Below are positions 1-64,000 of a stretch of DNA of 64,000 nucleotides, in pieces. How positions within the stretch are numbered: the first letter of the stretch is position 1; each line of letters begins with the position of its first letter. The translations under genes were made by a program, and so were the position numbers. The notes below the pieces were generated by a model. It did no database searches. It worked only from the letters and a program-made list of their open reading frames with translations, and was not told the DNA's origin. Source of the DNA: Candidatus Rokuibacteriota bacterium (lineage in GTDB: Bacteria > Methylomirabilota > Methylomirabilia > Rokubacteriales > CSP1-6); assembly GCA_016188005.1 (NCBI GenBank), contig JACPIQ010000051.1, positions 1-64,000 on the forward strand, given 5' to 3'.

Positions 1-219
1 CGCGACGGGAGCCGGCTGCGCCGGCGTGGCGGCCGCCCGCGCGGCGACGGCACGCCGCACGCCCTCGGACAGCCGCGCATGCCCGGCCAGGCGCTCGCGC
101 GCCACCCGGCACTCCGCGTCGCTGAGCGGGCGCGGCGGGGTCTGCGCGGTCGCGGGCGTCACGGCAGTCACTCCTAGCACGATCAGGACCACGAGCGGGC
201 GCGGCCGCCATCTCTCCAT
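1..219 (-). CDS. Secreted protein of unknown function, 5' end only
   Basis: The frame starts at an ATG at 219 and runs off the left edge of the window. A good ribosome binding site (GAGGAG) lies just upstream on the minus strand. The first residues are MERWRPRPL followed by a hydrophobic stretch (VVLIVLGVTAVT) and an Ala-X-Ala-like site before Gln-Thr-Pro-Pro, a typical Sec signal peptide. The visible mature part (about 45 residues) is Arg/Ala-rich with one Cys and matches nothing I recognise. It lies downstream of the mscL remnant on the same strand and may share its promoter. Confidence 0.6.
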   Translation of the reverse strand, partial: MERWRPRPLVVLIVLGVTAVTPATAQTPPRPLSDAECRVARERLAGHARLSEGVRRAVAARAAATPAQPAPVA

Positions 220-267
220 GGGATGTCTCCTCAGGGTGTGCTCGGCGCCGTCATGTCTTCCAGATCT

Positions 268-498
268 TCAACGCGCCCGCTCCCCATCCGGTTCCACGGC
301 GCAGTACGCCGAGATCCCCTTTCCGCGTTCACCGGAGCTGCGACGGGCAATGGAGATCGAGGAGGTGACGATGGACGGCATGAGGATATCGCTGACGAAG
401 GGCGCGCCGGTCTTTCGGAAGGCGCCGCCGATCCTTACGGCAACGGCGAGATCGACGACGTCGCCACGCACGGCGAACTCCCGGAACCCCTTCCACAC
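268..498 (-). pseudogene. mscL: mscL (large-conductance mechanosensitive channel) remnant, N-terminal part only
   Basis: From a GTG at 498 the frame reads [20 protein letters not shown] and then [22 protein letters not shown], which is the N-terminal helix and first transmembrane segment of MscL (E. coli: EFREFAMRGNVVDLAVGV). After about 43 residues the similarity stops and the frame continues with unrelated sequence to a stop at 268-270, giving 76 codons against 130-150 in the family. The periplasmic loop, second membrane helix and C-terminal bundle are missing, and I could not find them in the other frames. An Arg (AVRIGG) also sits inside the first membrane helix. It is probably a truncated, inactive gene. 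Confidence 0.65.
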
Positions 499-537
499 TG
501 CGACCGCTCGTCCTTCCGCGCACCCGGCGCTGGCAGG

Positions 538-566
538 ATTATAGGGTGGAATCGTCACCGACTCAA
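538..566 (-). promoter_or_regulatory. Sigma70-type promoter of the mscL remnant
   Basis: On the minus strand TTGAGT (566-561), a 17-base spacer and a perfect TATAAT (543-538) precede the mscL-like GTG at 498 by about 33 bases after the expected start site. The promoter looks intact although the gene body is not. Confidence 0.55.
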
Positions 567-655
567 GAGCACCGGGGTGGACACATCGCCCTCTCCGAGC
601 GCGCGTTGCCGCTCGCGTGGCGCGTCGCCCGGGTGCCACTGGGGCGTTCGGGGGA

Positions 656-684
656 TTGCCGGGGGTCCCCGCGTGGCATAGAGT
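656..684 (+). promoter_or_regulatory. Promoter of the efflux/E1 operon
   Basis: TTGCCG (656-661), a 17-base spacer and TAGAGT (679-684) predict transcription starting near 691, about 14 bases before the HlyD start at 705. This supports the shorter start over the longer open frame from 546. Confidence 0.45.
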
Positions 685-704
685 GCCTGTGTGCGGGCAC
701 ATCG

Positions 705-1958
705 ATGAGCCGCAAGCTCCTGGTTGGCATCGCCGTCCTCGTCCTGCTGGGGGCCCTCTCCTACGGGGCCCGCGCGTGGTACGACTCGCTCTCCAGCATC
801 TCCACCGATGACGCCTATGTCGAGGGCGCCGTCACCCCCGTCAGCGCCAAGGTGACCGGGCATGTGCTGGCCGTGGCCGTGGCCGACAACCAGGCGGTGA
901 AGGCCGGCGATCTCCTGTTCCGCATCGATCCGCGCGACTATCAGGCCAGGCGCGATCAGGCTCGCGCGGCCGTGGCCGTGGCCGAGGCGAGCCACCGGGC
1001 GGCGCGCGCGGAGCTGCCGCTGGCGCGCGAGGTCACGCGCGCACAGGGCGAGGAGGCGCGCGCGGCGCTGGAGGCCGCGCGCGTGGCCGAGCAGAGCGCC
1101 GCCTCGGCCGTGGACGAGGCGCAGGCGCGGCTCGAGGCCCGGCGCGCCGCGGTGGCCGCCATGCGCGCCGATGTGTCGGGCGCCGAGAGCGCCGCCCGGC
1201 AGGGGGCGCGCGAGATGGACCGCATGCGGCGCCTGGCGCGCGACGGCTACGTGGCCGTGCGCGACTTCGACCAGGCCGAGTCGGCGGCGCAGGCCGTGGA
1301 TGCCGTCCTCGAGGCGACGCGCCGGCGGCTCTCCCAGACGGAGAAGGAGGCGCAGCAGGCCGAGGCCGAGCTGGCCTCGCGCCGGCTGGCCGTGGCGCAG
1401 GCGCGCGAGCGCGTGGCCGAGAGCCGCGCAGCGCTCGGCCGGGCCGAGGGGCAGCGCCACCAGGTGCCCGTGAAGGAGGCCGAGCTGGGCCGGGCCGAGG
1501 GGCGGTTGGCCGAGGCGCGGGCCGATCTGGCGCTGGCCGAGCTGCAGCTCGGGTACGCCGAGGTGCGCGCGCCCGCCGATGGCGTCGTGGCGAAGAAGAG
1601 CGTGGAGGTGGGGCAGGTGGTGCAAGCGGGTCAGCCGCTCCTGGCCATCGTGCCGCTCCATGCGGTCTGGGTGGTGGCGAACTTCAAGGAGACGCAGCTC
1701 GCGCGCGTGCGGCCGGGCCTGCCCGCCCGGGTGGAGATCGACGGGTATCCGGGCAAGACTCTCCACGGCACCGTGGACTCCCTCAGCGCCGGCACCGGCT
1801 CGCGCTTCTCGCTCCTGCCCCCGGAGAACGCCACCGGCAACTGGGTGAAGGTGGTCCAGCGCGTCCCCGTGAAGATCCGCCTCGACGCCACGGAGGTGGG
1901 CAACCCCCGGCCGCTCCGCGCCGGCATGTCCGCGGTGGTGACGATCAAGGTCAAGTAG
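705..1958 (+). CDS. HlyD/EmrA-family membrane fusion protein
   Basis: This is the periplasmic adaptor of a tripartite efflux pump. It links an inner-membrane transporter to the outer membrane. The 417-residue protein has one N-terminal membrane anchor (residues about 5-22), the EmrA signature [20 protein letters not shown] (about 33-52) at the lipoyl half-motif, a very long Ala/Glu/Arg-rich coiled-coil hairpin (about 85-290), the second lipoyl half ([17 protein letters not shown]) and a beta-barrel domain. The ATG at 705 is chosen because the frame upstream is open but has no membrane-anchor sense and lies over the promoter. The stop is 4 bases before the DHA2 transporter, its expected partner. 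The substrate cannot be read from sequence. Confidence 0.9.
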
Positions 1959-1962
1959 GGGC

Positions 1963-3603
1963 ATGCAGCCTCCAGCCGAGGCGCACGTCTCCGCGGCGCG
2001 GAAGTGGCTCATCACGCTGTCCATCATGCTGGTGGCGGTGATGCAGATCCTCGACACCAGCGTGACCAACGTGGCCCTCCCGCACATGCAGGGATCGCTG
2101 TCGGCCGGCGTGGAGGAGGTGGCCTGGGTCATCACCTCGTTCCTGGCGGCCAACGCCGTCATCATTCCCGCGACAGGCTGGCTGGCCGGGCTCCTCGGCC
2201 GCCGCCGCTTCTTCCTCATCTGCACGACACTGTTCACCGTCTCCTCCTTCCTCTCGGGACTGGCACCGAACCTGGCCTTCCTGATCGCCATGCGCGTGCT
2301 GCAGGGCATCGGCGGCGGCCCCGTGATCCCGCTGTCGCAGGCGATCCTCTGGGAGACCTTCCCGCTGAAGGAGCGGGGCACGGCCATGGCCGTCTGGGGC
2401 ATCGGGATCATGATGGGGCCCATCCTGGGACCGACGCTGGGCGGCTGGATCGCCGACAACTGGTCGTGGCGCTGGATCTTCTACATCAACCTGCCCATCG
2501 GGTTCCTGGGCTTCTTCATGGCGAGCGTCTTCCTCTTCGATCCCGCGTATCTGAGGAAGCCGGGGCGCGTGGACGTCCTGGGGCTCGTGCTGATCGTGGC
2601 GGGCTTCGGCTGCCTCCAGCTCGTCCTCGACCGCGGAGAGCGCGAGGACTGGTTCGACTCGGGCTTCATCGTGACGCTCGCCGTCGTCGCGGTCCTGGCG
2701 CTGGCGGGCTTTCTCCTCCGCGAGCTGACGACCCGCGAGCCCATCCTCGATCTCCGGGTCTTCGCCGACCGGAACTTCGCCGCCGGCAGCACCGTCATCG
2801 CCATGGTGGGCTTCGGGCTCTACGCGAGCATGATCCTCGTCGCGCTCTACACCCAGAAGCTCATGGGCTACGACGCCTGGACCGCCGGCATGGTGCTGGC
2901 GCCGGGCGGGGTCGGCAACCTGCTCTCGCTGCTGGCCGCCGGCCAGCTCGTGGCGCGCATGGACCAGCGGCTCCTGCTCACGGCGGGCTGCCTGCTCAAC
3001 GCGCTGGGACTCTACTGGATGACCTCCCTCACGCTGGGCATGGACTACTGGGCGCTCGTCTGGCCGCGCTTCCTCCAGGGGTTCGGCCTCGGGTTCATCT
3101 TCGTGCCGCTGGCGACGCTCACCCTGGCCACGATCCGGAAGGACCGGCTGGGCAATGCCACCTCCGCCTTCAACGTGCTCCGCAACCTGGGCGGCAGCAC
3201 CGGGGTGGCGCTCGCCACGACCTTCCTGTCGCGCAGGAGCCAGGTCCACCAGGCGACCCTCGCGGCCCACGTGGACGTCTGGAGCCCGGAGACCGCCGCG
3301 CGCCTGGCGGCGTGGACGCAGCACTTCGTCGCCCAGGGGGCGGACACCTTCACGGCGAAGCAGCGCGCGCTCGCCATGCTCTACCACGACACCGTCGGCC
3401 AGGCTCAGGTGCTCGCCTATATGGACGACTTCTGGGTGCTGACGATCCTCTTCTGTGTGATTCCGTTCCTCATCCCGCTCATGCGCCGCGTGCGCGTGGA
3501 CCCTGCTGCCCCGGGGGACGGAGGTCCGGGGTCCGGAGGCCCGCCGCCACGGGGGCCGCGAGCCGCCGCGCCCGGCCCGGCGCCGCACGTGGTCGTCGAG
3601 TGA
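1963..3603 (+). CDS. DHA2-family (EmrB/QacA) drug:proton antiporter
   Basis: A 546-residue major facilitator protein of the 14-helix DHA2 family. It is the inner-membrane pump that works with the preceding adaptor. Visible marks are the first-helix motif QILDTSVTNVALP, the loop motif GWLAGLLGRRRFF (motif A) and the motif C-like GIMMGPILGPTLGGW in helix 5. The C-terminal tail (about 30 residues) is Pro/Gly/Arg-rich and lies outside the membrane. The start ATG follows the hlyD stop by four bases and its own stop overlaps the next gene (TGATG), so the three genes are probably one operon. The substrate is unknown. Confidence 0.92.
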   Translation: MQPPAEAHVSAARKWLITLSIMLVAVMQILDTSVTNVALPHMQGSLSAGVEEVAWVITSFLAANAVIIPATGWLAGLLGRRRFFLICTTLFTVSSFLSGLAPNLAFLIAMRVLQGIGGGPVIPLSQAILWETFPLKERGTAMAVWGIGIMMGPILGPTLGGWIADNWSWRWIFYINLPIGFLGFFMASVFLFDPAYLRKPGRVDVLGLVLIVAGFGCLQLVLDRGEREDWFDSGFIVTLAVVAVLALAGFLLRELTTREPILDLRVFADRNFAAGSTVIAMVGFGLYASMILVALYTQKLMGYDAWTAGMVLAPGGVGNLLSLLAAGQLVARMDQRLLLTAGCLLNALGLYWMTSLTLGMDYWALVWPRFLQGFGLGFIFVPLATLTLATIRKDRLGNATSAFNVLRNLGGSTGVALATTFLSRRSQVHQATLAAHVDVWSPETAARLAAWTQHFVAQGADTFTAKQRALAMLYHDTVGQAQVLAYMDDFWVLTILFCVIPFLIPLMRRVRVDPAAPGDGGPGSGGPPPRGPRAAAPGPAPHVVVE

Positions 3604-5894
3604 TGCCCGCCGCCGATCTCGGCCTCCTCGACAGCATCCAGCGACGGGTGCTCTGGCTCGCCACCTGGATGGTCCACCACGCCAATGTCCTCCGCCCGAA
3701 CCCCGACGGGACCAAGGTGGGCGGCCACCAGGCCTCCTCGGCCTCGCTCACGAGCCTGCTCACCGCGCTGTACTTCCACGCGCTCCGGCCGGGGGACATG
3801 GTGGCGGTGAAGCCGCATGCCGCCCCGGCCTTCTACGCGATCCAGTACCTCCTGGGCCGGCTGCCGCGGGAGGCGCTCGGGACGCTGCGCGCCTTCGGCG
3901 GCCTCCAGGCCTACCCGAGCCGCAGGAAGAACCCCGAGATCGTGGACCTCTCCACGGGGTCCATGGGGCTCGGGGCCGTGGCCGCCAGCTTCGGCGCGCT
4001 GGCCACGCGCTACCTGGGCGATCACTTCGGGGTGCGCCACCCCGCCCGCTTCATCGCGCTGGTGGGCGATGCCGAGCTGGACGAGGGCAATGTCTGGGAG
4101 GCGCTCCTCGAGGAGTCGATGGCCACGCTCGGCAGCCTTCTCTGGATCGTGGACCTCAACCGCCAGAGCCTGGACCGCGTGGCGCCCGATGGACGCCGGC
4201 ACCAGCTCGCGCGGATGTTCGCGGCCAATGGCTGGCACGTGGTCCGGCTGCGCTGGGGCGGCAGGCTCCGGGCGCTGTTCGAGTCACCCGGCGGCAGCCG
4301 GCTGCGCCGGCGGCTCGAGGGCATGTCCGGTCCCGAGTACCATGCGCTCCTGCGCTGCCCGCCCGCCGCCGCCCGCAAGCTGCTCGTGACCTCCCCCAGG
4401 GGCATGCCCGACGCCGTCATCGAGGGGCTGCTGAGCCGGGTCGCCGACGACGAGCTGCCGGCGCTCTGCGGCGATGTCGGAGGCCACGACCTGGCTGCCA
4501 TCCTGGCGGCGCTCGGCGAGGCGGAGCGCCAGCGGGACCGCCCCTCGGTGATCCTCGCCGACACGATCAAGGGATGGGGGCTCCCGCTGGCCGCCGATCC
4601 CGGCAATCACGGCGCGCTCCTGACCCCGGCGCAGGTCGAGGCGCTCCGCGCTGCCTCCGGCATCGCGCCGGGGGGCGAGTGGGAGGCCTTTCCGCCGGAG
4701 AGCCGGGAAGCGGCGCTCATCCGGGGGCGGCCGGCGCTCTTCTCGCCGCCGCCGCGGAGCGAGGCCATCGAGGTTCCCGAGCGGCTCGGGGAGTCGTATC
4801 CGGCGGAGGCCTCCACCCAGGAGGCCTTCGGCCGGGTGCTGGGGGCCCTCGCCCGGCTCCCGGCCGGTGACCGCCTCGTCACCCTGTCGCCCGACGTGGC
4901 CGTCACCACGCACCTCGCCGGCTGGATCAACCGCAAGGGCGTCTACTCGCCCAGCGGCAAGCGCGAGCCCGCGGTGGAGGCCCCCCGAGCCATGCAGTGG
5001 AGGAAATCGCCGGCGGGGCAGCACGTGGAGATCGGGATTGCCGAGCACAACCTCTTCCTCGCGCTCGGCGCCTTCGGGCTCACACGCGCGCTGTCGGGCG
5101 TGACCCTCTTCCCCGTCGGGACGCTCTACGATCCCTTCGTCACCCGCGGCCTCGACGCCCTCTACCACGCGCTCTACTCGGGCGCCCAGTTCATCGTGGT
5201 GGCGACGCCCTCGGGGGTGAGTCTGTCGCCCGAGGGCGGGGCGCATCAGTCGGTGATCACGCCGGGGATCGGCATCGGGCTGCCCGGGATCGTCTACCAC
5301 GAACCCGTCTTCGCCTGCGAGGTCGAGTGGATCCTGCTGGATGCCATGCGCAGGATGGCCGCGCGGCAGGGCGGCGAGAGCCTCTACCTGCGGCTGTCCA
5401 CCAAGCCGGTGGCGCAGGCGCTGGCGCCGCCCGCCACCGACGAGCAGCGCGCCCGCGTGCTCCGCGGCGGCTACCGCCTCGTGGACGGGCGCGCCGACCC
5501 CCGCTGGGATCCCGAGGTCAACGCCGTCCACCTCTTCGCCGCGGGCGTGATGGTCCCCGAGGCCGTGGCGGCGAGCCGCGCGCTCCGCGCGGAGGGCGTG
5601 TACGCCAGCGTGTTCGCCGCCACGAGCCCGGACCTCCTCTACCGGGGGGCGCGCGCGCCGCGCCCGTACCTGGAGGAGCTCGTGTCCGCCGAGGAGGAGG
5701 GCGTGGCCGTGGTGTCGGTGCTCGACGGCCACTCCCACGGCCTCGCCTTCATCGGCGCGGCTCTCGGTGTCCCGCAGATTCCCCTGGGCGTGGATCACTT
5801 CGGTCAGTCGGGCACCCGCCAGGATCTCTACCGCCACTACGGCATCGACCCGCCGGCCATTGCCCGCGCCGCGCTGACCCTCCTCGGACGGTAG
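3603..5894 (+). CDS. Pyruvate dehydrogenase E1 / transketolase-like thiamine diphosphate enzyme
   Basis: A 763-residue thiamine-diphosphate enzyme resembling homodimeric pyruvate dehydrogenase E1 (AceE), which oxidatively decarboxylates pyruvate. The cofactor motif GDAELDEGNVWEAL (about 154-167) followed by WIVDLNRQSLD is AceE-like. The N-terminal GGHQASSAS and the pyrimidine-domain EIGIAEHNLFLALGAFGL (about 474) are also in place. AceE is usually about 880-890 residues, so this is a shorter relative. It could be a divergent transketolase or act on another 2-oxoacid. Its ATG overlaps the stop of the efflux gene by one base. No E2 or E3 gene is nearby, which is odd for a dehydrogenase-complex subunit. 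Confidence 0.8.
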   Translation: MPAADLGLLDSIQRRVLWLATWMVHHANVLRPNPDGTKVGGHQASSASLTSLLTALYFHALRPGDMVAVKPHAAPAFYAIQYLLGRLPREALGTLRAFGGLQAYPSRRKNPEIVDLSTGSMGLGAVAASFGALATRYLGDHFGVRHPARFIALVGDAELDEGNVWEALLEESMATLGSLLWIVDLNRQSLDRVAPDGRRHQLARMFAANGWHVVRLRWGGRLRALFESPGGSRLRRRLEGMSGPEYHALLRCPPAAARKLLVTSPRGMPDAVIEGLLSRVADDELPALCGDVGGHDLAAILAALGEAERQRDRPSVILADTIKGWGLPLAADPGNHGALLTPAQVEALRAASGIAPGGEWEAFPPESREAALIRGRPALFSPPPRSEAIEVPERLGESYPAEASTQEAFGRVLGALARLPAGDRLVTLSPDVAVTTHLAGWINRKGVYSPSGKREPAVEAPRAMQWRKSPAGQHVEIGIAEHNLFLALGAFGLTRALSGVTLFPVGTLYDPFVTRGLDALYHALYSGAQFIVVATPSGVSLSPEGGAHQSVITPGIGIGLPGIVYHEPVFACEVEWILLDAMRRMAARQGGESLYLRLSTKPVAQALAPPATDEQRARVLRGGYRLVDGRADPRWDPEVNAVHLFAAGVMVPEAVAASRALRAEGVYASVFAATSPDLLYRGARAPRPYLEELVSAEEEGVAVVSVLDGHSHGLAFIGAALGVPQIPLGVDHFGQSGTRQDLYRHYGIDPPAIARAALTLLGR

Positions 5895-5967
5895 TCCTCG
5901 GGGCGTGCCCGCCCGGCGGGCCGTGGGATAATCCATGGGCGCGACCCCGCGCGAGGAGAAGAGTCCC

Positions 5968-6936
5968 ATGGAGCAGCCGACGATCCTCGTGGTGGATGAC
6001 GACCCGGACGTGCGCGAGACCCTGTCGGAGTCCCTCGCGGCGCTCGACTACCGGGTGCTCACCGCCGACTCCGCTCCGGCGGCCCTGGCGGTGCTCGACA
6101 CGGCGCGCCCCGATCTCGTCCTCACGGATGTGCACATGGGTGCCATGAGCGGTGTCGATCTCTGCACGCGCCTCAAGGCCGATCCGCGCTGGGAGCTCAT
6201 CCCCGTCGTCATCCTCACCGGGGTCTCCGATCTCGAGGCGCGCGTGGCCGGGCTGGCCGCGGGGGCCGACGACTTCTTCGGCAAGCCCGTGGAGCTGCTG
6301 GAGCTGGGGACGCGTGTGGCGGCGCTGCTCAGGGTCAAGCAGCTGCTGGACCAGCTGGAGCGCGCCGAGGGCGTGATCACGAGCCTCGGCCTCACGATCG
6401 AGGCCCGCGATCCCTACACGGCCGGCCACTGCGAGCGGATCCGGAAGTACGCCGTGGCGCTGGGGCATGCCCTCGGCGTGGACCAGGCGACGCTTCGGGC
6501 GCTGGCCCTCGCCGGCTATCTCCACGACCTCGGCAAGATCTCGGTGCCGGACGGCATCCTCCTCAAGCCGGGGCCGCTCACCGCCGCGGAGCGCCAGATC
6601 ATCCAGACGCATGCCGGCGCCGGGGCCGATCTGGTGCAGGGGCTCAGGACGCTGGAGGACGTGCGGCCGATCATCCGCCATCACCACGAGAAGATGGACG
6701 GCACGGGCTACCCGGACGGGCTCGCGGGCGCGGCGATCCCGCTGGGGGCGCGCATCATGGCTGTGGTGGACGTGTACGACGCGCTCCACACGGCGCGGCC
6801 GTACAAGCAGGCGCTCTCCCACGCCGAGTCGGTGGCGATCCTGCTCCGGGAAACGGAGGCCGGCTACTGGGAGCCGCGCATCGTCACCACCCTCGTCGAG
6901 GTGCTCGAGGACCTGGGCCCCGACCGCGTCCGCTGA
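5968..6936 (+). CDS. Response regulator with HD-GYP c-di-GMP phosphodiesterase domain
   Basis: A 322-residue two-domain signalling protein. The N-terminal receiver has the acidic triad VVDDDPD (9-14), phospho-acceptor Asp54 (VLTDVHMG) and Lys106 (GKPVEL). The C-terminal HD-GYP domain has HDLGK (186-190) and HHHEKMDGTGYPDG (238-251), all needed to bind metals and hydrolyse cyclic di-GMP, so it should be active. The ATG at 5968 is preferred over one at 5935 because GAGGAGAAGAG lies just upstream and a GATAAT -10-like box (5927-5932) places the transcript start beyond 5935. No histidine kinase is adjacent. It converges on the next gene with 18 bases between stops. Confidence 0.92.
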   Translation: MEQPTILVVDDDPDVRETLSESLAALDYRVLTADSAPAALAVLDTARPDLVLTDVHMGAMSGVDLCTRLKADPRWELIPVVILTGVSDLEARVAGLAAGADDFFGKPVELLELGTRVAALLRVKQLLDQLERAEGVITSLGLTIEARDPYTAGHCERIRKYAVALGHALGVDQATLRALALAGYLHDLGKISVPDGILLKPGPLTAAERQIIQTHAGAGADLVQGLRTLEDVRPIIRHHHEKMDGTGYPDGLAGAAIPLGARIMAVVDVYDALHTARPYKQALSHAESVAILLRETEAGYWEPRIVTTLVEVLEDLGPDRVR

Positions 6937-6954
6937 CTGCGCCTGGCCGGCGGG

Positions 6955-7581
6955 TCAGAGGTCGGGGGAGGCGTGGTGGCCCAGGATGCGATCGGCGTGG
7001 TGCCGCCCGAGCGCCCGGCAGTAGCGCCGGGTCAGCTCGGGCATGATCGTCTCGCCCGACGGGGCGCGCTCGAGCCCGAACACCGTTCCGGGGAAATCGA
7101 GCGCCTCCTGGATGGCCCAGATGCGATCGTGCTCGTGGGGCGGCAGGATGGCCGCGGGATCGCCGACGGCCACCCAGCCGATGGGCACCACGGCGTCCGC
7201 CGCCACGCGCGTCCCCACGTGCACGACGCCGTTGATGCGCACCTCGGCCCGCGCCCCGATCGTGGCCCCGTTGAAGACCGTCGTGCCGGCGGCCAGGAAC
7301 ACGCACTCCTCCACCGTGCATCCCGTCAGGTAGGCGCGCGGACCCACCAGCACGTGATCCCCGATGTGCAGGGGGTGGATGCGCGTTCCCCGGACCACCG
7401 CCCCCTCCATCACAATGCAGTGCGAGCCCAGCACCACCGGGCCCCCTTCCGACGTCAGCGTCGCGCCGAACAGGACGCGGCACTCGGGGCCGACGACGAC
7501 GTTTCCCGCGACGGTGGCCGTGGGAGCGATGTAGGCGGTCGCGTGGATCCTGGGGCGCCTGCCGTCGTGCTCGATGAGCAT
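6955..7581 (-). CDS. Left-handed beta-helix (hexapeptide repeat) protein, gamma-carbonic-anhydrase-like
   Basis: A 208-residue protein with consecutive hexapeptide repeats (about residues 13-125: IHATAYIAPTATVAGNVVVG and following) that form a left-handed beta helix, as in gamma-class carbonic anhydrases and acyl/acetyltransferases. Candidate metal or catalytic His residues occur in the helix (HCIVMEG, IHPLHIGDHV). The C-terminal 70 residues leave the repeat and contain an Arg/His-rich tail. Function could be carbonic-anhydrase-like or transferase; sequence alone does not decide. A TACAAT -10-like box lies about 65 bases upstream on the minus strand. It appears to be a single-gene unit. Confidence 0.8.
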   Translation of the reverse strand: MLIEHDGRRPRIHATAYIAPTATVAGNVVVGPECRVLFGATLTSEGGPVVLGSHCIVMEGAVVRGTRIHPLHIGDHVLVGPRAYLTGCTVEECVFLAAGTTVFNGATIGARAEVRINGVVHVGTRVAADAVVPIGWVAVGDPAAILPPHEHDRIWAIQEALDFPGTVFGLERAPSGETIMPELTRRYCRALGRHHADRILGHHASPDL

Positions 7582-7704
7582 GCTGTGGCCCTCCCGGCGC
7601 TCCCGGCGGGGCGCGCGCGCTGACAGGTCGGTGGGTGCGCGAGCCTATTGTAGCGTGCCCGGGGACGGGCCGCGGGTCGGCGCGCCGCGCGCTGGAGCGG
7701 CGCC

Positions 7705-7733
7705 TTGACGCCGCCCGGACCGGGCCGCATGCT
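7705..7733 (+). promoter_or_regulatory. Promoter of the MoxR-DUF58-transglutaminase operon
   Basis: TTGACG (7705-7710), a 17-base spacer and CATGCT (7728-7733) predict a start near 7740, only about four bases before the ATG at 7744. An alternative TTG translation start at 7705 falls exactly on the -35 box and is therefore unlikely. Confidence 0.5.
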
Positions 7734-7743
7734 ACCTGCTGAC

Positions 7744-8694
7744 ATGCCCCATGCGGAGCTGCTCCCCGCCCAGGAGGTCTGCCGGAGGCTCGCCGCCAGC
7801 ATCGGGGGGGTGATGAAGGGGCAGGCCGGTTCCACGCGGAAGCTCCTGGCCGCCTTCGCCTCGGGCGGCCACGTCCTGCTGGACGATTACCCCGGCACGG
7901 GCAAGACCACGCTCGCCAAGGCGCTGGCCCGCTCCATCGGCGCCCGCTTCAAGCGCGTCCAGTTCACGCCGGACCTCTTGCCGTCGGACATCCTGGGCGT
8001 CTCCGTCTTCGACCAGCGCGATCAGGCCTTCCACTTCCACCAGGGCCCCATCTTCACCAATATCCTCCTCGCCGACGAGATCAACCGGGCCTCGCCCCGG
8101 ACTCAGTCGGCGCTGCTCGAGGCCATGGCCGAGGGGCAGATCAGCGTGGACGGCACCACGCATCGGCTCGGGGCGCTCTTCTTCGTCATCGCCACCCAGA
8201 ACCCCGTGGAGTTCCGCGGCACCTATCCGCTCCCCGAGGCCCAGATGGACCGCTTCGCGCTCCAGTTCGGGCTCGGCTACGTGGGGGCCGAGGACGAGGT
8301 GGCGATCCTCTCGGCGCAGGAGCGGGCGCACCCGGTGGACGCAGTCACGCCCTGCGTGTCCACCGAGGACACGGTGGCGCTCCGCGCGCGCGCGGCCGAG
8401 ATCCGCATCGCCGCCGAGCTCCGGCGCTACGTCGTGGATCTGGTCCGCGAGACGCGGCGGGCGCCGGGCGTCTCGCTCGGCGCCAGCCCGCGCGCCTCCA
8501 TCGCCCTCATGAAGGCCGCCCAGGCCCTGGCCCTCCTGGACGGGCTCGACTTCGTCACGCCGGAGCACGTGCAGGAGCTCGCCGTGCCGGTCATCGCCCA
8601 CCGCATGGTGGTGGATCCCCAGGCGCGCTTCTCCGGAGTCACGGCGGAGCGGGTGGTGGAGGAGATCGTGAAGACGATCCCCGTCCCCGCGTAG
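7744..8694 (+). CDS. MoxR-family AAA+ ATPase
   Basis: A 316-residue AAA+ ATPase of the MoxR group, thought to act as a chaperone that remodels or activates partner proteins encoded beside it. Walker A is GTGKTT (51-56), Walker B is ILLADEINRASPRTQ (107-121), sensor-1 is FFVIATQNPVEFRGTYPLPEAQMDRF, and a C-terminal lid domain follows. The start is set by the promoter just upstream; no clear ribosome binding site is visible, so the message may be nearly leaderless. It heads the conserved MoxR-DUF58-transglutaminase arrangement, with 19 bases to the next gene. Confidence 0.92.
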   Translation: MPHAELLPAQEVCRRLAASIGGVMKGQAGSTRKLLAAFASGGHVLLDDYPGTGKTTLAKALARSIGARFKRVQFTPDLLPSDILGVSVFDQRDQAFHFHQGPIFTNILLADEINRASPRTQSALLEAMAEGQISVDGTTHRLGALFFVIATQNPVEFRGTYPLPEAQMDRFALQFGLGYVGAEDEVAILSAQERAHPVDAVTPCVSTEDTVALRARAAEIRIAAELRRYVVDLVRETRRAPGVSLGASPRASIALMKAAQALALLDGLDFVTPEHVQELAVPVIAHRMVVDPQARFSGVTAERVVEEIVKTIPVPA

Positions 8695-8713
8695 CCGAGG
8701 GCGGCCTCCGGGC

Positions 8714-10072
8714 GTGACGCGCCGGCTGCTCTTCCGCGCCTTCGGCCTCACCTATGCCGCCGAGCGCTGGATCCGCCGGCGCTTCACCGGGGCCGGGCTC
8801 CTGGCGCTGGGGGCGGCGGCGGCCGCCGCCGTGGTCGGCCTGGACACGACCCGCACGCAGGCTTACCAGCTCTTCGCCTTCCTCGCGGCGCTCCTCGGCG
8901 TCGCCATGGCGGCGAGCCTCTCCTTCCGGGGCCGCTTCGCGGTGCGGCGGCTCCTGCCGCGCTTCGCCACGGCCGGAGAGCCGCTCGCCTACCGTGTCGC
9001 GATCCGCAACGAGACCGCGCGCGCGCAGCCCGGGCTCGCGCTCGTGGAGGAGACGGCCGATCCGCGCCCCGGCTTCCAGGAGCTCCTGCGCGCGCGCGAG
9101 CCGGGGGAGGAGCGGCGCAACTGGTTCGACCGCACCGTGGGCTACCCGCGCTGGATATGGCTCGTGCGGCGGAACCAGCGCGCCCGGATCCCCGAGGTGC
9201 CCGTGCCGGCGCTCTCGCCGCGCGGCGAAGGGGAGGCCAGGGTCGAGATCATTCCGCTCCGGCGCGGGCCGCTGCGGTTCACGGGGGTGACGCTGGCGCG
9301 CCCCGATCCTCTCGGCCTCTTCCGGGCGCGCGTCACGGTGCCGGCCCCGCAGTCGGTGCTGGTGCTGCCGCGCCGCTACCCCGTGCCGGCGCTCGCGCTA
9401 CCCGGGACGCGGAAGCACCAGCAGGGCGGCGTGGCGCTGGCCGCGTCGGTGGGAGACTCGGAGGAGTTCGTGTCGCTGCGCGACTACCGGCCCGGCGACC
9501 CGCTGCGGCGGATCCACTGGAAGAGCTGGGCGCGGGCCGGCCGGCCCGTGGTCAGGGAGTACCAGGACGAGTTCTTCGTCCGGCACGCGCTGGTGCTCGA
9601 CACCTTCACCGGTCCGGCGCCCGGCGCGCGCTTCGAGGAGGCGGTGTCCGTGGCCGCCTCCTTCGCCTGCGCGGCGCCCACGCAGGACGCCCTCCTGGAC
9701 CTCATGGTCGTGGGCGGGGAGGCGTACTGCTTCACGGCGGGGCGCGGCCTGGCCCATGCGGACCGCATGCTCGAGATCCTCGCCTGCGTGGAGCCGGCCA
9801 CGGCCGGCTCCTTCCGGGTGCTCCGCGACGCGGTGCTGGAGCGCCACGCCTCGCTCAGCGGCTGCGTCTGCGTGCTGCTCGCGTGGGACGAGGAGCGGCG
9901 TGACCTCGTGGGGCGCCTCGAGGCGCTGGCGATCCCGACCCTCGTCCTCGTGCTCGGCGACGGGGACGACCCCGCGCCGGACCGTGCGGCGCTCCCGGCC
10001 CGGCCGGCGGGTGCTGCGGCGGTCCACCGGCTCCAGGTGGGCCGCATCGCCGAGGGGCTCCGGCGGCTGTGA
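8714..10072 (+). CDS. DUF58 domain protein
   Basis: A 452-residue protein with two membrane segments near the N-terminus (about 27-72), a beta-rich middle region, and the DUF58 core with EEFVSLRDYRPGDPLRRIHW and KSWARAGRPVVREY (about 251-285). DUF58 proteins carry a vWA-like fold and are usual partners of MoxR ATPases; their biochemical role is not settled. The start is GTG at 8714. Its stop overlaps the GTG of the transglutaminase gene by four bases (GTGA), so translation is probably coupled. Confidence 0.88.
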   Translation: MTRRLLFRAFGLTYAAERWIRRRFTGAGLLALGAAAAAAVVGLDTTRTQAYQLFAFLAALLGVAMAASLSFRGRFAVRRLLPRFATAGEPLAYRVAIRNETARAQPGLALVEETADPRPGFQELLRAREPGEERRNWFDRTVGYPRWIWLVRRNQRARIPEVPVPALSPRGEGEARVEIIPLRRGPLRFTGVTLARPDPLGLFRARVTVPAPQSVLVLPRRYPVPALALPGTRKHQQGGVALAASVGDSEEFVSLRDYRPGDPLRRIHWKSWARAGRPVVREYQDEFFVRHALVLDTFTGPAPGARFEEAVSVAASFACAAPTQDALLDLMVVGGEAYCFTAGRGLAHADRMLEILACVEPATAGSFRVLRDAVLERHASLSGCVCVLLAWDEERRDLVGRLEALAIPTLVLVLGDGDDPAPDRAALPARPAGAAAVHRLQVGRIAEGLRRL

Positions 10073-12045
10073 GGACGCCCCGGCTGCTCGTCGGCGCCGC
10101 GCTTCTCTTCTGGGGGTGGCAGGTGGGTCTCCTGCTCCCGGCGGTGGCCGCCGCGCTGCTGCTCGAGGGCGCGCGCCTGGTCCGCTGGCGCTGGGAGCTG
10201 TCCCGGGGCGACTTCAACCGCGTGTCCGACCTGTCGAGCCTCGTCTTCGCGGGCATCGTCGTCTACCTCGGGGCCACGCGCGAGGCGCCGCGGGCGCTCA
10301 CCCTGCTCGTCCAGTGGCTCCCGCTCGTCCTGCTCCCGCTGCTGGCGGCCCAGGTCTACAGCACCGCCGGCGGGGTCGATCCGCGCATGTTCTTCTGGAG
10401 CCAGCGGAAGCGCGCGGAGGCGGACGGCGACGGGCAGCGCCGCCTCGTGGACCTCGGCTACCCGTATCTGGCGCTCGTGATCCTGGCGGCGAGCGCGGCC
10501 AATGTGGGGACCCGGGTCTTCTACGCGGGCCTCTGTGCCTCGGCCGCCTGGGCGCTGTGGGCGAACCGGCCGCGCTGGGCCTCGCCGGCCGGCTGGGCGG
10601 GACTCCTGCTGGCGGCAGTGGTGGGGGGCTGGGGCGGTCAGGTCGGGCTCCACTCCCTCCAGCGGGTCGTCGAGGCCACGGCCTTCGAGTGGGTGTCGGA
10701 GTGGATCCGCCGGGACACGGACCCGTTCCGGGCCAGCACCGCCATCGGCCAGCTCGGCACGCTGAAGCTCTCCGACCGGATCGTCCTGCGCGTCCTCCCC
10801 GAGGGCCCCGAGCCCCCGCCGCGGCTGCTCCGCGAGGCGACCTACAACATCTACAGCGCGCCGGCGTGGCTGGCCGTGGACCCGGGCTTCAGCCGGATCC
10901 ACTCCGAGGCCGACGGCACCACGTGGAAGCTCGGCCCGGCGGCGCCGGCGCCGCGCACCGTGACGATCGCGACCGCGCTCCGGCGAGGGCGCGGCGTGCT
11001 CGCCCTCCCCGGCGGCGCCTTCGAGATCCGGCGGCTCACCGTCGGGCGGCTGGAGCGCAACCGGCTCGGCGCGGTGAAGGTGGACGAGGGGCTGGGGCTC
11101 GTCACCTACACCGCGCTGGCAGGTGCCAGCGCGCCGCTCGATGACCCCCCGACCGACGCGGATCTCCTGATCACTCCGCGCGAGGTCCCCGTGTTCTCCT
11201 CCGTGGCCGCCCAGCTCGGGCTCCGCTCGCTCCCGCCGCCAGAGGCCGTGCGGGCCGTCGTGGACTTCTTCGCGCGGGGCTTCCGCTACTCGACCTATCG
11301 GCCCGGGCGCGAGCGGGAGGCGAGCCCCCTCGAGGAGTTCCTGCTGCGCTCCCGCGCGGGGCACTGCGAGTACTTCGCCACGGCCACCGTGCTCCTGCTC
11401 CGCGCGGGGGGCATCCCCACCCGCTACGTCACGGGCTTCGCCGTCGGGGAGTGGAGCGCCCTCGAGAAGGCCTACGTCCTGCGCCAGCGCCACGCCCACT
11501 CCTGGGCGCTGGCCTGGACGGGCGGGGCCTGGCGGGATGTGGACACGACGCCGGCGGTGTGGGCCGAGGAGGAGGCGGCGCAGGCCTCGTTCTGGCAACC
11601 GGCGGCTGATGTCTGGGCCTGGGGTATGTACCTCTTCTCGCGGTGGCGATATGGGGAGGGGCGGGAGGGCGTCGCCGGGTGGCTTGGCTGGCTCCTCGTG
11701 CCGCTCGTCTTGCTGCTGGCCTGGCGCATCTACTCGCGCAAGCGGGTCAGGCGCTTCCCGCCCGCGCCGACCCTGGCCTCGGCCCCGGCATCGCGGGCAG
11801 GGCAGGACTCGGAGTTCTACCTCATCGAGCAGCGGCTCGGACGGCTCGGGCTCGGACGCCAGGAGTGGGAGCCCCTGGCGCACTGGATCGAGCGCATCGG
11901 CCAGGCGCCCGAGATGAGCCGCGCGGCCGCGAGGCTCCCGCGCGTGCTGCGGCTGCACTATCGCTACCGCTTCGACCCCGCCGGGCTCTCCGCGGCGGAG
12001 CGGGAGCAGCTGCGCCACGACGTCACCGACTGGCTCGCCCAGTAG
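10069..12045 (+). CDS. Membrane transglutaminase-like protein (TgpA type)
   Basis: A 658-residue protein with several N-terminal membrane helices (to about residue 190), a large non-cytoplasmic region, a transglutaminase-like catalytic core and a further C-terminal membrane helix (about 545-562) followed by a cytoplasmic tail. The papain-like triad is visible: Cys in SRAGHCEYFATA (about 433), His in RQRHAHSWALAW (about 476) and Asp in WRDVDTTP (about 491). This is the usual third member of the MoxR-DUF58 cluster and is likely involved in envelope protein processing or cross-linking. A palindromic element begins at its stop codon. Confidence 0.9.
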   Translation: MRTPRLLVGAALLFWGWQVGLLLPAVAAALLLEGARLVRWRWELSRGDFNRVSDLSSLVFAGIVVYLGATREAPRALTLLVQWLPLVLLPLLAAQVYSTAGGVDPRMFFWSQRKRAEADGDGQRRLVDLGYPYLALVILAASAANVGTRVFYAGLCASAAWALWANRPRWASPAGWAGLLLAAVVGGWGGQVGLHSLQRVVEATAFEWVSEWIRRDTDPFRASTAIGQLGTLKLSDRIVLRVLPEGPEPPPRLLREATYNIYSAPAWLAVDPGFSRIHSEADGTTWKLGPAAPAPRTVTIATALRRGRGVLALPGGAFEIRRLTVGRLERNRLGAVKVDEGLGLVTYTALAGASAPLDDPPTDADLLITPREVPVFSSVAAQLGLRSLPPPEAVRAVVDFFARGFRYSTYRPGREREASPLEEFLLRSRAGHCEYFATATVLLLRAGGIPTRYVTGFAVGEWSALEKAYVLRQRHAHSWALAWTGGAWRDVDTTPAVWAEEEAAQASFWQPAADVWAWGMYLFSRWRYGEGREGVAGWLGWLLVPLVLLLAWRIYSRKRVRRFPPAPTLASAPASRAGQDSEFYLIEQRLGRLGLGRQEWEPLAHWIERIGQAPEMSRAAARLPRVLRLHYRYRFDPAGLSAAEREQLRHDVTDWLAQ

Positions 12046-12141
12046 GGGGTCAGGTCTTGCATTTCGACATTGGCAGGTGTCTCAGGGAGCGCAAGAGTGG
12101 TGGGGCCCCAGCTACGTGTCGGATTGCAAGACCTGACCCCA
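12045..12141. repeat. REPIN/MITE-like inverted repeat between convergent genes
   Basis: The arm GGGGTCAGGTCTTGCA at 12046-12061 recurs as its exact reverse complement at 12125-12140, separated by 63 bases. The similarity continues inward for about 8 more bases with a few mismatches (TCGACA against CCGACA). The element fills the gap between the transglutaminase gene (+) and the M20 peptidase gene (-) and supplies the last residues and the stop codon (12112-12114) of the latter. Size and paired-arm layout resemble REP doublets or small MITEs mobilised by Y1 transposases; this assignment is inference. Only one copy is seen here. Confidence 0.65.
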
Positions 12142-13585
12142 GGTGAGGCAGGTGAGGAGGGTGGCGGTGGTGCGGATGCCCTGGAAGAGGTGGTCGAGGC
12201 GAAGGTGCTCGTTGGGGCTGTGCTGGCGGTTGCTGGCATTGGCATAGGGCAGGACGAGGGTCGGCAGGCCGAGGAGATCGGTGAAGGCCCAGAGCGGTAC
12301 GCTGCCGCCGAGCGTCGGCAGGAGCACGGCCCGCTCGCCGCCGTGAGCCCGCTCCACCGCTGCGATCACTTCGCGGCAGATGGGCAGGTCCAGCGCCGTC
12401 TTCGCCGGATCGTAGCCCCCCTTTCCCACCACGCGGATGGCCCGCCCCCGGAGCGCGTCGGGCAGCGGTGTCTCCGCCCCCTCGATGACCTCGAAGCCCT
12501 GAGCCCGGATGTGCTCGACGAGGCGCCGGTACATCGTCTCCAGCCGCTGGTGCTTGGCCATGCGGACGTCGATGGACACCGAGGCGCGGTGCGGGACGAT
12601 GGTGTTGGCCTGCTTGCCGGTGAAGCCGCTGGCAAGCCCGCGGATGTTGAGCGTCGGATGGAACATGAGCCGCTCGAGGTAGTCCGCCGGCACGCGCACG
12701 CCGAGCTCGCGCTCGAGCGCGGGCCGGTCCACCGGGATCCGGGCCAGCATCTCCCGCTCGGCCGCCGAGGGCGGGGCCACCTCCGCCTCGAAGCCCTCGA
12801 TGAGCGGGGTGCCGTCCGGCGCCGCCATCGAGGCGAGCAGCCCGTTGAGCGCCCACGCCGGGTTCGGAACCACGAAGTTGCCCGAGTGGACATCGCGCCG
12901 CGCCGCCTCCAGCATGAGCTCGAGCGTCAGGACGCCGCGGGCGCCGCCGGAGACGGTGGGGCGGCCGCTGTCGTGCTTGGGCCCGTCGGTGACGAGGACG
13001 AGATCCGCCGCCAGGAGCTCCCGGTGCGCCTCGGTGAAGGGGCCGAAGCAGGGACTGCCGATCTCCTCCTCGCCGTCGAAGACGAACTTCACGTTCACCG
13101 CGGGCGCGATGCCGGAGGCGTCCATCAGCTCGAGGGCCCAGAGATGCGCCCAGATCGGCCCCTTGTCGTCGGAGGCCCCACGCGCGTAGAGGCGATACTG
13201 CCCGAGATCCTCGTCGGCGATGGCCGCGGGCGCGACCGTCGGCGCCCCTTCCTCGGCCAGTCCCCGGCGGAAGACGGGCTCGAGCGGCGAGGGCTGCAGC
13301 CACCCGTCCGGCGGCACCGGCTTCGTGTCGTAATGGCAGTAGAGGAGGAGCGTCCGGCGGGCGCCCGGGACGCGCCGCTCCCCGAAGACGGCGGGGTTGC
13401 CGCCGGTCTCGATGACGCGGGCCTCGAGGCCGCGGGCCTGCATGGCGGGCGAGCCACTCGCTGCAGGCGCGGACGCGCTCGCGCTCCTGGCTCACCGACT
13501 CCAGGCGGAGGAAGGGGATGAAGTCCCCGACGATGGCGCGGCGGCGCGAGGCCAGGAGCCGGTCGAACGCGGGCCAGTCAATCAT
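12112..13585 (-). CDS. M20-family zinc peptidase, interrupted by one frameshift
   Basis: A metallopeptidase of the M20/ArgE/DapE family, about 490 residues when repaired. The N-terminal 44 residues (MIDWPAFDRLLASRR to CSEWLAR) are read from an ATG at 13585; the rest, starting QARGLEARVIETGG, is in another frame that runs to 12112. Removing one C from the CCCGCCATG stretch near 13443-13446 joins them exactly, so this is a one-base insertion or consensus error. Zinc-site motifs are present: LLYCHYDTKPVP, SDDKGPIWAHLW and DGEEEIGSP. The final residues (WGQVLQSDT) come from the palindromic repeat. It is the last gene of the hutF-mqnA unit, 42 bases after the methyltransferase. Confidence 0.8.
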
Positions 13586-13627
13586 GGCGGGGATGCCCCC
13601 TGAAGCGCCGCGGTGGACCGGGATCCG

Positions 13628-14464
13628 TCACTTGCGCGCGACGACCTGAAGGACACGAATACGTCCCTCCTCGAGGTTTCGCCTCAGGTTCCGCGTCATG
13701 GCCGCGAAGTCCGGTCCCAGCACCAGGTGCAGGCCGAGCGGCGGCGGGCCCGTCTCCCGGACCTTCCTGGCCAGCCCCGCGAACCAGGCCGCGGCGGCCG
13801 CCGTCGTATCTTCCCAGCTGTCGATCGTGAAGCCGCTGGCCTCGAGGAACCGCCGCAGGGCCTCGGGGGCGACGAGGAAGCTCGTTTCCGGCGAGCGGGC
13901 CCAGGGGACGGGAAAGACCACCTCGCCCCCGGAGCCGGCGACCACATCGTAGAGTGCCAGCGCGCCCCCGGGCGTGAGCACCCGGAAGATCTCCCGGTAG
14001 AGCCTCGCCTTGTCCGGGATGTTCATGCCGGCGTGCTGGGTCCAGACGAGATCGAAGGCCGCATCGGGGAAGGGGAGGGCCAGGGCATCGCCCTGCTGGT
14101 ACGTCACGAGATGCGCGAGCCCCGTGCGCTCCGCGAGCAGCCTCGCCACGCGGCAGTACTCGTCGGTCAGGTCGATGCCCGTGACCTGGCAGCCGAACTC
14201 ACGCGCGAGGCACCGCGACGGCCCGCCCAGGCCGCTGCCCACGTCCAGCACGCGCTGGCGCGTCTCGAGCCCGGCGGCGCGAGCCAGCTCGAGCGTCGCC
14301 TTCCGGCCGCGGACGTGAAACTCGTCGATCGGCGCCAGGTCCTCCGGCGTGAGGTGCTCGACGTCCTTCCCGGCGCCCGTGAGGGCGGTGAGGATGACGC
14401 TGGCCAGGTCGCCCCTGGCATAGTGTCGCGTCACCTCGTCCTTCAGCGCGTCAGGCGGCGCCAT
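13628..14464 (-). CDS. Class I SAM-dependent methyltransferase
   Basis: A 278-residue Rossmann methyltransferase. Motif I is VLDVGSGLGGPSRCLA (about 73-88), motif II acidic residue in TGIDLTDEY, motif IV in FDLVWTQHAGMNIPDK, and a post-core C-terminal region. The GSGLGGPSR and QHAGMNIPDK features resemble small-molecule methyltransferases of the sarcosine/dimethylglycine or UbiE type. Twelve bases separate it from mqnA, so a role in quinone methylation is possible but unproven. The substrate is otherwise unknown. Confidence 0.85.
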   Translation of the reverse strand: MAPPDALKDEVTRHYARGDLASVILTALTGAGKDVEHLTPEDLAPIDEFHVRGRKATLELARAAGLETRQRVLDVGSGLGGPSRCLAREFGCQVTGIDLTDEYCRVARLLAERTGLAHLVTYQQGDALALPFPDAAFDLVWTQHAGMNIPDKARLYREIFRVLTPGGALALYDVVAGSGGEVVFPVPWARSPETSFLVAPEALRRFLEASGFTIDSWEDTTAAAAAWFAGLARKVRETGPPPLGLHLVLGPDFAAMTRNLRRNLEEGRIRVLQVVARK

Positions 14465-14476
14465 GGGCTCTGACCT

Positions 14477-15220
14477 TCAGCGGCGCGCGTCGAGCTGTCC
14501 GCGGAGGCGGCGGAAGTCGGCGATGGAGCGGTCCTCGTCGGGACCGAAGCGGTACGTGAAGTTGCGCAGGTAGGCGGCGACCTCGCGCTCGTCGAAGCCC
14601 GTGTCGCGGCGCCGCGCGGCGATGGCCGGGATGCTCTCCATCCCGCGGCCAAGCGCCGCGCCCAGCGCCTGGGCGAAGCTGTCCCGCTCGACCGCGGGCA
14701 CCGCCGCCCGGATGCTCCAGCGGGCGAACACGCAAGGCAGGCCGGTCCACTCGTGCCAGTCGCCCGCGATGTCGAGCACGTGCTTCCAGGGGCGCCCGGT
14801 CTTGGCCTCGCGGATCGCCTTGTCGCCGATGAGGAGGATGGCATCGTAGGGCTCTTGCGGACCCACCCAGGCCCGCGGTGTCACCTCGTGCTTGAGCGCC
14901 AGCAGCACCCGGAGCAGCTCCACGGAGGTCGCCGTCTCGTCCGTCACGCCGATCACCGCGCCGTCGAGATCGGACGGGGCGCGGTCCGAGAAGAGGAGCA
15001 CGCTGCGGACGGGGCCACGGCTGGCGATGCCGAAGGGGAGCGGCACGAGCAGGTGCTCGAGGCGGAGGGCGTCCATGAGCGACAGCGGAGCGGCGTCCAG
15101 CCCACCCGCGGCCATGGCCTGGCCCAGGGCGCGAGGCGTCTCCGAGATCAGCTCGACGCCGGCGAGGTGGATGAAGTACGGCTCGCAGTTGAGGTAGGGG
15201 ATGTGGCCGATGCGGAGCAT
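14477..15220 (-). CDS. mqnA: Chorismate dehydratase MqnA (futalosine menaquinone pathway)
   Basis: A 247-residue protein of the MqnA/MqnD periplasmic-binding-like fold. It starts MLRIGHIPYLNCEPYF, which matches the MqnA N-terminus (G-x-I-x-Y-x-N-x-x-P). Further marks are LDAAPLSLMDAL and the DAILLIGDKAIRE stretch. MqnA dehydrates chorismate to 3-enolpyruvylbenzoate, the first step of the futalosine route to menaquinone. No other mqn gene is in the window. It sits 16 bases downstream of hutF and 12 bases upstream of a methyltransferase. MqnD would be a related alternative, but the N-terminal motif favours MqnA. Confidence 0.85.
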   Translation of the reverse strand: MLRIGHIPYLNCEPYFIHLAGVELISETPRALGQAMAAGGLDAAPLSLMDALRLEHLLVPLPFGIASRGPVRSVLLFSDRAPSDLDGAVIGVTDETATSVELLRVLLALKHEVTPRAWVGPQEPYDAILLIGDKAIREAKTGRPWKHVLDIAGDWHEWTGLPCVFARWSIRAAVPAVERDSFAQALGAALGRGMESIPAIAARRRDTGFDEREVAAYLRNFTYRFGPDEDRSIADFRRLRGQLDARR

Positions 15221-15236
15221 GAGGGATGTCCTCCGG

Positions 15237-16598
15237 TTAGCTGTGATGGCGGCGCATGACGGCGACGAAGCGCTCCCGGATCCTCTCCTCCGCCTCGTGG
15301 TGCCGGTCGCGCACCACCCAGCGGCCGGCGACCATCACGTCGCGTACCGGGCTGGCGCCGGCCATGCCCCCGGAGATCACCCAGGCGTCCAGCGCGGTGC
15401 GCTCGGTCTGGCCCAGGAGGGCGGGCGCCTTGGGGTCGAGGACGACGAGATCGGCGCGGCGGCCGGCGGCGATGGCGCCCACCGGCTGCGCCAGCGCCTG
15501 GGCGCCGCCGCGGCGCGCGGCGTCGAAGAGGACGCGGCCGGGACTCTCGGTCGCCTCGTCCCCGGGCGTGACGACCACGTTGCGCAGCCGGTGGTGGAGG
15601 CGCTGACCGTACTCGAGCATGCGCAGCTCGTCGGCCACCGCGATGAGCGTGTTGGCGTCGGTGCCGATGCCGAAGCGACCGCCACCCCGATGGTAGCCGC
15701 GAAGGGGGAAGCGCCCGTCGCCCAGGTTGGCCTCGGTGAGCGGGCAGAGGCCCGCGACGGCGCCGGTCCGCGCCAGCCCCGCGCGCTCGGCGTCGGTCAC
15801 ATGCGTGGCGTGCACGAGGGTCCAGCGCTGATCGACGCCGGCATTGGCCAGGAGCCACTCCACAGGGGGTGCGCCGAGCCCGGCGCGGCATTCCTCCACC
15901 TCCTCCGTGCGCTCGGCGGCGTGGATGTGCACGGGCCCCTCCGGCGCGGCCGCGAGGAGCGCGAGGAGGAGCCGGGCGGGGACGGCGCGGAGGCTGTGAG
16001 GGGCGATCGCCACCGTCCCGTGTCGCCGCACGGCTTCCACCAGCGAGAGGTAACCGTCAAGGTCGAGGAGGAAGCGACGCTGATCCTCCTGCGCGGGCTT
16101 GCCGATCCCGCCGCTGGCGTAGAGCACCGGGGCCAGTGTGAGGCCGATGCCCACGGCGCCTGCGGCGGCCACGATCCGCTCGGCCATCTCCGCGGAGTTC
16201 GCGTAGGGCCGGCCGTCCGGCTGATGGTGAACGTAGTGGAACTCGGCGACGCTGGTGAAGCCGCCGCGCACCATGTCGAGATAGGCCTGCGCGGCGAGGG
16301 CCTCCAGGTCCTCGGGCTCCAGGGCACGCATGAACCGGTACATGGTCTCGCGCCAGGACCAGAGGGTCTCGACGGCGACGCCGGGGGCCAGGCGGTCCCC
16401 CCACCCCACGAGCCCCCGGTGGAAGGCATGGGAGTGGAGGTTGGGCATGCCCGGGACGACGTAGCCCGCGATGCGCTCGGCGCCGGCGATGGGCGCCTCT
16501 CCCACGGCGGCGATCAGCCCGTCGGATGCCACGGCGACGAACCCGGGGGAGAGCCAGCCGGTCTCCCCCAGCAGGTGATCCGCGCGGTAGGCCTTCAT
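15237..16598 (-). CDS. hutF: Formimidoylglutamate deiminase HutF
   Basis: A 453-residue amidohydrolase. It converts N-formimidoyl-L-glutamate to N-formyl-L-glutamate and ammonia, the fourth step of the five-step histidine pathway. The metal-site motif PNLHSHAFHRGL is near residue 55, followed by HIHAAERTEEVEECR and FGIGTDANTLI. The ATG at 16598 is preferred over one 45 bases upstream because GGGAGCG sits directly before it. It is separated from hutH by about 210 bases and has its own promoter. HutG, which would complete the pathway, is not in the window. Confidence 0.92.
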   Translation of the reverse strand: MKAYRADHLLGETGWLSPGFVAVASDGLIAAVGEAPIAGAERIAGYVVPGMPNLHSHAFHRGLVGWGDRLAPGVAVETLWSWRETMYRFMRALEPEDLEALAAQAYLDMVRGGFTSVAEFHYVHHQPDGRPYANSAEMAERIVAAAGAVGIGLTLAPVLYASGGIGKPAQEDQRRFLLDLDGYLSLVEAVRRHGTVAIAPHSLRAVPARLLLALLAAAPEGPVHIHAAERTEEVEECRAGLGAPPVEWLLANAGVDQRWTLVHATHVTDAERAGLARTGAVAGLCPLTEANLGDGRFPLRGYHRGGGRFGIGTDANTLIAVADELRMLEYGQRLHHRLRNVVVTPGDEATESPGRVLFDAARRGGAQALAQPVGAIAAGRRADLVVLDPKAPALLGQTERTALDAWVISGGMAGASPVRDVMVAGRWVVRDRHHEAEERIRERFVAVMRRHHS

Positions 16599-16676
16599 CG
16601 CTCCCGTCTTCGATTCGGCGGTGGTCGGGGCACAAGCGAGCATCTCGGGGTCCTTGGCTCCAGACCCTGGGACAGG

Positions 16677-16706
16677 ACACTAGCACCCGGTCTCGTGAGG
16701 CGTCAA
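16677..16706 (-). promoter_or_regulatory. Promoter of the hutF-mqnA operon
   Basis: On the minus strand TTGACG (16706-16701), an 18-base spacer and TAGTGT (16682-16677) lie in the gap between hutH and hutF. The predicted leader to the hutF ATG is about 70 bases. The rest of the gap (16599-16810) shows no gene. Confidence 0.45.
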
Positions 16707-16810
16707 CGCGCCGCGGCCACGTGGCCTGGCACGCTGCGCGCCCGTGTCGTCCCCGGGCCTCGGGATCCGGGTCGCGCGTCGGCTTCACTGCACAGGCGGC
16801 GTGATCACCT

Positions 16811-18351
<1,541 letters not shown>

Positions 18352-18364
<13 letters not shown>

Positions 18365-19596
18365 ACCACGCTCCCCCGCTTGATGACCCGGGCCACGTGG
18401 TTGACGCCGTAGAAGTAGGGGATGTGCTCCCAGGTGGGCACATCGGCGAGGACGAGGTCGCAGAGCTTGCCCGGGCGCAGCGAGCCGATCTCCGCCTCGA
18501 GGCCCAGGGCGTGAGCAGCGTGAAGCGTGACGCCCAGGAGGGCCTCCTCCATGGTCATCTTCATCTGGCTCACGGCCATGGTCATGACGAGCTGGAGGTT
18601 GCAGCCCATGGACGAGCCCGGGTTGAAGTCGCTGGCCAGGGCCACGCGCGCGCCGGTCTCGAGGAAGGCGCGCGCGGGCGCATACGGGAGCCCGAGGAAG
18701 AAGGCCGTGCCGGGCAGCAGTGTCGCCGTGACGCCGGCCGCCTTCATGCGGGCGATCCCCTCGACGCGGGCCTTGAGGAGGTGGTCGGCCGAGAGCGCCC
18801 CCACCTCGGCCGCCAGCTCGGCGCCCCCCACGGTGACGAACTCGTCGGCGTGGAACTTCGCGCGCAGGCCGTGGCGGGCCCCGGCCTCGAGGATCCGGCG
18901 CGTCTGCGCCAGCGAGAAGACGCCCTCCTCGCAGAACACGTCCACGTGGCGGGCCAGCCTGCGGCGCGCCACCTCGGGGAGCATCTCCTGCACCACGAGC
19001 TCCACGTACGCGTCGGTGCGCCCCCTGAACTCCGGGGGCACCTCGTGGGCGCCGCAGAAGGTGGGCGCCACCGTCACCGGATGCTCGGTGTCGAGCCGGG
19101 CGATGGCCTCGAGCATCTTCAGCTCGTCGGCGGTGGTGAGCCCGTAGCCGGACTTGGCCTCGCAGGTGGTGGTGCCGTGGCGGAGCATGAGGTCGAGGCG
19201 CAGCCGGCCGAGATCCACCAGCTCGTCCACGCTCGCCCGGCGCGTGGCGCGCACCGTGGAGAGGATGCCCCCGCCCGCCGCGGCGATCTCCTTGTAAGTG
19301 GCGCCGCGCGCCCGCATGGCGTACTCGTGCTCGCGCGAGCCGGCGAAGACGAGATGGGTGTGCGAGTCCACGAAGCCGGGGAGCGCCACGCGGCCTCCCG
19401 CGTCCACGATCCGGGCCTCGGCGCAGCGCACGACCTCGCGCTCCACCCGCGCCTCGGGGCCGACCCAGCAGATGCGCCCGCCGGCCGCGGCCAGGGCGGC
19501 GCCCGCGATGATGCCCAGCGGTCCCTCGCCGAGCCCCGGCTCGCCGCTGACGAGCTGGCCGATGTTGCGGACGAGGAGATCGGCGGGGGCGGTCAT
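18352..19596 (-). CDS. hutI: Imidazolonepropionase HutI
   Basis: A 414-residue amidohydrolase that opens the ring of 4-imidazolone-5-propanoate, the third step of histidine breakdown. Metal and substrate motifs include FVDSHTHLVFAGSREHEY (about 75-92), HADEF and ALASDFNPGSS. The ATG at 19596 overlaps the stop of the upstream membrane-protein gene by four bases (ATGA). The gene overlaps hutH downstream. Length is normal for the family. Confidence 0.95.
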
Positions 19597-20120
19597 GGCG
19601 CCGCGCGGCGGCCGGATCGAGCGCACCAGGCGATCGCCCCTGCCGCGAAGGCGCCCGCACAAAGGGCGTGCACGCGGTGGAAGCTGCCCGGGAGGAACAA
19701 GGCATTGCCGGCGATCCATGGCGCCAGCGGTGCCACGTCGGGATGGATCACCGCGTCGAGGAGGCTGTGGGACAGGGCGCCGAACAACGCCCCGGTCAGC
19801 GCGGCCCCCCAAGGTACCGGACCCAGCTCGGCGACGAGCCGCTCGGCTACCTGGCCCCTCGGGCGCAGCCTGCCGGCGGCGGCGCGGTAGGCACGGGACA
19901 GCGCGGCCCGCGCTGGTCCGACCACCGCGAGCGCCGCCACGGCCGACCCGGACAGCGTGTGAAGCCCGCCGTGAATGGGATGGCGGCTCGCGGCAATGTT
20001 GACGATCGTCTCCAGGTCGATCATGACCTGGACGATGGCGAAGATGCCGAGGCTCAGCGCGCGCGGGCAGGCCGCCTTGAGGACCATCGCGGGACCGAGG
20101 TGAAAGGGGGTGACCGGCAT
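19593..20120 (-). CDS. Small membrane protein inserted in the hut operon (DUF4184/YdjM-like)
   Basis: A 175-residue integral membrane protein. It begins MPVTPFHLGPAMVLKAA and contains ASRHPIHGGLHTLSGSA and ALSHSLLDAVIHPDV. The repeated short His/Asp motifs beside membrane helices are typical of the YdjM/DUF4184 family of membrane-bound metal-dependent hydrolase-like proteins, whose reaction is unknown. It lies between hutU (14 bases away) and hutI (four-base overlap). It could take part in histidine or urocanate handling, but that is inferred only from position. Confidence 0.75.
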   Translation of the reverse strand: MPVTPFHLGPAMVLKAACPRALSLGIFAIVQVMIDLETIVNIAASRHPIHGGLHTLSGSAVAALAVVGPARAALSRAYRAAAGRLRPRGQVAERLVAELGPVPWGAALTGALFGALSHSLLDAVIHPDVAPLAPWIAGNALFLPGSFHRVHALCAGAFAAGAIAWCARSGRRAAP

Positions 20121-20134
20121 GATGTGGTCGCGCC

Positions 20135-21808
20135 TCAGGCCGTGATCCCCGGGAGGGTGAGGCCGTGGCGGCGCGCGGCGGCGATGGCGTCCTCGTAGCC
20201 GGCGTCGGCGTGACGCATGATGCCGGTGCCGGGGTCGCTGGTCAGGACGCGCTGGAGCCGGCGCGCCGCCTCCGGCGTGCCGTCGGCCACCACGACCATC
20301 CCGGCGTGGATCGAGTAGCCGATGCCGACGCCGCCGCCGTGGTGGACCGAGACCCAGGTGGCCCCGGCGGCGGTGTTGACCAGCGCGTTCAGGATGGGCC
20401 AGTCGGCGATGGCATCGGAGCCGTCGCGCATGGACTCGGTCTCGCGGTTCGGCGAGGCGACCGAGCCCGAGTCCAGATGATCCCGCCCGATGACGAGGGG
20501 CGCCTTCACGCCCCCCGAGGCCACGAGGTCGTTGAAGATGCGCCCCGCGCGGGCCCGCTCGCCGTAGCCGAGCCAGCAGATGCGCGCCGGCAGACCCTGG
20601 AAGTGGACGCGCGCCCTGGCCATGCCGAGCCAGCGCACCAGGTGCTCGTTGTCCCGGAACGCCTCCATGAGAGCACGGTCGGTGGCGAAGATGTCCTCGG
20701 GATCGCCCGACAGCGCCACCCAGCGAAACGGGCCCTGGCCCTGGCAGAAGAGCGGGCGGATGAAGGCCGGGACGAAGCCCGGATAGGAGAAGTCGGTGAC
20801 GCCGGCGTTCTCGGCCTCGCGGCGGAAGTTGTTGCCGTAGTCGAAGAGGATGGCGCCGCTCCGCTGGAAACCCAGCATGGCCCGCATCTGGAGCGCGATG
20901 GACTCATAGGCCCGGCGCAGGTACTCCTTCGGGTCGCGCTGGCGAAGGGCGGTGGCCTCGCCCACCGACAGCCCCGCGGGGATGTAGCCGTTCACCATGT
21001 CGTGGGCCGAGGTCTGGTCCGTCACCACGTCGGGGCGCAGGCCCCGGCGGGCCATCTCGGGGTGGGCCTCGGCGGCATTGGCGTGGAGCGCGATGGACAG
21101 CGCCTCGCCGCGTGTCCGCGCCGCCTCCGCCCAGCCGAGCGCCTCGTCCAGCGAGGCCGTGGCGCGGTCCACGTAGCCGAGGCGCAGCCGGCGCTCGATG
21201 CGCGCGCCGTCCACCTCGACGAAGATCCCCACGCCCTCGTTCATGGTGACGGCCAGCGGCTGGGCGCCGCCCATGCCGCCGAGCCCGGCGGAGAGCACGA
21301 GCCGGCCGCGGAGCGTGCCGCCGAAGTGCGTGCGCGCGCAGGCGGCGAAGGTCTCGTAGGTGCCCTGGAGGATGCCCTGCGTGCCGATGTAGATCCACGA
21401 GCCCGCCGTCATCTGGCCGTACATGGTGAGCCCCATGGCCTCGTACCGCCGGAAATGCTCCCAGTCGCCCCACTCGGGGACGAGCATGGCGTTGGCGATG
21501 AGGACGCGCGGGGCGTCGGGGTGAGTGCGGAAGATGCCGACGGGCTTCCCCGACTGGACCAGCAAGGTCTCGTCCCCCGCGAGGCTCCGGAGCGAGGCGA
21601 CGATCCGGTGATACGCCTCCCAGGAGCGCGCGGCCTTGCCCGAGCCGCCGTAGACGACGAGGTCCTCCCAGCGCTCGGCCACGTCGGGGTCGAGGTTGTT
21701 CATGAGCATGCGGAGCGCCGCCTCCTGCGGCCAGCCCTTGCAGGACAGCGCGCTGCCCCGCGGGGCGCGGATGGGCTCGGTGGGCCTGCCGGCGGCGGGG
21801 CCGCTCAT
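20135..21808 (-). CDS. hutU: Urocanate hydratase HutU
   Basis: A 557-residue urocanase that converts urocanate to 4-imidazolone-5-propanoate using tightly bound NAD. Diagnostic stretches are [20 protein letters not shown] near the N-terminus, the glycine-rich [26 protein letters not shown], and the active-site region [16 protein letters not shown]. Length matches the family (about 555). The ATG at 21808 lies two bases after the stop of the YciI-like gene, so this is the second gene of the operon. Confidence 0.95.
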
Positions 21809-21810
21809 GG

Positions 21811-22347
21811 TCAGAGCACGTAGAGCCAGGGCCGCGCGGTGAGGCTCGCGGCGCGCCAGAGGCCGCTCTCGGCGAGCCAGCCGACGGCCTCCGCCGCGTC
21901 GGTCGACGCCATCACCGCCAGCGTGCACCCCGCGGGGAGGAAGCCCCCGAAGAGCAGGCGTCCGGCCCCGCGGGCCTCGACCAGCGCGAAGTCGGCCATG
22001 TCCACATCCGTGGCCTCCCCCTCGACGATGGTGGCGGCGCGCGACCCATCGGTGACGAGCGGCGGCGGCCGCCACGGCTCGAGGAAGCGCTCGAAGAGGG
22101 TCGAGGTGTAGCCGGTCCACGCCCCGCCCTTGAAGTACGGGTCCTCCTCCACGACGCACGCGACGTCCGGGGCCTCCGGCACCCGGTAGAAGATGTCCGC
22201 CGTCCTTCCGTCGGGCGAAGGTCCCCCGGCCACCACGAAGCCCCGGGTGCGCAGGTCCATCAGCCGCGCCAGGTGGGCCTCCCGGAGGGGGGTGCGCCGG
22301 GTCACGTAGTCGGGGGCGGGGGTGATGGCGACGTGGGAGACGGGCAT
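21811..22347 (-). CDS. YciI-like protein at the head of the hut operon
   Basis: A 178-residue protein beginning [18 protein letters not shown]. The first 90 residues resemble the YciI/DGPF ferredoxin-like fold ([35 protein letters not shown]). A second half with a similar layout follows ([21 protein letters not shown]). No catalytic role is established. The ATG at 22347 is six bases downstream of a TACCAT -10 box, so the message may be leaderless or nearly so. It is two bases upstream of hutU. Confidence 0.7.
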
Positions 22348-22353
22348 GTCCGC

Positions 22354-22383
22354 ATGGTACTTTGCCGGGCCCCCTCGGCTCAA
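22354..22383 (-). promoter_or_regulatory. hut operon promoter
   Basis: On the minus strand TTGAGC (22383-22378), an 18-base spacer and TACCAT (22359-22354). The expected transcript start coincides with the ATG at 22347, which suggests a leaderless mRNA. Confidence 0.5.
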
Positions 22384-22394
22384 TGCCCTATACT
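22362..22394 (+). promoter_or_regulatory. Cyclase promoter overlapping the hut promoter
   Basis: TATACT (22389-22394) is a good -10 box. The best -35 is TTGCCG (22362-22367), with a long 21-base spacer. A start seven bases after the -10 falls on the GTG at 22401. The two divergent promoters overlap, so their use may be mutually exclusive. Confidence 0.4.
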
Positions 22395-22400
22395 GGCCGC

Positions 22401-24257
22401 GTGCGGCTCCCGGGTCAGCGCCCCTCGTTTCGCCGCGTGGTCCGCGCCCTCGCCCTCGGGGTCCTGGTGAGTGTGGGCGTGACCGCGCTGTCGCACGCGG
22501 GCGTGCTGGCGGGCTGGGAGACGCGAGCCGTGGACGCCTTTCTCTTCTTCCGCGACCGCGAGCCCTCCCCCGACATCGCCGTGGCCCTCGTGGACGAGGA
22601 GGCCTTCCGCGAGCTGGGCGAGCGCCAGCCGCTCTCGCGCCGCTACCTGGCCGACCTGGGCGAGCTCCTGCTCCAGAGCGGCGCGCGGGTCGTGGCCTTC
22701 GACGTGCAGTTCCGGGCGCCCACCGCGCCCGAGGAGGACGACGCGCTGCTGGCGCTCTGCGAGCGCTGGCAGGGGAGCGGTCAGGGCCGGCTCGTCTTCG
22801 CCTCCGTCGCCACGCCGCGGGACGGCGCGGCGGGCGGGCCGTATGACCTGGCGCCGCTCTTCTCGTCGCGGCTCGGCGGGCTCGTGGGCTTCGCCAACGC
22901 GCCGGTGGGGCAGGACGGCGTGATCCGCCGGATGGTGCCCGTGCTGCCCGCGGCCGGCGGCGGGCTCCTGCCGTCCTTCGCGCTGGCCGTGGCGGCGGGG
23001 CACGCCGGCCATGCCCCCGCGGATCTGGCCCGGGCCCTCGCCGTGGGCTCGCCGCTGACCCTGCCGGTGCGCGACGTGACGGGGAGAGTCGGCCGCGCTG
23101 ACTCTCTGCCCCTGGCGCGGCTCGCCTCTGCCCAGTGGCGCATCGACTACGCCGGTGCCGCGGGAGCCTTCACCTCCTTCCCCAGCGGCCCGCTGGTGGC
23201 GCTCGGGCGGAGCGGGGTCAGGCCTCCGGCGGACAATCCCTTTCGCGGGAAGATCGTCCTGGTGGGCGCGGCCTTCGAGGCGAGCCGGGACTTCCACCCG
23301 ACGCCCGTGGGGATGATGGCCGGCGTCGAGGTCCACGCCAACATGGTCCACACGCTGCTGGGACGGCGGGCGCTCCTGCCGCCGCCCATCCTCCTCAACC
23401 TCGCGGTGCTGATCGGGGCGTGCCTGGTCGTGTCGCTGCTCTCGGTGTGGCTGCGCCCCGTGTGGGCGGCGCTGGCCGTGGGCGGGCTCGTCGCCCTCTT
23501 CGCGGCGCTCTCCTACGAGGCCTACACGCGCGGCGGCTACTGGCTCGACTTCGTGGCGCCGCTCGTGGGGATGCTCGCGTACCTGCAGGGCGCCCGGCTC
23601 CTGGCGCGGCGCAGGCTGAGGCAGGCCTTCGGGCAGTTCGTGAGCCCCGCGGTGATGGATCGCGTGCTGCGCGACGGCGCGGCCCTCGGCGGCGAGACGC
23701 GGACCTGCTCCGTGCTGATGTCGGACCTGCGCGGCTTCACGAGCATGGCGGAGCGGTTGCCGCCCGCGCGGGTCTCGGCGGTGATGAACGAGTACTTCAC
23801 CGCCATGGTGGACGTGATCCTCGGGCACCGCGGCATGGTGCAGGACTTCATCGGCGACGGTATCCTGGCGGTGTTCGGGGCGCCCCTCCCCAACCCGGAG
23901 CACGCCTGGCACGCCGTCGAGACGGCGCTGGGGATGCAGGCGGCGCTCGCCGCCCTCAACAAGCGCTGGCAGGCGGAGGGCCGGGCGCCGCTGGCCATGG
24001 GGGCCGCCGTGCACACGGGGGTGGTGTTCGCCGGCAACGTGGGGGCGCCGCGGAAGAAGAAGTACGCGGTGCTGGGAGACACGGTCAACACGGTGTCGCG
24101 CATCGAGGGGCTCAACCGCGAGCTGGGCACGACGGTGCTCGTGAGCGCTGCCACGCTGGCTGCCGTGGGGGATCGGGTCGCCGTGAAGGACCGCGGCGCC
24201 CTCACGGTCAAGGGCAAGGCCGAGCCCGTGCAGGTCTTCGAGCTGCTGGGGAGGTAA
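22401..24257 (+). CDS. CHASE2-sensor class III adenylate/guanylate cyclase
   Basis: A roughly 618-residue membrane cyclase. After an N-terminal membrane helix comes an extracytoplasmic CHASE2 sensor (about 30-315, with IAVALVDEEAFRELGE and FRGKIVLVGAAFEASRD), three membrane helices (about 320-400), and a class III catalytic domain with VLMSDLRGFTSMAERL (first metal Asp), QDFIGDGILAVFGAP (second metal Asp) and VLGDTVNTVSRIEG. These are the residues needed for cyclic nucleotide synthesis. The GTG at 22401 fits the -10 box; an in-frame ATG at 22383 is the alternative. A FecR-domain gene follows seven bases later, a common pairing in CHASE2 cyclase loci. Confidence 0.88.
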   Translation: MRLPGQRPSFRRVVRALALGVLVSVGVTALSHAGVLAGWETRAVDAFLFFRDREPSPDIAVALVDEEAFRELGERQPLSRRYLADLGELLLQSGARVVAFDVQFRAPTAPEEDDALLALCERWQGSGQGRLVFASVATPRDGAAGGPYDLAPLFSSRLGGLVGFANAPVGQDGVIRRMVPVLPAAGGGLLPSFALAVAAGHAGHAPADLARALAVGSPLTLPVRDVTGRVGRADSLPLARLASAQWRIDYAGAAGAFTSFPSGPLVALGRSGVRPPADNPFRGKIVLVGAAFEASRDFHPTPVGMMAGVEVHANMVHTLLGRRALLPPPILLNLAVLIGACLVVSLLSVWLRPVWAALAVGGLVALFAALSYEAYTRGGYWLDFVAPLVGMLAYLQGARLLARRRLRQAFGQFVSPAVMDRVLRDGAALGGETRTCSVLMSDLRGFTSMAERLPPARVSAVMNEYFTAMVDVILGHRGMVQDFIGDGILAVFGAPLPNPEHAWHAVETALGMQAALAALNKRWQAEGRAPLAMGAAVHTGVVFAGNVGAPRKKKYAVLGDTVNTVSRIEGLNRELGTTVLVSAATLAAVGDRVAVKDRGALTVKGKAEPVQVFELLGR

Positions 24258-24264
24258 GGCGGCG

Positions 24265-25242
24265 ATGACGGGAAGACGTGGGCTCGTGGCGTGGCTGGGC
24301 ACCGCGCTGGTGGCCGCGGGCGTCGGGCTCGCTGGCGATGCCTCCGCGCAGACCGGCGAGGTGGCCGGGATGATCACCGAGATCAAGCTCGGCAAGGGCG
24401 CGGTGGAGGTGAGGCCGGCGGGCGGCGACTGGCGCCCGGCCGGGCCGCTGATGAGCCTGCTGTCGGGGGACACCGTGCGCGCCACCGGGGGCGGATCGAC
24501 GGTGATCCTCCTCACCGGCGGGCGTGGGACGATCCGCGTCGAGGGCCATACCGGGCCCGTGGTCGTGCCGGGTCCCCAGGCCGGCGAGGGGAAGATGCAG
24601 AAGGCGCAGGCGCTGCTCAGCGCCAGCCTCGGCTTCCTCTCCTCCCGGGCCAAGGAGATGCCACAGGCCGTGCTCGGCACCCGCTCCTGGCTCAAGCCCC
24701 CGGCCGTGCTGGCGCCGCGCAACGGCCCGGTGCTGGCCGATGCGCTCAGCTTCGAGTGGTGGGGCAGCCGGCTGTCGCGCTACACGATCCAGATCGTCGG
24801 GCCGTCGGGCGTCGCCCTTGAGCGCGCGGGGGTCACGGGGGCGCGGCTGGACTACCCGGCTGATGCGCCCGCACTGGCTCCCGGCATCCGCTACACGTTC
24901 AGGGTGAGCGCCGAGGGGCAGCCGCCGCAGGAAGCGTGGTTCGAGGTACTGAGCCCCGAGCGTACGCGCGAGGTGCGGGCGAGCCTGGCCGCGCTCGAGC
25001 AGGAGGTGGGCGCGGCGGCGCCGTCGAACACGCTGGTGGCCCTGCGCGCGGGCTTCCTGGCGCAGCAGGGCCTCGTCCACGAGGCGCGCCGCGCCGTGCT
25101 GGCGGCGCTCGCGAAGGACCGGGACGAGCCGACGCTCCACCTGCTCCTGGGCAACCTCTACTCCCAGTCCGGGCTGCCCGAGCAGGCCCATCAGTCCTTC
25201 GACGAGGCCCGCTTCCTCATGGGCGGCACGCTCAGGCGGTAG
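24265..25242 (+). CDS. FecR-domain periplasmic protein with TPR-like C-terminus
   Basis: A 325-residue exported protein. Residues 1-29 form a signal peptide ending ASAQ. The FecR domain follows (about 33-105: GKGAVEVRPAGGDWRPAGPL, LLSGDTVRATGGGSTVILL). A middle Ig-like segment (about 150-225) precedes a helical, TPR-like end (LLLGNLYSQSGLPEQAHQSFDEARF). FecR/CHASE2 pairs are thought to sense envelope signals. It starts seven bases after the cyclase and probably works with it. Confidence 0.82.
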   Translation: MTGRRGLVAWLGTALVAAGVGLAGDASAQTGEVAGMITEIKLGKGAVEVRPAGGDWRPAGPLMSLLSGDTVRATGGGSTVILLTGGRGTIRVEGHTGPVVVPGPQAGEGKMQKAQALLSASLGFLSSRAKEMPQAVLGTRSWLKPPAVLAPRNGPVLADALSFEWWGSRLSRYTIQIVGPSGVALERAGVTGARLDYPADAPALAPGIRYTFRVSAEGQPPQEAWFEVLSPERTREVRASLAALEQEVGAAAPSNTLVALRAGFLAQQGLVHEARRAVLAALAKDRDEPTLHLLLGNLYSQSGLPEQAHQSFDEARFLMGGTLRR

Positions 25243-25303
25243 GCCAGGCCCACGCCCCGGCCGTTCTCGACGCGTGCCCGTCGCGCATCCCCAGTGGCGG
25301 GTG

Positions 25304-25741
25304 TCAGTAGTCGCCGATGTAGAGACGCACGGCGAACTTCTGCGGGCTTTCCTTGACGAGCACCTCGAGGAAGGTGCGGACGGGGGTGAGCTCCTGCAGG
25401 ATGCCCTCGCCGATCACCTCCTGGATCACGACCTCGAACCTGCGCTCCGTCAGGACGCCAAGAAGCATCTGCGCGATGCCCAGGCGGCGCTTGGCGAGGT
25501 TCTCTGGGGTGAGCGCGGCGGCTTCCGGAGCGATCCCGGCGAGGCCGCGGGCGGCCACCTTCGCTGAGAGGGCCTCCAGTCCGCGCCGCTGGAGCTTGCT
25601 GTCGGCTGCGACGACGTTGGCAGGCTCGCCGCTCAGGATGCGGGTCACCGCCAGGACCTGACGGACTTCCCGGACCCTGGCGGGCGGGGTGTCAGCGAAA
25701 ACTGCGGCGAGCGTCTGTGAGAGCCGTTCGAAGGGCGTCAC
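25304..25741 (-). CDS. Unknown helical protein next to a DNA methyltransferase
   Basis: A 145-residue protein from a GTG at 25741. It is predicted largely helical and has no motif I recognise (ends AVRLYIGDY). It lies 27 bases downstream of the DNA methyltransferase on the same strand. A restriction endonuclease or its C-terminal part, or a specificity partner, would be natural in that position, but no PD-(D/E)XK, HNH or PLD motif is visible. Function is unknown. Confidence 0.55.
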   Translation of the reverse strand: MTPFERLSQTLAAVFADTPPARVREVRQVLAVTRILSGEPANVVAADSKLQRRGLEALSAKVAARGLAGIAPEAAALTPENLAKRRLGIAQMLLGVLTERRFEVVIQEVIGEGILQELTPVRTFLEVLVKESPQKFAVRLYIGDY

Positions 25742-25768
25742 GGGGCGCTGCTGGCCCGGCGAGACATC

Positions 25769-26677
25769 CTATCGGGTCCGGACGGACGCGCTCTGTGTCA
25801 CGAACAGCGGCGGGAAGCGGAACTTCGATCCATCGAGGTAGTCCTCGACGAGCTCGATGGCGATCCAGCGCCGGTCGAGATGCTCGGCCGCTTGCCCCGT
25901 GATGTTCGATCCCGCGAACATGTCGAGAACGACATCTCCCCGGTCAGTGCAGAGCTTGATGAAAAACTCCGGGAGGCCCGGCGGGAACCGAGCCGGGTGG
26001 ACCGGAAGCCCCGCCTGCTGGCAGCGCTTGAGGTACTCGCCGTTCGAGTCGTTGTTCCCGAGCTCGATGAGGTTTGGTGGAATCGCCCCGCCGTGGTCGC
26101 GCGTGAACTTCGACGTGATCGTGTGGCCGCTCGGCCTGGCCTTCGCGCGATACCCGCGCTCGAGCAGGCGGCGCATGTCGGCGCTGTACTCCTTGAGGAC
26201 CTTGCGGTTGTCGGCTTTGGGCCAGGGGGTCTTGGACAGCCACCAGACGAGGTTGACCGCGCACTTCACCCGGATTCGGCGGACATTCACCCACTCGGCA
26301 GGGGCGGGGAGGGCTCCGGGATTGTACCAGTAGATGTCCTGCGCGAGGTGAAGGCCCACCTTGTCGTGGAGCGCGAGGAGAAGATGGTACTGGTAGAGGC
26401 TGCGGGTCGGGGCTCCCTTGTTCCAGACCCCGCCGATGTCGATCACGAAGCTTCCGTCCTCGCGCAGCACCCGCTTGCAGTGGTCGGCGATGGGCAGGAA
26501 CCAGGCGATGTACTCGTCGATGCGGACCGTCCCATACGGCTTCTTCTTCTGGAAGGTCAGGGGGAACGGGGGCGACGTGACGATCAGGTTGACCGACTCG
26601 CTCGGCAGGTCCGCCAGAACGTCGAGCGCGTCGCCCAGGTAGGCCCGGCCGAGTCTCGTCTGGTAGAAGGGCTTCAT
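25769..26677 (-). CDS. DNA methyltransferase, N4-cytosine/N6-adenine beta class
   Basis: A 302-residue DNA methyltransferase. Catalytic motif IV is TSPPFPL (34-40) near the N-terminus and the SAM-binding motif I, DMFAGSNITGQAAE, is near residue 259, so the motif order is that of the beta class. SPPF/SPPY motifs are typical of N4-cytosine enzymes such as M.PvuII and M.Cfr9I. The recognition site cannot be read. Lower GC than its neighbours suggests transfer. It has its own strong promoter. Confidence 0.88.
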   Translation of the reverse strand: MKPFYQTRLGRAYLGDALDVLADLPSESVNLIVTSPPFPLTFQKKKPYGTVRIDEYIAWFLPIADHCKRVLREDGSFVIDIGGVWNKGAPTRSLYQYHLLLALHDKVGLHLAQDIYWYNPGALPAPAEWVNVRRIRVKCAVNLVWWLSKTPWPKADNRKVLKEYSADMRRLLERGYRAKARPSGHTITSKFTRDHGGAIPPNLIELGNNDSNGEYLKRCQQAGLPVHPARFPPGLPEFFIKLCTDRGDVVLDMFAGSNITGQAAEHLDRRWIAIELVEDYLDGSKFRFPPLFVTQSASVRTR

Positions 26678-26709
26678 GGTGCCGTTCGCGCGAGCTCCTC
26701 TCCCCGGCG

Positions 26710-26739
26710 AGAATAGCCTGCTTCGGGAAGAGCTGTCAA
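26710..26739 (-). promoter_or_regulatory. Promoter of the DNA methyltransferase gene
   Basis: On the minus strand a perfect TTGACA (26739-26734), an 18-base spacer and TATTCT (26715-26710) end about 33 bases upstream of the ATG at 26677. Confidence 0.6.
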
Positions 26740-26748
26740 CGAGATCTA

Positions 26749-26772
26749 GGGGTATCGTCAGAGATACACCCC
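26749..26772. other. Imperfect inverted repeat upstream of the methyltransferase promoter
   Basis: GGGGTATC is followed after six bases by GATACACCCC, a near-palindrome just upstream of the -35 box. It could be an operator for the methyltransferase gene or the transcription end of the dehalogenase gene, which finishes at 26810. There is no T-run, so a terminator role is weak. Confidence 0.3.
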
Positions 26773-26809
26773 CGCATGTTGGGGTTGGGTGGGAATCGGG
26801 CCCCGACCC

Positions 26810-27565
26810 TCACGTCACCCAGCCGCCGGCGAAGGGGATGACCTGCCCCACGAAGAAGTCGGCGTCCTCGGAGGCGAGGTAGACCGCGAGGCGCGCCGAC
26901 TCCTCGCTGCGCGCGATGCGGCCCGCCGGGATGTTCTTCACCATGCGCTCGAGGGCCTTCGGGTCCGCCACGAGCTCCGGCGGGAAGTAGGTGGGGTTCT
27001 CCACGTAGTTCTGGGCGATGGCGTTGACCTGGATGCCGTCGCGCGCCACCTCCCGCCCCACCGCCTTGGTGAGCCCGTTGATCCCGGCCCGCGCCGCCGT
27101 GTAGGCCGCGTAGCGGGCGAGCCCCGGGAAGGCGGCGGCCGAGGACATGTTGATGATCTTCCCGCGCCGGGCCGGCCGCATGACCCGGAGCGCGGCGCGC
27201 AGGCAGTAGAAGGGCTCGTCCAGGAGCCGCTGCATCAGCTCCCGCCACGCCGCGTCCGTGACCGCCTCGGTGGCGCAGCCCGCGGGCGGGCAGGCATTGT
27301 TGTTCACGAGCACGTCGAGCCTGCCGAAGCGCGCCACCACGGCGTCCACGGCGCGATCGGCCTCGGCCGACTCGGCGAGGTCCCCCGTGAGGGCCAGCGC
27401 CGTGCGCCCGAGGCGCTCGGCGAGAACGACCAGGGGCGCGGCGGCCTTCGGCTCGCGGTCGTGGAGCGCGAGCGTGGCGCCCTCCCGCGCGAACTCCTCC
27501 GTGAGGGCCGGGCCCATGAAGGCGCTGCAGTTGGTGATCAGCGCGACCTTGCCGGTGAGTCTCAT
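26810..27565 (-). CDS. Halohydrin dehalogenase (SDR-derived)
   Basis: A 251-residue protein with the short-chain dehydrogenase fold but with the two fingerprints that separate halohydrin dehalogenases from dehydrogenases. The nucleotide-binding glycine motif is replaced by T11-X4-F16-X-G18 (TNCSAFMG), which forms the halide/nucleophile pocket. The catalytic triad is S142-X12-Y155-X3-R159 with Arg in place of the SDR Lys. NYVENPTYFP (187-196) and the C-terminal AGGWVT also fit this family. These enzymes convert vicinal haloalcohols to epoxides without a cofactor and can open epoxides with halide, cyanide or azide. The ATG at 27565 is chosen because the fold begins directly there. Confidence 0.8.
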   Translation of the reverse strand: MRLTGKVALITNCSAFMGPALTEEFAREGATLALHDREPKAAAPLVVLAERLGRTALALTGDLAESAEADRAVDAVVARFGRLDVLVNNNACPPAGCATEAVTDAAWRELMQRLLDEPFYCLRAALRVMRPARRGKIINMSSAAAFPGLARYAAYTAARAGINGLTKAVGREVARDGIQVNAIAQNYVENPTYFPPELVADPKALERMVKNIPAGRIARSEESARLAVYLASEDADFFVGQVIPFAGGWVT

Positions 27566-27659
27566 GCGGGCCTCGGCATCCCGCGCCAGCCTAGCCCCGA
27601 TGGCCCGCGCGCGCAAGGACGTGGCCCGGGCCGAGCTGATGATGTGGGCGCCGGGCCTC

Positions 27660-28064
27660 TCAGGGCGCGACCAGCGTCAGCCTCGGGAAGTAGCTGCGGT
27701 AGCGCCGCGCATCGCGTGTGAGGAGCGGCAGTCCGCGTACCGCCGCGTGGGCTCCGACGTAGAAGTCCGGCAGGGGCGAGCGCTTCCGGCCGCCCGCTCG
27801 CCGATATCTCAGGAAGCACCTGGCCGCCAGGAAGGCCGCCTCCCAGGGCAGGGCCTCCCGCCGGAAGAAGTCGGCCGGAAGGGCAGCGTCGACGTCCTCG
27901 ATCTGCTCGAAGCCGACCGAGACCTCGGAGTACACGATGGGATTGATGACGAGCGCATGGTCTTCGGCCAGGCGCGCGAGCTGCCCCGAGGACCACTCGA
28001 ACGACGTCGTGTCCTCCGTCACCACGTCGAGGATGACGTTGCTGTCGACGAGGATCTCGCGCAT
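27660..28064 (-). CDS. vapC: VapC-type PIN-domain toxin
   Basis: A 134-residue PIN-domain ribonuclease. Acidic residues of the metal site are visible: Asp7 in ILVDSNVILD, Glu47 in VYSEVSVGFE, and the C-terminal pair in LPDFYVGAHA and LLTRDARRY. VapC toxins usually cleave tRNA or rRNA sites. It follows vapB by 10 bases in a standard antitoxin-first operon. Confidence 0.88.
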   Translation of the reverse strand: MREILVDSNVILDVVTEDTTSFEWSSGQLARLAEDHALVINPIVYSEVSVGFEQIEDVDAALPADFFRREALPWEAAFLAARCFLRYRRAGGRKRSPLPDFYVGAHAAVRGLPLLTRDARRYRSYFPRLTLVAP

Positions 28065-28074
28065 CCAGGAACGT

Positions 28075-28302
28075 CTACCGGGCGCGCGTCAGGGCCATGA
28101 TCTGGTCGGTGGTCAGCCGGGTGGTGGCCCTCCCTCGCATGCCAGCCAGGAGCCGCCCGCCCCGGTGGCTGGCGGCCCGGACTCTGCGAAGGATGACAGT
28201 GCTCCCCCTCAGGCGGAACTCCACCTCGGTTGCCGGCAGTAACCCCGCCTTGCGGCGAATGGCCAGCGGGATCGTCACCTGTCCCTTGCTCGTGATCCGC
28301 AT
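28075..28302 (-). CDS. vapB: AbrB/MazE-type antitoxin VapB
   Basis: A 75-residue antitoxin. The N-terminal swapped-hairpin DNA-binding domain is evident: MRITSKGQVTIPLAIRRKAGL. The C-terminal tail (about 45-75) would bind the PIN toxin. It is expected to repress its own operon, and a palindromic site overlaps its promoter. A ribosome binding site (GGGGAGGGA) precedes the ATG. Confidence 0.88.
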   Translation of the reverse strand: MRITSKGQVTIPLAIRRKAGLLPATEVEFRLRGSTVILRRVRAASHRGGRLLAGMRGRATTRLTTDQIMALTRAR

Positions 28303-28327
28303 CGTTCCCTCCCCTCGGGCGCAGGAG

Positions 28328-28367
28328 TCTTACCGGTAAGAGTAAGAGCCTGGCACAGGCGAGTCAA
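28328..28367 (-). promoter_or_regulatory. vapBC promoter with palindromic operator
   Basis: On the minus strand TTGACT (28367-28362), a 17-base spacer and TACTCT (28344-28339). A perfect 14-base palindrome, TCTTACCGGTAAGA (28328-28341), overlaps the -10 box and is well placed for repression by VapB or the VapBC complex. Confidence 0.65.
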
Positions 28368-28382
28368 GGCGCACGATTCGGA

Positions 28383-28456
28383 TTCGGCTCGCGGTCGTGG
28401 AGCGCGAGCGTGGCGCCCTCCGGCGCGAACTCCTCCGTGAGGGTCGGACCCATGAG
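28383..28456 (-). pseudogene. Duplicated 74-bp fragment of the halohydrin dehalogenase gene
   Basis: This stretch matches 27447-27520 of the dehalogenase gene over 74 bases with no gap and only about four mismatches. In the minus frame it encodes MGPTLTEEFAPEGATLALHD, equivalent to residues 17-36 of the intact protein. It lies just upstream of vapBC and the promoter of the AraC-type regulator. It is a scrap left by duplication or by displacement of a second gene copy. Confidence 0.75.
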
Positions 28457-28472
28457 CCCGAGAAGAATCCTC

Positions 28473-28501
28473 TTTACTCCTGCCGAGACAGTACTTATAG
28501 T
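28473..28501 (+). promoter_or_regulatory. Promoter of the pseudo-receiver/AraC regulator
   Basis: TTTACT (28473-28478), a 17-base spacer and TATAGT (28496-28501). The predicted leader to the GTG at 28613 is about 105 bases and shows no clear structure. Confidence 0.4.
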
Positions 28502-28612
28502 CGCGGGCACCTGCGGGCGCCCGACCGTGTCGGGGAAAACCCGGACTCTCCCGCTCTTGTCCCCGGGGCCGATACGCCTGCGCGCTCTGTGGGACTGGAA
28601 GCGAGGTGTCGC

Positions 28613-29773
28613 GTGCAACACGGGACATCTGAGTCGAGAGGTATCACCGCTGGTGCCCGCCCGGTCATGCTCGTCGTGGAGGATGACGAAGGGGTCCGCG
28701 CGGCCTACCGGGTGATCTTCGAGAGCGAGTATGACATCGTCGCGGTCCCGGATGGCCTCAGCGCGATCGAGATCGTTCAGTCCCGTCCCGTCGATGTCGT
28801 GCTCCTGGAAATCCTCATGCGCGGCATCGACGGCCTCGAAGTGCTCCGGGAGATCAAGGCTTTCGATGGGCAGATCCCGGTGGTCATGGCGACGGCCGTG
28901 AAGACGGTGCGGACGGCCGTGGACGCGATGAGGCTCGGCGCCTTCGACTATCTCACGAAGCCGTTCGACGACGAGGAGGTACTGGGCGTGGCCCGCCGTG
29001 CCGTGGCGCAGCGGAGGCAGCAGGCTCCTCCTGGGGCTGGGGGAACCGCCCGACCGCTGGCGCGCGCGGTGCCCGCCCCGGGGCGCATCCTCATCATCGG
29101 GGGCGACATCGGCTGGCAATCCGTCCTCGCCGTCGCCCTCCAGCGATCGGGCCTCGTGGAACTGGTCGCCACCGCGGCCGCCTTGGTCGCCGATGCGGAT
29201 CTGCGGTGGGTCAAGGGTGTGATCGTGGATCCTGGCGAAGTGGCACCAGGGATCCTCGGCTTCCTCACCGCGCTGCGAGAGCGTCTTCCGATCAGCCCGG
29301 TGCTCGTTCTCGGCGCCGCTCCGGACGTGTCCGAGCTCCGCACGCCGCGCCTGCACTGGGTGGCGCGCGCTCCTGGGCATCTGGCGAGGTTGGTCGACGG
29401 GATGACTGCCGCGTGCCCGGCGGGCCGGCCGGCGGCGGCTCCGCTGACCCCTTACTCCGGGCGCGCGATGGAGCATCTCGCGATCCACTATGGGCACCCA
29501 CTCACGGTTGCCGGCGTGGCCGGCGCCATCGGAATCTCGGAGAGTCATCTCGCCCACACCTTCCGGGCCGATACGGGGATGTCTGTCAGGAAATTCCTGA
29601 CACGGGTCCGGGTGAGAGTCGCCGAGCACCTGCTGGCGACGACGTCCGGCAAGGTGGCCGGGATCGCCGCGAAGGCCGGGTTCTTCGACGCCTCCCACCT
29701 CGCGCGAGTCCTCCGCCGGCACGCCGGGCCCCGTTCCGGGGCGCGCCGCCCGACCCGCGCCGAAGGGCTGTAG
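28613..29773 (+). CDS. Receiver-domain transcription regulator with AraC-type DNA-binding domain
   Basis: A roughly 386-residue regulator. The N-terminal CheY-like domain keeps the acidic pair (VVEDDEG, 24-25), Thr94 and Lys116 (LTKPF), but the phospho-acceptor Asp is Glu66 (VVLLEILMRG) and the usual Pro after Met is Arg. A middle domain (about 150-250) of receiver-like character without clear motifs is followed by an AraC helix-turn-helix pair (about 272-372: VAGVAGAIGISESHLAHTF, KVAGIAAKAGFFDASHLARV). Glu at the phosphosite may mimic the phosphorylated state. The GTG at 28613 has GCGAGG upstream; GTG 28589 and ATG 28667 are alternatives. Confidence 0.75.
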   Translation: MQHGTSESRGITAGARPVMLVVEDDEGVRAAYRVIFESEYDIVAVPDGLSAIEIVQSRPVDVVLLEILMRGIDGLEVLREIKAFDGQIPVVMATAVKTVRTAVDAMRLGAFDYLTKPFDDEEVLGVARRAVAQRRQQAPPGAGGTARPLARAVPAPGRILIIGGDIGWQSVLAVALQRSGLVELVATAAALVADADLRWVKGVIVDPGEVAPGILGFLTALRERLPISPVLVLGAAPDVSELRTPRLHWVARAPGHLARLVDGMTAACPAGRPAAAPLTPYSGRAMEHLAIHYGHPLTVAGVAGAIGISESHLAHTFRADTGMSVRKFLTRVRVRVAEHLLATTSGKVAGIAAKAGFFDASHLARVLRRHAGPRSGARRPTRAEGL

Positions 29774-29848
29774 AGGCCGCAGCCCATCCCGGCCCTGCTT
29801 GTACAGGGCGGCTGCAGCCCTGTCCTCCATTTCAGCAGCCCTGTCCGA

Positions 29849-29877
29849 TTGACGCCGCACTGCTTCCCCCCCATGTT
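29849..29877 (+). promoter_or_regulatory. Candidate promoter of the rhs island
   Basis: TTGACG (29849-29854), a 17-base spacer and CATGTT (29872-29877) lie about 110 bases before the GTG at 29992. The rest of 29774-29991 has a GC hairpin (CAGGGC/GCCCTG around 29805-29823) that may end the preceding gene, and no coding sequence I can support. Confidence 0.4.
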
Positions 29878-29991
29878 CGGGGCCGTGGCGATGCGCAGCC
29901 CGTCGCAGCTGGACGGTATGGCGCGCGGCTCGACCGGACAGCGGAGGGGTCGCTGTGACGGCTAACCTCGCAGAGCACCGAGGCCCGTAGC

Positions 29992-32900
29992 GTGATCGGA
30001 CCGGGAGCGCGCTCGGGCGCCGACGAGCTGGACGCCTCAGATCAGTCCCTCCGACTTGTCTCGACGTGGCAACGCGTGGCCGTTCTGGTGCTCGCGGCCG
30101 GCCTGCTCACCGTCGGCCCGGTGCCATCAGCGTCAGCGGCCCCTCCGTCCTGGTGGAATGCGGCATGGAGCTTCCGTCAGCTCGTGACGATCACGGCGCC
30201 TCCGGCGTCCATCCCGCAGGGGTACAGCCTGAAGGTCACGCTCGACCACGCAGCACTCGTGGCTGCGGGGAAGTCGCTCGCCTCCGGACAGGACGTGCGG
30301 GTCGTGTACTGGAACGGCGCCGCACACGTCGAGCTCGATCGCATCCTCGCGCCCGGCTCGTCCTGGAACACGAGCACGACGACGCTCTGGTTCAAGGCGC
30401 AGGCCGCAGTGTCCGCCGGAGCCCCCGACGACAACCACGCCCTCTACTACGGCAACACGGCAGCCGGCGCGGCCCCCGCCAGCGGCGACAGTGTGTTCTT
30501 GCTGTGGGACGACTTCCAGGCGGCGGCGCTCAACGCGGCCAAGTGGGTGGTCTTGACCTCGGGGGCGGTGACGGTCACGGTCAGCAACGGTCAGGTGAAG
30601 GTCAGCGGGACGACGGACGCCAGCAACCAGTACTCCGGCTTTGGGGTCCGATCAGTGGCCACGTTCACGGCCGACTTTCTGGTGGAATCCTCGTTCAGCA
30701 TCGCGGCCCAAGGGACCGGGGCCCACGCCAACTGGAAGGGGGCCTTCGGGCTCGGCGAAGGCTGTGCGAGCGGGCTGGGGGTGAAGAGCGCGGGGAGTAC
30801 GAACAAGCGGATCCGGTGCTGGAACGGGTCGATCTGGGTGGACATCGCCGACAGCAGTCTGGATGCCCAGACGTTCGCGGGGCGCGGGGTGGGCCAGGCC
30901 TTGACGAGTGACGGGGTGGGGCGCCACTACGAGGACGGGGTGCTCAAGGCCACCCGTACCGGGCTCAGCACCGCCGCGCGCACCCCCGTCCTCCGGTATG
31001 GGCCGGATCAGGCCAGCCAGACCTTCGACGTTCGGTTTGACAACGTGCTGGTCCGGATGTTCCTCGCAGCGGACGCGTCCATCTCGGTCACCCTTGGAGC
31101 CGAGGTCGCACAGACCGGGAACCCGGCCCCGACGCTCGGCGCGATCTCGCCGACGAGTGCGGTCGCCGGAGGCGCGGGCTTCACGCTGACCGCCACCGGC
31201 AGCAGTTTCGTGTCGGGTTCCGTGGTGCGCTGGAACGGGGCGGACCGGACGACTTCCTTCGTGAGCGCCACGCAGCTTCAAGCCACCATCCCCGCGACCG
31301 ACCTGGCGAACCCGGGCACCGCCCAGGTCACCGTATTCACGCCGACGCCCGGTGGCGGCACATCGGCGCCTCAGGCCTTCACGATCACCAGCGCCGCGAC
31401 CACGCTCGCCATCACCTCGGTCAATGGCGGCGCCAACCCGACGGCGGGGGCCCCGTTCTCGGTCGTCGTGACGTCCCAGAACCCCCAGGGGGGCAGTGCT
31501 GCCGTCGCCACCGCCACAGGCACGACCCTGAGCCTCAAGACGGGCACCGGTACCCTCGGGGGCACGCTCACCGGGACGATTCCCGCGGGGACGAGCCAGG
31601 TCACCATCAGCGGAGTCACGTACACCAGGGCCGAGAGCGGAGTGGTCTTCACCGCCACGCGGACGACGGGCGACGCCCTGACCCCGGGCGACAGCGCGGC
31701 GTTCACGGTGAATGCTGGTCCAGCCAGCGCCCTCGCCTTCACCACCCAGCCCGCGAACGCCGCCGTGGGGGGGCTGATCCCCGGGCCCCCAACCGTCGCG
31801 GTACGGGACAGCCAGGGCAACACCGTCACGACCTCCACGGCGTCCATCACGGTTGCCATCGGGACGAACCCGGGGGGCGGGACCCTCAGCGGCACCGCCA
31901 CCAGGAGCGCTGCGTCCGGGGTGGCGAGCTTCAGCGACCTCAGCATCAATAACGCCGGGACGGGCTACACGCTCACCGCGACGGCGGCGGGGCTCGCGGG
32001 GGCCACGAGCAACGCCTTCAGCGTCGGGGGAACCGGCACGATCAGCGGGAGTGTGTCGCGCGGCAGTGACGGCCGGGCCGTCGGCGGGGCAACGGTCGAG
32101 GCCCTCCAGGGTGGCACGGCGAGAGCCACCGATGTGACCGCGCAGGACGGAACCTACAGCCTTCCGAACCTCGCCGCCGGGACCTACGACGTCCGGGCGT
32201 CTGCCGACGGGTACCTCGCCAGCTCAGAGAACGGGGTGGTGGTGACAGGCGGCGCAACGGCGACCGTGAACCTGAGCCTCACCGCTGGTCCGTTGCCGGG
32301 GTCGATCGCATACCTGTACGACCGATCGGGGCGTCTGGTGGGAGTGGTGGACCCCGCGGGGGAGACGGCCGTGTACAGCTACGACCCGGTCGGGAATCTC
32401 CTCTCCATCGCCCGTCGCAGCTCCAGCGTGGTGTCGATCATCGACTTCTCGCCAGGCAGCGGGGCCATAGGGGCAACGGTGCGGATCTACGGTACCGGAT
32501 TCAGCGCGACGGCATCGCAGAACACCGTGAGCTTCAATGGGGTAACGGCGGCGCTGACGTCGAGCACCGCGACTGAGATCGTCACGGCCGTACCCTCCGG
32601 TGCGACCTCGGGCCCGATTGCCGTCACCGCACCGAGTGGGTCAGCGACCAGCAGTGCATCGTTCATCGTTGGGGGAGCGGGCGGCGCCCCGACGATTAGC
32701 GGTTTCAGCCCCGGGATTGCGACGGCTGGCACACCGCTCACGATCAACGGGACGAACTTTGATCCGGCGTATGCAAACAACAAGGCGCGCTTCAACATCA
32801 CGCTGGGGACTGTCACCACGGCTACGGCGAGTTCGTTGGGGACGAGCGTGCCGTCGTCCACGGGGTCGGGACGCATCTCGGTCACAACCCCGGGCGGGAT

Positions 32901-34047
32901 GGCGGTGAGTAGCGGGGATCTCTTCATCCCACCCTCTCCGTATACCCCCCCTGACGTGGTGTTCACGAGTCGCATGGGAAACCCTGGGAATGCGTCAGTC
33001 ACGATTGGGACAGCTAGCAAGATCGCACTGGTCGTGTTCGACGGCCAGGGAGGACAGCCGCTCAACGTGTCGATGACCGGGGTGACGATCCCGCAGAGCA
33101 CGGTCACGCTCTACAGTCCTACCGGCGCCGCCCTCGCATCCATGTCGGTGAGCACAGGCGGCGGGAGTTTCCCGATACAGACCCTCCCGGGCAACGGGAG
33201 CTACACGATCCTCGTAGCACCGACGAGTCCGTACACAGGAAGTATGACATTGGCCGTTGGTACGCCGCCGGACCTGGTGGTGGTCGCTCCGGTGACGGTG
33301 CCGACGGCGCCGGTGCTCCCGAACGCGGATGGGAGCTACAGCGTGCCGATCTCCTGGACGGTGCAGAACACGGGGATGAGCGGGATTCCCACCTCGGCCT
33401 CCTGGACGGATCGGGTGTACGTCTCGGTGGACGCGGTCGAGGACGGGGTGGACGTGATAGTGCGAGACGAGGCGCACGTCGATGGGCTGGCAGGGGGAGC
33501 GAGCTACGCGTCGGGCGCGGTGACGGTGACAGTTCCGGCGAGTGTCAGTCCGGGGAGCTATTACATCATCATCCGGACCGACGTCCACCAGCAGATCGCC
33601 GAGAGCGATGAGGGGAACAACACCCGGGCGTCGGCCACCCAGGTGACGCTGGCCCCTCGGCCGGACCTGGTGGTGACATCGCTCCAGGCGCCAGGGAGCG
33701 TGGCACGGAACGGCGACGGCACGTGGAGTGTCCCCGTGCTCTGGGCAGTCCAGAACGTGGGAACGACACCGACGCCGGCATACCCGTCCTGGTGGGATCG
33801 GGTGTATCTCTCGACGGACACGGTGCTGGACGGGAGCGACATCGGCTTGGGGCAGGTGTACCACGCTGACGGGCTTGCAGCGGGAGCCACCTACCAGGGC
33901 TGGCTGACGGTGACGGTGCCGGGCTCGGTGGCGCCCGGCAGCTACTCCATCATCGTCAAGACCGATGACCCGTATAACGACCTGATTGAGGCCGACGAGA
34001 CCAACAACACCCGGGCCTCGGGAATCCAGGTGACGCTCTCGCCATGA
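29992..34047 (+). CDS. Large secreted multidomain protein (DUF2341, IPT/TIG, one RHS repeat, CARDB)
   Basis: A 1351-residue exported protein. A signal peptide (about 22-50, ending ASAAPPSWW) precedes a DUF2341 domain ([14 protein letters not shown], to about 360). Then come an IPT/TIG domain (about 375-460), Ig-like adhesin modules (to about 680), a carboxypeptidase-regulatory-like domain ([19 protein letters not shown], about 682-760), a single YD/RHS repeat ([18 protein letters not shown], about 775-805), two more IPT domains, and two C-terminal CARDB domains ending [10 protein letters not shown] and [10 protein letters not shown]. It is likely a surface adhesin. Its stop overlaps the next start (ATGA), linking it to the rhs gene. 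Confidence 0.85.
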
Positions 34048-34259
34048 CGACCATGCGACTCAAGCCTGCGTTCGGCGTCGTCCTTCTGCTTGCGCTGGGT
34101 TACTTGTTGGTGCCTCAGGCCTCCGGTCCCCGCTCGACGGCGCGTGGGCAGGAGACCGCCGGCCAGAGCGCCACCGTCTTGCCTGATGGCCGCTGGCTCG
34201 TGCTCGGAGGCCAAGGACCCGATGGTCCGCTCTCGGGGGGAGCGATCTGGGACGGACCG
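34044..34259 (+). pseudogene. 5' segment of rhs1, separated by a frameshift
   Basis: From the ATG at 34044 this frame encodes a signal peptide (MRLKPAFGVVLLLALGYLLV) and one Kelch-like strand (SATVLPDGRWLVLGGQGPDG) up to GGAIWD. It then leaves frame at about 34253, where the downstream frame resumes with the Kelch motif TVLIVGG. Adding one base (GACGGnACCGTC) would give the canonical DGTVLIVGG. Part of a Kelch repeat also seems missing at the join, so this may be a repeat collapse and not only a base error. The segment belongs to the following gene. Confidence 0.7.
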
Positions 34260-34267
34260 TCCTCATC

Positions 34268-37200
34268 GTGGGGGGGCTGGGCGTGGACGGGCGGGTGGTG
34301 GCCGAGGCAGAGCGCTTCGATCCGGCAGCGCAGCGCTTCGAGGCGCTGACCTCCGCAGCGCCCACGCCGCGTGCGTATCACACCGCGACGCTTCTCACGG
34401 ATGGTCGGCTGCTCATCGTCGGCGGGATCGCGGAAGATGGAGTGCCGTCTAGTCCCGCCGAGACCTGGGACCCGCAGGCCGGCACGACGGAGACTGTCCG
34501 CGCCGGTCCCGCGGCGCCCCGCCTGGGCCACACGGCGATGCTCCTCCCGGACGGCAGCGTCCTGATCTCGGGTGGGGTCGATCGCGCCGGCGTCGCCCTC
34601 ACGCGAGGTGAGGTGTACGACGCGGGCGCCGGGCGCTTCGCTGCGATCGAGACGCCCCAGCAGCCAGCCGCGGTGCCGACGGCTGGCCCGCGCGTGGAGT
34701 TCTCGGTACCGTCTGACGGGGCCACGGACGTGCCCCTCGCGCCGCGCCTGGTGCTGCGCTTCTCGGTCCCCGCGCGGGTCGAGACGGTGACGAGCAAGAC
34801 GGTCACGCTGAGCGGCCCCGAGGGGCCCGAAGCCGTCACCGTGACGGCGGCCGAAGGCGGCATGCTGGTGTTCATCCGCCCGAACGCGCCGCTCCTGCCG
34901 GGCGCCACCTACACGCTGTCGCTGAACGGGACGGAGGACGGGCGCGGGCTCTCTCTGCCTTTCACGGCCGTCCAGTTCAGGACCCGGGAGGCGCCGGCGG
35001 GGCCCGAGAGGGCGGCCCGGGCGCCGGCGCCCGGGCCCGCGACCCACTCGGGGGCGGCTGACCCGGGGGCGAAGGGGGACGCGGAGGCCGCCGGCAACGC
35101 AGAGGACTGGGAGTGGAGGGGCGAGCGGCGGGACGGCCAGCCCTACTCTCGGTGGCAGGCTCTGCCACCGCTCCAGGCCCCGGCGGGGGTGACGGCGCTG
35201 GCCGGCCAAGTGCTCAAGCTCAACGGGGAGCCGCTGCCCGACGTCACGCTGCGCATCGGCGGGCGCAGCGTGCAGACGGATACGACGGGACGCTTCCTGC
35301 TCACCGACCTCCCCGCCGGCGGGCCGCTGATGGTCATCGACGGCTCCACGGCGAGCCGGCCGGGGCGCACCTACGCGCGGTTCATCCAGCACGTGGACCT
35401 CACGGCCGGCGTCACGACCGTGCTGCCGTATACCATCTGGCTGGCGCTCATCGACACGAAGCACGTGGTGCGGCTGCCCGTTCCGACGACGCGCGAGGTC
35501 GTCGTGACGACGCCTCGGGTGCCGGGGCTGGAGATGCGGATCCCGGCGGGCGTCGTCCTGCGCCACCGCACGGGCGAGGTGGTCAGGGAGGTGTCGCTGA
35601 CGCGCATCCCGACGGACCGACCGCCGTTCCCTCTGCCCAAGGGCACCGACTTCTTCTTCACCCCCGAACTACTCGGGGCGCACGTGGAGCGCCCGGACGG
35701 CACCGAGAGCCCTGTGGGGGTGCGCTTCGTGCTCCCCAACTACCAGGGCCTGGCTCCCGGCGTCCGGGTCGACCTCTGGGACTACCTGCCCGAGCACCGC
35801 TGGCGCGTGTCGGGCCAGGGCACGGTGCGGCGCGATGGCCGCCAGATCCTGCCCGACCCCGGCGTGGAGTACTTGCGTGTGGGCTGCATCTTCACCCTCG
35901 GGAGCGACGGCTTTGCGCCCACGATGGGGCCGATCCCGGGGGCCAAGCGGTGCTGCGACCCGGTGGATCCGGCCACGGGGCTGTTCGTGCTGGAGAAGAC
36001 CGACCTCATCGTGCCCGACGTGATCCCGATCGTGCTGATGCGGACGTACCGGCCCGGGGGGCTGACGCGGCAGTTTGGCGCCGGGGCCAACCACCCCTAC
36101 TTCATGTTCCTGGTGGGCGAGGCCGTGACCTACAGCTCGGCGGACCTGGTGCGGGCGGACGGCTCGAAGATCCACTACGTGCGGACCTCGCCAGGGACCG
36201 GGCAGACGGACGCCGTGATGGAGCACACGGCGACGCCGACGGCCTTCGACAAGTCCCAGTTGGCCTGGAACGCGACCCGGGCCGGCTGGGACATCACGCT
36301 GCGGGACGGCACGGTCTACGAGTTCGCGGGGGCGGCCCCGGCCCCGGGCCCCCCGCTGACCGGGATCCGGGACCGGTGGGGGAACCGCTTGACCATCGAA
36401 TACGCAGTGTCGCGGCAGATCAAGCGGATCACCACGCCGAGCTGGCGGTGGCTGGAGTTCACCTACACGACCACGGACCTGATCACCCAGGCCCGGGACC
36501 ACGCCGGGCGGGTGGTGAACTACGAGTACGACGGGTTCAATCGGCTGACCGCCGTGGTGGACGCGGGCGGGGGGCGGACGGAGTACACATGGGACCCGGG
36601 CGGCGCCGACCGGATGCTGACGCTGAAGGACGCCCGAGGGATCGTGTTCCTGACCAACGAGTATGACGCCGCGAACCGGGTCACCCGGCAGACGCAGGCG
36701 GACGGCACGAGCTACCAGCTCGCCTATACGCTGGACCTGGACGGCAAGATCGTGCAGACGGACATCACCAACCCCCGGGGCGACGTGCGGCGGCTGACGT
36801 TCAACGCCGCGGGCTACCCGCTGACCCACACCGCCGCTTCCGGCACCCCGCTGGCCCAGACGACGACGTACGTGCGGGACACCGCCAACCGGCCGACCTC
36901 CATCATCGACGCCCTGGGGCGGCAGACGGCCTACGCATACGACGCCCAGGGGAACCTCACGAGCCTCACCCGGCTGGCAGGGACGGGCGAGGCGGTGACG
37001 ACGGGCTTCACCTACGAGCCCCTCTTCAGCCAGGTGGCGAGCGTGACGGACCCGCTGGGCCACACGACGACGCTCGCCTACGACGCGGCGGGGAACCCGA
37101 CGACGATCACGAGCCCGCTGGGGGTGGCGACGACGCTGACCTGGACGGCGGCGGGGCAGCCGCTGACGATCACGACGCCGGCGGGGACGACCCAGCTCGG

Positions 37201-39199
37201 CTACGACCTCGGGGACCTGGTCACGATCACCGACCCGCTCGGGCGCATCACCACGCGCTTCACGGATCTCGCCGGCCGGCTGGTGAGCGTCACGGACTCC
37301 CGGGGCGGCCAGACCCGCTATGCCTATGATGCCCTGAACCGGCTGACGAGCCTGACCGACGCCCTGGGCGGGGTGACGCAGTTCAGCTACGACCCGAACG
37401 GCAACCTCCTCGCCGTGACCGACGCCCGGGGGAGCGTCACCGGGTACAGCTACGACAGCATGGACCGGGTGGCGACGCGGACGGACCCGCTCCTCCGGGT
37501 GGAGAGCTACCAGTACGATCTCGCCGGCAACCTGACCCAGGTGACGGACCGGAAGGGCCAGGTCACAACGGTCAGCTACGATGCCCTGAATCGCCGCACA
37601 AGCGCGACCTACGCCGACGCCTCGACGACGAGCTACGGCTACGATGCGGGCAACCGGCTGCGGACGGTGACGGACTCCCTCGCGGGCACGCTCACCCTCA
37701 CCTACGACACCCTTGACCGCCTGACCCAGGAGGTCTCCCCCCAGGGGACGGTCGCCTACAGCTACGACGCCGCCAGCCGACGGAGCAGCATGACCCTCCC
37801 GGGCCAGCCGGTCGTGACCTACGGCTACGATGCCGCCGACCGGTTGCTGCAGATCGCGAAGGGCAGCGCGGCGGTCACCTTCGGCTACGATGCCGCGGAC
37901 CGGCGGACGCTGCTGACCTTGCCCAACGGGGTGACGACGGAGTACACGTATGATGTGGCCTCCCAGCTCACCGGGCTGACCTACAAGCAGGGGGCGGCGA
38001 CGCTCGGCGTCCTCACCTACGCCTACGACCCCGCCGGGAACCGCACCCAGGCGAGCGGGAGCTGGGCGCGGACGGGGCTGCCGGACCCCATCACCTCGGC
38101 CAGCTACAACGCCGCGAACCATCAGCTCGCCCTGGGCGGCCGGGCGATGACCTACGACTTGGCGGGGAACCTCCTCACCCTGGCGGAGCCCACGGGCACG
38201 ACGAGCTTCACCTGGGACGCGCGCAACCAACTCAGCGCCCTGACGACGCCGGACGGGACGGCGAGCTTCCTCTACGACGGCCTGGGGCGCCGCCGGGCGA
38301 AGATCCTCAACGGCACGCGGACCGACTACCTCTACGATGGGTTGACGCCGGTGCAGGAGCTGCCCGTGGGAAGCGCGGCCGCCACCCTCCTCACGGGGCT
38401 GGGGATCGACGAGTACTTCACGCGGACGACGGGCGCCACGACGCGCACGCTCCTGACCGACGCCCTGGGCTCGACTGTCGCCCTCACCGACGCCACGGGG
38501 GCCCTTCAGGCCGAGTACACCTATGAGCCCTTCGGGGCGACCACGGAGACCGGCGCCGACAGCAATCCCTTCCAGTACACGGGGCGGGAGCAGGACGCGG
38601 GCACGGGGCTCTACTCCTACCGGGCCCGCTATTACCACCCGGGGCTCCAGCGGTTCGTGAGCGAAGACCCGATCGGGTTTGCGGGGGGAGATGTCAACTT
38701 CTACGCCTACGTCCGTAACAATCCGCTTCTCTGGATAGATCCTTGGGGCCTCAGATATACGGTTGAGCAGTTGGCGGCCATCATTTACAACGAGACCGCG
38801 GGTTACGAGGACGGGGGCCAGTGCAGCCTTTACGGAGCTCGGACCGCCATCGGCAACGTGGCCGTGAATCGTGAGGCAGTCGGCATGCTTGGCGGTATCG
38901 CACCCGCGAGCCTCGGCGTCCAGGAGGAGCGGAACATCCGGGGTGGACATCCGCGGGCTGGCGCGGCCTACGCACAAGCGCTCAGTGTGGCCGCTGCCGT
39001 CCTAGCCGGACGGAAGGATGAGGAGCAGAACTTGGTGGACCCCACCCGTGGGGCACTACACTTCATTTTCGACTATGGCCAGGGTCTACCGCGATGGGCT
39101 CGAGTCGCACCACGTCTCATGTTCGGACCGTGCATCAACCGCGGAGGCGGCGGTGATGTCCCCCGCAATGTTCCTACTCTGATCAAGGTGGTTCCGTGA
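34268..39199 (+). CDS. RHS/YD-repeat polymorphic toxin 1 with SleB-like peptidoglycan hydrolase tip
   Basis: A 1643-residue frame; the signal peptide lies upstream in another frame. Order: Kelch repeats (about 1-130), SbsA-like Ig domain (about 140-240), carboxypeptidase-regulatory-like domain (about 312-380), DUF6531 start of the Rhs shell (PVDPATGLFVLEKTD, about 570), many YD repeats (about 700-1450), and the core end YRARYYHPGLQRFVSEDP with DPWGL at about 1495. The last 148 residues are the toxin tip: LAAIIYNETAGYEDG, AIGNVAVNRE and TRGALHF resemble SleB-type cell wall hydrolases, with the Glu of IIYNE as likely catalytic residue. Lower GC in the tip suggests exchange. An exported putative immunity gene overlaps its stop. 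Confidence 0.85.
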   Translation: MGGLGVDGRVVAEAERFDPAAQRFEALTSAAPTPRAYHTATLLTDGRLLIVGGIAEDGVPSSPAETWDPQAGTTETVRAGPAAPRLGHTAMLLPDGSVLISGGVDRAGVALTRGEVYDAGAGRFAAIETPQQPAAVPTAGPRVEFSVPSDGATDVPLAPRLVLRFSVPARVETVTSKTVTLSGPEGPEAVTVTAAEGGMLVFIRPNAPLLPGATYTLSLNGTEDGRGLSLPFTAVQFRTREAPAGPERAARAPAPGPATHSGAADPGAKGDAEAAGNAEDWEWRGERRDGQPYSRWQALPPLQAPAGVTALAGQVLKLNGEPLPDVTLRIGGRSVQTDTTGRFLLTDLPAGGPLMVIDGSTASRPGRTYARFIQHVDLTAGVTTVLPYTIWLALIDTKHVVRLPVPTTREVVVTTPRVPGLEMRIPAGVVLRHRTGEVVREVSLTRIPTDRPPFPLPKGTDFFFTPELLGAHVERPDGTESPVGVRFVLPNYQGLAPGVRVDLWDYLPEHRWRVSGQGTVRRDGRQILPDPGVEYLRVGCIFTLGSDGFAPTMGPIPGAKRCCDPVDPATGLFVLEKTDLIVPDVIPIVLMRTYRPGGLTRQFGAGANHPYFMFLVGEAVTYSSADLVRADGSKIHYVRTSPGTGQTDAVMEHTATPTAFDKSQLAWNATRAGWDITLRDGTVYEFAGAAPAPGPPLTGIRDRWGNRLTIEYAVSRQIKRITTPSWRWLEFTYTTTDLITQARDHAGRVVNYEYDGFNRLTAVVDAGGGRTEYTWDPGGADRMLTLKDARGIVFLTNEYDAANRVTRQTQADGTSYQLAYTLDLDGKIVQTDITNPRGDVRRLTFNAAGYPLTHTAASGTPLAQTTTYVRDTANRPTSIIDALGRQTAYAYDAQGNLTSLTRLAGTGEAVTTGFTYEPLFSQVASVTDPLGHTTTLAYDAAGNPTTITSPLGVATTLTWTAAGQPLTITTPAGTTQLGYDLGDLVTITDPLGRITTRFTDLAGRLVSVTDSRGGQTRYAYDALNRLTSLTDALGGVTQFSYDPNGNLLAVTDARGSVTGYSYDSMDRVATRTDPLLRVESYQYDLAGNLTQVTDRKGQVTTVSYDALNRRTSATYADASTTSYGYDAGNRLRTVTDSLAGTLTLTYDTLDRLTQEVSPQGTVAYSYDAASRRSSMTLPGQPVVTYGYDAADRLLQIAKGSAAVTFGYDAADRRTLLTLPNGVTTEYTYDVASQLTGLTYKQGAATLGVLTYAYDPAGNRTQASGSWARTGLPDPITSASYNAANHQLALGGRAMTYDLAGNLLTLAEPTGTTSFTWDARNQLSALTTPDGTASFLYDGLGRRRAKILNGTRTDYLYDGLTPVQELPVGSAAATLLTGLGIDEYFTRTTGATTRTLLTDALGSTVALTDATGALQAEYTYEPFGATTETGADSNPFQYTGREQDAGTGLYSYRARYYHPGLQRFVSEDPIGFAGGDVNFYAYVRNNPLLWIDPWGLRYTVEQLAAIIYNETAGYEDGGQCSLYGARTAIGNVAVNREAVGMLGGIAPASLGVQEERNIRGGHPRAGAAYAQALSVAAAVLAGRKDEEQNLVDPTRGALHFIFDYGQGLPRWARVAPRLMFGPCINRGGGGDVPRNVPTLIKVVP
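36911..38682 (+). repeat. rhs core direct repeat, copy 1
   Basis: This 1772-base core matches copy 2 (41483-43254) with no net insertion or deletion, and its last 1492 bases (37191-38682) match copy 3 (44174-45665) in the same way. Most differences I noticed are scattered substitutions, many silent. Confidence 0.85.
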
Positions 39200-39882
39200 G
39201 GGTCGTCGGAGACGGGTCTTGGCGCGGCGGGATCGGCTCACGCTCCGGCAATGCGATTGTTGCCCTTGCCGCGATGGTCACGATTGTGTTGGCGCCGGAC
39301 GGGGCAGCGGCCGCGGCCGAGCAAGGGAGGGTCGCAGCGCTATCGACGAGAGAACTTGTGGACTGTCTTAGATCCGACGCTCACTGCAGGATCGAGGAGT
39401 GGGTGATTCGTGAGGAGATGTCGCGCAGGAAGGAAGTTGCCCTCTTGACTTCCGCGTACGTGACGAGCACCGACGAGGTCCAGAAGGATCGGCTGGCTGA
39501 GGTGCTTTTTGAGATCGATGACCTTGAGGTCTCCCGGTTCATGCGGGCACTGATGACGCCAGAGGCGACTCTACGCGGCTATTACGCGGCGCAGTACCTG
39601 GCACAACGTGGGGACCGTCGCGCGCTGTCGATCATGAACCAGAACTATTTCAAGTATCCGGTGTCGTCTGCAGCGTGGGCGTCAACCGTCCAGCTGTTCG
39701 GCAAGTACCGATATCGCCCTGCGATCAGCCACCTTATCGAGTCCATCGACGCGGCGTCGGTGAACGTTGCTGCAGCCGCTGTGGAGAGCCTTCAACTGCT
39801 GTTCCCTGGTTCGCCATCGGAATTCAAGTCAGCCGCAGAGGCGAAGAAGTACTTTCGGGAGCGAGTAGGGCGACAACCTTAA
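39196..39882 (+). CDS. Exported HEAT-like protein, candidate immunity to toxin tip 1
   Basis: A 228-residue protein whose GTG overlaps the rhs1 stop by four bases (GTGA). It has a signal peptide (about 18-42: AIVALAAMVTIVLAPDGAAAAA). The mature part has helical, HEAT-like pairs (LRGYYAAQYLAQRGDRRALSI, FGKYRYRPAISHLIESID, VNVAAAAVESLQLL). Export matches a periplasmic target such as peptidoglycan, which is what the SleB-like tip would attack. The immunity role is inferred from position, coupling and matching compartment. Base composition is less GC-rich than the rhs core. Confidence 0.7.
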   Translation: MRVVGDGSWRGGIGSRSGNAIVALAAMVTIVLAPDGAAAAAEQGRVAALSTRELVDCLRSDAHCRIEEWVIREEMSRRKEVALLTSAYVTSTDEVQKDRLAEVLFEIDDLEVSRFMRALMTPEATLRGYYAAQYLAQRGDRRALSIMNQNYFKYPVSSAAWASTVQLFGKYRYRPAISHLIESIDAASVNVAAAAVESLQLLFPGSPSEFKSAAEAKKYFRERVGRQP

Positions 39883-39901
39883 GACGGGGCCGCAGGAGCT
39901 C

Positions 39902-42900
39902 GTGATCGACGGCCGGAGCGCGAGCGGGCCGGGGCGGAGGTACGGGGTGTTCGAGGTCGGGGTCGTGATCACGGCCGGCCAGACCATCGGGCTCGGCTAC
40001 ACGGTCTGGATGCCGCGGATCGACACGGCGCATGCGGTGACGATCCCGACGCAGACGGCGACGGCGCTGGTGATCACGACCCCGCGCATCCCGGGGCTGG
40101 AGCTGCGGCTGCCGGCGCACAGCAGCATCCGGGATCACGAGGGCGCCCCGGCCACCGAGATCAGCACCACGCCGATCCCGCAGGACCGGCCGCCGTTCCC
40201 GCTCCCGCAGGGGTCGGCGCCGCCGGCGTACTTCACGATCCAGCCGGGGGCGGGGTACATCTCCAATCCCGACTATGCGGGGGCGCAGCTGGTCTATCCG
40301 AACCGGCAGCAGGCGCGGGCGGGGACGCGCTTCGAGTTCTGCCAGTACGATCCGAGGGGGCGGGGCTGGCACGTGTACGGCCACGGCACGGTGATGGAGG
40401 ACGGCCGCCAGATCGTGCCCGACCCGAAGGTGGCGATCTACGAGTTCACGGGGGCGATGGCGGCGGACCCGGGGCTGGGTTACGCTCCGGCGCTGGCGGG
40501 GGCGAGGCTCTCCGGGGGGGACCCGGTGGATCTGGCCACGGGGCTGTTCGTGCTGCGGAAGACGGACCTGGTCGTGCCGGACCTCATCCCGATCGTGCTG
40601 ACGCGCACGTACCGCCCCGGGGATGGCCAGTCGCGGGCCTTCGGGTTCGGGATGAGCCACTCCTACGACATGTTCCTGGTGGGGGACGTCAATCCCTACA
40701 CCTACCTGGACCTGTTCCTCCCGGACGGGACGCGGATTCATTTCGCGCGCATCTCGCCGGGGGGGAGCTGGCCGGACGCGGTCTACGAGCACACGGCCAC
40801 CCCGACCCGGTTCCACAAGGCGCGCATCGTCTGGAACGAGAGCCATGTCGGCTGGGACCTCACGCTGAAGGACGGCACGCTGTACCAGTTCCCGGAAGCC
40901 AACGGGGCGCCACGCCCCCAGTGGGCGGCACTCAAGGGGTACCGGGACCGGTACGGCAACGCCCTGACGCTGACCCGCGACAGCAACCGCGACCTCACGC
41001 GGCTGACCACGCCGAGCGGCCGGTGGGTGGCGCTGACGGTGGACGCCAGCCACCGGATCACCCAGGCGCAGGACAATACTGGCCGCACCGTCAGCTACAC
41101 CTACGACGCCGGGGGGCGGCTCAGCACGGTGACGGACGCGGCGGGCGGGGTGACGACCTACGGCTACGATGCCTCGAACCGGATGACGACGATCACGGAT
41201 GCGCGCGGCATCGCCTACCTGACCAACGAGTACGACGCCACGGGCAAGGTGATCCGGCAGAGCCAGCCCGGGGGGATCGTGCACCAGCTCGCCTACACGC
41301 TGGGCCCCGGGGGCATCGTCACCCAGACCGACGTCACCGATCCGCGGGGCGGGATCGAGCGGGCCGCCTTCAACGACGCGGGCTACCCCGTGAGCGACAC
41401 GCGCGCGCTGGGCGCGCCGGAGCAGCAGGCGACCAGCTACGAGTGGCAGGCGGCGACGAACCTGCTCCTGGCCCAAACCGACGCCCTGGGGCGGCGGACG
41501 GCCTACGCCTACGACACCAACGCCAACCTCAGCAGCCTCACCCGGCTGGCGGGGACCGGCGACGCGGTGACGACGGGCTTCAGCTACGAGCCCCTCTTCA
41601 GCCAGGTGGCGAGCGTGACCGACCCGCTGGGCCACACGACGACGCTCGCCTACGACGCGGCGGGCAACCCGACGACGATCACGACCCCGCTGGGGGTGGC
41701 GACGACGCTGACCTATACGGCGGCGGGGCAGCCGCTGACGATCACGACGCCGGCGGGGACGACCCAGCTCGGCTACGACGGAGGCGACCTCGTCTCGATC
41801 ACCGACCCGCTGGGGCGGACGACGACGCGTTTCACCGACAGTGCCGGGCGGCTGGTCAGCGTCACCGACCCTCGGGGCAGCCAGACCCGCTACGCCTACG
41901 ACGCGCTGAACCGGCTGACGAGCCTCACCGACGCCCTGGGCGGGGTGACGCAGTTCGGCTACGACCCGAACGGCAACCTCCTCACCCTGACCGACGCCCG
42001 GGGGAGCGTGACCGGCTACAGCTACGACGCCATGGACCGGGTGGCGACCCGCAGCGACCCGCTCCTCCGGGTCGAGAGCTACCAGTACGACCTGGCCGGC
42101 AACCTGACCCAGGTGACGGACCGGAAGAGCCAGGTCACGACGGTCAGCTACGATGTCCTGAACCGCCGCACAGGGGCGACCTATGCCGACGCCTCGACGA
42201 CCACCTACGGCTACGACGCGGGCAATCGCCTCCGCACGGTGACGGACTCCCTGGCCGGCACCCTCACCCTCACCTACGACACCCTCGACCGCCTGACCCA
42301 GGAGGTGAGCGCCCAGGGCACCGTGAGCTACGGCTACGATGCGGCGGGGCGGCGGACCAGCCTGGGCATCCTGGGGCAGCCGGCCGTGACCTACGGCTAT
42401 GACGCCGCCGACCGGTTGCTGCAGATCACGAAGGGGAGCGCGCTGGTCGCCTTCGGCTACGACGCGGCGGACCGGCGGACGCTCCTGACCTTGCCCAACG
42501 GCGTGACGACGGAGTACACGTATGACGTGGCCTCCCAGCTCACGGGGCTGACGTACAAGAAGGGCGCGGCGACGCTCGGCGCCCTCACATACGCCTACGA
42601 CGCCGCCGGGAACCGCACCCAGGCGAGCGGGAGCTGGGCCCGGACGGGGTTGCCCGACCCCATCACCTCGGCCAGCTACAATGCGGCGAACCACCAGCTC
42701 GCCCTGGGCGGCCGGGCGATGACCTACGACCTGGCGGGGAACCTGCTCACCCTGGCGGAGCCGACGGGGACGACGACCTTCACCTGGGACGCCCGCAACC
42801 AGCTCTCGGCGATGACGACGCCGGACGGGACGGCAAGCTTCCTCTACGACGGCCTGGGCCGGCGCCGCGCCAAGATCCTCAGCGGCACCCGGACGGACTA

Positions 42901-43729
42901 CCTCTACGACGGGCTGACGCCGGTGCAGGAGCTGGCGGGCGCCACGGTCACCGCGAATCTCCTCACGGGCCTCGGCATCGACGAGTACTTCACGCGGACG
43001 ACCGGCACCACGACGCGCACGCTCCTGACTGACGCCCTGGGTTCGACTGTCGCCCTCACCGACGACACCGGCGCCCTTCAGGCCGAGTACACGTACGAGC
43101 CCTTCGGGGCCACCACGGAGACGGGCGTCGACAGCAATCCGTTCCAGTACACGGGGCGGGAGCTCGACGCGGGGACGGGGCTCTACTACTACCGCGCCCG
43201 CTATTACCACCCGGGGCTCCAGCGGTTCATCAGCGAGGATCCGATCGAGTTTGCCGGTGGCGACATGAATCTGTATGCCTACGTGTTCAACGATCCGGTC
43301 AACGCCGCCGATCCGAGTGGGACCGTGCGTATCGAAACGCCCCCACTGCTTGCGTCTATGTGTCGGGGTGATCTCCTGCCGGGTCTCGGCGGCCGGAAGG
43401 ATCCCTCAATATTGGAGCGTGTTGTTGGCTTTGCCCGTGATCTGGTCGGCGATTCTGCCTGCGATCCGAACAACCTGCTGCCCGGGCCGGGAATGGTAAC
43501 AGGGCCCACGAAGGGCATGCTGAAGGCGTTTGGCAACCAACTCGCGAAGCACGGCAGAGGATCGCTGGGAAAATCGCTCGCGACTCTGGAAAGGCGGCTG
43601 GCCGAACATCTCGGGAAGCTTGCAGACATCGAGAAGGCCGGAGAGCCCCCGGGTTCAGTTCAACGAGAGATCCGAAACTTTCAGGCGCAGATCGCAGCGC
43701 TTAGGAAGATATTGGAGAACCTACAGTGA
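39902..43729 (+). CDS. RHS polymorphic toxin 2, 5'-truncated (orphan) with unknown helical tip
   Basis: A 1275-residue frame that starts abruptly inside the domain equivalent to about residue 357 of rhs1 (LVIDGRSASGPGRRYGVFEV); signal peptide, Kelch and Ig domains are absent. It has DUF6531 (DPVDLATGLFVLRKTDLV, about 207), the full YD core and the core end YRARYYHPGLQRFISEDP. The tip after DPSG (about 1138-1275) is new: a short linker, then charged amphipathic helices (SLATLERRLAEHLGKLADIEK, RNFQAQIAALRKILENL). I do not recognise its activity. With no own start signals it may be silent until recombined into a full-length gene. Confidence 0.8.
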   Translation: MIDGRSASGPGRRYGVFEVGVVITAGQTIGLGYTVWMPRIDTAHAVTIPTQTATALVITTPRIPGLELRLPAHSSIRDHEGAPATEISTTPIPQDRPPFPLPQGSAPPAYFTIQPGAGYISNPDYAGAQLVYPNRQQARAGTRFEFCQYDPRGRGWHVYGHGTVMEDGRQIVPDPKVAIYEFTGAMAADPGLGYAPALAGARLSGGDPVDLATGLFVLRKTDLVVPDLIPIVLTRTYRPGDGQSRAFGFGMSHSYDMFLVGDVNPYTYLDLFLPDGTRIHFARISPGGSWPDAVYEHTATPTRFHKARIVWNESHVGWDLTLKDGTLYQFPEANGAPRPQWAALKGYRDRYGNALTLTRDSNRDLTRLTTPSGRWVALTVDASHRITQAQDNTGRTVSYTYDAGGRLSTVTDAAGGVTTYGYDASNRMTTITDARGIAYLTNEYDATGKVIRQSQPGGIVHQLAYTLGPGGIVTQTDVTDPRGGIERAAFNDAGYPVSDTRALGAPEQQATSYEWQAATNLLLAQTDALGRRTAYAYDTNANLSSLTRLAGTGDAVTTGFSYEPLFSQVASVTDPLGHTTTLAYDAAGNPTTITTPLGVATTLTYTAAGQPLTITTPAGTTQLGYDGGDLVSITDPLGRTTTRFTDSAGRLVSVTDPRGSQTRYAYDALNRLTSLTDALGGVTQFGYDPNGNLLTLTDARGSVTGYSYDAMDRVATRSDPLLRVESYQYDLAGNLTQVTDRKSQVTTVSYDVLNRRTGATYADASTTTYGYDAGNRLRTVTDSLAGTLTLTYDTLDRLTQEVSAQGTVSYGYDAAGRRTSLGILGQPAVTYGYDAADRLLQITKGSALVAFGYDAADRRTLLTLPNGVTTEYTYDVASQLTGLTYKKGAATLGALTYAYDAAGNRTQASGSWARTGLPDPITSASYNAANHQLALGGRAMTYDLAGNLLTLAEPTGTTTFTWDARNQLSAMTTPDGTASFLYDGLGRRRAKILSGTRTDYLYDGLTPVQELAGATVTANLLTGLGIDEYFTRTTGTTTRTLLTDALGSTVALTDDTGALQAEYTYEPFGATTETGVDSNPFQYTGRELDAGTGLYYYRARYYHPGLQRFISEDPIEFAGGDMNLYAYVFNDPVNAADPSGTVRIETPPLLASMCRGDLLPGLGGRKDPSILERVVGFARDLVGDSACDPNNLLPGPGMVTGPTKGMLKAFGNQLAKHGRGSLGKSLATLERRLAEHLGKLADIEKAGEPPGSVQREIRNFQAQIAALRKILENLQ
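41483..43254 (+). repeat. rhs core direct repeat, copy 2
   Basis: Equivalent to 36911-38682 at a constant offset of 4572 bases. The match breaks down right after the SEDPI core end, where the tip sequences diverge. Confidence 0.85.
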
Positions 43730-44043
43730 CGACACGTCGACTCCTGGGAACGGCGGCGGATATCGTAGCGCTCGGAGAGCGTCTTTCACGGTCAGCAGAG
43801 GTGACCAAGTTCGATGAAGGCGAGCACCGGGAGGCATGGGCGCTCGCGCATGCCTTTGCGGATTTGGAGGAATCATTCGACAAGTTCCTTAACGAGCAAC
43901 TTCCCCGACTGGTGCAAGATTCACCTGACGTGGCAGAGATTCCCGATGTGCTGCTTGAGATCGGAGAAGAGTTTCGCCACATTCTTTACCACCTGCGGGA
44001 CCCCAAATTCTACAGCTACCTCGACGACAGGGCCGATTCCTGA
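43726..44043 (+). CDS. Small acidic cytoplasmic protein, candidate immunity to toxin tip 2
   Basis: A 105-residue protein starting at a GTG that overlaps the rhs2 stop by four bases (GTGA). It is helical and strongly acidic (AFADLEESFDKFLNEQLPRL, DVAEIPDVLLEIGEEFRHIL), with no signal peptide or membrane helix. An acidic cytoplasmic partner suits a basic toxin acting on nucleic acid or another cytoplasmic target. No family is recognised; the role is inferred from position. Confidence 0.65.
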   Translation: MTTRRLLGTAADIVALGERLSRSAEVTKFDEGEHREAWALAHAFADLEESFDKFLNEQLPRLVQDSPDVAEIPDVLLEIGEEFRHILYHLRDPKFYSYLDDRADS

Positions 44044-44045
44044 GC

Positions 44046-44189
44046 GTGGTCGAAGCGGCGGACTGCGTGATGGTCAATGGAGCCAAGATCGAGCGCGAGT
44101 TCTTCGAAGAGAGTGGCGCTGAGACGAGGGCCTACACGTTGATACATGGCGGCCCAGGAGACCAAGTGGGCGGCCCAGCTTGGCCATGA
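44046..44189 (+). pseudogene. Short coding remnant cut by the rhs3 junction
   Basis: From a GTG at 44046 a 47-codon frame reads VVEAADCVMVNGAKIEREFF and continues EESGAETRAYTLIHG before running into rhs core sequence in the wrong frame at about 44174. The first 40 codons look like real protein sequence and may be the tail of a lost immunity or toxin gene whose remainder was replaced by rhs3. No family is recognised. Confidence 0.35.
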
Positions 44190-46155
44190 CCTCGGGGACC
44201 TGGTCACGATCACGGACCCGCTGGGGCGGACGACGACGCGCTTCACCGACAGCGCCGGGCGGCTGGTCAGCGTCACCGACCCCCGGGGCAGCCAGACCCG
44301 CTACGCCTACGACCCCCTGAACCGGCTGACGAGCCTGACCGACGCCCTGGGCGGGGTGACCCAGTTCGGCTACGACCCGAACGGCAACCTCCTCTCGGTG
44401 ACCGACGCCCGGGGGAGCGTCACCGGCTACACCTACGACGCGATGGACCGGGTGGCGACGCGGACGGACCCGCTCCTGCGCACGGAGAGCTACCAGTACG
44501 ATCTCGCCGGGAACCTCACCCAGGTGACGGACCGGCAGGGGCAGGTCAGGACGTTCAGCTACGATGCCCTGCACCGCCGCACAAGCGCGACCTACGCCGA
44601 CGCCTCGACGACCACCTACGGCTACGACGCGGGCAATCGCCTCCGCACCGTGACGGACTCGCTGGCCGGCACCCTCACCCTCACCTACGCCACCCTGGAC
44701 CGCCTGACCCAGGAGGTCTCCCCCCAGGGGACGGTCGCCTACAGCTACGACGCCGCGGGGCGGCGGACCAGCATGAGCCTCCCGGGGCTGCCCGCGGTCA
44801 CCTACGGTTACGATGCCGCGGACCGGCTGCTGCAGATCACGAAGGGGAGCGCTCTCGTCACCTTCGGCTACGACGCGGCAGATCGGCGGACGCTGCTGAC
44901 CTTGCCCAACGGGGTGAGGGCGGAGTACACGTATGACGTGGCCTCCCAGCTCACGGGGCTGACGTACAAGCAGGGGGCGGCGACGCTCGGCGCCCTCACC
45001 TACGCCTACGACCCCGCCGGGAACCGCACCCAGGCGAGCGGGAGCTGGGCCCGGACGGGGTTGCCCGATCCCGTCGCCTCGGCCAGCTACAATGCGGCGA
45101 ACCATCAGCTCGCCCTGGGCGGCCGGGCGATGACCTACGACCTGGCGGGGAACCTGCTGAGCCTGGCGGAGCCGACGGGCACGACGGCCTTCACCTGGGA
45201 CGCCCGCAACCAGCTCTCGGCGATGACGACGCCGGACGGGACGGCCAGCTTCCTCTACGACGGCCTAGGCCGCCGGCGCGCCAAGATCCTCAACGGGACG
45301 CGGACGGGCTACCTCTACGACGGCCTGACCCCGGTGCAGGAGCTGTCGGGCGCCTCGGTGACGGCGACGCTCCTGACCGGCCTCGGGATCGACGAGTACT
45401 TCACGCGGACGACGGGCGCGACGACGCGCACGCTCCTGACCGACGCCCTGGGCTCGACTGTCGCCCTCACCGACGACACCGGGGCCCTTCAGGCCGAATA
45501 CACGTACGAGCCCTTCGGCGCCAGCACGGAGACGGGTGCCGACGGCAATCCCTTCCAGTACACGGGGCGGGAGCACGACGCGGGCACGGGCCTCTACTCC
45601 TACCGGGCGCGCTACTACCACCCGCAACTCGGGCGGTTTATCAGCGAGGATCCGCTCGGCTTTGCCGGAGGTGGCCCGAACCGTTACGCCTACGTCCGAA
45701 ATAATCCGTTGCGCTTCACTGACCCGCTCGGCCTCCTCAACATCATCGCGGGCGCTGGTGGGAGCGTGGTCGGCGCCAGTGGCGCCGAGGCGAGCGGCGG
45801 CTTCTTCTTCAACCCCGGCGGTGGGAGTCAGACGCTCGACGCCGGTCTCTTCGGGTCGGCCGGTATCGGCACTGGCGTCAACGTGAGCGGCGATGTGTTC
45901 GCCGGGTTCATCTTTGGCGGCGTGGACAACATCTCGGGGGTGACGGCCAATCTCAACATCGGCCTTGGTCCCTTCAGTCTCACTTTGCTCTACAACAATG
46001 CGGGATTCGGCGGGCTTACATTGGGCGCAGGCCCCAGCGCCCTGCCTGTGGGCGGCTCAGCGACCGCATCCGTCACAGGTACATGCTCGTTCTTCACGCT
46101 CATCAAGTCGTTTAGTTGCACGCCACCACCGCCGCGCAGCAAGAGCAGCCAGTGA
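44146..46155 (+). CDS. RHS polymorphic toxin 3, short orphan core with glycine-rich tip
   Basis: A 669-residue frame. rhs homology begins at about 44174 (QLGHDLGDLVTITDPLG), so only the last 500 residues of the core are present; the ATG at 44146 seems fortuitous. After the core end YRARYYHPQLGRFISEDP and DPLGL (about 530) comes a 135-residue tip rich in Gly, Ser and hydrophobic strands (IIAGAGGSVVGASGAEASGG, FAGFIFGGVDNISGVTANLN). It looks beta-rich and possibly membrane-active. The activity is unknown. The stop overlaps the membrane-protein gene that follows. Confidence 0.78.
   Translation: MAAQETKWAAQLGHDLGDLVTITDPLGRTTTRFTDSAGRLVSVTDPRGSQTRYAYDPLNRLTSLTDALGGVTQFGYDPNGNLLSVTDARGSVTGYTYDAMDRVATRTDPLLRTESYQYDLAGNLTQVTDRQGQVRTFSYDALHRRTSATYADASTTTYGYDAGNRLRTVTDSLAGTLTLTYATLDRLTQEVSPQGTVAYSYDAAGRRTSMSLPGLPAVTYGYDAADRLLQITKGSALVTFGYDAADRRTLLTLPNGVRAEYTYDVASQLTGLTYKQGAATLGALTYAYDPAGNRTQASGSWARTGLPDPVASASYNAANHQLALGGRAMTYDLAGNLLSLAEPTGTTAFTWDARNQLSAMTTPDGTASFLYDGLGRRRAKILNGTRTGYLYDGLTPVQELSGASVTATLLTGLGIDEYFTRTTGATTRTLLTDALGSTVALTDDTGALQAEYTYEPFGASTETGADGNPFQYTGREHDAGTGLYSYRARYYHPQLGRFISEDPLGFAGGGPNRYAYVRNNPLRFTDPLGLLNIIAGAGGSVVGASGAEASGGFFFNPGGGSQTLDAGLFGSAGIGTGVNVSGDVFAGFIFGGVDNISGVTANLNIGLGPFSLTLLYNNAGFGGLTLGAGPSALPVGGSATASVTGTCSFFTLIKSFSCTPPPPRSKSSQ
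44174..45665 (+). repeat. rhs core direct repeat, copy 3 (partial)
   Basis: Matches 37191-38682 at a constant offset of 6983 bases without net gap. The left end at 44174 is a sharp homology junction inside the core and marks a recombination point. Confidence 0.85.
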
Positions 46156-46712
46156 TGCGTGGGGGAGACCGGCCCCTCAACGCCGGGTTGAGACGCACCA
46201 GCCGAGCCCTGTTGATCGCTTGGTTCTTCCTGGGGTTTCCGCTCGGGTTACTTGCCGCGGTTCATCCGCTTTTCGTCATTGGTCCCCTTGCGTTCCTGGC
46301 GGTCGTAGGTATCTGGAGCATGCGCCTTCGATGCGCCCGGTGCGGACACCCGATCCACAAGCACAATGTTGTATTGGCCGGAGCGACGTTCTCGTACTGG
46401 GCTCCGTGGATTCGGAAGCGGTGTCTTCGGTGTCACGCGGAGATCCCGGGAGGGATCGCACCGTCGTGGGGCTTGCGGTGGCAGCGGCTGTGGTGCGTGG
46501 CGACTGCTGGACCGGAGCCCGAGGGCGCGCGGTCGTCAGGCGCGGTGTTGAGGAAGAGAACTTTCGTCTTGATCGTCTTGATCTTCACGAACATCATCGG
46601 GGGGGTTGGACTTGCACTGGTCGTCGATGCCCGTCTCATTTGGATCGCGATAGCCCTGCCCACACTGTTCGCGGTTCTGCTCGTCGCCCTTCGCTGGTCC
46701 TCGACGCGGTAA
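46155..46712 (+). CDS. Membrane protein with zinc-ribbon-like Cys pairs, candidate immunity to toxin tip 3
   Basis: A 185-residue protein; its ATG overlaps the rhs3 stop (TGATG). Two N-terminal membrane helices (ALLIAWFFLGFPLGLLAAV, FVIGPLAFLAVVGIWSM), a cytoplasmic loop with two Cys-X2-Cys pairs (LRCARCGHP, KRCLRCHAE) and two C-terminal helices (TFVLIVLIFTNIIGGVGLAL, LIWIAIALPTLFAVLLVAL). Integral membrane immunity proteins usually protect against tips that attack or cross the inner membrane, which suits the glycine-rich tip. This pairing is inferred from position and topology. Confidence 0.65.
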   Translation: MRGGDRPLNAGLRRTSRALLIAWFFLGFPLGLLAAVHPLFVIGPLAFLAVVGIWSMRLRCARCGHPIHKHNVVLAGATFSYWAPWIRKRCLRCHAEIPGGIAPSWGLRWQRLWCVATAGPEPEGARSSGAVLRKRTFVLIVLIFTNIIGGVGLALVVDARLIWIAIALPTLFAVLLVALRWSSTR

Positions 46713-46773
46713 GCGCATCAGCGCATGGTTGGGCGGACGGCCGTGCCCGGGGGCGGACGGTTCAGGTCGGAGT

Positions 46774-46959
46774 TTAGGTGAGTGCGTCCGGTGCCAGGTC
46801 GAGGCCCCCTGATGGAAATCTCTCGAGGATGTCCCGGTCGCTGTTGAATTTGGCCGAGCGCAGCGGCACCACATTGTACCTCGATTCATCCTGACCGATC
46901 AGCGCGAGCGACTGACGCTCACACAGTGGCCACTGGGGGGATCCTCCGAAAGAAGCGTC
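46774..46959 (-). other. Open segment after the IS110 transposase, possible gene remnant
   Basis: The 46713-46959 gap holds no complete gene. On the minus strand the 62 codons after the transposase stop stay open in the same frame and read protein-like sequence (ESRYNVVPLRSAKFNSD, ILERFPSGGLDLAPDALT) to a stop at 46774-46776. It could be the end of a gene split by the element, or chance in GC-rich DNA. The IS right end probably lies within this gap. Confidence 0.25.
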
Positions 46960-48198
46960 TCACGCAGGTATTGCTGCGGAAGCAGGCGGGACCACGACGC
47001 CGAGGTCGGCGAGCCGCCGGGTGTGGTAACGGACGAGCTGCTCTCGGTTGAGCCGGCCGAAATGATCGCCTCCGAGGTCCCGGTAGGGCACGCCCTCTCG
47101 GAGGATGTGCCAGGCCGCGACGAGGATCGAGTGGCCCACGGCGACGATAGCTGTCTTGTCGCCGCGGCGGCGTGCAAGCCGGTGGTACTGGGCCGCCAAG
47201 TAACTCTTCTTGGCGCGGACGGCGCCTCGGGCGCACTCGACGAGCGTCGCGCGCAACCAGCGGTCCCCCTTGCGAGTCTTGCCGGATTTTCGCTTCCCGG
47301 CACTCTCGTGGTTACCCGGGCAGATCCCGGCCCACGAGGCGGCATGGCCGGCGGTCGGAAACCGGGTCATGTCGTCACCCAGCTCGGCGAGAATCTGCTC
47401 GGCGCTGCGCCGAGCCACGCCGGTGATGGTGTCGAGGCGCTCCAGCGCGGTGGCGTAGGGGCGCGTCTGCTCCTCGATCCGCCCATCGAACAGCTCGATC
47501 TGCTGTTCGAGGAAGTCGATGTGACTCAGCAGGGCGTCGAGCAGGAAGGCGTGGTGGTCGGTGACTCGCCCGACCAATGCCTCCCGCAGCTGGGCGGCCT
47601 TGTCGCGCAAGCGGCCCCGCGCCAGGGCGGCGAGCTTCTCCGTATCGCGCTCCCCGGCCACGAGCGCCTTGAGCATCGCACGCCCGGAGGCGCCGAGCAC
47701 ATCCGCCGCCACGTCGCCGAGCTTGATGTTCGCCGTTTCGAGCACCTTCTGGACCCGATTGGCCTCGCGGGTGTGTTCCTGGATGAGCTGCCGCCGAGAG
47801 CGGGTCAACTCACGCAGCTCGCGGAACGGGGCCGGGGGGACAAAACTCGCGCGGAGCAAGCCGTGCTCCAACAGCTGCGCGATCCACTGGCAGTCGCGGA
47901 CGTCCGTCTTTCGCCCGGGGACGGCCTTGACGTGCTGTGCGTTGACGAGCAGCAGCTCGATGCTGCCCTCCAGGATATGGTAGACGGGTCGCCAGTACAC
48001 GCCGGTGCTCTCCATCGCGACGTGCGTGCAGCCGGCCATCGTGAGCCAGTCGGCCAGCCGCAGCAACTCGTGGGTCGTGGTTCCGAAGGTGCGCACCTCC
48101 TCCGCGCGCCTGTCCTTCGGCCCCGGAGAGCGCAGACAGGCTGCTACCGTCTTCTTGTGCACGTCGAGGCCGCAGCAGACGCGATAAAGGACGTCCAT
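46960..48198 (-). mobile_element. IS110-family transposase (DEDD recombinase)
   Basis: A complete 412-residue IS110-type transposase. The RuvC-like acidic set is D12 (GLDVHKKT), E63 (AMESTGVYW), D99 and D102 (KTDVRDCQWIAQLL). A coiled-coil region and the C-terminal Transposase_20 domain follow (LDTITGVARRSAEQILAELG, and WAGICPGNHESAGKRKSG with the candidate catalytic Ser). IS110 elements excise as circles and insert site-specifically using a bridge RNA made from the non-coding end. It sits between the rhs3 module and an IS256 remnant. I could not fix its ends. Confidence 0.92.
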
Positions 48199-48421
48199 CG
48201 CTCGCCCTCCTTGGCGCGCCGCTCCGGAGGCGTGACTCCTTCGCCGAGTATCCTCCGCGTGCTCCCCGCGCGAGCGGGGGGCAACAGTCCGAGGTGCCGT
48301 CCGTCACGCCCTGGTCACGATACCGACGGGCTTGTGGCACCATTCCCCTAAACCCCGACCTGTCTCGGAGCGGCGCGGTGGAGAAGAGTCTACTCGCACT
48401 CCTCACTTCGCACTCCTCACT
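48199..48421 (-). ncRNA. Candidate IS110 bridge-RNA region (left end)
   Basis: The roughly 220-base non-coding stretch upstream of the transposase is where IS110-group elements encode their bridge RNA. It contains strong stems, for example CCCCGC-GCGA-GCGGGG (about 48262-48277). A 14-base tandem duplication (TCGCACTCCTCACT, 48394-48421) and a 10-mer (CGATACCGAC at 48318 and 48456) lie near the outer side and may mark the element edge. The RNA itself is not demonstrated by sequence. Confidence 0.4.
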
Positions 48422-48547
48422 TTCATTCGCTGCAGGTGGGGCGCGCCCCATGACGCGATACCGACATAGTGGCCCCCCTCCTCAAGATTGATCCTGGAGC
48501 CAATGCGGGCCTCGATGTCGCGGCGCGCCGGGCCCGACCGGCGATGA

Positions 48548-48815
48548 TCACGCGGCCTGCTCTCCCGCGGCCGCCGGGCGAAGGGCGGTGGCGAGCGCCG
48601 GGAGGTCGCCGTGCCCCTTGATCCGCCGGAAGCGCACGGCCGCACGCAGCACGCCCAGCCCGACCCAGCGACGGATCATCGTGCCGTTGCGCCAGCGCTT
48701 GACGTTCCGGGCCACGTGCCGCAGGGTCCCGATGAAATTCTCGATCGCGTTCGTCGTCGCGAAGAACCGCCGCAGCCGAGGCGGCAGCCCCAGCGTGAGG
48801 ACCGTGGGTGAGCAC
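48548..48815 (-). pseudogene. C-terminal remnant of an IS256 (Mutator) family transposase
   Basis: On the minus strand the frame reads LTLGLPPRLRRFFATTNAIE, NFIGTLRHVARNVKRWRNG and TMIRRWVGLGVLRAAVRFRR to a TGA at 48550-48548. This is the conserved IS256 C-terminus (TTNAIENL.GT.R...R..KRW.DG.M..RW). Only about 88 of the usual 400 codons remain; the 5' part ends abruptly near 48815 beside the AbiE-type pair. The 48422-48547 stretch downstream has no gene. Confidence 0.8.
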
Positions 48816-48863
48816 AGGGGCCCTGCCGGCCACGTGACGCCCGCGTGCTATCATGCCCTAAGC

Positions 48864-49163
48864 GTGAGCCTTCCTGCGACCCTTCATCCCCTCTTCTGGG
48901 ACTGTCAGCCCGAGGACCTCGATCCCGAGGCTCACGCTCCCTTCATCCTCGAGCGGGTCCTCGAGTACGGGACCCTGGTCGGGGCACGCTGGGCGCTCGG
49001 GACGTACGGGCCTGACCGGGTGGCCGTCTTTCTCAGGACTCGAGGGACGCGCACCCTCTCGCGCAAGACGTTGGCTTTCTGGGCCCTGCTGCTCGGGCTC
49101 GAGGGCGAGGCGTGTTTCGAGAAATCCTCACTGGACCACAGCAGGCCCTTCTGGAACTACTGA
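48864..49163 (+). CDS. DUF6922-type antitoxin-like protein
   Basis: A 99-residue protein from a GTG at 48864. It has the typical sequence SLPATLHPLFWDCQPEDLDP, FILERVLEYGTLVGARWALG and TRTLSRKTLAFWALLLGL, seen in small proteins encoded just before AbiEii-like nucleotidyltransferases. It is the presumed antitoxin. It overlaps the toxin gene by 52 bases. A TATCAT -10 box (48849-48854) ends 10 bases before the start, so the leader would be very short. Confidence 0.75.
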   Translation: MSLPATLHPLFWDCQPEDLDPEAHAPFILERVLEYGTLVGARWALGTYGPDRVAVFLRTRGTRTLSRKTLAFWALLLGLEGEACFEKSSLDHSRPFWNY

Positions 49164-49744
49164 GCCGGATCGCCGAGGTCCGGAGCTTCTACCTCGCCGG
49201 GGGCACGGCCCTGGCGCTCCACCTCGGCCACCGCCGGTCCCGGGACCTCGATTTCTTCAGCGCGGCGCAGTTCCTGCCCCAGGATCTCCTCTCGCGGCTC
49301 CGCGCGGCCGGAGAGCCGACCGTCCTCCAGGAAGCGTCTGGGACGCTGAGCGTCATGCTGGGCGGCGTCCCCACGAGCTTCTTCCACTACGACTACCCCC
49401 TGCTCCGCCCCCCCGTGGAATCGCCCTGGGGCCTTCCGCTGGCCGATCCCCAGGACATCGCCGCCATGAAGCTGTCGGCGCTGGCCGGCCGCGGCTCGCG
49501 CAAGGACTTCGTGGACCTGTACGTGTATGCCCGAAACCTCGCTCCCCTCGAGGAGGCCTTGGCGTGCTTCCGCGAGAAGTACCGGGGCGTCACGGTGGAC
49601 CCGTATCACTTGCTGAGGAGCCTGACCTACTTCGAGGATGCGGAGGCCGAGGCCATGCCCGAGGTGCTGGGGGGACCGACATGGGAGGAGGTCAAGGCCT
49701 TCTTCCGCGCCGAGGCGACGCGCCTGTTCCGCGCCCTCCCGTAG
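49112..49744 (+). CDS. AbiEii/AbiGii-type nucleotidyltransferase toxin
   Basis: A 210-residue DNA-polymerase-beta-like nucleotidyltransferase. The motif FYLAGGTALALHLGHRRSRD and LDFFS (about 27-51) carries the GG/GS and RxSxDxDF features of the AbiEii/type IV toxin family; PQDIAAMKLSALAGRGSRKD (about 128-147) is the second conserved block with the KxxAxxxRxxxKD pattern. Such toxins can block growth by modifying tRNA and are used in phage defence. The start GTG lies inside the antitoxin gene. Confidence 0.88.
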   Translation: MFREILTGPQQALLELLSRIAEVRSFYLAGGTALALHLGHRRSRDLDFFSAAQFLPQDLLSRLRAAGEPTVLQEASGTLSVMLGGVPTSFFHYDYPLLRPPVESPWGLPLADPQDIAAMKLSALAGRGSRKDFVDLYVYARNLAPLEEALACFREKYRGVTVDPYHLLRSLTYFEDAEAEAMPEVLGGPTWEEVKAFFRAEATRLFRALP

Positions 49745-49879
49745 TCGCTTGGATCCCGCGCCAGCGCTCGGCCCCCCCGTGGCCGCGCTCCGCACCATCG
49801 GCTCCAGTGCACAGGGCCGGGAGCCACGGTCAGGGCTCGCCAGAGGCTGGGGCGAGCTTCCGGCGCTGCCGTCCCGCGC

Positions 49880-50593
49880 GTGGAGCTCTCGGTGCCGTCC
49901 GACGGCGCCACGGACGTGTCCCTCGCGCCGCGCTTGGTGCTGCGCTTCTCGGCCCCCGCACGGGTCGAGACGGTGACGAGCGAGACGGTCACGCTCAGCG
50001 GGCCCGAGGGGGCTGTCCTCTCCCCGACGCCCGGACCCGCGATCCACTCGGGAGCGGCTGACCCGGCGGCACAGGCGGACACGCAAGCCGCGGGCGACGC
50101 AGAGGACTGGGAGTGGAAGGGCGAGCGGCGGGACGGGCGCCCGTACTCGCGGTGGCAGGCCCTGCCGCCGTTCAAGGCCCAGGCGGGGGTGACGGCCCTG
50201 GCGGGCCAGGTGCTGCGGCTGAACGGAGAGCCGCTCGCGGACGTGACGCTGCAGATGGAGCGGGGCTCGGGGGCGGGCCTCGTCTCGGCGCGGACGGACG
50301 ACACGGGACGGTTCCTGCTGGCGGACATCAAGGTGGGGCAGCGGGAGCTGTTGATCGATGGCCGGAGCGCGAGCAGGCCGGAGCTGACCTACGGGGTGTT
50401 CGAGGTGGGGGGTGAAGATCAAAGGGACCGAGACGAGTTCCACTACGACAGCGTCAACCCAGTGCAGGAGCTGTCCGGAGCCGCCGTCGTCACAAACCTC
50501 CTGACCGGCCCGGGAGCCGGCAAGTTCTTCAGCCGCACCGACGCTCGGGGTATGCGGTTGGGCTCTCTCGGTGGCTCCCCACAGAACGAGTAG
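49880..50593 (+). pseudogene. Chimeric rhs remnant: N-terminal domains joined to the core end
   Basis: The frame begins with the SbsA-like domain of rhs1 (VELSVPSDGATDVSLAPRL), skips part of it, continues through DWEWKGERRDGRPYSRWQAL and the regulatory-like domain to LLIDGRSASRPELTYGVFEV, then jumps to the core end (SVNPVQELSGAAVVTNLLTG) and stops. Everything between, more than 1000 residues, is deleted. Homology extends a few codons upstream of the GTG at 49880. The text around LIDGRSAS resembles the broken 5' edge of rhs2 more than rhs1, so the two may have been parts of one gene. 49745-49867 holds nothing else I can support. Confidence 0.75.
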
Positions 50594-50654
50594 GCTTCTC
50601 CGCCGATCTGCTAAGATGCCCTCAATGACGCACGCTGCGAGGAGGAGGCCTCAC

Positions 50655-50852
50655 ATGAGCCAGGAGAAACACGAAGTCCTCGAGCTGATCCGCCGACTCC
50701 CCGACGATGTGACCACCGCGGACATCATGGAAGAGCTCTATTTCAAGCAGCAGGTGGATAAGGGGCTGCAGGATGTCGCGGAAGGTCGCGTGCTGACCCA
50801 GCAGGAGCTGAAAGAGCGCCTCGCGCGATGGCGGATCTCCGCTGGTCGCTGA
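50655..50852 (+). CDS. ParD-like antitoxin of a type II addiction module
   Basis: A 65-residue protein. The ATG at 50655 is set by a strong ribosome binding site (GAGGAGGAGG). It has DDVTTADIMEELYFKQQVDK and a helical tail VLTQQELKERLARW, the pattern of small antitoxins paired with RelE/ParE toxins. The toxin gene starts 25 bases before its stop. A TAAGAT -10-like box lies near 50611. Confidence 0.8.
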   Translation: MSQEKHEVLELIRRLPDDVTTADIMEELYFKQQVDKGLQDVAEGRVLTQQELKERLARWRISAGR

Positions 50853-51142
50853 CGGCCGAGGCGGACCTGCGGGCGATCGAGGACTTCATTGCCAAGGATT
50901 CCGTGCTGCATGCGGTCAACTTCATCGATCGGCTGATCGAGGCGGCGGACCCGCTCACCCCCGCCCCCCAGATCGGGCGCGTGGTCCCCGAATTCCACCG
51001 AGACGACCTCCGGGAGCTGCTCTTTCGGGGCTATCGGATTGTCTATCAGGTGCGCGACGAGACGGTCACCGTGCTCCGAGTCGTACACGGGGCGCGGGAC
51101 CTGGCCCGCCTGGTGCGCCGAGAGCCATGGATCATCGAGTGA
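50828..51142 (+). CDS. RelE/ParE-family toxin
   Basis: A 104-residue protein with the RelE/ParE fold: LRWSLTAEADLRAIEDFIAK at the N-terminus, then ELLFRGYRIVYQVRDETVTV and LRVVHGARDLARL at the C-terminus. ParE members inhibit gyrase and RelE members cut mRNA on the ribosome; which applies here cannot be told. It overlaps its antitoxin gene by 25 bases. Confidence 0.88.
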   Translation: MADLRWSLTAEADLRAIEDFIAKDSVLHAVNFIDRLIEAADPLTPAPQIGRVVPEFHRDDLRELLFRGYRIVYQVRDETVTVLRVVHGARDLARLVRREPWIIE

Positions 51143-51202
51143 CGTCTCAGACCATCGCACCCTCACGGGCGTGCCTCTCGCGCAGGTATTCTCCGATTGG
51201 AG

Positions 51203-51646
51203 CTACTTCTCGGCGCTGAATGACTCCGTCCCGCGGCGGAGTAGCTCCTGGGTGAGACGGTGGACGTCTTCCTGGCTGAAGGGCTTCGGGAGACAGGGCG
51301 CGCCGGTTCGGTCCAGGAAGGCCTCGACCTCCGGGGTGAAGCGATTCCCCGTGACGAAGAGAATGCGCCCCAGCAGATCCGGGCGCGATCGCTCGAGCTC
51401 GGCGTAGAAGCCCGGGCCATCGAGCCCGGGCATCCGCATGTCGCAGAGGATGAGATCGTAGGCGCCCAGCTGCACCATGCCGAGGGCCAGGAGCCCCTGG
51501 TCGGCCGTGTCCACCTCGTGGCCGTCGTCGGTGAGCATGTCGCTCAGGATCTCGGCGATCCACGGCTCGTCGTCGACGACGAGGACCCGCTTGCCCACGA
51601 TGGGTTCTGATGGAGAGGGTGGCTGCATGCCGCCTGGCCTCACCAT
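51203..51646 (-). CDS. Single-domain response regulator (CheY-like)
   Basis: A 147-residue stand-alone receiver. VLVVDDEPWIAEI (22-34), phospho-acceptor Asp in YDLILCDMRMPGLDG (about 69), Thr in LFVTGNRF and Lys in CLPKPFSQED are all present, so it should accept phosphate. There is no output domain, so it would act by protein contact. ATG 51646 and ATG 51628 are possible starts. It is divergent from the helicase gene; 51647-51813 has no further gene. Confidence 0.85.
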   Translation of the reverse strand: MVRPGGMQPPSPSEPIVGKRVLVVDDEPWIAEILSDMLTDDGHEVDTADQGLLALGMVQLGAYDLILCDMRMPGLDGPGFYAELERSRPDLLGRILFVTGNRFTPEVEAFLDRTGAPCLPKPFSQEDVHRLTQELLRRGTESFSAEK

Positions 51647-51813
51647 GATGAGGAAGCAAGTGGTGAGCCAGTGCAGGGGGTTGAGGAATCAATGGCTTGC
51701 GCACAGCTCCGGGGCGGCGCGCCGAGAATTGTAGGCGCGGCGCCCCAGAGTGGGGGGATTTCGAGCCGATCCAGGCGATGGGGCGTGGCCTCCGCCCCGC
51801 CTGACATGGTAAC

Positions 51814-54468
51814 GTGCGGGCAAGGGCGTGGGACGCCGGAAGCGCGGGGGCGCGGGCGCCCGGCCCCGGAGGCGCGCGCATTTCCACAGCAGGCCTGCTC
51901 GAGTCGTTCGCCGCCCGCTACCCGTTCCGCCTGGACGACTTCCAGCTCGAGGCCATCCGGGCGATCGAGGCGGGCCGGTCGGTGATCGTCTCGGCGCCCA
52001 CCGGCTCGGGCAAGACGCTGGTGGCGGAGTTCGCCATCCACGCGGCGCTCTCCCGCGGCCGGCGGCTGGCCTACACCACGCCGCTCAAGGCGCTGTCCAA
52101 CCAGAAGTTCGCCGACTTCGGCCGCCAGTGGGGCCCCGACCGCGTCGGCATCCTCACCGGGGACGTCAAGGTCAACCCGGGGGCGCCGGTGCTGGTCATG
52201 ACCACCGAGATCCTGCGCAACATGTTCTACACGGGCGGGCTGTCGGGGCTCGAGACGGTGGTGCTGGACGAGTGCCACTACATGGGCGACGAGGGGCGGG
52301 GGACGGTGTGGGAGGAGATCATCGTCAACGCCCCGAAGGATGCCATGCTGGTGGCGCTGTCGGCCACGGTGGCGAACATCGCCGAGATCGCCGACTGGAT
52401 CGGCCTCGTCCACCGCCCCATCGTGGCCATCACGCATCCGCACCGGGCGGTGCCGCTCCAGTACCTGGTGGCGGACCTCTCGGGCGAGATCCACCCCTAC
52501 CATGCGGTTCGCGCGGGGAAGGTTCGCCTGCTGGGCGAGGAGCGCGAGGGCGGTCCCACGGACCGGGGGCGCTGGTACACGCGCCGGGTGGTGGACCCCA
52601 CGGTGATGCTCGACGAGCTCGAGGGGCGCGGCTGGCTGCCCGCCATCTACTTCATCTTCAGCCGCGCCGGCTGCGAGCGGGCCATGGAGACGGTCCTGGC
52701 CGAGGGCAAGCCGCTGCTCACCAGGGCGCAGCAGCGCGAGGTGGACGAGGCGATCCGCCAGGCCGTGGAGGAGACCCCCACCATGGCCGAGTCGCCGCTC
52801 AACCAGACCATCTTCCAGGCCCTCGGCATGGGCGTCGGGCTCCACCACGCGGGCATCCTGCCCGGGGTGAAGCGGCTCATCGAGGTGCTCTTCGAGCGCG
52901 GACTGTGTCGCCTGGTGTTCGCCACCGAGACCATGTCGCTCGGCATCCACATGCCCGCCAAGAGTGTGGTGCTGCAGTCGCTCGCCAAGCGCACGGATCG
53001 CGGATTCCGCAGCCTCACCCACAACGAGCTGACGCAGATGGCGGGCCGGGCGGGCCGGCGCGGGATCGATCCCGAGGGCCAGTGCGTCATGGCGCTGGAC
53101 GCGCGCGACGGGCTCGAGGAGATGCGGCGGGTGGTGGACGGCGACGCCGAACCCGTCCAGAGCCAGTTCAAGCTGGGCTATGGCTCGGTGGCGCTGCTCC
53201 TCGGCAGCGGGAGCGACGAGGCGACGATCCGGCGCATCGTGGAGTCCTCCTTCGGCCAGTACCAGAACCTCAAGCGGGTCCGCGCCCTCGAGGCCGAGGC
53301 GCAGGACCTCGAGACCGCGCTCGCCGCGGCGCGGGCTTACGCCGCGGCGTGCGGGGACCTGCCGCGCATCGGGCGCTACCGCAAGGCGCGCGGCGAGGTG
53401 GAGGCGCGGCGCGCCGCCCAGGGGAGGGGGGGGCGCCGGGGCGAGCGGTCGCTGGCCGAGGCGGAGCCCGGGCGGCTCGTGCTGGCCCGCCGGCGCGGGG
53501 GCGCGGTGCTCGGGCTCCTCTGCCGCGTGGACCCGCGCCGCCACCGGCTCGTGGCCAGCGTGCTCCTTCCTCACGGCGAGACCGTTGCCCTCAAGGCGGC
53601 GCACATCAAGAAGGTGTTCTGGGCCACACCCCCCGTGCCCATCCCGCGGGACTGGGAGCGGCGCACCGTCGCCCTCCGCGAGCATCTCTCGCGCGTGTCG
53701 CTGGAGGAGGTCACGGGGCGCGAGCGGAGCCAGGGCCCGGAGGCGGCGCTGGGCGAGATCGAGTGCCACCGCTGTCCGTGGGGCGCCCGGCCGCGCTGCG
53801 AGGAGGCGTGGAAGGGGATCGAGCGGCTCGAGGCGCGGCTCGGCCAGAAGCGGGAGATGCTCGAGGCCGGCCGCAACGTGTACTGGCAGGAGTTCTGCCG
53901 GGTGGTGGAGGTGCTCGAGCACTTCGGCGCCGTCCGCGATGGTAAACTCCTGCCGAAGGGGCAGCTCATCGCCGCCCTCCGCCACGACAACGAGCTGCTG
54001 GTGGCCGAGGTGGCGGACCGGGGCATCCTCGCCGACACGACCCTGGCCGAGGCGGCCGCGCTCTGCTCCTGTCTCGTCGAGGAGTCGCGCTCGAGCGACT
54101 CGGCCCTGGCGCGGCTCTTCCTGAGGAAGCGGCCCAAGCTCCGGAGCAAGCTCCGGCAGCTCGAGGCCGCGGCAGATGCCGTGCTCCAGGCGGAACGGCT
54201 GCATCGCCTGCCGATGCCGGTGGCGGTCTCCACGGGCTTCATGCCGGCCGTCTTCCGCTGGGCCTCCGGCGACGAGGACTGGTCGGGGATCGTGGAGGAG
54301 TCCTTCGGCGGCCACGAGGGCGATCTCATCCGCGCGATGCGCCGACTGATCGACGTCCTGCGCCAGCTCTCGGAGGCCGACGGGGTGAAGCGGGCGCTGG
54401 CGGCGCTCCTCGGCCGCGCGGCCCGCGTCGTGGACCGCGGCATCGTGCTCGAGTCGGCACTCATCTGA
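51814..54468 (+). CDS. Ski2-like DEAD/DEAH-box helicase with DSHCT domain
   Basis: An 884-residue superfamily 2 helicase. The Q-motif-like FRLDDFQLEAIRAI is followed by Walker A APTGSGKT (about 60), DECHYM (about 152), SATVANIAE, and motif VI QMAGRAGRRG (about 409). The C-terminal half contains the Ski2/Mtr4-type helical region (LGYGSVALLL, FGQYQNL) and a DSHCT-like end. Bacterial members (for example HelY) are probable RNA helicases. A lone Cys cluster (ECHRCPWGARPRCEEAW, about 650) may be structural. The GTG at 51814 begins a frame whose first 25 residues are low-complexity, so a later start is possible. Confidence 0.88.
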   Translation: MRARAWDAGSAGARAPGPGGARISTAGLLESFAARYPFRLDDFQLEAIRAIEAGRSVIVSAPTGSGKTLVAEFAIHAALSRGRRLAYTTPLKALSNQKFADFGRQWGPDRVGILTGDVKVNPGAPVLVMTTEILRNMFYTGGLSGLETVVLDECHYMGDEGRGTVWEEIIVNAPKDAMLVALSATVANIAEIADWIGLVHRPIVAITHPHRAVPLQYLVADLSGEIHPYHAVRAGKVRLLGEEREGGPTDRGRWYTRRVVDPTVMLDELEGRGWLPAIYFIFSRAGCERAMETVLAEGKPLLTRAQQREVDEAIRQAVEETPTMAESPLNQTIFQALGMGVGLHHAGILPGVKRLIEVLFERGLCRLVFATETMSLGIHMPAKSVVLQSLAKRTDRGFRSLTHNELTQMAGRAGRRGIDPEGQCVMALDARDGLEEMRRVVDGDAEPVQSQFKLGYGSVALLLGSGSDEATIRRIVESSFGQYQNLKRVRALEAEAQDLETALAAARAYAAACGDLPRIGRYRKARGEVEARRAAQGRGGRRGERSLAEAEPGRLVLARRRGGAVLGLLCRVDPRRHRLVASVLLPHGETVALKAAHIKKVFWATPPVPIPRDWERRTVALREHLSRVSLEEVTGRERSQGPEAALGEIECHRCPWGARPRCEEAWKGIERLEARLGQKREMLEAGRNVYWQEFCRVVEVLEHFGAVRDGKLLPKGQLIAALRHDNELLVAEVADRGILADTTLAEAAALCSCLVEESRSSDSALARLFLRKRPKLRSKLRQLEAAADAVLQAERLHRLPMPVAVSTGFMPAVFRWASGDEDWSGIVEESFGGHEGDLIRAMRRLIDVLRQLSEADGVKRALAALLGRAARVVDRGIVLESALI

Positions 54469-54494
54469 GGAGCGGGCGGGAGGAGGGACGCGGC

Positions 54495-55007
54495 GTGAGG
54501 ATGGCGCGCACGAGCCGGCTGGCGCTGGCAGGGCTCCTGCTCCTGGGGGGCGCCGGCTGCGCCGCCCAGATGGAGACCGTGGAGCGGAGCGGGCAGGGGC
54601 CCAAGGCCGAGGCGCTCTTCCTGGCGCGCTCCTTCCTCCGGAACGGCCGCGAGCCTTCCTTCGACGAGAAGCGCATGTGGGAGGACCGGATGGACGACCG
54701 CGTCTCCCGCTACCTCCGGGAGCACCCGGAGCTGCAGCAGACCACCCGCTACACTGACTTCCGCTTCTGGCGCCAGGTGAGCCTCGGCAGCGCCCGGGGC
54801 GAGGTGCGCGCCCTCCTGGACGAGCCCGAGGAGGAGACCATCGATCCGGCCCTCATGGCGGCGCTGGCCAGGCAGCACTGGACCGAGATCTCGCGCCGGG
54901 CTGGCGAGGCATGGGTCTATCCGCTCGGCTGGGTGATCTACTTCGACGAGCAGGGCGTTACCGACGTGGTGCGCCGCATCGGCCCGGTGGAGCGCTTCGG
55001 CCGGTAG
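54495..55007 (+). CDS. Putative outer-membrane or periplasmic lipoprotein
   Basis: A 170-residue protein from a GTG with GGAGGAGGGA upstream. The signal peptide ends in a lipobox LGGAGC (Cys22). The mature region has QVSLGSARGEVRALLDEPEE and no family I recognise; the layout (short lipoprotein with a single alpha/beta domain) recalls small BamE-like proteins, but that is only a resemblance. A 127-bp palindrome just downstream probably stops transcription. Confidence 0.7.
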   Translation: MRMARTSRLALAGLLLLGGAGCAAQMETVERSGQGPKAEALFLARSFLRNGREPSFDEKRMWEDRMDDRVSRYLREHPELQQTTRYTDFRFWRQVSLGSARGEVRALLDEPEEETIDPALMAALARQHWTEISRRAGEAWVYPLGWVIYFDEQGVTDVVRRIGPVERFGR

Positions 55008-55050
55008 GCCCGGCCGCCCCGCATCGTCCAGCAGGATGCGGAAGAACCCT

Positions 55051-55177
55051 GCGGGCTGCTCAAAAAGGCCCAGATGCGAGGCGGCGCCCGACGGCCGCAC
55101 GCGAGGCGTACTCCCTGTACGTTGAGCGTGCGGTCGAGGGCGCCAACGAAGCAGATGGGCCTTTTTCAGCAGCCTGC
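55051..55177. repeat. 127-bp imperfect palindromic element, also a likely terminator
   Basis: The outer arms (GGCTGCTCAAAAAGGCCCA at about 55054 and TGGGCCTTTTTCAGCAGCC at about 55156) are complementary over 27 bases with four mismatches. The inner sequences (GGCGCCC to GTAC and GTAC to GGGCGCC) also pair, so the whole element folds into one long hairpin. It carries A5/T5 tracts beside GC stems in both directions. It looks like a non-autonomous mobile palindrome that has come to serve as a terminator between the lipoprotein and gamma-glutamyltransferase genes. Confidence 0.65.
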
Positions 55178-55199
55178 TAGACTCTCCCAAGGAGGCGTC

Positions 55200-56950
55200 A
55201 TGATCCGATCCGCGCTCTCGATGACCAAGACGACCCCGCTCGCGGCCAGGGGCATGGTGGTGGCCGAGCACCCGCTGGGTGCCGAGGTGGGCGCAGCGAT
55301 CCTCGCCCGGGGCGGCAATGCCGTGGATGCCGCGGTGGCCACGGCCTTCGCCATGCCGGTGGTGGAGCCCTTCATGTCCACGCTGGCGGGCGGCGGCTCT
55401 TTCCTCATCCACCTGGAGCGGCGCGGGGAGACCGTGGCCATCGACGCCAACGTGGAGGCGCCGGCCGCCTGCCACGAGCGCTCCTACACGCTCGGCGAGG
55501 GGGTGTCCGACGACCTCTTCCCCTGGCGGCGCGTGGTGGACGACGCCAACGTGTTCGGGCCGCAGGCCGTGGCCGTGCCGGGCTCCGTGGCGGGGCTCTG
55601 CCTGACGCTCGAGCGCTACGGGACCATGGAGCTGGCCGACGTGCTGGCGCCCGCCATCCGGCTCGCGGACGAGGGCTTCGTCCCGGACTGGTACGTGAGC
55701 CTCACCACGGCGCTCTACACCCAGGAGCTGTCCGCCTTCCCCGAGACCGCGAGCACCTATCTGCGAGGCGGCCGGCACGTCTACCGCCCGCCGGCCCTCG
55801 CCGAGGGCGACCTCCTGCGGCAGCCCGAGCTGGCCTCCGGCTCATCGCCAAGGATGGGCCGTCGGCCTTCTACCGCGGCGCCATCGCCCAGATGATCCAC
55901 GAGGAGCTGGGGCTCAGGGGCGGCTTTCTCACGAAGGACGATCTCGCGGGCTACACCCCCCGTGTGCTCTCGCCGCTCCGCGGCTCGTACCGCGGCGTGG
56001 ACCTGGCCTTCACGCCAGGGGCCACGGGCGGGATCACGGCGCTCGAGATCCTGAACGTCCTCGCCCAGTTCCCTCCGGCGCGGGTGACCGCAAGCACCGC
56101 CGGAGGCCTTCACCTCCGTGCCGAGGCGGTGCGCGTGGCCTTCCTGGACCGCCTGCGCCTGCTGGGCGATGCGCTTCGCGTGACGGCGCCGTGGGAGGGG
56201 CTCGCCTCCCTCGCATACGCGCGGGACGTCGCGCGCGGGCTGAGACCTGGCGGGCCGCGGAGCCAGCGGACCACGCCCGACCCGTGGCGCTACGGCAGCG
56301 CCCCGGCGATGTCCGGGTCCCCGGCCCCGAGGCCCGTCAGCAGTGGGGGGAGCGCGGGGGCCATGTCCAGGCCCCGGCGCATGGCGGCCGGCTCGGACTG
56401 CACGACGCACGTGGGCGTGGTGGACCGCCAGCGCAACATGGTCTCCCTCACGAACACGGCCGTCTCGCTCTTCGGCGCCCGCATGGTGGTGCCGGGGACG
56501 GGCATCCTGCTCCAGAACGGCATGATCTGGTTCGACCCCGAGCCGGGGCGGATCAACTCCATCGCTCCCGGCAAGCGGCCGCTGGTCAACATGGTGCCGG
56601 TGCTCGGCTTCCGGAAGGGTGCGCCGGCCTTCACCCTGGGGGCGCCCGGCGGCAGGAAGATCGTGGCCGTGATTCCGCAGATCATCTCGAACATGCTGGA
56701 TGCGGGTGACTCGCCCCAGGCGGCCATGGAGGCGCCGCGGCTTCACACCGAGGGCGGGGACCTGTGGGTCGACGACCGCGCCGGGGCCGCGCACCTCAAG
56801 GCGCTGGCGCGGATGAAGCACCCGGTGGTGGCCAGGCACTCCTCCATCGGCACCTTCCACTTCGCGCGCCCGGTGGCCATCCGCATTCGCAAGACCGGGC
56901 TCGACGCCGGGCTCGACCCCCTGAGCGACGCCAGCGCCGCGGGCGCGTAG
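55200..56950 (+). CDS. Gamma-glutamyltransferase family protein, interrupted by one frameshift
   Basis: A 580-residue Ntn-hydrolase when repaired. The ATG at 55200 follows a strong AAGGAGG. The first frame reads GMVVAEHPLGAEVGAAILAR and GGNAVDAAVATAFAM up to QPELAS; the rest (RLIAKDGPSAFYRGAIAQMI) is in the next frame. One missing C in GCCTCCGGCTC near 55836-55840 explains it. The autocleavage and catalytic site is kept as CTTHVGVVDRQRNMVSLTNT, followed by LLQNGMIWFDP and GAPGGRKI. The family cleaves gamma-glutamyl bonds of glutathione or acts as acylase; the substrate is not known. Confidence 0.85.
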
Positions 56951-56956
56951 CGTCAC

Positions 56957-57259
56957 GTGCTCGAGGCGATCCGCGCCACCGCTCGAGCAGGGGAACATCG
57001 GTATACTGCTCATGCGCAGGGGCGCATGGCACACAGACGGATCACCGACGCGGAAGTGCGGCAGGCGCTCCTCGGTCCGGATGCCGAGGTCATCGAGGAG
57101 TACCCGGCTGACAAGTACAGTCCGAGCTGCCTCATCTTCGGGGTCACGGCGCAGAGGCGCGTTCTTCATGTCCAGGCCACCGCCCAGGGTGTGGTGGTGA
57201 CGGTGTACGAGCCAGACCCAGAGGAGTGGATAGACCTGAAGCGGAGGAGACCGACATGA
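56957..57259 (+). CDS. DUF4258 protein, candidate toxin of a toxin-antitoxin pair
   Basis: A 100-residue protein from a GTG six bases after the preceding stop. The pattern RYTAHAQGRMAHRRITDAEV, KYSPSCLIFGVTAQRRVLHV and VVVTVYEPDPEEW is that of DUF4258, a RelE-superfamily-like fold. It overlaps by four bases (ATGA) a YgiT-type zinc-finger gene, as in toxin-first pairs such as MqsRA. The toxin role is inferred from this pairing. Confidence 0.75.
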   Translation: MLEAIRATARAGEHRYTAHAQGRMAHRRITDAEVRQALLGPDAEVIEEYPADKYSPSCLIFGVTAQRRVLHVQATAQGVVVTVYEPDPEEWIDLKRRRPT

Positions 57260-57492
57260 GTCGCGAGTGTCCCGTGTGTCATCACGTGATGGACGCGAAG
57301 CGGATCCGACATGTTCAGACGTGGGACGATCGGGTCATCGTGTTCGAGAACGTCCCGGCTGAGGTCTGCTCTCGGTGTGGTGAAGTGCTGTTCTCTGGCC
57401 CTGTGGTGGACAAGCTGAACAGCCTGCTCTGGTCGACTGAACCGGCCCCGCGCACCATCGAGGCCCCCGTGTACGATCTCTCGGCTGCGTGA
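57256..57492 (+). CDS. YgiT-type zinc-finger antitoxin-like protein
   Basis: A 78-residue protein with two Cys-X2-Cys pairs, CPVCHH (5-10) and VCSRCGEVLFSGPVV (about 37-51), the YgiT/MqsA N-terminal zinc-binding domain. No helix-turn-helix follows, so it is shorter than MqsA and may neutralise the DUF4258 protein without strong DNA binding. Confidence 0.8.
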   Translation: MSRECPVCHHVMDAKRIRHVQTWDDRVIVFENVPAEVCSRCGEVLFSGPVVDKLNSLLWSTEPAPRTIEAPVYDLSAA

Positions 57493-57517
57493 GAACCTGA
57501 GAAGGAAAGGAGAGCGC

Positions 57518-57766
57518 ATGATCGAGGAGAAGGTCATCGCGTCGTGGAAGTACAGGAAGGGCGTGCTGGACCAGAAAACCGCGAGCCTGTGCTACCTGGC
57601 GGCGAACCTGGCGGCGGGCAACACCCACTGAGCCAGGCGCGACCTGGCAGGTGCCAGGGCCGCCGGGGCGACGGAGGACGAGGTGCGCGAGGCCATCAGC
57701 TTCGCCATCCGGGCCAATGCCGCCAAGACGCACGCCGACATCCTCAAGGTGTACGAGGCGCCATAG
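57518..57766 (+). CDS. AhpD/carboxymuconolactone-decarboxylase-like selenoprotein (in-frame UGA)
   Basis: An 82-residue protein read through a UGA at codon 38 (57629-57631). The ATG at 57518 has a strong AAAGGAGAG. Before the UGA: TASLCYLAANLAAGNTH; after it, in the same frame: ARRDLAGARAAGATEDEV, REAISFAIRANAAKTHADIL, to a TAG at 57764. The two halves together form one AhpD-like helical domain. The UGA falls on the second Cys of the family's CxxC motif (here Asn-Thr-His-Sec), the redox-active position. A SECIS-type hairpin lies exactly downstream. Selenocysteine insertion is therefore more likely than a nonsense mutation or a TGC-to-TGA error. A thiol peroxidase or reductase role is inferred. 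Confidence 0.7.
57632..57658 (+). promoter_or_regulatory. Bacterial SECIS-like hairpin
   Basis: Directly after the UGA come 17 bases and then the apical loop AGGT (57649-57652), closed by a perfect six-pair stem CCTGGC/GCCAGG (57643-57648 with 57653-57658). E. coli fdhF also has 17 bases between UGA and an AGGU-containing loop. A G in the first two loop positions and 16-37 bases spacing are the known requirements for SelB recognition. A competing hairpin (GCCAGG-CGCGA-CCTGGC, 57632-57648) could form instead. Confidence 0.65.
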
Positions 57767-57788
57767 CCGCTGGGCGCGGGAGATCGTC

Positions 57789-58103
57789 ATGGCCGAGATC
57801 ACGCTCACCGCCGCCTTCTCGACGGTGCCCGGACCGGAGCAGGAGGCGATCAGGCGGCTCCTGACCGAGACCGTCGAGCAGATCGCCAGGGACGACGGGT
57901 CATTCACCCGGGCGAAGCTCGTGTTCACCGAGTCCGACGAGCGCTGCGGGCTCACGGCGGAGCTGGACGGGGTCAAGAAGGAAGGCGTGCCGCTGCAGAT
58001 CGACATCGATCAGCTCGAGGACGCCCAGACCGGCGCGGGCGCCCGCGCCCAGCTCAAGGAGTCGCTGCGGCTCTACTTCCGGCGCGTGATGGGCAAGGCG
58101 TGA
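57789..58103 (+). CDS. Small conserved-looking protein of unknown function
   Basis: A 104-residue protein starting MAEITLTAAFSTVPGPEQEA. It has an amphipathic N-terminal helix, a beta-rich middle (AKLVFTESDERCGLTAELDG, GVPLQIDIDQLEDAQ) and a C-terminal helix. I do not recognise the family. The gene follows the selenoprotein by 22 bases and overlaps the methyltransferase start (GTGA), so it belongs to the same transcription unit. Confidence 0.65.
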   Translation: MAEITLTAAFSTVPGPEQEAIRRLLTETVEQIARDDGSFTRAKLVFTESDERCGLTAELDGVKKEGVPLQIDIDQLEDAQTGAGARAQLKESLRLYFRRVMGKA

Positions 58104-58807
58104 GCCAGGACGCGGGCACCCTCCTTTTCGTCTACCGGGACTGCCTCTTCAAGGTGGCCGATGGCGTCCAGCCGCCGAAGGCGGGCTCGCTCCTCTTCTG
58201 CCGCCATCTGACCTTCCGTCCCGGCGAGTGGGTCGTCGAGATCGGCGCGGGCGTGGGGCTCGCCGCGGTGCTGGCCGCGCGCGCGGGCTGCCAGGTCATT
58301 GCCACGGATGTGGTGCCCGAGGCCGTGGAGTGCGTCCGGGCCAACGCCGCGCTGAACGGGGTGGCCGACCGGCTGGATGCGCGCCTCGGCGACTGTTACG
58401 ACCCGGTGCGGCGGCTCGAGTTCGACCTCATCTGCACGAGCCCGCCTCAGATGCCGACGCCGCCGGAGCGGGAGCGTGACGACCCGATGGCGGCCGCCGA
58501 CAACGGCGGGCTCGACGGATGGATGGTGCTCGACCGCGTCATCGAGGGCGCGCTGGCCCATCTCGCGCCGGGCGGGCGGCTCGTCTTCACCCTGTTCGAC
58601 TTCCTCGGCCGAGAGCGCGCCTTCGCCAAGCTCCGGGCGGCCGGGCTCGAGCCGTCGGTGCTCGGCAAGGACGCGCAGCCCTTCCCGCGGCTGGGCTACG
58701 AACGTCTCGAGCACATCCGCCTGCACGACCTCGAGCACACGCTGCCTGCAGACGGCTTGCCAGCCACGGTGGAGCGCTTCGTGATCCAGGGGGAACGGAC
58801 CCCGTGA
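58100..58807 (+). CDS. Class I methyltransferase of the HemK/PrmC-like (N-methylating) type
   Basis: A 235-residue methyltransferase from a GTG overlapping the previous stop. Motif I is VVEIGAGVGLAAVLAARAG (about 45-63), the acidic motif II is VIATDVVPEAVE, and motif IV is CTSPPQMPTPP (about 115), an NPPY-like variant. This pattern suggests methylation of a planar nitrogen such as a glutamine side chain or nucleobase. N-terminal substrate domain of PrmC is absent. The substrate is unknown. Confidence 0.82.
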   Translation: MSQDAGTLLFVYRDCLFKVADGVQPPKAGSLLFCRHLTFRPGEWVVEIGAGVGLAAVLAARAGCQVIATDVVPEAVECVRANAALNGVADRLDARLGDCYDPVRRLEFDLICTSPPQMPTPPERERDDPMAAADNGGLDGWMVLDRVIEGALAHLAPGGRLVFTLFDFLGRERAFAKLRAAGLEPSVLGKDAQPFPRLGYERLEHIRLHDLEHTLPADGLPATVERFVIQGERTP

Positions 58808-59562
58808 CGCGCCCGCGGGTTCTCATCGTCAACGCCGACGACTTCGGTCTCACGGCGGGCGTCAGCCGTGGGATCCTCCACGCCTGCCGCCACGGCATTG
58901 TCACGAGCACCACGCTCATCGCGAACCGGCCGCTGGACCCGGCGCTGCTGGAAGGCCTGCAGGACTCGGGGCTGGGCGTGGGCCTTCACGTGAACCTCAC
59001 CCTCGGCGCGCCGGTGTCCCCGGCCGCGCGCGTGCCCTCGCTCGTGGACGGCGAGGGGTGCTTCATCCGGGACGCGCGGGCCGTGGCCGAGCGGGTGAAG
59101 GTGGACGAGGCACGGATCGAGCTGGGCGCCCAGATCGACGCCTTCAGGGGGATCATGGGGCGCTTCCCGACGCACCTTGACAGCCACCACCACGTGGGGC
59201 GCCACGAGCCGCTGCTCGAGCTCATGCTCTTCTTCGCCCGCGCCATCAACGTGCCGATGCGGGCCCAGGACGCCCCCGGGCGTCAGGCGGCGCTGAAGGC
59301 TGGGGTGCGAACGCCCGATCACTTCATGGGCGAATCGGGGCCCGAGCCGTACTGGTCGCGCGAGCGGGTGCTCGAGCAGCTGCGGGTGCTGCCGGAGGGC
59401 GTGTCCGAGTTCATGACCCATCCCGGCTACTACGACGAGGATCTCGCCTACAGCCGCTACGGCAAGCAGCGCGAGACCGAGATCGAGGGGCTGACCGATC
59501 CCGCCGCCCGAGAGCTGATCGCGCGCGAGGGCATCCGGCTCGCCAGCTTCTCCAACCTGTGA
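58804..59562 (+). CDS. ChbG/YdjC-type carbohydrate deacetylase
   Basis: A 252-residue YdjC/ChbG family protein from a GTG that overlaps the previous stop by four bases. The metal-site motifs are present: VNADDFGLTAGVSRGI (9-24), LGVGLHVNLTLGAP (about 58-71) and THLDSHHHVGRHEPL (about 121-135), with MTHPGYYDED near the C-terminus. Characterised members remove acetyl groups from chitooligosaccharides; here the neighbouring ROK kinase supports an amino-sugar or glycan role. Confidence 0.88.
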   Translation: MTRPRVLIVNADDFGLTAGVSRGILHACRHGIVTSTTLIANRPLDPALLEGLQDSGLGVGLHVNLTLGAPVSPAARVPSLVDGEGCFIRDARAVAERVKVDEARIELGAQIDAFRGIMGRFPTHLDSHHHVGRHEPLLELMLFFARAINVPMRAQDAPGRQAALKAGVRTPDHFMGESGPEPYWSRERVLEQLRVLPEGVSEFMTHPGYYDEDLAYSRYGKQRETEIEGLTDPAARELIAREGIRLASFSNL

Positions 59563-59572
59563 CGGGTCCTCC

Positions 59573-60520
59573 GTGACGCCGACCCGGGCGGTGATCGGCG
59601 TGGACGTGGGCGGCACCACCACGGCGGCCGGGCTTGTCGGCGCCGACGGCGGAGTGCTCGCGCACCTCCAGGCAGCGACCCACGGGAGCGGCCCGGGCGG
59701 AGCACTGGCCAACTTGCTCGACCTGATCGAGGGCCTCGCCACGCTGGCGAAGGGGCGTGGGATCGAGCCCCGCGCCATCGGCATCGGAGTGCCGGGGACC
59801 GTGGACGCCGAGACCGGCATCATCGGCGCTGAGGCCCACTACGTGCCGGATCTGGCCCATGTGCCGCTCGCCGCGGTCGTGAGGGAGCGGACGGGCCTGC
59901 CCGTGTTCGTCGACAACGACGTCAACGCGCTCGCGCTCGGCGAGTGGATGTTCGGCGCCGGGCGCGGGGCAGCCTCGCTCGTGCTGCTGGCGCTGGGAAC
60001 GGGCGTGGGCGGGGGCATCATCCTCGAGGGCCGGCTCGTGCGCGGGCGCGGGGGGTACGGGGGCGAGCTCGGGCATGTGCCCATCGACTTCGACGGCCGC
60101 CCCTGCATCTGCGGCGGGCGCGGGTGCCTGAAGACCTATTGCTCCGGCACCGACATCGCGCTCGAGGGCTCGCGGCGGCTCGGCCGCATGGTGACGGCGC
60201 CCGAGGTGTTCCGGCTGGCCGCGGCCGGCGATGCGGTGGCCGAGGCCCTGGTGGCAGAGGTGTGCGAGGCCCTCGGGGCCGGGCTCGCCGTCATCGTCAA
60301 CGGGCTGAACCCGGAGCGGCTGCTGCTGGCGGGGGGCGTGGCCAAGTCGCTGCGCCCCCTCGAGACGCGCATCCGCGCCGCCTGCGCGCGCCACGCCTTC
60401 GCCGGCGCGTGCGCGACGACGGCCATGGAGATCATCTCGCTGGACAAGGGCGCGGCCGTCCGCGGCGGGGCGGCGCTGGCTCGCTACGAAACCCGACGAC
60501 GCGAGGGAGCGACCGTATGA
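59573..60520 (+). CDS. ROK-family sugar kinase (glucokinase-like)
   Basis: A 315-residue ROK kinase. The phosphate motif is GVDVGGTTTAAGLV (9-22), the catalytic Asp is in VFVDNDVNALALGEW (about 103-117), and the ROK zinc signature is HVPIDFDGRPCICGGRGCLK (about 167-186), with Lys where Glu is common. Likely substrates are glucose, N-acetylglucosamine or N-acetylmannosamine. Ten bases separate it from the deacetylase and it overlaps the dehydrogenase by four (ATGA). Confidence 0.9.
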   Translation: MTPTRAVIGVDVGGTTTAAGLVGADGGVLAHLQAATHGSGPGGALANLLDLIEGLATLAKGRGIEPRAIGIGVPGTVDAETGIIGAEAHYVPDLAHVPLAAVVRERTGLPVFVDNDVNALALGEWMFGAGRGAASLVLLALGTGVGGGIILEGRLVRGRGGYGGELGHVPIDFDGRPCICGGRGCLKTYCSGTDIALEGSRRLGRMVTAPEVFRLAAAGDAVAEALVAEVCEALGAGLAVIVNGLNPERLLLAGGVAKSLRPLETRIRAACARHAFAGACATTAMEIISLDKGAAVRGGAALARYETRRREGATV

Positions 60521-61566
60521 AAGCCATCACGCTGCACGGAACGGGGGATGTGCGGGTCGAGTCGGTGCCGGATGCCAAGGTGGTGGACCCCACCGACGTG
60601 GTCGTGCGGATCACGACCAGCGCCATCTGCGGCTCGGACCTGCACCAGTACCACGGGCGGGTGGCCGGGTTGCCCAAGGGCGTGGTGCTGGGCCACGAGT
60701 TCATGGGCGTGGTGGAGGCGGTGGGGGGCGAGGTGAAGAAGGTGCGCAAGGGCGATCGCATCATCGCGCCCTTCTCGATCTCCTGCGGGTTCTGCGAGTG
60801 GTGCCGGATGCGCCTGCCCACCCAGTGCACGACCACCGGGCGCGCGGTGTTCGGCGGCCGTTTCGGCGTCCAGTACCCCGGCGGCCAGGCCGAGGCCATC
60901 CGCGTGCCCTTCGCCGACCACATGTGCGAGAAGGTGCCCGAGGGCATGGCCGACGAGGAGGCGTTCTTCCTGGGCGACATCCTCTCCACCGGCTACTGCT
61001 GCGCCGAGAACGCGGGCATCCGCCCCGGCGACACCGTGGCCATCTTCGGCGCAGGACCGGTGGGGCTCTTCGCGCTCCAGTCCGCGCATCTCTTCGGGCC
61101 GAGCCGCGTCTTCGTGGTGGACCGCGTGGACTACCGGCTCAAGCTCGCCGAGGAGATGGGCGGCATCCCGGTGAATCTCGACACGGGCGACCCGGGCGAC
61201 CAGCTCCGCGCGCTCACCGGCGGGCGCGGGCCCGACGCCGTCCTCGAGTGCGTGGGCCACGAGACCCCGTTCTCGCAGGCGATCTTTGCTGTGCGCGCGG
61301 GCGGCACGGTGTCCTCCGTCGGCGTCTACGTGGAGCCCTCCATCGGCTTCCCGGTCCGCGAGGCCTTCTTCAAGGGCCTCTCGCTCAAGATGGGGCTCTG
61401 CAATGCCCGGAACTACATCGTGCCGCTGATGCCGCTCATCCAGGCGGGCAAGCTCAAGCCCGCCCGGATCATCACCCACACCATGGGGCTCGACGAGGCG
61501 CCGAAGGGCTACGCGATCTTCGACAAGAAGCAAGACCGCGCCATCAAGGTGATGCTGAAGCCCTGA
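60517..61566 (+). CDS. Zinc-dependent medium-chain alcohol/polyol dehydrogenase
   Basis: A 349-residue MDR enzyme. Catalytic zinc ligands are in ICGSDLHQYHG (Cys38) and LGHEFMGVV (His/Glu about 60). The structural zinc loop is CGFCEWCRMRLPTQC (about 92-106), and the NAD(P)-binding motif is GAGPVGLFALQSA (about 179). It resembles the glutathione-independent formaldehyde and sorbitol/threonine dehydrogenase branch. With the kinase and deacetylase it may process a sugar or polyol. It is the last gene of this run. Confidence 0.88.
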   Translation: MKAITLHGTGDVRVESVPDAKVVDPTDVVVRITTSAICGSDLHQYHGRVAGLPKGVVLGHEFMGVVEAVGGEVKKVRKGDRIIAPFSISCGFCEWCRMRLPTQCTTTGRAVFGGRFGVQYPGGQAEAIRVPFADHMCEKVPEGMADEEAFFLGDILSTGYCCAENAGIRPGDTVAIFGAGPVGLFALQSAHLFGPSRVFVVDRVDYRLKLAEEMGGIPVNLDTGDPGDQLRALTGGRGPDAVLECVGHETPFSQAIFAVRAGGTVSSVGVYVEPSIGFPVREAFFKGLSLKMGLCNARNYIVPLMPLIQAGKLKPARIITHTMGLDEAPKGYAIFDKKQDRAIKVMLKP

Positions 61567-61666
61567 GGGCGGTGAGCGGCCCGAGGGGCCCCGCCGGCCC
61601 CGCCCCGGGCCCAGGGAAAACGAAGGCTTGCGTTCCGGGGGGGACTTTTGGTAAGAGGTTAAAGCG

Positions 61667-63235
61667 ATGCGATACAAACTCCTTGCCGGCACGGCAGCGA
61701 TCCTTATGGTTCTCCTGTCCGCGGGCGGTGCTCGGGCGCAGCGGACTGAAGCCGACGTCTATGTGGCCCAGGCGATCCTGGACTTCGAGGACAAGTCGTA
61801 CGCTTCGGCCCTGGACAACCTCAGCCGCGCCCTCGCTGTCGAGCCAGACAACGTCGATGCCCTGTATTACTCAGGGGTGGTGCGCATGGCTCAGGATCTG
61901 CCGGCGCAGGCGACCCCGTTTCTGGAGCGTGCCCGGGCCAAGGCCCCGGGCAGCCTGCCGGTGGCTTTCCAGCTCGGGCTGGCCTACTTCGGCCAGCAGC
62001 TCTACGACCGCGCCCGGCCGCTCCTCGAAGAGGTGTTCCGCAAGGACCCGGGGCAGGACGGTCTCGGCTACTACGTCGGCTTTCTCCGCTATCGCGTCAA
62101 GAACTACCGGGGGGCACTGGCCGCCTTCCGCGCCGGGCGCGCCACCAATCCGGAGATCCAGCAGCTCACTCGCTTCTATACCGGCCTGGCGCTTGCCGCC
62201 CTCGGCCTGCCGGCGCAGGCTGCTGCCCAGGTGGAGGAAGCCCTGCGCCTGGCCCCCAGCTCATCCCTGGTCACGCCCGCCGAGCGGCTCCGCGACAGCT
62301 TGGTCGAGGCGCGGTCCCGCGAGAAACGCTTCTCCGCCAGCGTCCGGGCGGGGGCCTTCTACGACGACAATGTGGCGGTCATCCCGCTCAAGGACCCCAC
62401 CGAGCCCATCATCGGCTCGCTGCGGCGGCCCAAGCACGAGTCCGCCGGCGAATTGCTCGCGGTGAGCGCTGAGTACCAGTGGTACCGCGACCCGGAGTGG
62501 ACCTCGGCGGTCGGCTACTCGTTCTTCGGCATCTACAACAACGGGCTGCCGTCGTTCAACATCCACGACCACAACTTCAGCCTCAGCGCCACCCGCTCCC
62601 TGGCCTTCCTCGACACGATGCCGGCCGAGCTGGGCGCCCAGTTCTCCTGGGACACCCTCTACCTGGACGACAGCCAGTTCCTGCAGCGGAGCACGCTGAC
62701 CCTCTACGGCACCGTGGTCGAGAACGACAGCCACCTCACCCAGCTGTTCGGGCGCTTCCAGCACAAGAACTTCAAGCAGGGATCTCCGAAGCCGCCGAGC
62801 CGGGAGGACCGCGACGCCGCCAACTTCATGCTCGGCCTGACGCATATCCTGCGCTTCGAGCAGGACCGCCACTTCCTGAAGGGTGGGTACCAGATGGACC
62901 GCGAGGAGGCGGAAGGGGACAACTTCACCTACTGGGGCCACCGGCTGCTGGCGGGCGCGCAATACACGCTGCCCTGGCAGAACATCCGGCTGAAGTACGA
63001 CGTCGACGTGCATCTCCGCCGCTACGACGAGCGGAACAGCATCCTGCCGACGCTGCGCCCCGACACCGTGAGGCGGAAGGATCAGGAGATCACGAACATC
63101 GTCCGGGTGGAGTGGCCGCTTCCGGCGAACCTGACCCTGGCCGGCGAATACCAGAACATCAGGAACATCTCGCGGCTCGCGCCCTTCGACTACCAGCGCA
63201 ACGTCTTCTCGATGTTCGTGACCTGGATGTACTGA
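61667..63235 (+). CDS. Outer-membrane protein with periplasmic TPR domain and C-terminal beta-barrel
   Basis: A 522-residue exported protein. A signal peptide (1-24, ending ARAQ) precedes about five TPR units (about 30-210: ALDNLSRALAVEPDNVDALY, ALAAFRAGRATNPEIQQLTR) and then a beta-barrel (about 225-522) rich in alternating aromatic strands, ending FVTWMY with a C-terminal aromatic residue as needed for outer-membrane insertion. This layout resembles surface lipoprotein assembly modulators or PgaA-like exporters. It may display the repeat protein encoded convergently. A TTGCGT-N18-TAAGAG promoter (61628-61657) and AAGAGG lie upstream. Confidence 0.82.
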   Translation: MRYKLLAGTAAILMVLLSAGGARAQRTEADVYVAQAILDFEDKSYASALDNLSRALAVEPDNVDALYYSGVVRMAQDLPAQATPFLERARAKAPGSLPVAFQLGLAYFGQQLYDRARPLLEEVFRKDPGQDGLGYYVGFLRYRVKNYRGALAAFRAGRATNPEIQQLTRFYTGLALAALGLPAQAAAQVEEALRLAPSSSLVTPAERLRDSLVEARSREKRFSASVRAGAFYDDNVAVIPLKDPTEPIIGSLRRPKHESAGELLAVSAEYQWYRDPEWTSAVGYSFFGIYNNGLPSFNIHDHNFSLSATRSLAFLDTMPAELGAQFSWDTLYLDDSQFLQRSTLTLYGTVVENDSHLTQLFGRFQHKNFKQGSPKPPSREDRDAANFMLGLTHILRFEQDRHFLKGGYQMDREEAEGDNFTYWGHRLLAGAQYTLPWQNIRLKYDVDVHLRRYDERNSILPTLRPDTVRRKDQEITNIVRVEWPLPANLTLAGEYQNIRNISRLAPFDYQRNVFSMFVTWMY

Positions 63236-63238
63236 GCC

Positions 63239-63258
63239 GGGCCGGGCCAGCCCGGCCC
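63239..63258. terminator. GC hairpin between convergent genes
   Basis: GGGCCGGGC (63239-63247) and GCCCGGCCC (63250-63258) form a perfect stem right after the outer-membrane protein stop and just past the end of the opposing gene. It lacks a T-run, so it is a likely but not classical bidirectional terminator. Confidence 0.5.
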
Positions 63259-63266
63259 CCGCCCGC

Positions 63267-64000
63267 CTACTTCCCGCCGACGGTCAGCTTGCTCGCGGCG
63301 CCGCTCAGCACCGCGAGGGCCGTGCCCCCGCTGCCGAGCGTCGGGTTGGACAGCGTCACCGACCCCAGCGCCGGGTTCTTGATCGGCGACCCGCCGATGC
63401 TCACGTTGGAGGCCACCGCCCCGTTGGTCAGCGCTACGGGGATTCCCCCGAAGAGGGAGCACGGGCTGCAGAGGCTGTTCGTCACCTTGAGGGCGTTGCC
63501 GCCGCTGCCGCCGAAGGCCACCAGCCCTCCGGAGATGCTCGCCACCGACCCGCCCGAGAGGCTCAGCAGCGGTCCGTTCAAAAGGCTCAGCGTGCTGCCG
63601 TTCAGGAGCGAGATCAGGTCGCCCGCGACGCTGAGCACGCTGCCGCCGGCCACGTTCGCCAGGGCTCCCTGGTTGACCGTGAGGTTGCTGTTGTCGAGGC
63701 GCATCAGTGGCCCCAGGCTCGTGACCTTGGCCCTGTAGGAGAGATCGGCCGCCGCGTTCTGGGTCGTGAGGCTGCTCCGGTTGGTGAGGTTGAGGACGGG
63801 CAGTGAGGCCTCGAGCAGGGCTGTGTCGAGCCTCACGACGGTGTCGGTGGCGATGATGGCGTCCGAGGCCTCGAGCAGCACGCCGGCGTGCTGGAGCGGG
63901 CGATCCGTGCCCAGCAGGAGGCCCGTCCCGGGATCGAGGGCGGTGTTGACTCCCGAAATGCTGAACACGCCGTCGCTCGCCCCCAGCGTATGCCGCCCAC
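63267..64000 (-). CDS. Repeat-rich surface protein, 3' part (start outside window)
   Basis: The frame stays open to the window edge, so the start lies beyond 64000. The visible 243 residues are low in charge and rich in Ser, Gly, Leu, Asn and Val with short irregular repeats (LSGGSVASISGGLVAFGGSG, SVLSVAGDLISLLNGS, SLLNGPLLSLSGG), as in beta-helical or hemagglutinin-like surface proteins. One CSPC motif interrupts the repeats. It converges with the TPR/barrel gene, which could be its exporter or partner. No transporter-type anchor is seen at the C-terminus (ends SKLTVGGK). Confidence 0.65.
   Translation of the reverse strand, partial: GRHTLGASDGVFSISGVNTALDPGTGLLLGTDRPLQHAGVLLEASDAIIATDTVVRLDTALLEASLPVLNLTNRSSLTTQNAAADLSYRAKVTSLGPLMRLDNSNLTVNQGALANVAGGSVLSVAGDLISLLNGSTLSLLNGPLLSLSGGSVASISGGLVAFGGSGGNALKVTNSLCSPCSLFGGIPVALTNGAVASNVSIGGSPIKNPALGSVTLSNPTLGSGGTALAVLSGAASKLTVGGK

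Follow-up and report, generated by a model that had tools for sequence, protein, structure and literature searches.

At one junction of the 64,000-nucleotide stretch of Candidatus Rokuibacteriota DNA analysed here (the window), a gene for an M20 peptidase and a convergent transglutaminase-like gene meet at a short palindrome, and the peptidase reads its stop codon from inside it. This raises the questions of what the palindrome is, where it came from and why it sits at the very end of a gene. On comparison of its sequence with related genomes, the window palindrome is probably a small jumping gene reduced to a stripped-down remnant. With a probability of roughly 0.85 we explain it as a non-autonomous miniature of a TIRtron, an element in which a HUH/Y1 tyrosine transposase (RAYT-like, of the TIRYT class, subclass 2.1) would be framed by inverted arms beginning GGGGTCAGGTCTTGC. 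The size of the family, its paired architecture, four arm-framed transposases, a relic and three altered C termini support this explanation. The features of the junction are as follows.

12046..12140, no strand: whole palindromic doublet, 95 bp (arm match and fold)
12046..12069, plus strand: left arm, 16 bases of which are the family core and 24 nt with the extension, fitting GGGGWSAS (GGGGTCAG)
12117..12140, minus strand: right arm, inverted (arm match)
12112..12141, minus strand: area of the last nine M20 codons and the TAG stop, WGQVLQSDT-stop (sequence and orthologues)
12043..12045, plus strand: TAG that ends the transglutaminase-like gene, immediately adjacent to the element
12112..13443, minus strand: M20 peptidase, frame open within the window, 443 aa (ORF and Pfam)
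10069..12045, plus strand: convergent transglutaminase-like ORF, 658 aa (ORF and Pfam)

The arms contain exact 16-base inverted copies (12046–12061, plus; 12125–12140, minus), and the imperfect similarity that an earlier note on this DNA had seen beyond them brings the match to 24 nt at 92% identity (12046–12069 with 12117–12140). That note had placed the palindrome between convergent genes, as it is (transglutaminase-like on the plus strand, M20 on the minus), and had drawn its span, 12045–12141, one base too wide on each side. Both arms start with GGGGTCAG, in keeping with the consensus GGGGWSAS (PMC3733652), and the 14-base core GGTCAGGTCTTGCA occurs exactly twice within the 64-kb window, both times in the 12046–12140 element. 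Folded as single-stranded DNA, 12036–12150 reaches −30 kcal/mol against −16.95 for shuffled sequences (s.d. 2.69, z −4.85), the two arms being predicted to pair with each other. The M20 frame ends ...LLTCLT-W-GQVLQSDT-stop (TTATLLTCLTWGQVLQSDT), with its TAG at 12112–12114, 29 nt into the element; the arm gives two bases of the W codon and only the first lies outside. The peptidase does take its last nine residues and its stop from the palindrome, as had been proposed, the first of the nine being shared with the gene.

The element belongs to a large family. Its own genome (G000; 5.37 Mb in 140 contigs, completeness 98.12%, contamination 4.67%) holds the 16-base arm at 126 places with at most one mismatch (60 plus, 66 minus; reversed-pattern control, 0), so that the 16-mer, whose count the earlier note had offered as a check, is not single copy. 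A census of the loci around 100 of the 126 arm places, all 100 exact and with further arms accepted at up to two mismatches, gave 66 elements or single arms: 50 inward-facing pairs, measuring 49–187 bp, with 16 arms standing singly (12 on the minus strand, 4 on the plus). Many pairs are about 140 bp long with mutually similar interiors by eye, and the window copy looks like this type with an internal deletion. High copy number, intergenic placement and inverted doublets are all seen in the arm family. The exact 14-mer core is present in 17 of 60 genomes, the own one included; more than 50 arm places were counted in G002 (79), G004 (92), G008 (61) and G020 (55), and lesser numbers in G029 (11), G021 (10), G022 (7), G001 (5), G033 (2), G032 (1) and G011 (0). 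At L041 (G000:C63) several single arms (3538, 4587, 7744 and 9497) have similar neighbouring sequence of about 200 nt by eye, also showing as repeat-driven matches in a comparison of sites, perhaps a longer kind of miniature.

The change to the peptidase can be read from its orthologues. A search of 57 family genomes for the M20 protein gave matches in 35; leaving aside L103 (contig cut), L111 (unread bases) and the distant L112–L116 (no motif match), all eight readable orthologues (L102, L104–L110) have no arm, carry the motif DLG and stop 0–5 residues after it. They thus end otherwise than the window protein, and the remodelling of a C terminus by the palindrome, claimed from the window alone, is real for M20 and recurs in two further genes. 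A sodium/solute symporter and an amidase were each sought in 57 genomes and the best 12 loci read. With the element, the symporter ends ...GGQVLHSNT in G000 and ...GGQVLHSDT in G002, and the ends differ in all ten of those loci that have no arm; the amidase tails ...GSGLAFQHR and ...GAGLALRHR are absent from 10/10 loci without an arm, one of which (L375) runs off before a stop. Tails such as GQVLQSDT, GVRS and GSGLA.. recur on unrelated genes. GQVL.S.T-type tails with a stop 29 nt in are found on seven G000 genes, and the near-identical tails (GQVLQSDT and close variants) on unrelated genes arise because that arm frame meets TAG 29 nt in. Two symporter copies, 88% alike, both end in the element (G000:C117:24398-25882, L056; G000:C2:2-481, L069); this could reflect a paralogue or a foreign contig in the bin (contamination 4.67%).

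At the window junction itself, the doublet would have landed on the 3′ end of M20, next to the transglutaminase TAG; the body of M20 would have been kept and its original last codons and stop lost, the frame now running 29 nt into the right arm to TAG. The convergent transglutaminase-like neighbour is conserved in G002, with flanks 93% and 86% identical. The G002 junction lacks the arm and carries a different inverted-repeat element, and the transglutaminase frame runs a short way into that element before it stops. The same junction thus has a different palindrome in each of two sister species, closing the M20 frame in the window and the opposite, transglutaminase-like frame in G002, and no palindrome-free version of it was available; a clean empty site for the window copy was not found, that of G002 being occupied. 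The occupant (G002:C236; L102, L132) represents a second dispersed palindrome family, with arm core GGGCCCTCCCCGCGGAAC and arms mostly 101 nt apart, found with up to two mismatches at 31, 8 and 29 places in G000, G001 and G002 (reversed control 2, 3 and 3). The N terminus of the window M20 seemingly lies in another frame (window 13430–13585; ORF 12050–13585, minus), a likely frame shift relative to G002, where the open frame is 504 aa, whether genuine or an assembly error.

Proximity to stop codons extends across the family. Genes were called by codon usage, trained on the window (seven seed genes) and the fetched loci, and accepted at a score of at least 40. The stop lies inside the element at 18/63 gene 3′ ends in G000 (one by 2 nt only, one in the relic described below), 13/52 in G002, 3/35 in G004, 2/27 in G008 and 1/33 in G020; further TAGs are completed or touched by the element's first base (9, 5, 1, 1 and 1, respectively). 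Where the stop is outside, it falls within 8 nt at 105 of 156 gene 3′ ends over the five genomes, about 16 being expected under uniform placement. By genome the counts are 27/36, 29/34, 22/31, 13/24 and 14/31, against 3.1, 2.5, 4.2, 2.6 and 3.7 expected, in the same order, from placement in element-free spacers, samples of which are small for G004, G020 and G008 (23–40). Among paired elements only, 91 of 137 such stops are within 8 nt of the element. Two sites are readable in G001, with the stop at the same position and no element; at these two the stop is therefore older than the element. The proximity could reflect target choice, selection or both.

One account is survival: insertion would occur anywhere, and copies at gene ends would be those tolerated. 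We consider the odds on it to be even. The genomes are dense, and three genes have tolerated changed tails. A preference for TAG is also not general. Among stops within 8 nt, the TAG share is in excess in G004 (15/22, p 0.017) and weakly in G000 (13/27, p 0.049), both uncorrected, and no excess appears in G020 (8/14, p 0.16), G002 (9/29) or G008 (2/13), on which ground a family-wide TAG target was rejected. Yet when spacers are limited to those of 30 bp or less, 91 of 119 stops still lie within 8 nt of the element, against 63.7 expected (p 2e-7), an excess that is smaller but persists; its p-value, like others across these genomes, is too small because G000 and G002 share many sites, here counted twice, and the genome sets are not independent. 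The flanks, moreover, vary by genome, as expected of enzyme-specific targets. Before the GGGG foot, G004 has A at −5 in 24 of 46 ends, G at −4 in 25 and C at −1 in 29, with TAG exactly 3 nt before the element in 12/46; G020 has C at −1 in 39/54, and G008 A at −2 in 24/49. In G000, TAG stands at offset 0 in 7 of 114 ends and split by the boundary (TA, then G) in 13, making 20/114 at the junction. Such flanks would be expected if each transposase had its own short target, as in IS200/IS605, a pattern inseparable here from tolerance of sites. Because of the flank motifs (G004, G020, G000), the stop proximity in five genomes and the recurring tails, we put forward, tentatively and as somewhat improbable, that TIRYT transposases pick a short, lineage-specific motif that stop codons often satisfy, the miniatures homing onto gene ends and becoming a source of new C-terminal tails.

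Alternatively, the doublets may be kept because they benefit the host, for example as 3′-end mRNA hairpins between convergent genes, which we regard as unlikely. The fold of the window element as RNA is strong (z −5.67), and such a hairpin would be entered by both convergent transcripts; in 42 convergent pairs with an element the median residual spacer is 9.5 bp, compared with 60 bp in the 67 pairs that have none. Sites are shared as well: a loose test, in which repeat-driven matches also count, finds 41 of 66 in both G000 and G002. Against this, the window hairpin is followed by no T-run in the sequence, presence among relatives is patchy and interiors differ freely. In 21 site-matched pairs of our own choice from the 41, identical bases number 664/672 in the arms, 2841/3180 in the flanks and 870/1099 in interiors of near-equal length, from which we draw no conclusion on maintenance of the arms because an arm match was the means of retrieving the elements and the two genomes differ at several junctions.

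A Y1_Tnp profile (PF01797) gave no match in the own genome (140 contigs, 98.12% complete) at E ≤ 0.001. Of the 60 genomes, a set that includes the own one, 25 have a match: once or twice each in G002, G004, G008 and G020, and once in G022. In G004, G008, G020 and G022 two arms, one plus and one minus, enclose the Y1 gene at a distance of 0.93–1.0 kb from each other (one framing arm with one mismatch in G020; the downstream arm of G022 belongs to a short doublet), and in G002 the contig ends inside the transposase gene, with an arm on the opposite side. The G004 (L086) and G020 (L088) transposase frames take their own stop codons from the downstream arm. The NCBIfam model for REP-associated tyrosine transposases scores above its cut-off in G004 and below it in G008 and G022; for a C-terminal HTH, Pfam HTH_23 is above cut-off in L085, below in L086 and without a match in L088. 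The link between arms and enzyme is not strict. Arms occur with no Y1_Tnp match at all in G021 (10 places), G029 (11) and G033 (2); the Y1 gene of G001 scores far higher against Y1_Tnp (133 bits) but its locus contains no arm, and partial matches in G011 and G032 go with 0 and 1 arm places.

The own genome has, in place of a whole gene, an arm-framed, internally deleted transposase relic (L065:8107-8516). It runs from an arm into the start of the transposase, skips to the C-terminal end, which is in a different frame and has a stop, and closes with an arm; 224 nt are 91% identical to the G002 transposase gene and its upstream part. In G002 the left flank runs on without an arm, while the right flank is matched on a different contig, next to an arm element, so G002 does not offer a clean empty site. 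In our reading, the relic represents a stage intermediate between the transposon and the doublet. The Y1 (RAYT) gene flanked by the repeat that the earlier note had suggested looking for thus exists in four relatives and, at home, as the relic only. Internal deletion of a TIRtron would leave two arms and a spacer; the doublets would be mobilized in trans by an arm-framed transposase, probably moving as single-stranded DNA cut by the Y1 tyrosine, as in IS200/IS605 and TnpAREP.

The association reaches far beyond this lineage. A search of the genome collection with the G004 transposase gave 423 relatives, of which 80 were kept, and 58 of the 80 have inverted repeats at both ends (score at least 13; shuffled control 4/240; for one locus, L265, the gene end was set 146 bases short in the scan). 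The core GGTCAGGTC, with at most one mismatch, is present in 50 of these 58, and GGGGWSAS upstream with its complement downstream in 51/80. Judged by record title, the 50 core-bearing relatives represent about a dozen phylum-level groups, examples being Neomarinimicrobiota, Nitrospirae, Omnitrophota, Deltaproteobacteria, Aminicenantes, Aerophobetes, Acetothermia, Nitrospinota, Uhrbacteria, Elusimicrobia, Acidobacteria, Anaerolineae and Chlorobiaceae.

The earlier note had called the palindrome REP-doublet-like and mobile. A dispersed, transposase-linked palindrome family is supported; the REP label is not. A true REP doublet (REPIN), belonging to the GTAG class and mobilized by a group 2 or 3 RAYT, would likewise be dispersed between genes as inverted doublets, with a RAYT-like transposase framed by inverted copies, and the accessible parts of PMC2817692, PMC8266576 and PMC3116915 describe intergenic inverted doublets and a framed transposase gene of this kind. 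REPs, however, fold singly and carry a GTAG- or GTGG-type head. Three single arms have no hairpin of their own (z 0.48, 0.14 and −1.47), the arm starts with GGGGTCAGG between variable flanks, the GTAG or GTGG head missing, and it fits instead the TIR consensus GGGGWSAS as given in the parts available of PMC3733652 and PMC6006769. Because these defining features are missing from the arms, we rejected REP membership, and consider a REPIN very improbable. That the element is a MITE of a DDE-transposase insertion sequence, its ends shared with Y1 genes by chance, would suit its small size and terminal inverted repeats but is hardly credible, as Y1 transposases are framed by these ends in four relatives and, with the shared core, in 50 of the 80 distant ones, and no regular, fixed-length target duplication is visible by eye in the listed flanks. 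A TA duplication was considered; by eye, TA stands on both sides in only a few elements.

The reading as a TIRtron miniature places the window element in a known but little-studied kind. In the accessible text of Di Nocera et al. 2013 (PMC3733652), TIRtrons are RAYT-like genes framed by terminal repeats, several of which fit GGGGWSAS, and the TIRs are also dispersed as dimers, as here in the relatives with framed genes and in the doublets. Quentin et al. 2018 (PMC6006769), in the sections available, place 20 of 26 such TIRYT enzymes in TnpAREP subclass 2.1, with C-terminal HTH parts (HTH_23, HTH_28 or Bac_DnaA_C), equate the subclass with most TIRYTs and cite the consensus GGGG[AT][CG]A[CG]. 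The present Y1 enzymes resemble that subclass in their GGGGWSAS ends, a putative assignment made by repeats and descriptions; an HTH reached the Pfam cut-off in one of three enzymes scanned. The family differs from the TIRtrons of PMC3733652, as far as its accessible part goes, in its high copy number in a lineage not mentioned there, its strong stop-codon bias, the deleted transposase relic between arms and a longer shared core, GGGGTCAGGTCTTG.

Supply of a stop by a palindrome is known in kind, because GTAG REP termini are already reported, in the part of PMC3733652 available, often to give TAG stop codons to flanking ORFs; similarly, inverted REPs frame RAYT genes and in many cases sit immediately at the stop codon (Nunvar et al. 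2010, PMC2817692, accessible part). The spread of RAYT-type repeats is described as poorly understood (PMC8266576, accessible part). No report of stop-proximal TIR doublets was found in the literature searched, whose reach leaves most subscription papers outside, and the 13 bases GGTCAGGTCTTGC, sought in literature text, matched two papers, both about donkey casein genes. The positional bias to stops is striking and worth following. Among relatives, an arm-framed transposase, an arm-framed deleted one and stripped doublets coexist, which points to a possible path by which a gene becomes a miniature, and the same end sequence beside transposases in many phyla offers a single, defined DNA substrate for tests. 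If stop proximity is target choice, the elements would supply new protein tails repeatedly and predictably.

Elsewhere in the window, at 34268–46155, three long, similar ORFs carry YGYDA-like repeat units, with 300-nt blocks 87–90% identical between copies; by eye, we take these to have an Rhs/YD-repeat look.

Follow-up and report, generated by a model that had tools for sequence, protein, structure and literature searches.

A probable halohydrin dehalogenase with a short-chain dehydrogenase fold, most likely an inherited resident of Candidatus Rokuibacteriota

Halohydrin dehalogenases (HHDHs), redox-inactive relatives of the common dehydrogenases that split off chlorine or bromine adjacent to an alcohol group, are few in number and have found industrial use. 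Members of the family are recognised by two published fingerprints, T-x4-F/Y-x-G and S-x12-Y-x3-R, whose counterparts in the short-chain dehydrogenases/reductases (SDRs) are T-G/A-x3-G/A-x-G and S-x10-14-Y-x3-K (PMC11976700), and a representative 19 enzymes found by means of the two motifs were confirmed to possess HHDH activity (PMC4989007). Their role is assumed in the literature to be the detoxification or degradation of haloalcohols (PMC11536340), and physiological functions beyond dehalogenation have been allowed for as well (PMC4989007).

Here we describe a gene with these characteristics in a 64,000-nucleotide stretch of a Candidatus Rokuibacteriota genome (contig JACPIQ010000051.1), hereafter referred to as the window. 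The gene, whose product is our query, and the elements that define it are as follows:

26810..27565, minus strand: putative HHDH gene, 251 aa (translation, orthologue start, tree, diagnostic residues)
27512..27535, minus strand: motif 1, T11-x4-F16-x-G18 (sequence, group comparison and the motif definition of PMC11976700)
27089..27142, minus strand: motif 2, S142-x12-Y155-x3-R159 (sequence and group comparison)
26981..27013, minus strand: QNYVENPTYFP, residues 185-195, an HHDH-type loop at the place where SDRs have PG (sequence comparison)
26819..26827, minus strand: C-terminal GGW, residues 247-249, common to D-like HHDHs (sequence)

The open reading frame extends from an ATG at 27565 to a stop codon at 26810-26812, and this start agrees in alignment with the N-termini of the orthologues, which read M[KR]LTGK. 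A first-pass annotation of the sequence, which named no strand, had placed the two fingerprints at residues 11-18 and 142-159, where they are indeed found, and had pointed to NYVENPTYFP and a terminal GGW, both of which are present, the former with a leading Q. Its expectation that automatic annotation would call the protein an SDR was also borne out, as Pfam assigns adh_short_C2; none of the NCBIfam models listed reached its cut-off for this protein, the best being FabG with 165.7 of the 296 bits needed.

The best sequence matches in the PDB, whether searched with the single protein or with a family profile, were 7b73 (HheD2), 8xxb and the dehalogenase 6a41, all ahead of FabGs, and the closest reference of solved structure is about 40% identical to the query. 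The D-type HHDHs (HheD2, 7b73; 8xxb), at this level of identity, share with it both motifs, an IAQN[FY]V[ED]NPTYFP loop and the GGW terminus, but are about 226 residues long, are missing about 25 residues from the N-terminal half, which is intact in the query, and form a separate clade. Similarly, HheB (4zd6; 34% identity) has the motifs, an AQ.. loop and the GGW end, but its N-terminal half is short and it groups with the D-like rows in our tree. The dehalogenase 6a41, HheA (1zmo) and HheC (1pwx), which are 36%, 31% and 28% identical to the query, respectively, have the motifs, a full-length N-terminal half and HD at positions 35-36, but carry an SN/PN-type loop where the query has QN, and also form a separate clade. 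FabG and glucose dehydrogenase resemble the query in fold (Z about 35), in length, and in D62-L63 and N88-N89, which the query retains as part of an SDR-length N-terminal half, whereas the query has other residues at their TGxxxGxG, YxxxK and PG motifs and at the active-site Asn.

A family-profile scan of one genome per species returned 80 loci. Motif 2 was present in 45, of which 43 also had motif 1 and the other two are without their N-terminus; the SDR motifs TGxxxGxG and YxxxK, with neither HHDH motif, were found in 35. Judged from these sequences, the co-occurrence of the two motifs in the query is not a matter of chance. The glycine motif of SDRs is absent from it, motif 1 reading T11-N-C-S-A-F16-M-G18 (TNCSAFMG) instead, and the group comparison identified departures from the SDR type at G12 (to N), G16 (to F), N114 (to L), K159 (to R), P185-G186 (to Q-N) and T193 (to Y, the SDRs being mostly T at this position). 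At every position that separates the two groups (12, 16, 114, 159, 185-186 and 193) the query sides with the HHDHs; positions 12, 16 and 159 fall within the motifs, and 114, 185-186 and 193 supply evidence independent of the motifs. Position 159 is R in all HHDH rows and K in all 20 SDR rows, and in place of the SDR tetrad N-S-Y-K the query has L114, S142, Y155 and R159. Together, the motifs, the further diagnostic positions and a tree position outside the sampled SDRs support the first-pass identification of an HHDH rather than an NAD(P)-dependent SDR, and we put the probability that the query is an HHDH of SDR fold, acting without a cofactor, at roughly 0.82. Counting against this reading are the retained SDR-length N-terminal half, the identity of only about 40% to the closest reference of solved structure, a fold as close to FabG and glucose dehydrogenase as to HHDHs, and the lack of haloalcohol genes nearby. 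The gene would be a new addition to a known enzyme family, possibly as a separate subtype.

By analogy with HheC (PMC4989007), Tyr155, acidified by Arg159, would deprotonate the hydroxyl of a vicinal haloalcohol, with Ser142 holding the substrate oxygen; the alkoxide would displace the adjacent halide to give an epoxide, and the halide would exit into an anion pocket formed by motif 1 (T11, F16 and G18) and the QNY...YF loop (185-194). The reaction would be reversible, and the epoxide could be opened by other anions. The residues of motif 2 are expected to form the catalytic triad, and motif 1, which replaces the glycine motif, is expected to line the halide/nucleophile pocket; the residues of the query are consistent with an anion pocket in place of the nucleotide site. 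The protein would bind no NAD(P) and would take part in haloalcohol/epoxide turnover.

The genes adjoining HHDH included neither an epoxide hydrolase nor any other haloalcohol gene; the lack of an epoxide hydrolase is usual, since few HHDH genes adjoin one (PMC4989007). We consider it unlikely, though deserving of serious attention, that the query, while cofactor-free and of HHDH type, serves in nature a reaction other than dehalogenation, for example the opening or closing of a natural epoxide with another nucleophile; dehalogenation would then be a side activity. In favour of such a role are the gene's vertical inheritance in a phylum of uncultured soil and groundwater bacteria, the lack of an adjoining haloalcohol pathway, and the scarcity of epoxide hydrolase neighbours and scope for other functions noted for the family (PMC4989007). 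Nothing specific stands against it; HHDHs use one set of residues to run their reaction in either direction.

The halohydrin dehalogenase gene was found in 11 of 95 Candidatus Rokuibacteriota genomes, the window's own included, with proteins 66-96% identical to the query in the other 10 carriers. Across 10 aligned members from the phylum (66-100% identical) the motif residues are invariant with the exception of F/Y at position 16, a variation allowed by the published motif (PMC11976700), and dN/dS values relative to the window gene were 0.13-0.38, which indicates that the protein is under purifying selection. The gene is single-copy in the window's genome, where other SDR matches are at most 38% identical, apart from a short fragment at 28349-28459. 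In Binatota and Actinomycetota, a weak search that scored few candidates per genome found no Rokubacterial-type HHDH at E 1e-45, its matches being one ordinary SDR and one D-like HHDH. A literature search returned no paper joining 'halohydrin dehalogenase' and 'Rokubacteria'; other dehalogenases have been assigned to Rokubacteria in a metagenome study (PMC10385969).

Among the relatives, the HHDH gene occupies a recurrent site. In genomes G057, G059, G060, G061 and G070 it lies between a divergent DSHCT helicase gene and a co-directional YciI-like gene that starts about 8 bp past it; at loci L107 and L109-L113 the YciI-like gene directly follows HHDH. The order in G089 is HHDH-YciI-urocanase, and G069, which belongs to another genus group, has helicase and HHDH followed by the start of YciI. 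Both neighbours are present in the window at a distance:

51814..54468, plus strand: DSHCT/DEAD helicase, ancestral divergent upstream neighbour of HHDH, here displaced by about 24 kb (relatives' gene order)
21811..22383, minus strand: YciI-like gene (YCII-related), ancestral downstream neighbour of HHDH, here displaced by about 4.4 kb (relatives' gene order)

Beyond the window's helicase the block is as in relatives, namely glutamyltranspeptidase-methyltransferase-YdjC-ROK-alcohol dehydrogenase. In at least 25 other genomes the helicase and YciI genes are adjacent, with a gap of 40-283 bp as read from coordinates, and at E 1e-50 none of them matched HHDH. The presence of HHDH needs two changes on a tree of the helicases from 29 genomes, G069 and G092 being carriers in addition to those on the tree, and pairwise HHDH and helicase distances are correlated at r = 0.94 (8 genomes; the pairs are not independent). 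The simplest history is one of old presence at the helicase/YciI site with repeated loss, and gain followed by spread within the phylum is a formally admissible alternative.

TftG, a dehydrochlorinase, belongs to the YCII family. The YciI-like gene was considered as a functional partner of HHDH, an idea weakened by its presence in 52 of the 95 genomes, mostly beside the helicase without HHDH. A His (RxAHL) and an Asp (EEDPY) are conserved in its protein product, and the gene forms a divergent pair with the DSHCT helicase in the majority of the order's genomes. G090 carries a second helicase-YciI pair (G090:C119:69-5027) that scores exactly as the G075 pair does, at 1259.7 and 195.7 bits, a sign that one of the two assemblies may be contaminated. 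In relatives, long ORFs lie upstream of HHDH on its own strand; these were also considered and matched no family, and the opposite strand there encodes the helicase block.

In the window, the surroundings of the HHDH gene include the following:

27660..28064, minus strand: VapC-like PIN toxin, which joined the HHDH site later (library match; relatives' context)
28075..28302, minus strand: AbrB/MazE-type antitoxin, VapB-like (library match)
25769..26677, minus strand: N6/N4 DNA methyltransferase, found in the window and in none of the relatives' stretches (library match)
28383..28455, minus strand: 73-nt duplicate of the 5' part of HHDH (codons about 17-41), 96% identical, beyond VapBC and in direct orientation

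VapBC, RHS genes and an IS110 transposase lie between the helicase and HHDH, and the DNA methyltransferase, a small ORF, a TPR-like protein and a CHASE2 cyclase lie between HHDH and YciI. The IS110-family RNA-guided transposase (46960-48198, minus strand) scored 288.8 bits against a cut-off of 140 and lies in a block with several RHS/YD-repeat genes (34-46 kb). RHS genes are also adjoined by a gene (29992-34047, plus strand) for a large protein that looks secreted and combines DUF2341, TIG, carboxypeptidase-regulatory, RHS repeat and CARDB domains. The CHASE2-adenylate/guanylate cyclase, followed by the TPR-like protein, occupies 22362-24257 on the plus strand; this pair is also beside HHDH in G090, where the YciI-like gene is missing.

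VapBC adjoins HHDH in G090, but neither the G089 stretch nor other genera yielded it, so that it probably entered the HHDH site within the genus. From this distribution and the gene order of the relatives, HHDH came to lie beside VapBC and the methyltransferase only secondarily: the HHDH gene is the older element, and its site in the window was disrupted when VapBC, the methyltransferase and the IS110/RHS block were added around it. The 73-nt duplicate may mark the route by which VapBC or the RHS block arrived. A mobile origin, proposed in the first-pass annotation from the neighbouring methyltransferase and VapBC pair, did not hold up. That HHDH is a recent mobile acquisition brought in with either of them could draw on its patchy presence in the phylum (11 of 95), on the VapBC, methyltransferase, IS110 transposase and RHS genes nearby, and on the duplicated 5' end, but it is highly improbable given that several genera, including the different genus group of G069, have orthologues at the helicase/HHDH/YciI site without those elements, that the divergence of HHDH tracks that of the helicase, that its GC content of 73.4% is like that of its old neighbours (methyltransferase, 65%; window, 71%), and that it is without a plasmid match at E 1e-30. 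The HHDH gene is most likely an inherited resident of the phylum and not a recent mobile arrival.

The AlphaFold2 model of the query has an SDR fold (pLDDT 94.2, pTM 0.93). Foldseek ranked FabG first, 6a41 at 7 and HheD2 at 21, and VIA-align placed ketoreductases and glucose dehydrogenases first with 6a41 at rank 42 and Z values nearly tied; as 6a41 is the only HHDH among the VIA-align rows, the missing others carry no evidential weight. This FabG-like ranking fits the complete N-terminal half of the query, which has been lost in the D types. Neither comparison separates HHDHs from SDRs, and the fold is therefore neutral on identity.

A maximum-likelihood tree was built from 49 rows, comprising 29 HHDH or HHDH-motif sequences and 20 SDRs, in which types F and G are missing, the HheC and HheA2 sequences are identical at every residue to 1pwx and 1zmo, and the D- or E-type label of motif-bearing loci is a presumption from sequence. 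Placement inside the NAD(P)-dependent SDRs, which the first-pass annotation had named as contradicting an HHDH, did not occur: the query fell outside those sampled, with a 100/100 branch parting all 29 HHDH or HHDH-motif rows, query included, from the 20 SDRs. That the protein is an NAD(P)-dependent SDR carrying the HHDH motifs by coincidence is highly improbable, for although the SDR fold, the SDR-length N-terminal half with D62-L63 and NN, and the library annotation are in keeping with it, the query has replaced both glycines (12 and 16), the Asn of the active site (114), the catalytic Lys (159) and PG at 185-186, and stands outside the sampled SDRs at 100/100.

Within the HHDH side of the tree, the Rokubacterial rows are apart from both the 6a41/HheA/HheC set and the HheB/D-like/E-like set, and these two sets are jointly split from Rokubacteria plus SDRs at 98/93. 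In AU tests, holding Rokubacteria with the B/D/E-like set was not rejected (p = 0.148), and holding them with A/C/6a41 was marginally rejected (p = 0.044). Because the branches of HheA and HheC are long and support for the Rokubacterial rows as one group is just 62/48, we conclude from these alignments only that the Rokubacterial HHDHs appear to belong to neither sampled clade, A/C-like or B/D-like. It is possible, and we suggest it tentatively, that they are a new subtype that split off before A/C and B/D and preserves an intermediate between NAD(P)-SDRs and HHDHs, in which an N-terminal half of full SDR length, D62-L63 and NN included, would be joined to a fully converted active site.

New HHDH lineages are a source of enzymes with other selectivities. 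If the Rokubacterial clade is the deepest HHDH branch, it would provide a test of how an SDR lost its cofactor and turned into a dehalogenase. A long-inherited, resident HHDH in an uncultured phylum of soil and groundwater would indicate that its bacteria encounter haloalcohols or epoxides of natural origin, and not just man-made pollutants.

Follow-up and report, generated by a model that had tools for sequence, protein, structure and literature searches.

In a 2026 inventory that covers 119 families and subfamilies of prokaryotic selenoproteins, those of the AhpD/carboxymuconolactone decarboxylase (CMD) type appear in the CxxU form only (PMC13188914). Among NCBIfam models, the nearest to the protein described here is the GSU3128 family (NF041047, "distant AhpD homolog"). 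Its members are likewise small, single-domain and CMD/AhpD-like, with selenocysteine (Sec) at the second Cys position, but their known motif is CxxU (PMC13188914, Table 1), whereas the present protein has NxxU and scores 45.6 bits, below the curated cut-off of 110. The next nearest models describe the ArsM-AhpD (NF041537) and MduS (NF045649) fusions. Here too a Sec-containing AhpD domain is linked to a methyltransferase; the two are, however, fused rather than operonic, the motif is CxxU and the methyltransferase is of another type, and our protein falls below both cut-offs. In Mycobacterium tuberculosis AhpD (1gu9), the reference for the fold, the site is Cys130-Ser-His132-Cys133, and a relay is completed by Glu118 and His137 (PMC3141380). 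The CMD protein TTHA0727 of Thermus thermophilus (2cwq) is the best PDB sequence match of our protein and also has a non-Cys residue at the Cys130 position (Ser70; PMC3141380), but retains Cys where the selenoprotein has Sec.

The gene in question lies in a 64,000-nucleotide stretch (the window) of a Candidatus Rokuibacteriota genome. We consider it very likely a genuine selenoprotein gene, with Sec insertion driven by SelB and a hairpin, a CMD/AhpD fold and probably a one-selenol active site. This view is based on the UGA present in all orthologues (40 genomes), the fixed hairpin codons, the co-varied stem of a paralogue, the presence of the Sec machinery, a CMD match obtained only upon read-through, a confident CMD-like structure model, and five other CMD genes of the genome that also have UGA at the same residue. 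Judged from sequence, the identification as a selenoprotein is nearly certain. The features of the gene are:

57507..57512, + strand: Shine-Dalgarno-like AAGGAG, 5 nt 5′ of the ATG (sequence)
57518..57766, + strand: selenoprotein gene, CMD/AhpD-like domain, 82 residues and a TAG stop (sequence, profile, structure model)
57590..57592, + strand: codon of Cys25, candidate resolving thiol (invariant in 40/40 orthologues; Val in the CTSU paralogue)
57620..57622, + strand: codon of Asn35, which replaces the resolving Cys of CxxC/CxxU (Asn 39/40, Thr 1/40)
57629..57631, + strand: Sec38, in-frame UGA matching Cys133 of AhpD (UGA in each of the 40 distinct orthologues)
57643..57658, + strand: SECIS upper stem-loop CCUGGC-AGGU-GCCAGG (pairing, fdhF comparison, conservation)

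The frame starts with ATG, ends with TAG and is interrupted only by the TGA of codon 38; rechecking the positions bore out this description, which is that of the first-pass annotation. With Cys substituted for Sec, the full read-through protein matches Pfam CMD (PF02627) at 39.8 bits versus a cut-off of 23, whereas the two halves scored apart reach 13.2 and 16.1 bits. That a single CMD/AhpD-like domain spans the UGA, as proposed earlier, thus holds, the cut-off being passed by the read-through frame but by neither half. Ordinary gene callers (table 11) would cut the protein at the UGA. Were they right, and the UGA a true stop, the product would be a 37-residue peptide, and what follows would be a pseudogene or a fragment with its own start. 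This is very improbable, as both halves around the same UGA are conserved at the protein level across 40 genomes, the hairpin codons are fixed and the Sec machinery is present. Scans of the gene region found nothing above chance in Rfam and no promoter or terminator, and a search for plasmid and viral copies of the gene returned none.

The bacterial family is represented by 57 genomes, of which 40 have an orthologue; identities run from 81 to 99%, and every orthologue has one TGA in frame, at codon 38. Homologues with either Sec or Cys at this codon were sought: all have UGA and all keep the hairpin, no orthologue of the 40 family genomes has Cys there, and no close Cys homologue was found. 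These data also bear on whether the TGA could be an assembly or sequencing error for a real TGC, for which nothing speaks beyond the source being an assembled draft genome. The same TGA in independent MAGs from many genera, and in every orthologue, rules this out in practice and leaves the error a negligible chance, a judgement made from assemblies rather than reads. Of the 95 genomes searched in the phylum, those in which an NTHU gene was found all belong to the window's family. Beyond the phylum, a pattern search from the window protein, which reaches close relatives only, returned nothing but the same lineage, the named relatives with a match being Candidatus Rokubacteria and Methylomirabilota MAGs. 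A weak match with a TGA on another contig (C68, locus L012; E = 0.12) was judged to be due to chance.

The hairpin has a stem of 57643-57648 paired with 57653-57658 and an AGGU loop at 57649-57652, 17 nt from the UGA. Counting the U of UGA as +1, CCUGGC (+15..+20) pairs with GCCAGG (+25..+30), leaving AGGU at +21..+24. The spacing and loop had been likened to those of the Escherichia coli fdhF SECIS, with six perfect pairs, and the comparison stands: fdhF of MG1655 also has AGGT at +21..+24, and both have U at +17. In fdhF, U17 is bulged. In our gene it is, by contrast, paired (U17-A28), and the four-base loop is closed by six pairs. The 16-mer has a folding energy of -10.1 kcal/mol, and we regard the hairpin as a local structure because a longer stretch of 121 bases prefers another fold. 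Published bSECIS criteria are a spacing of 16-37 nt, a loop of 3-9 nt, a stem of 4-16 bp, G in the first two loop bases and MFE <= -7.5 (PMC13188914); the hairpin, at 17 nt, 4 nt, 6 bp, AGGU and the above energy, falls within all of them.

It should be noted that a lone hairpin in a GC-rich gene is unremarkable and by itself weak evidence. When synonymous codons were drawn for the same peptide following the codon usage of the window, six pairs at exactly the same place arose in 2-3% of the recodings (2.8% for these draws) and a looser SECIS-like hairpin anywhere in 26%. The significance of the hairpin therefore comes from its conservation across orthologues and not from the single occurrence. 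Across the 40 distinct orthologue sequences, the hairpin codons GAC, CTG, GCC and AGG (the last a rare one) are each fixed, and the loop is dominated by GCA (31/40) and GGT (30/40), codons rare in the window's genes; at four-fold sites outside the hairpin, 46% of the comparisons differ. Mean codon entropy is 0.28 bits within the hairpin versus 0.83 bits elsewhere in the gene. All sequences have the same codon in 4 of the 6 columns of the hairpin, compared with 3 of the 41 other columns (Fisher p = 0.003, indicative only since the sequences are related). A paralogue with the motif CTSU has a hairpin in the same register (GCUUCGC-GGCU-GCGAAGC). When the NTHU and CTSU families are taken together, all six pairs are paired in every sequence and two pairs have changed on both sides; sliding the stem partner by 1-3 columns lowers the pairing to 26-56%. 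The covariation is modest, because four of the six pairs never vary.

The machinery to use such a signal is present in the host genome, an assembly of 140 contigs and 5.37 Mb with 98% completeness and 4.7% contamination. A search for selA, selB, selC and selD found all four: contig C4 holds SelA, SelB and selC (tRNA-Sec; 69 bits, anticodon tca by ARAGORN) within 5 kb, and SelD has an in-frame TGA of its own. Sixteen CMD domains are encoded in this genome, and in seven of them a TGA stands in frame at the same residue. CxxU motifs account for five (CEYU twice, CFDU, CTSU and CTYU); the remaining two are NTHU, one being the window gene and the other, on contig C99, a copy with 96% identity to it. 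The CxxU genes are, in the host assembly (G000), at C44:43689-43937 (L160, CEYU), C120:66581-66820 (L161, CFDU), C63:86135-86344 (L011, CTSU), C28:77518-77736 (L166, CTYU) and C137:29283-29528 (L167, CEYU). From sequence, the genome thus seems rich in CMD selenoproteins, with six distinct ones.

The CTSU paralogue, found at L011 and at other loci of the same genomes, shares 41-47% identity, the Sec position and the hairpin register with the NTHU protein, but has Cys in place of Asn35 and Val in place of Cys25. It reaches other families and orders of the phylum and, at 50.3 bits, is also below the NF041047 cut-off. The second NTHU copy (C99:1-4248; L010, L171) has colinear downstream genes, and its stretch is closer to another species of the genus (about 93% identity) than to the window (87-88%); it is probably from a co-assembled strain and possibly a duplication. 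In a related genome there is a third CMD paralogue (L104:956-1228, G003:C330). It has two in-frame TGAs and a ULPU motif, most closely resembles the AhpD portion of ArsM-AhpD (61.6 bits) and has one hairpin, whose register fits the second TGA.

The predicted structure of the selenoprotein (mean pLDDT 90.8) consists of three helices and, at the N-terminus, a short pair of strands. By Foldseek, the nearest solved folds are the CMD/AhpD proteins O27018, RclX, TTHA0727 and AhpD (TM-score on query 0.53-0.74), with weak E-values and probabilities mostly near 1. Sequence and model together place the predicted fold in the CMD/AhpD-like class. In the active site, Asn35-Thr36-His37-Sec38, Sec aligns with Cys133 of M. 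tuberculosis AhpD, confirming the earlier placement of the UGA on a redox-active Cys, and His37 with His132; AhpD, however, has Cys130 where the selenoprotein has Asn, and in ungapped positions Glu118 and His137 correspond to Ser23 and Asp42. Of the relay only His132 is kept, and the Cys130/Cys133 pair is gone. Since Ser23 and Asp42 occupy the Glu118 and His137 positions, a peroxidase activity of the AhpD type appears doubtful for this protein.

With Asn at the Cys130 position, Sec would act without a neighbouring partner. The single-Sec site noticed at first pass is a property of the lineage (TTHU being the one exception to NTHU), and to it can now be added the invariant Cys25, 13 residues before Sec38 in the preceding helix. 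As Cys25 is invariant in the orthologues and Val in the CTSU paralogue, it goes with the Cys-to-Asn change, and the pattern suggests that it may be the resolving thiol; given the helical phase, its reach to Sec38 within one subunit is uncertain. In the mechanism that we propose, SelB with Sec-tRNA(Sec) would bind the hairpin just 3′ of UGA38, and insertion of Sec in vivo would yield the 82-residue single-domain protein. Sec38, as a one-selenol site, would attack a peroxide, a disulfide or another electrophile, and would then be reduced, with either Cys25 (from its own subunit or an adjacent one) or an outside thiol, thioredoxin for example, as the reductant. Tentatively, these would be CMD selenoenzymes specific to Rokubacteria. 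In that case, either replacement of Cys by Asn would have dissolved the CxxU pair, the role of resolving thiol passing to a Cys 13 residues upstream in a new selenenylsulfide architecture, or the AhpD scaffold would carry a peroxidase-like enzyme that truly works with one selenol.

The gene is followed on the same strand by others in a conserved order:

57789..58103, + strand: orphan ORF, 104 aa, next in the operon (matches neither Pfam nor NCBIfam)
58100..58807, + strand: SAM methyltransferase (MTS; HemK2/MTQ2-like, TIGR00537; profile match, gene order)
58807..59562, + strand: YdjC/ChbG-like gene, next in the conserved order (gene order)
59573..60520, + strand: ROK family gene, last tested of the conserved order (gene order)

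The methyltransferase scores 94.9 bits against TIGR00537 (cut-off 87), and its start overlaps the stop of the orphan ORF by 4 bp. Downstream on the same strand, the selenogene is accompanied by the orphan ORF at 47 of 49 loci and by the methyltransferase at 48 of 49, a count that includes some contigs twice and a few loci with a larger distance; the YdjC/ChbG and ROK genes come next wherever the flank is long enough. The orphan product is 72-100% identical across most loci and is retained in genomes without the selenogene. Upstream, a gamma-glutamyltransferase-like gene (55200-56950) is in two overlapping frames, split at about 55892, and relatives such as L058 have the parts in one frame; the split is a frameshift or an assembly error. 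Between it and the selenogene (56957-57492) is a toxin-antitoxin-like pair, DUF4258 and a YgiT-type zinc finger, found only in the window's genus.

By analogy, such an order could mean that the selenoprotein mainly works together with the methyltransferase, as its small Sec-containing partner, on substrates that are methylated, metalloid or organometallic, and not in general thiol/peroxide redox. The conserved same-strand order speaks for this, as does the nearness of the ArsM-AhpD and MduS models, but the operon enzyme is HemK2/MTQ2-like and not ArsM. That the methyltransferase also persists alone, where the selenogene is missing, shows that any such partnership is not obligate. We therefore treat the link as a lead only, and think such a role rather unlikely.

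The selenogene is missing from 17 genomes of the family, some incomplete, including all nine of one genus (g7) and several others. Most of the 17 retain tRNA-Sec and SelA, and therefore the absence does not reflect loss of Sec use. The methyltransferase is retained in 12 of the 17, usually beside the orphan ORF and the YdjC gene. At five such loci that could be read, the gap between the gamma-glutamyltransferase-like gene and the orphan ORF is 28-137 bases and holds no trace of the selenogene motif. An exchange of Sec for Cys was considered and rejected for these genomes, as no Cys form was found and the readable site is a short gap in a kept operon. Since the gap is empty and the operon mostly kept, the gene appears to be present or absent as a unit.

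We take NxxU to be a new variant of CMD selenoprotein because the inventory has CxxU only, the NF041047 cut-off is missed and NTHU was found in one family only. In the literature searched, the term NxxU was not found with selenoprotein, and the main text of the deep-Sep paper mentions neither AhpD, CMD nor the window's lineage. Deng 2026 reportedly has a Methylomirabilota MAG with 63 selenoproteins, and groundwater MAG surveys of this kind may already list the NTHU gene.

In closing, the finding adds a well-supported selenoprotein subfamily, with an NxxU active site that is unlisted, from an uncultured lineage. It provides a naturally occurring protein in which to ask whether Sec, placed in the AhpD scaffold, can function when there is no neighbouring Cys. 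It also presents a case in which a selenogene is lost as a unit from a fixed operon site, rather than through exchange of Sec for Cys.
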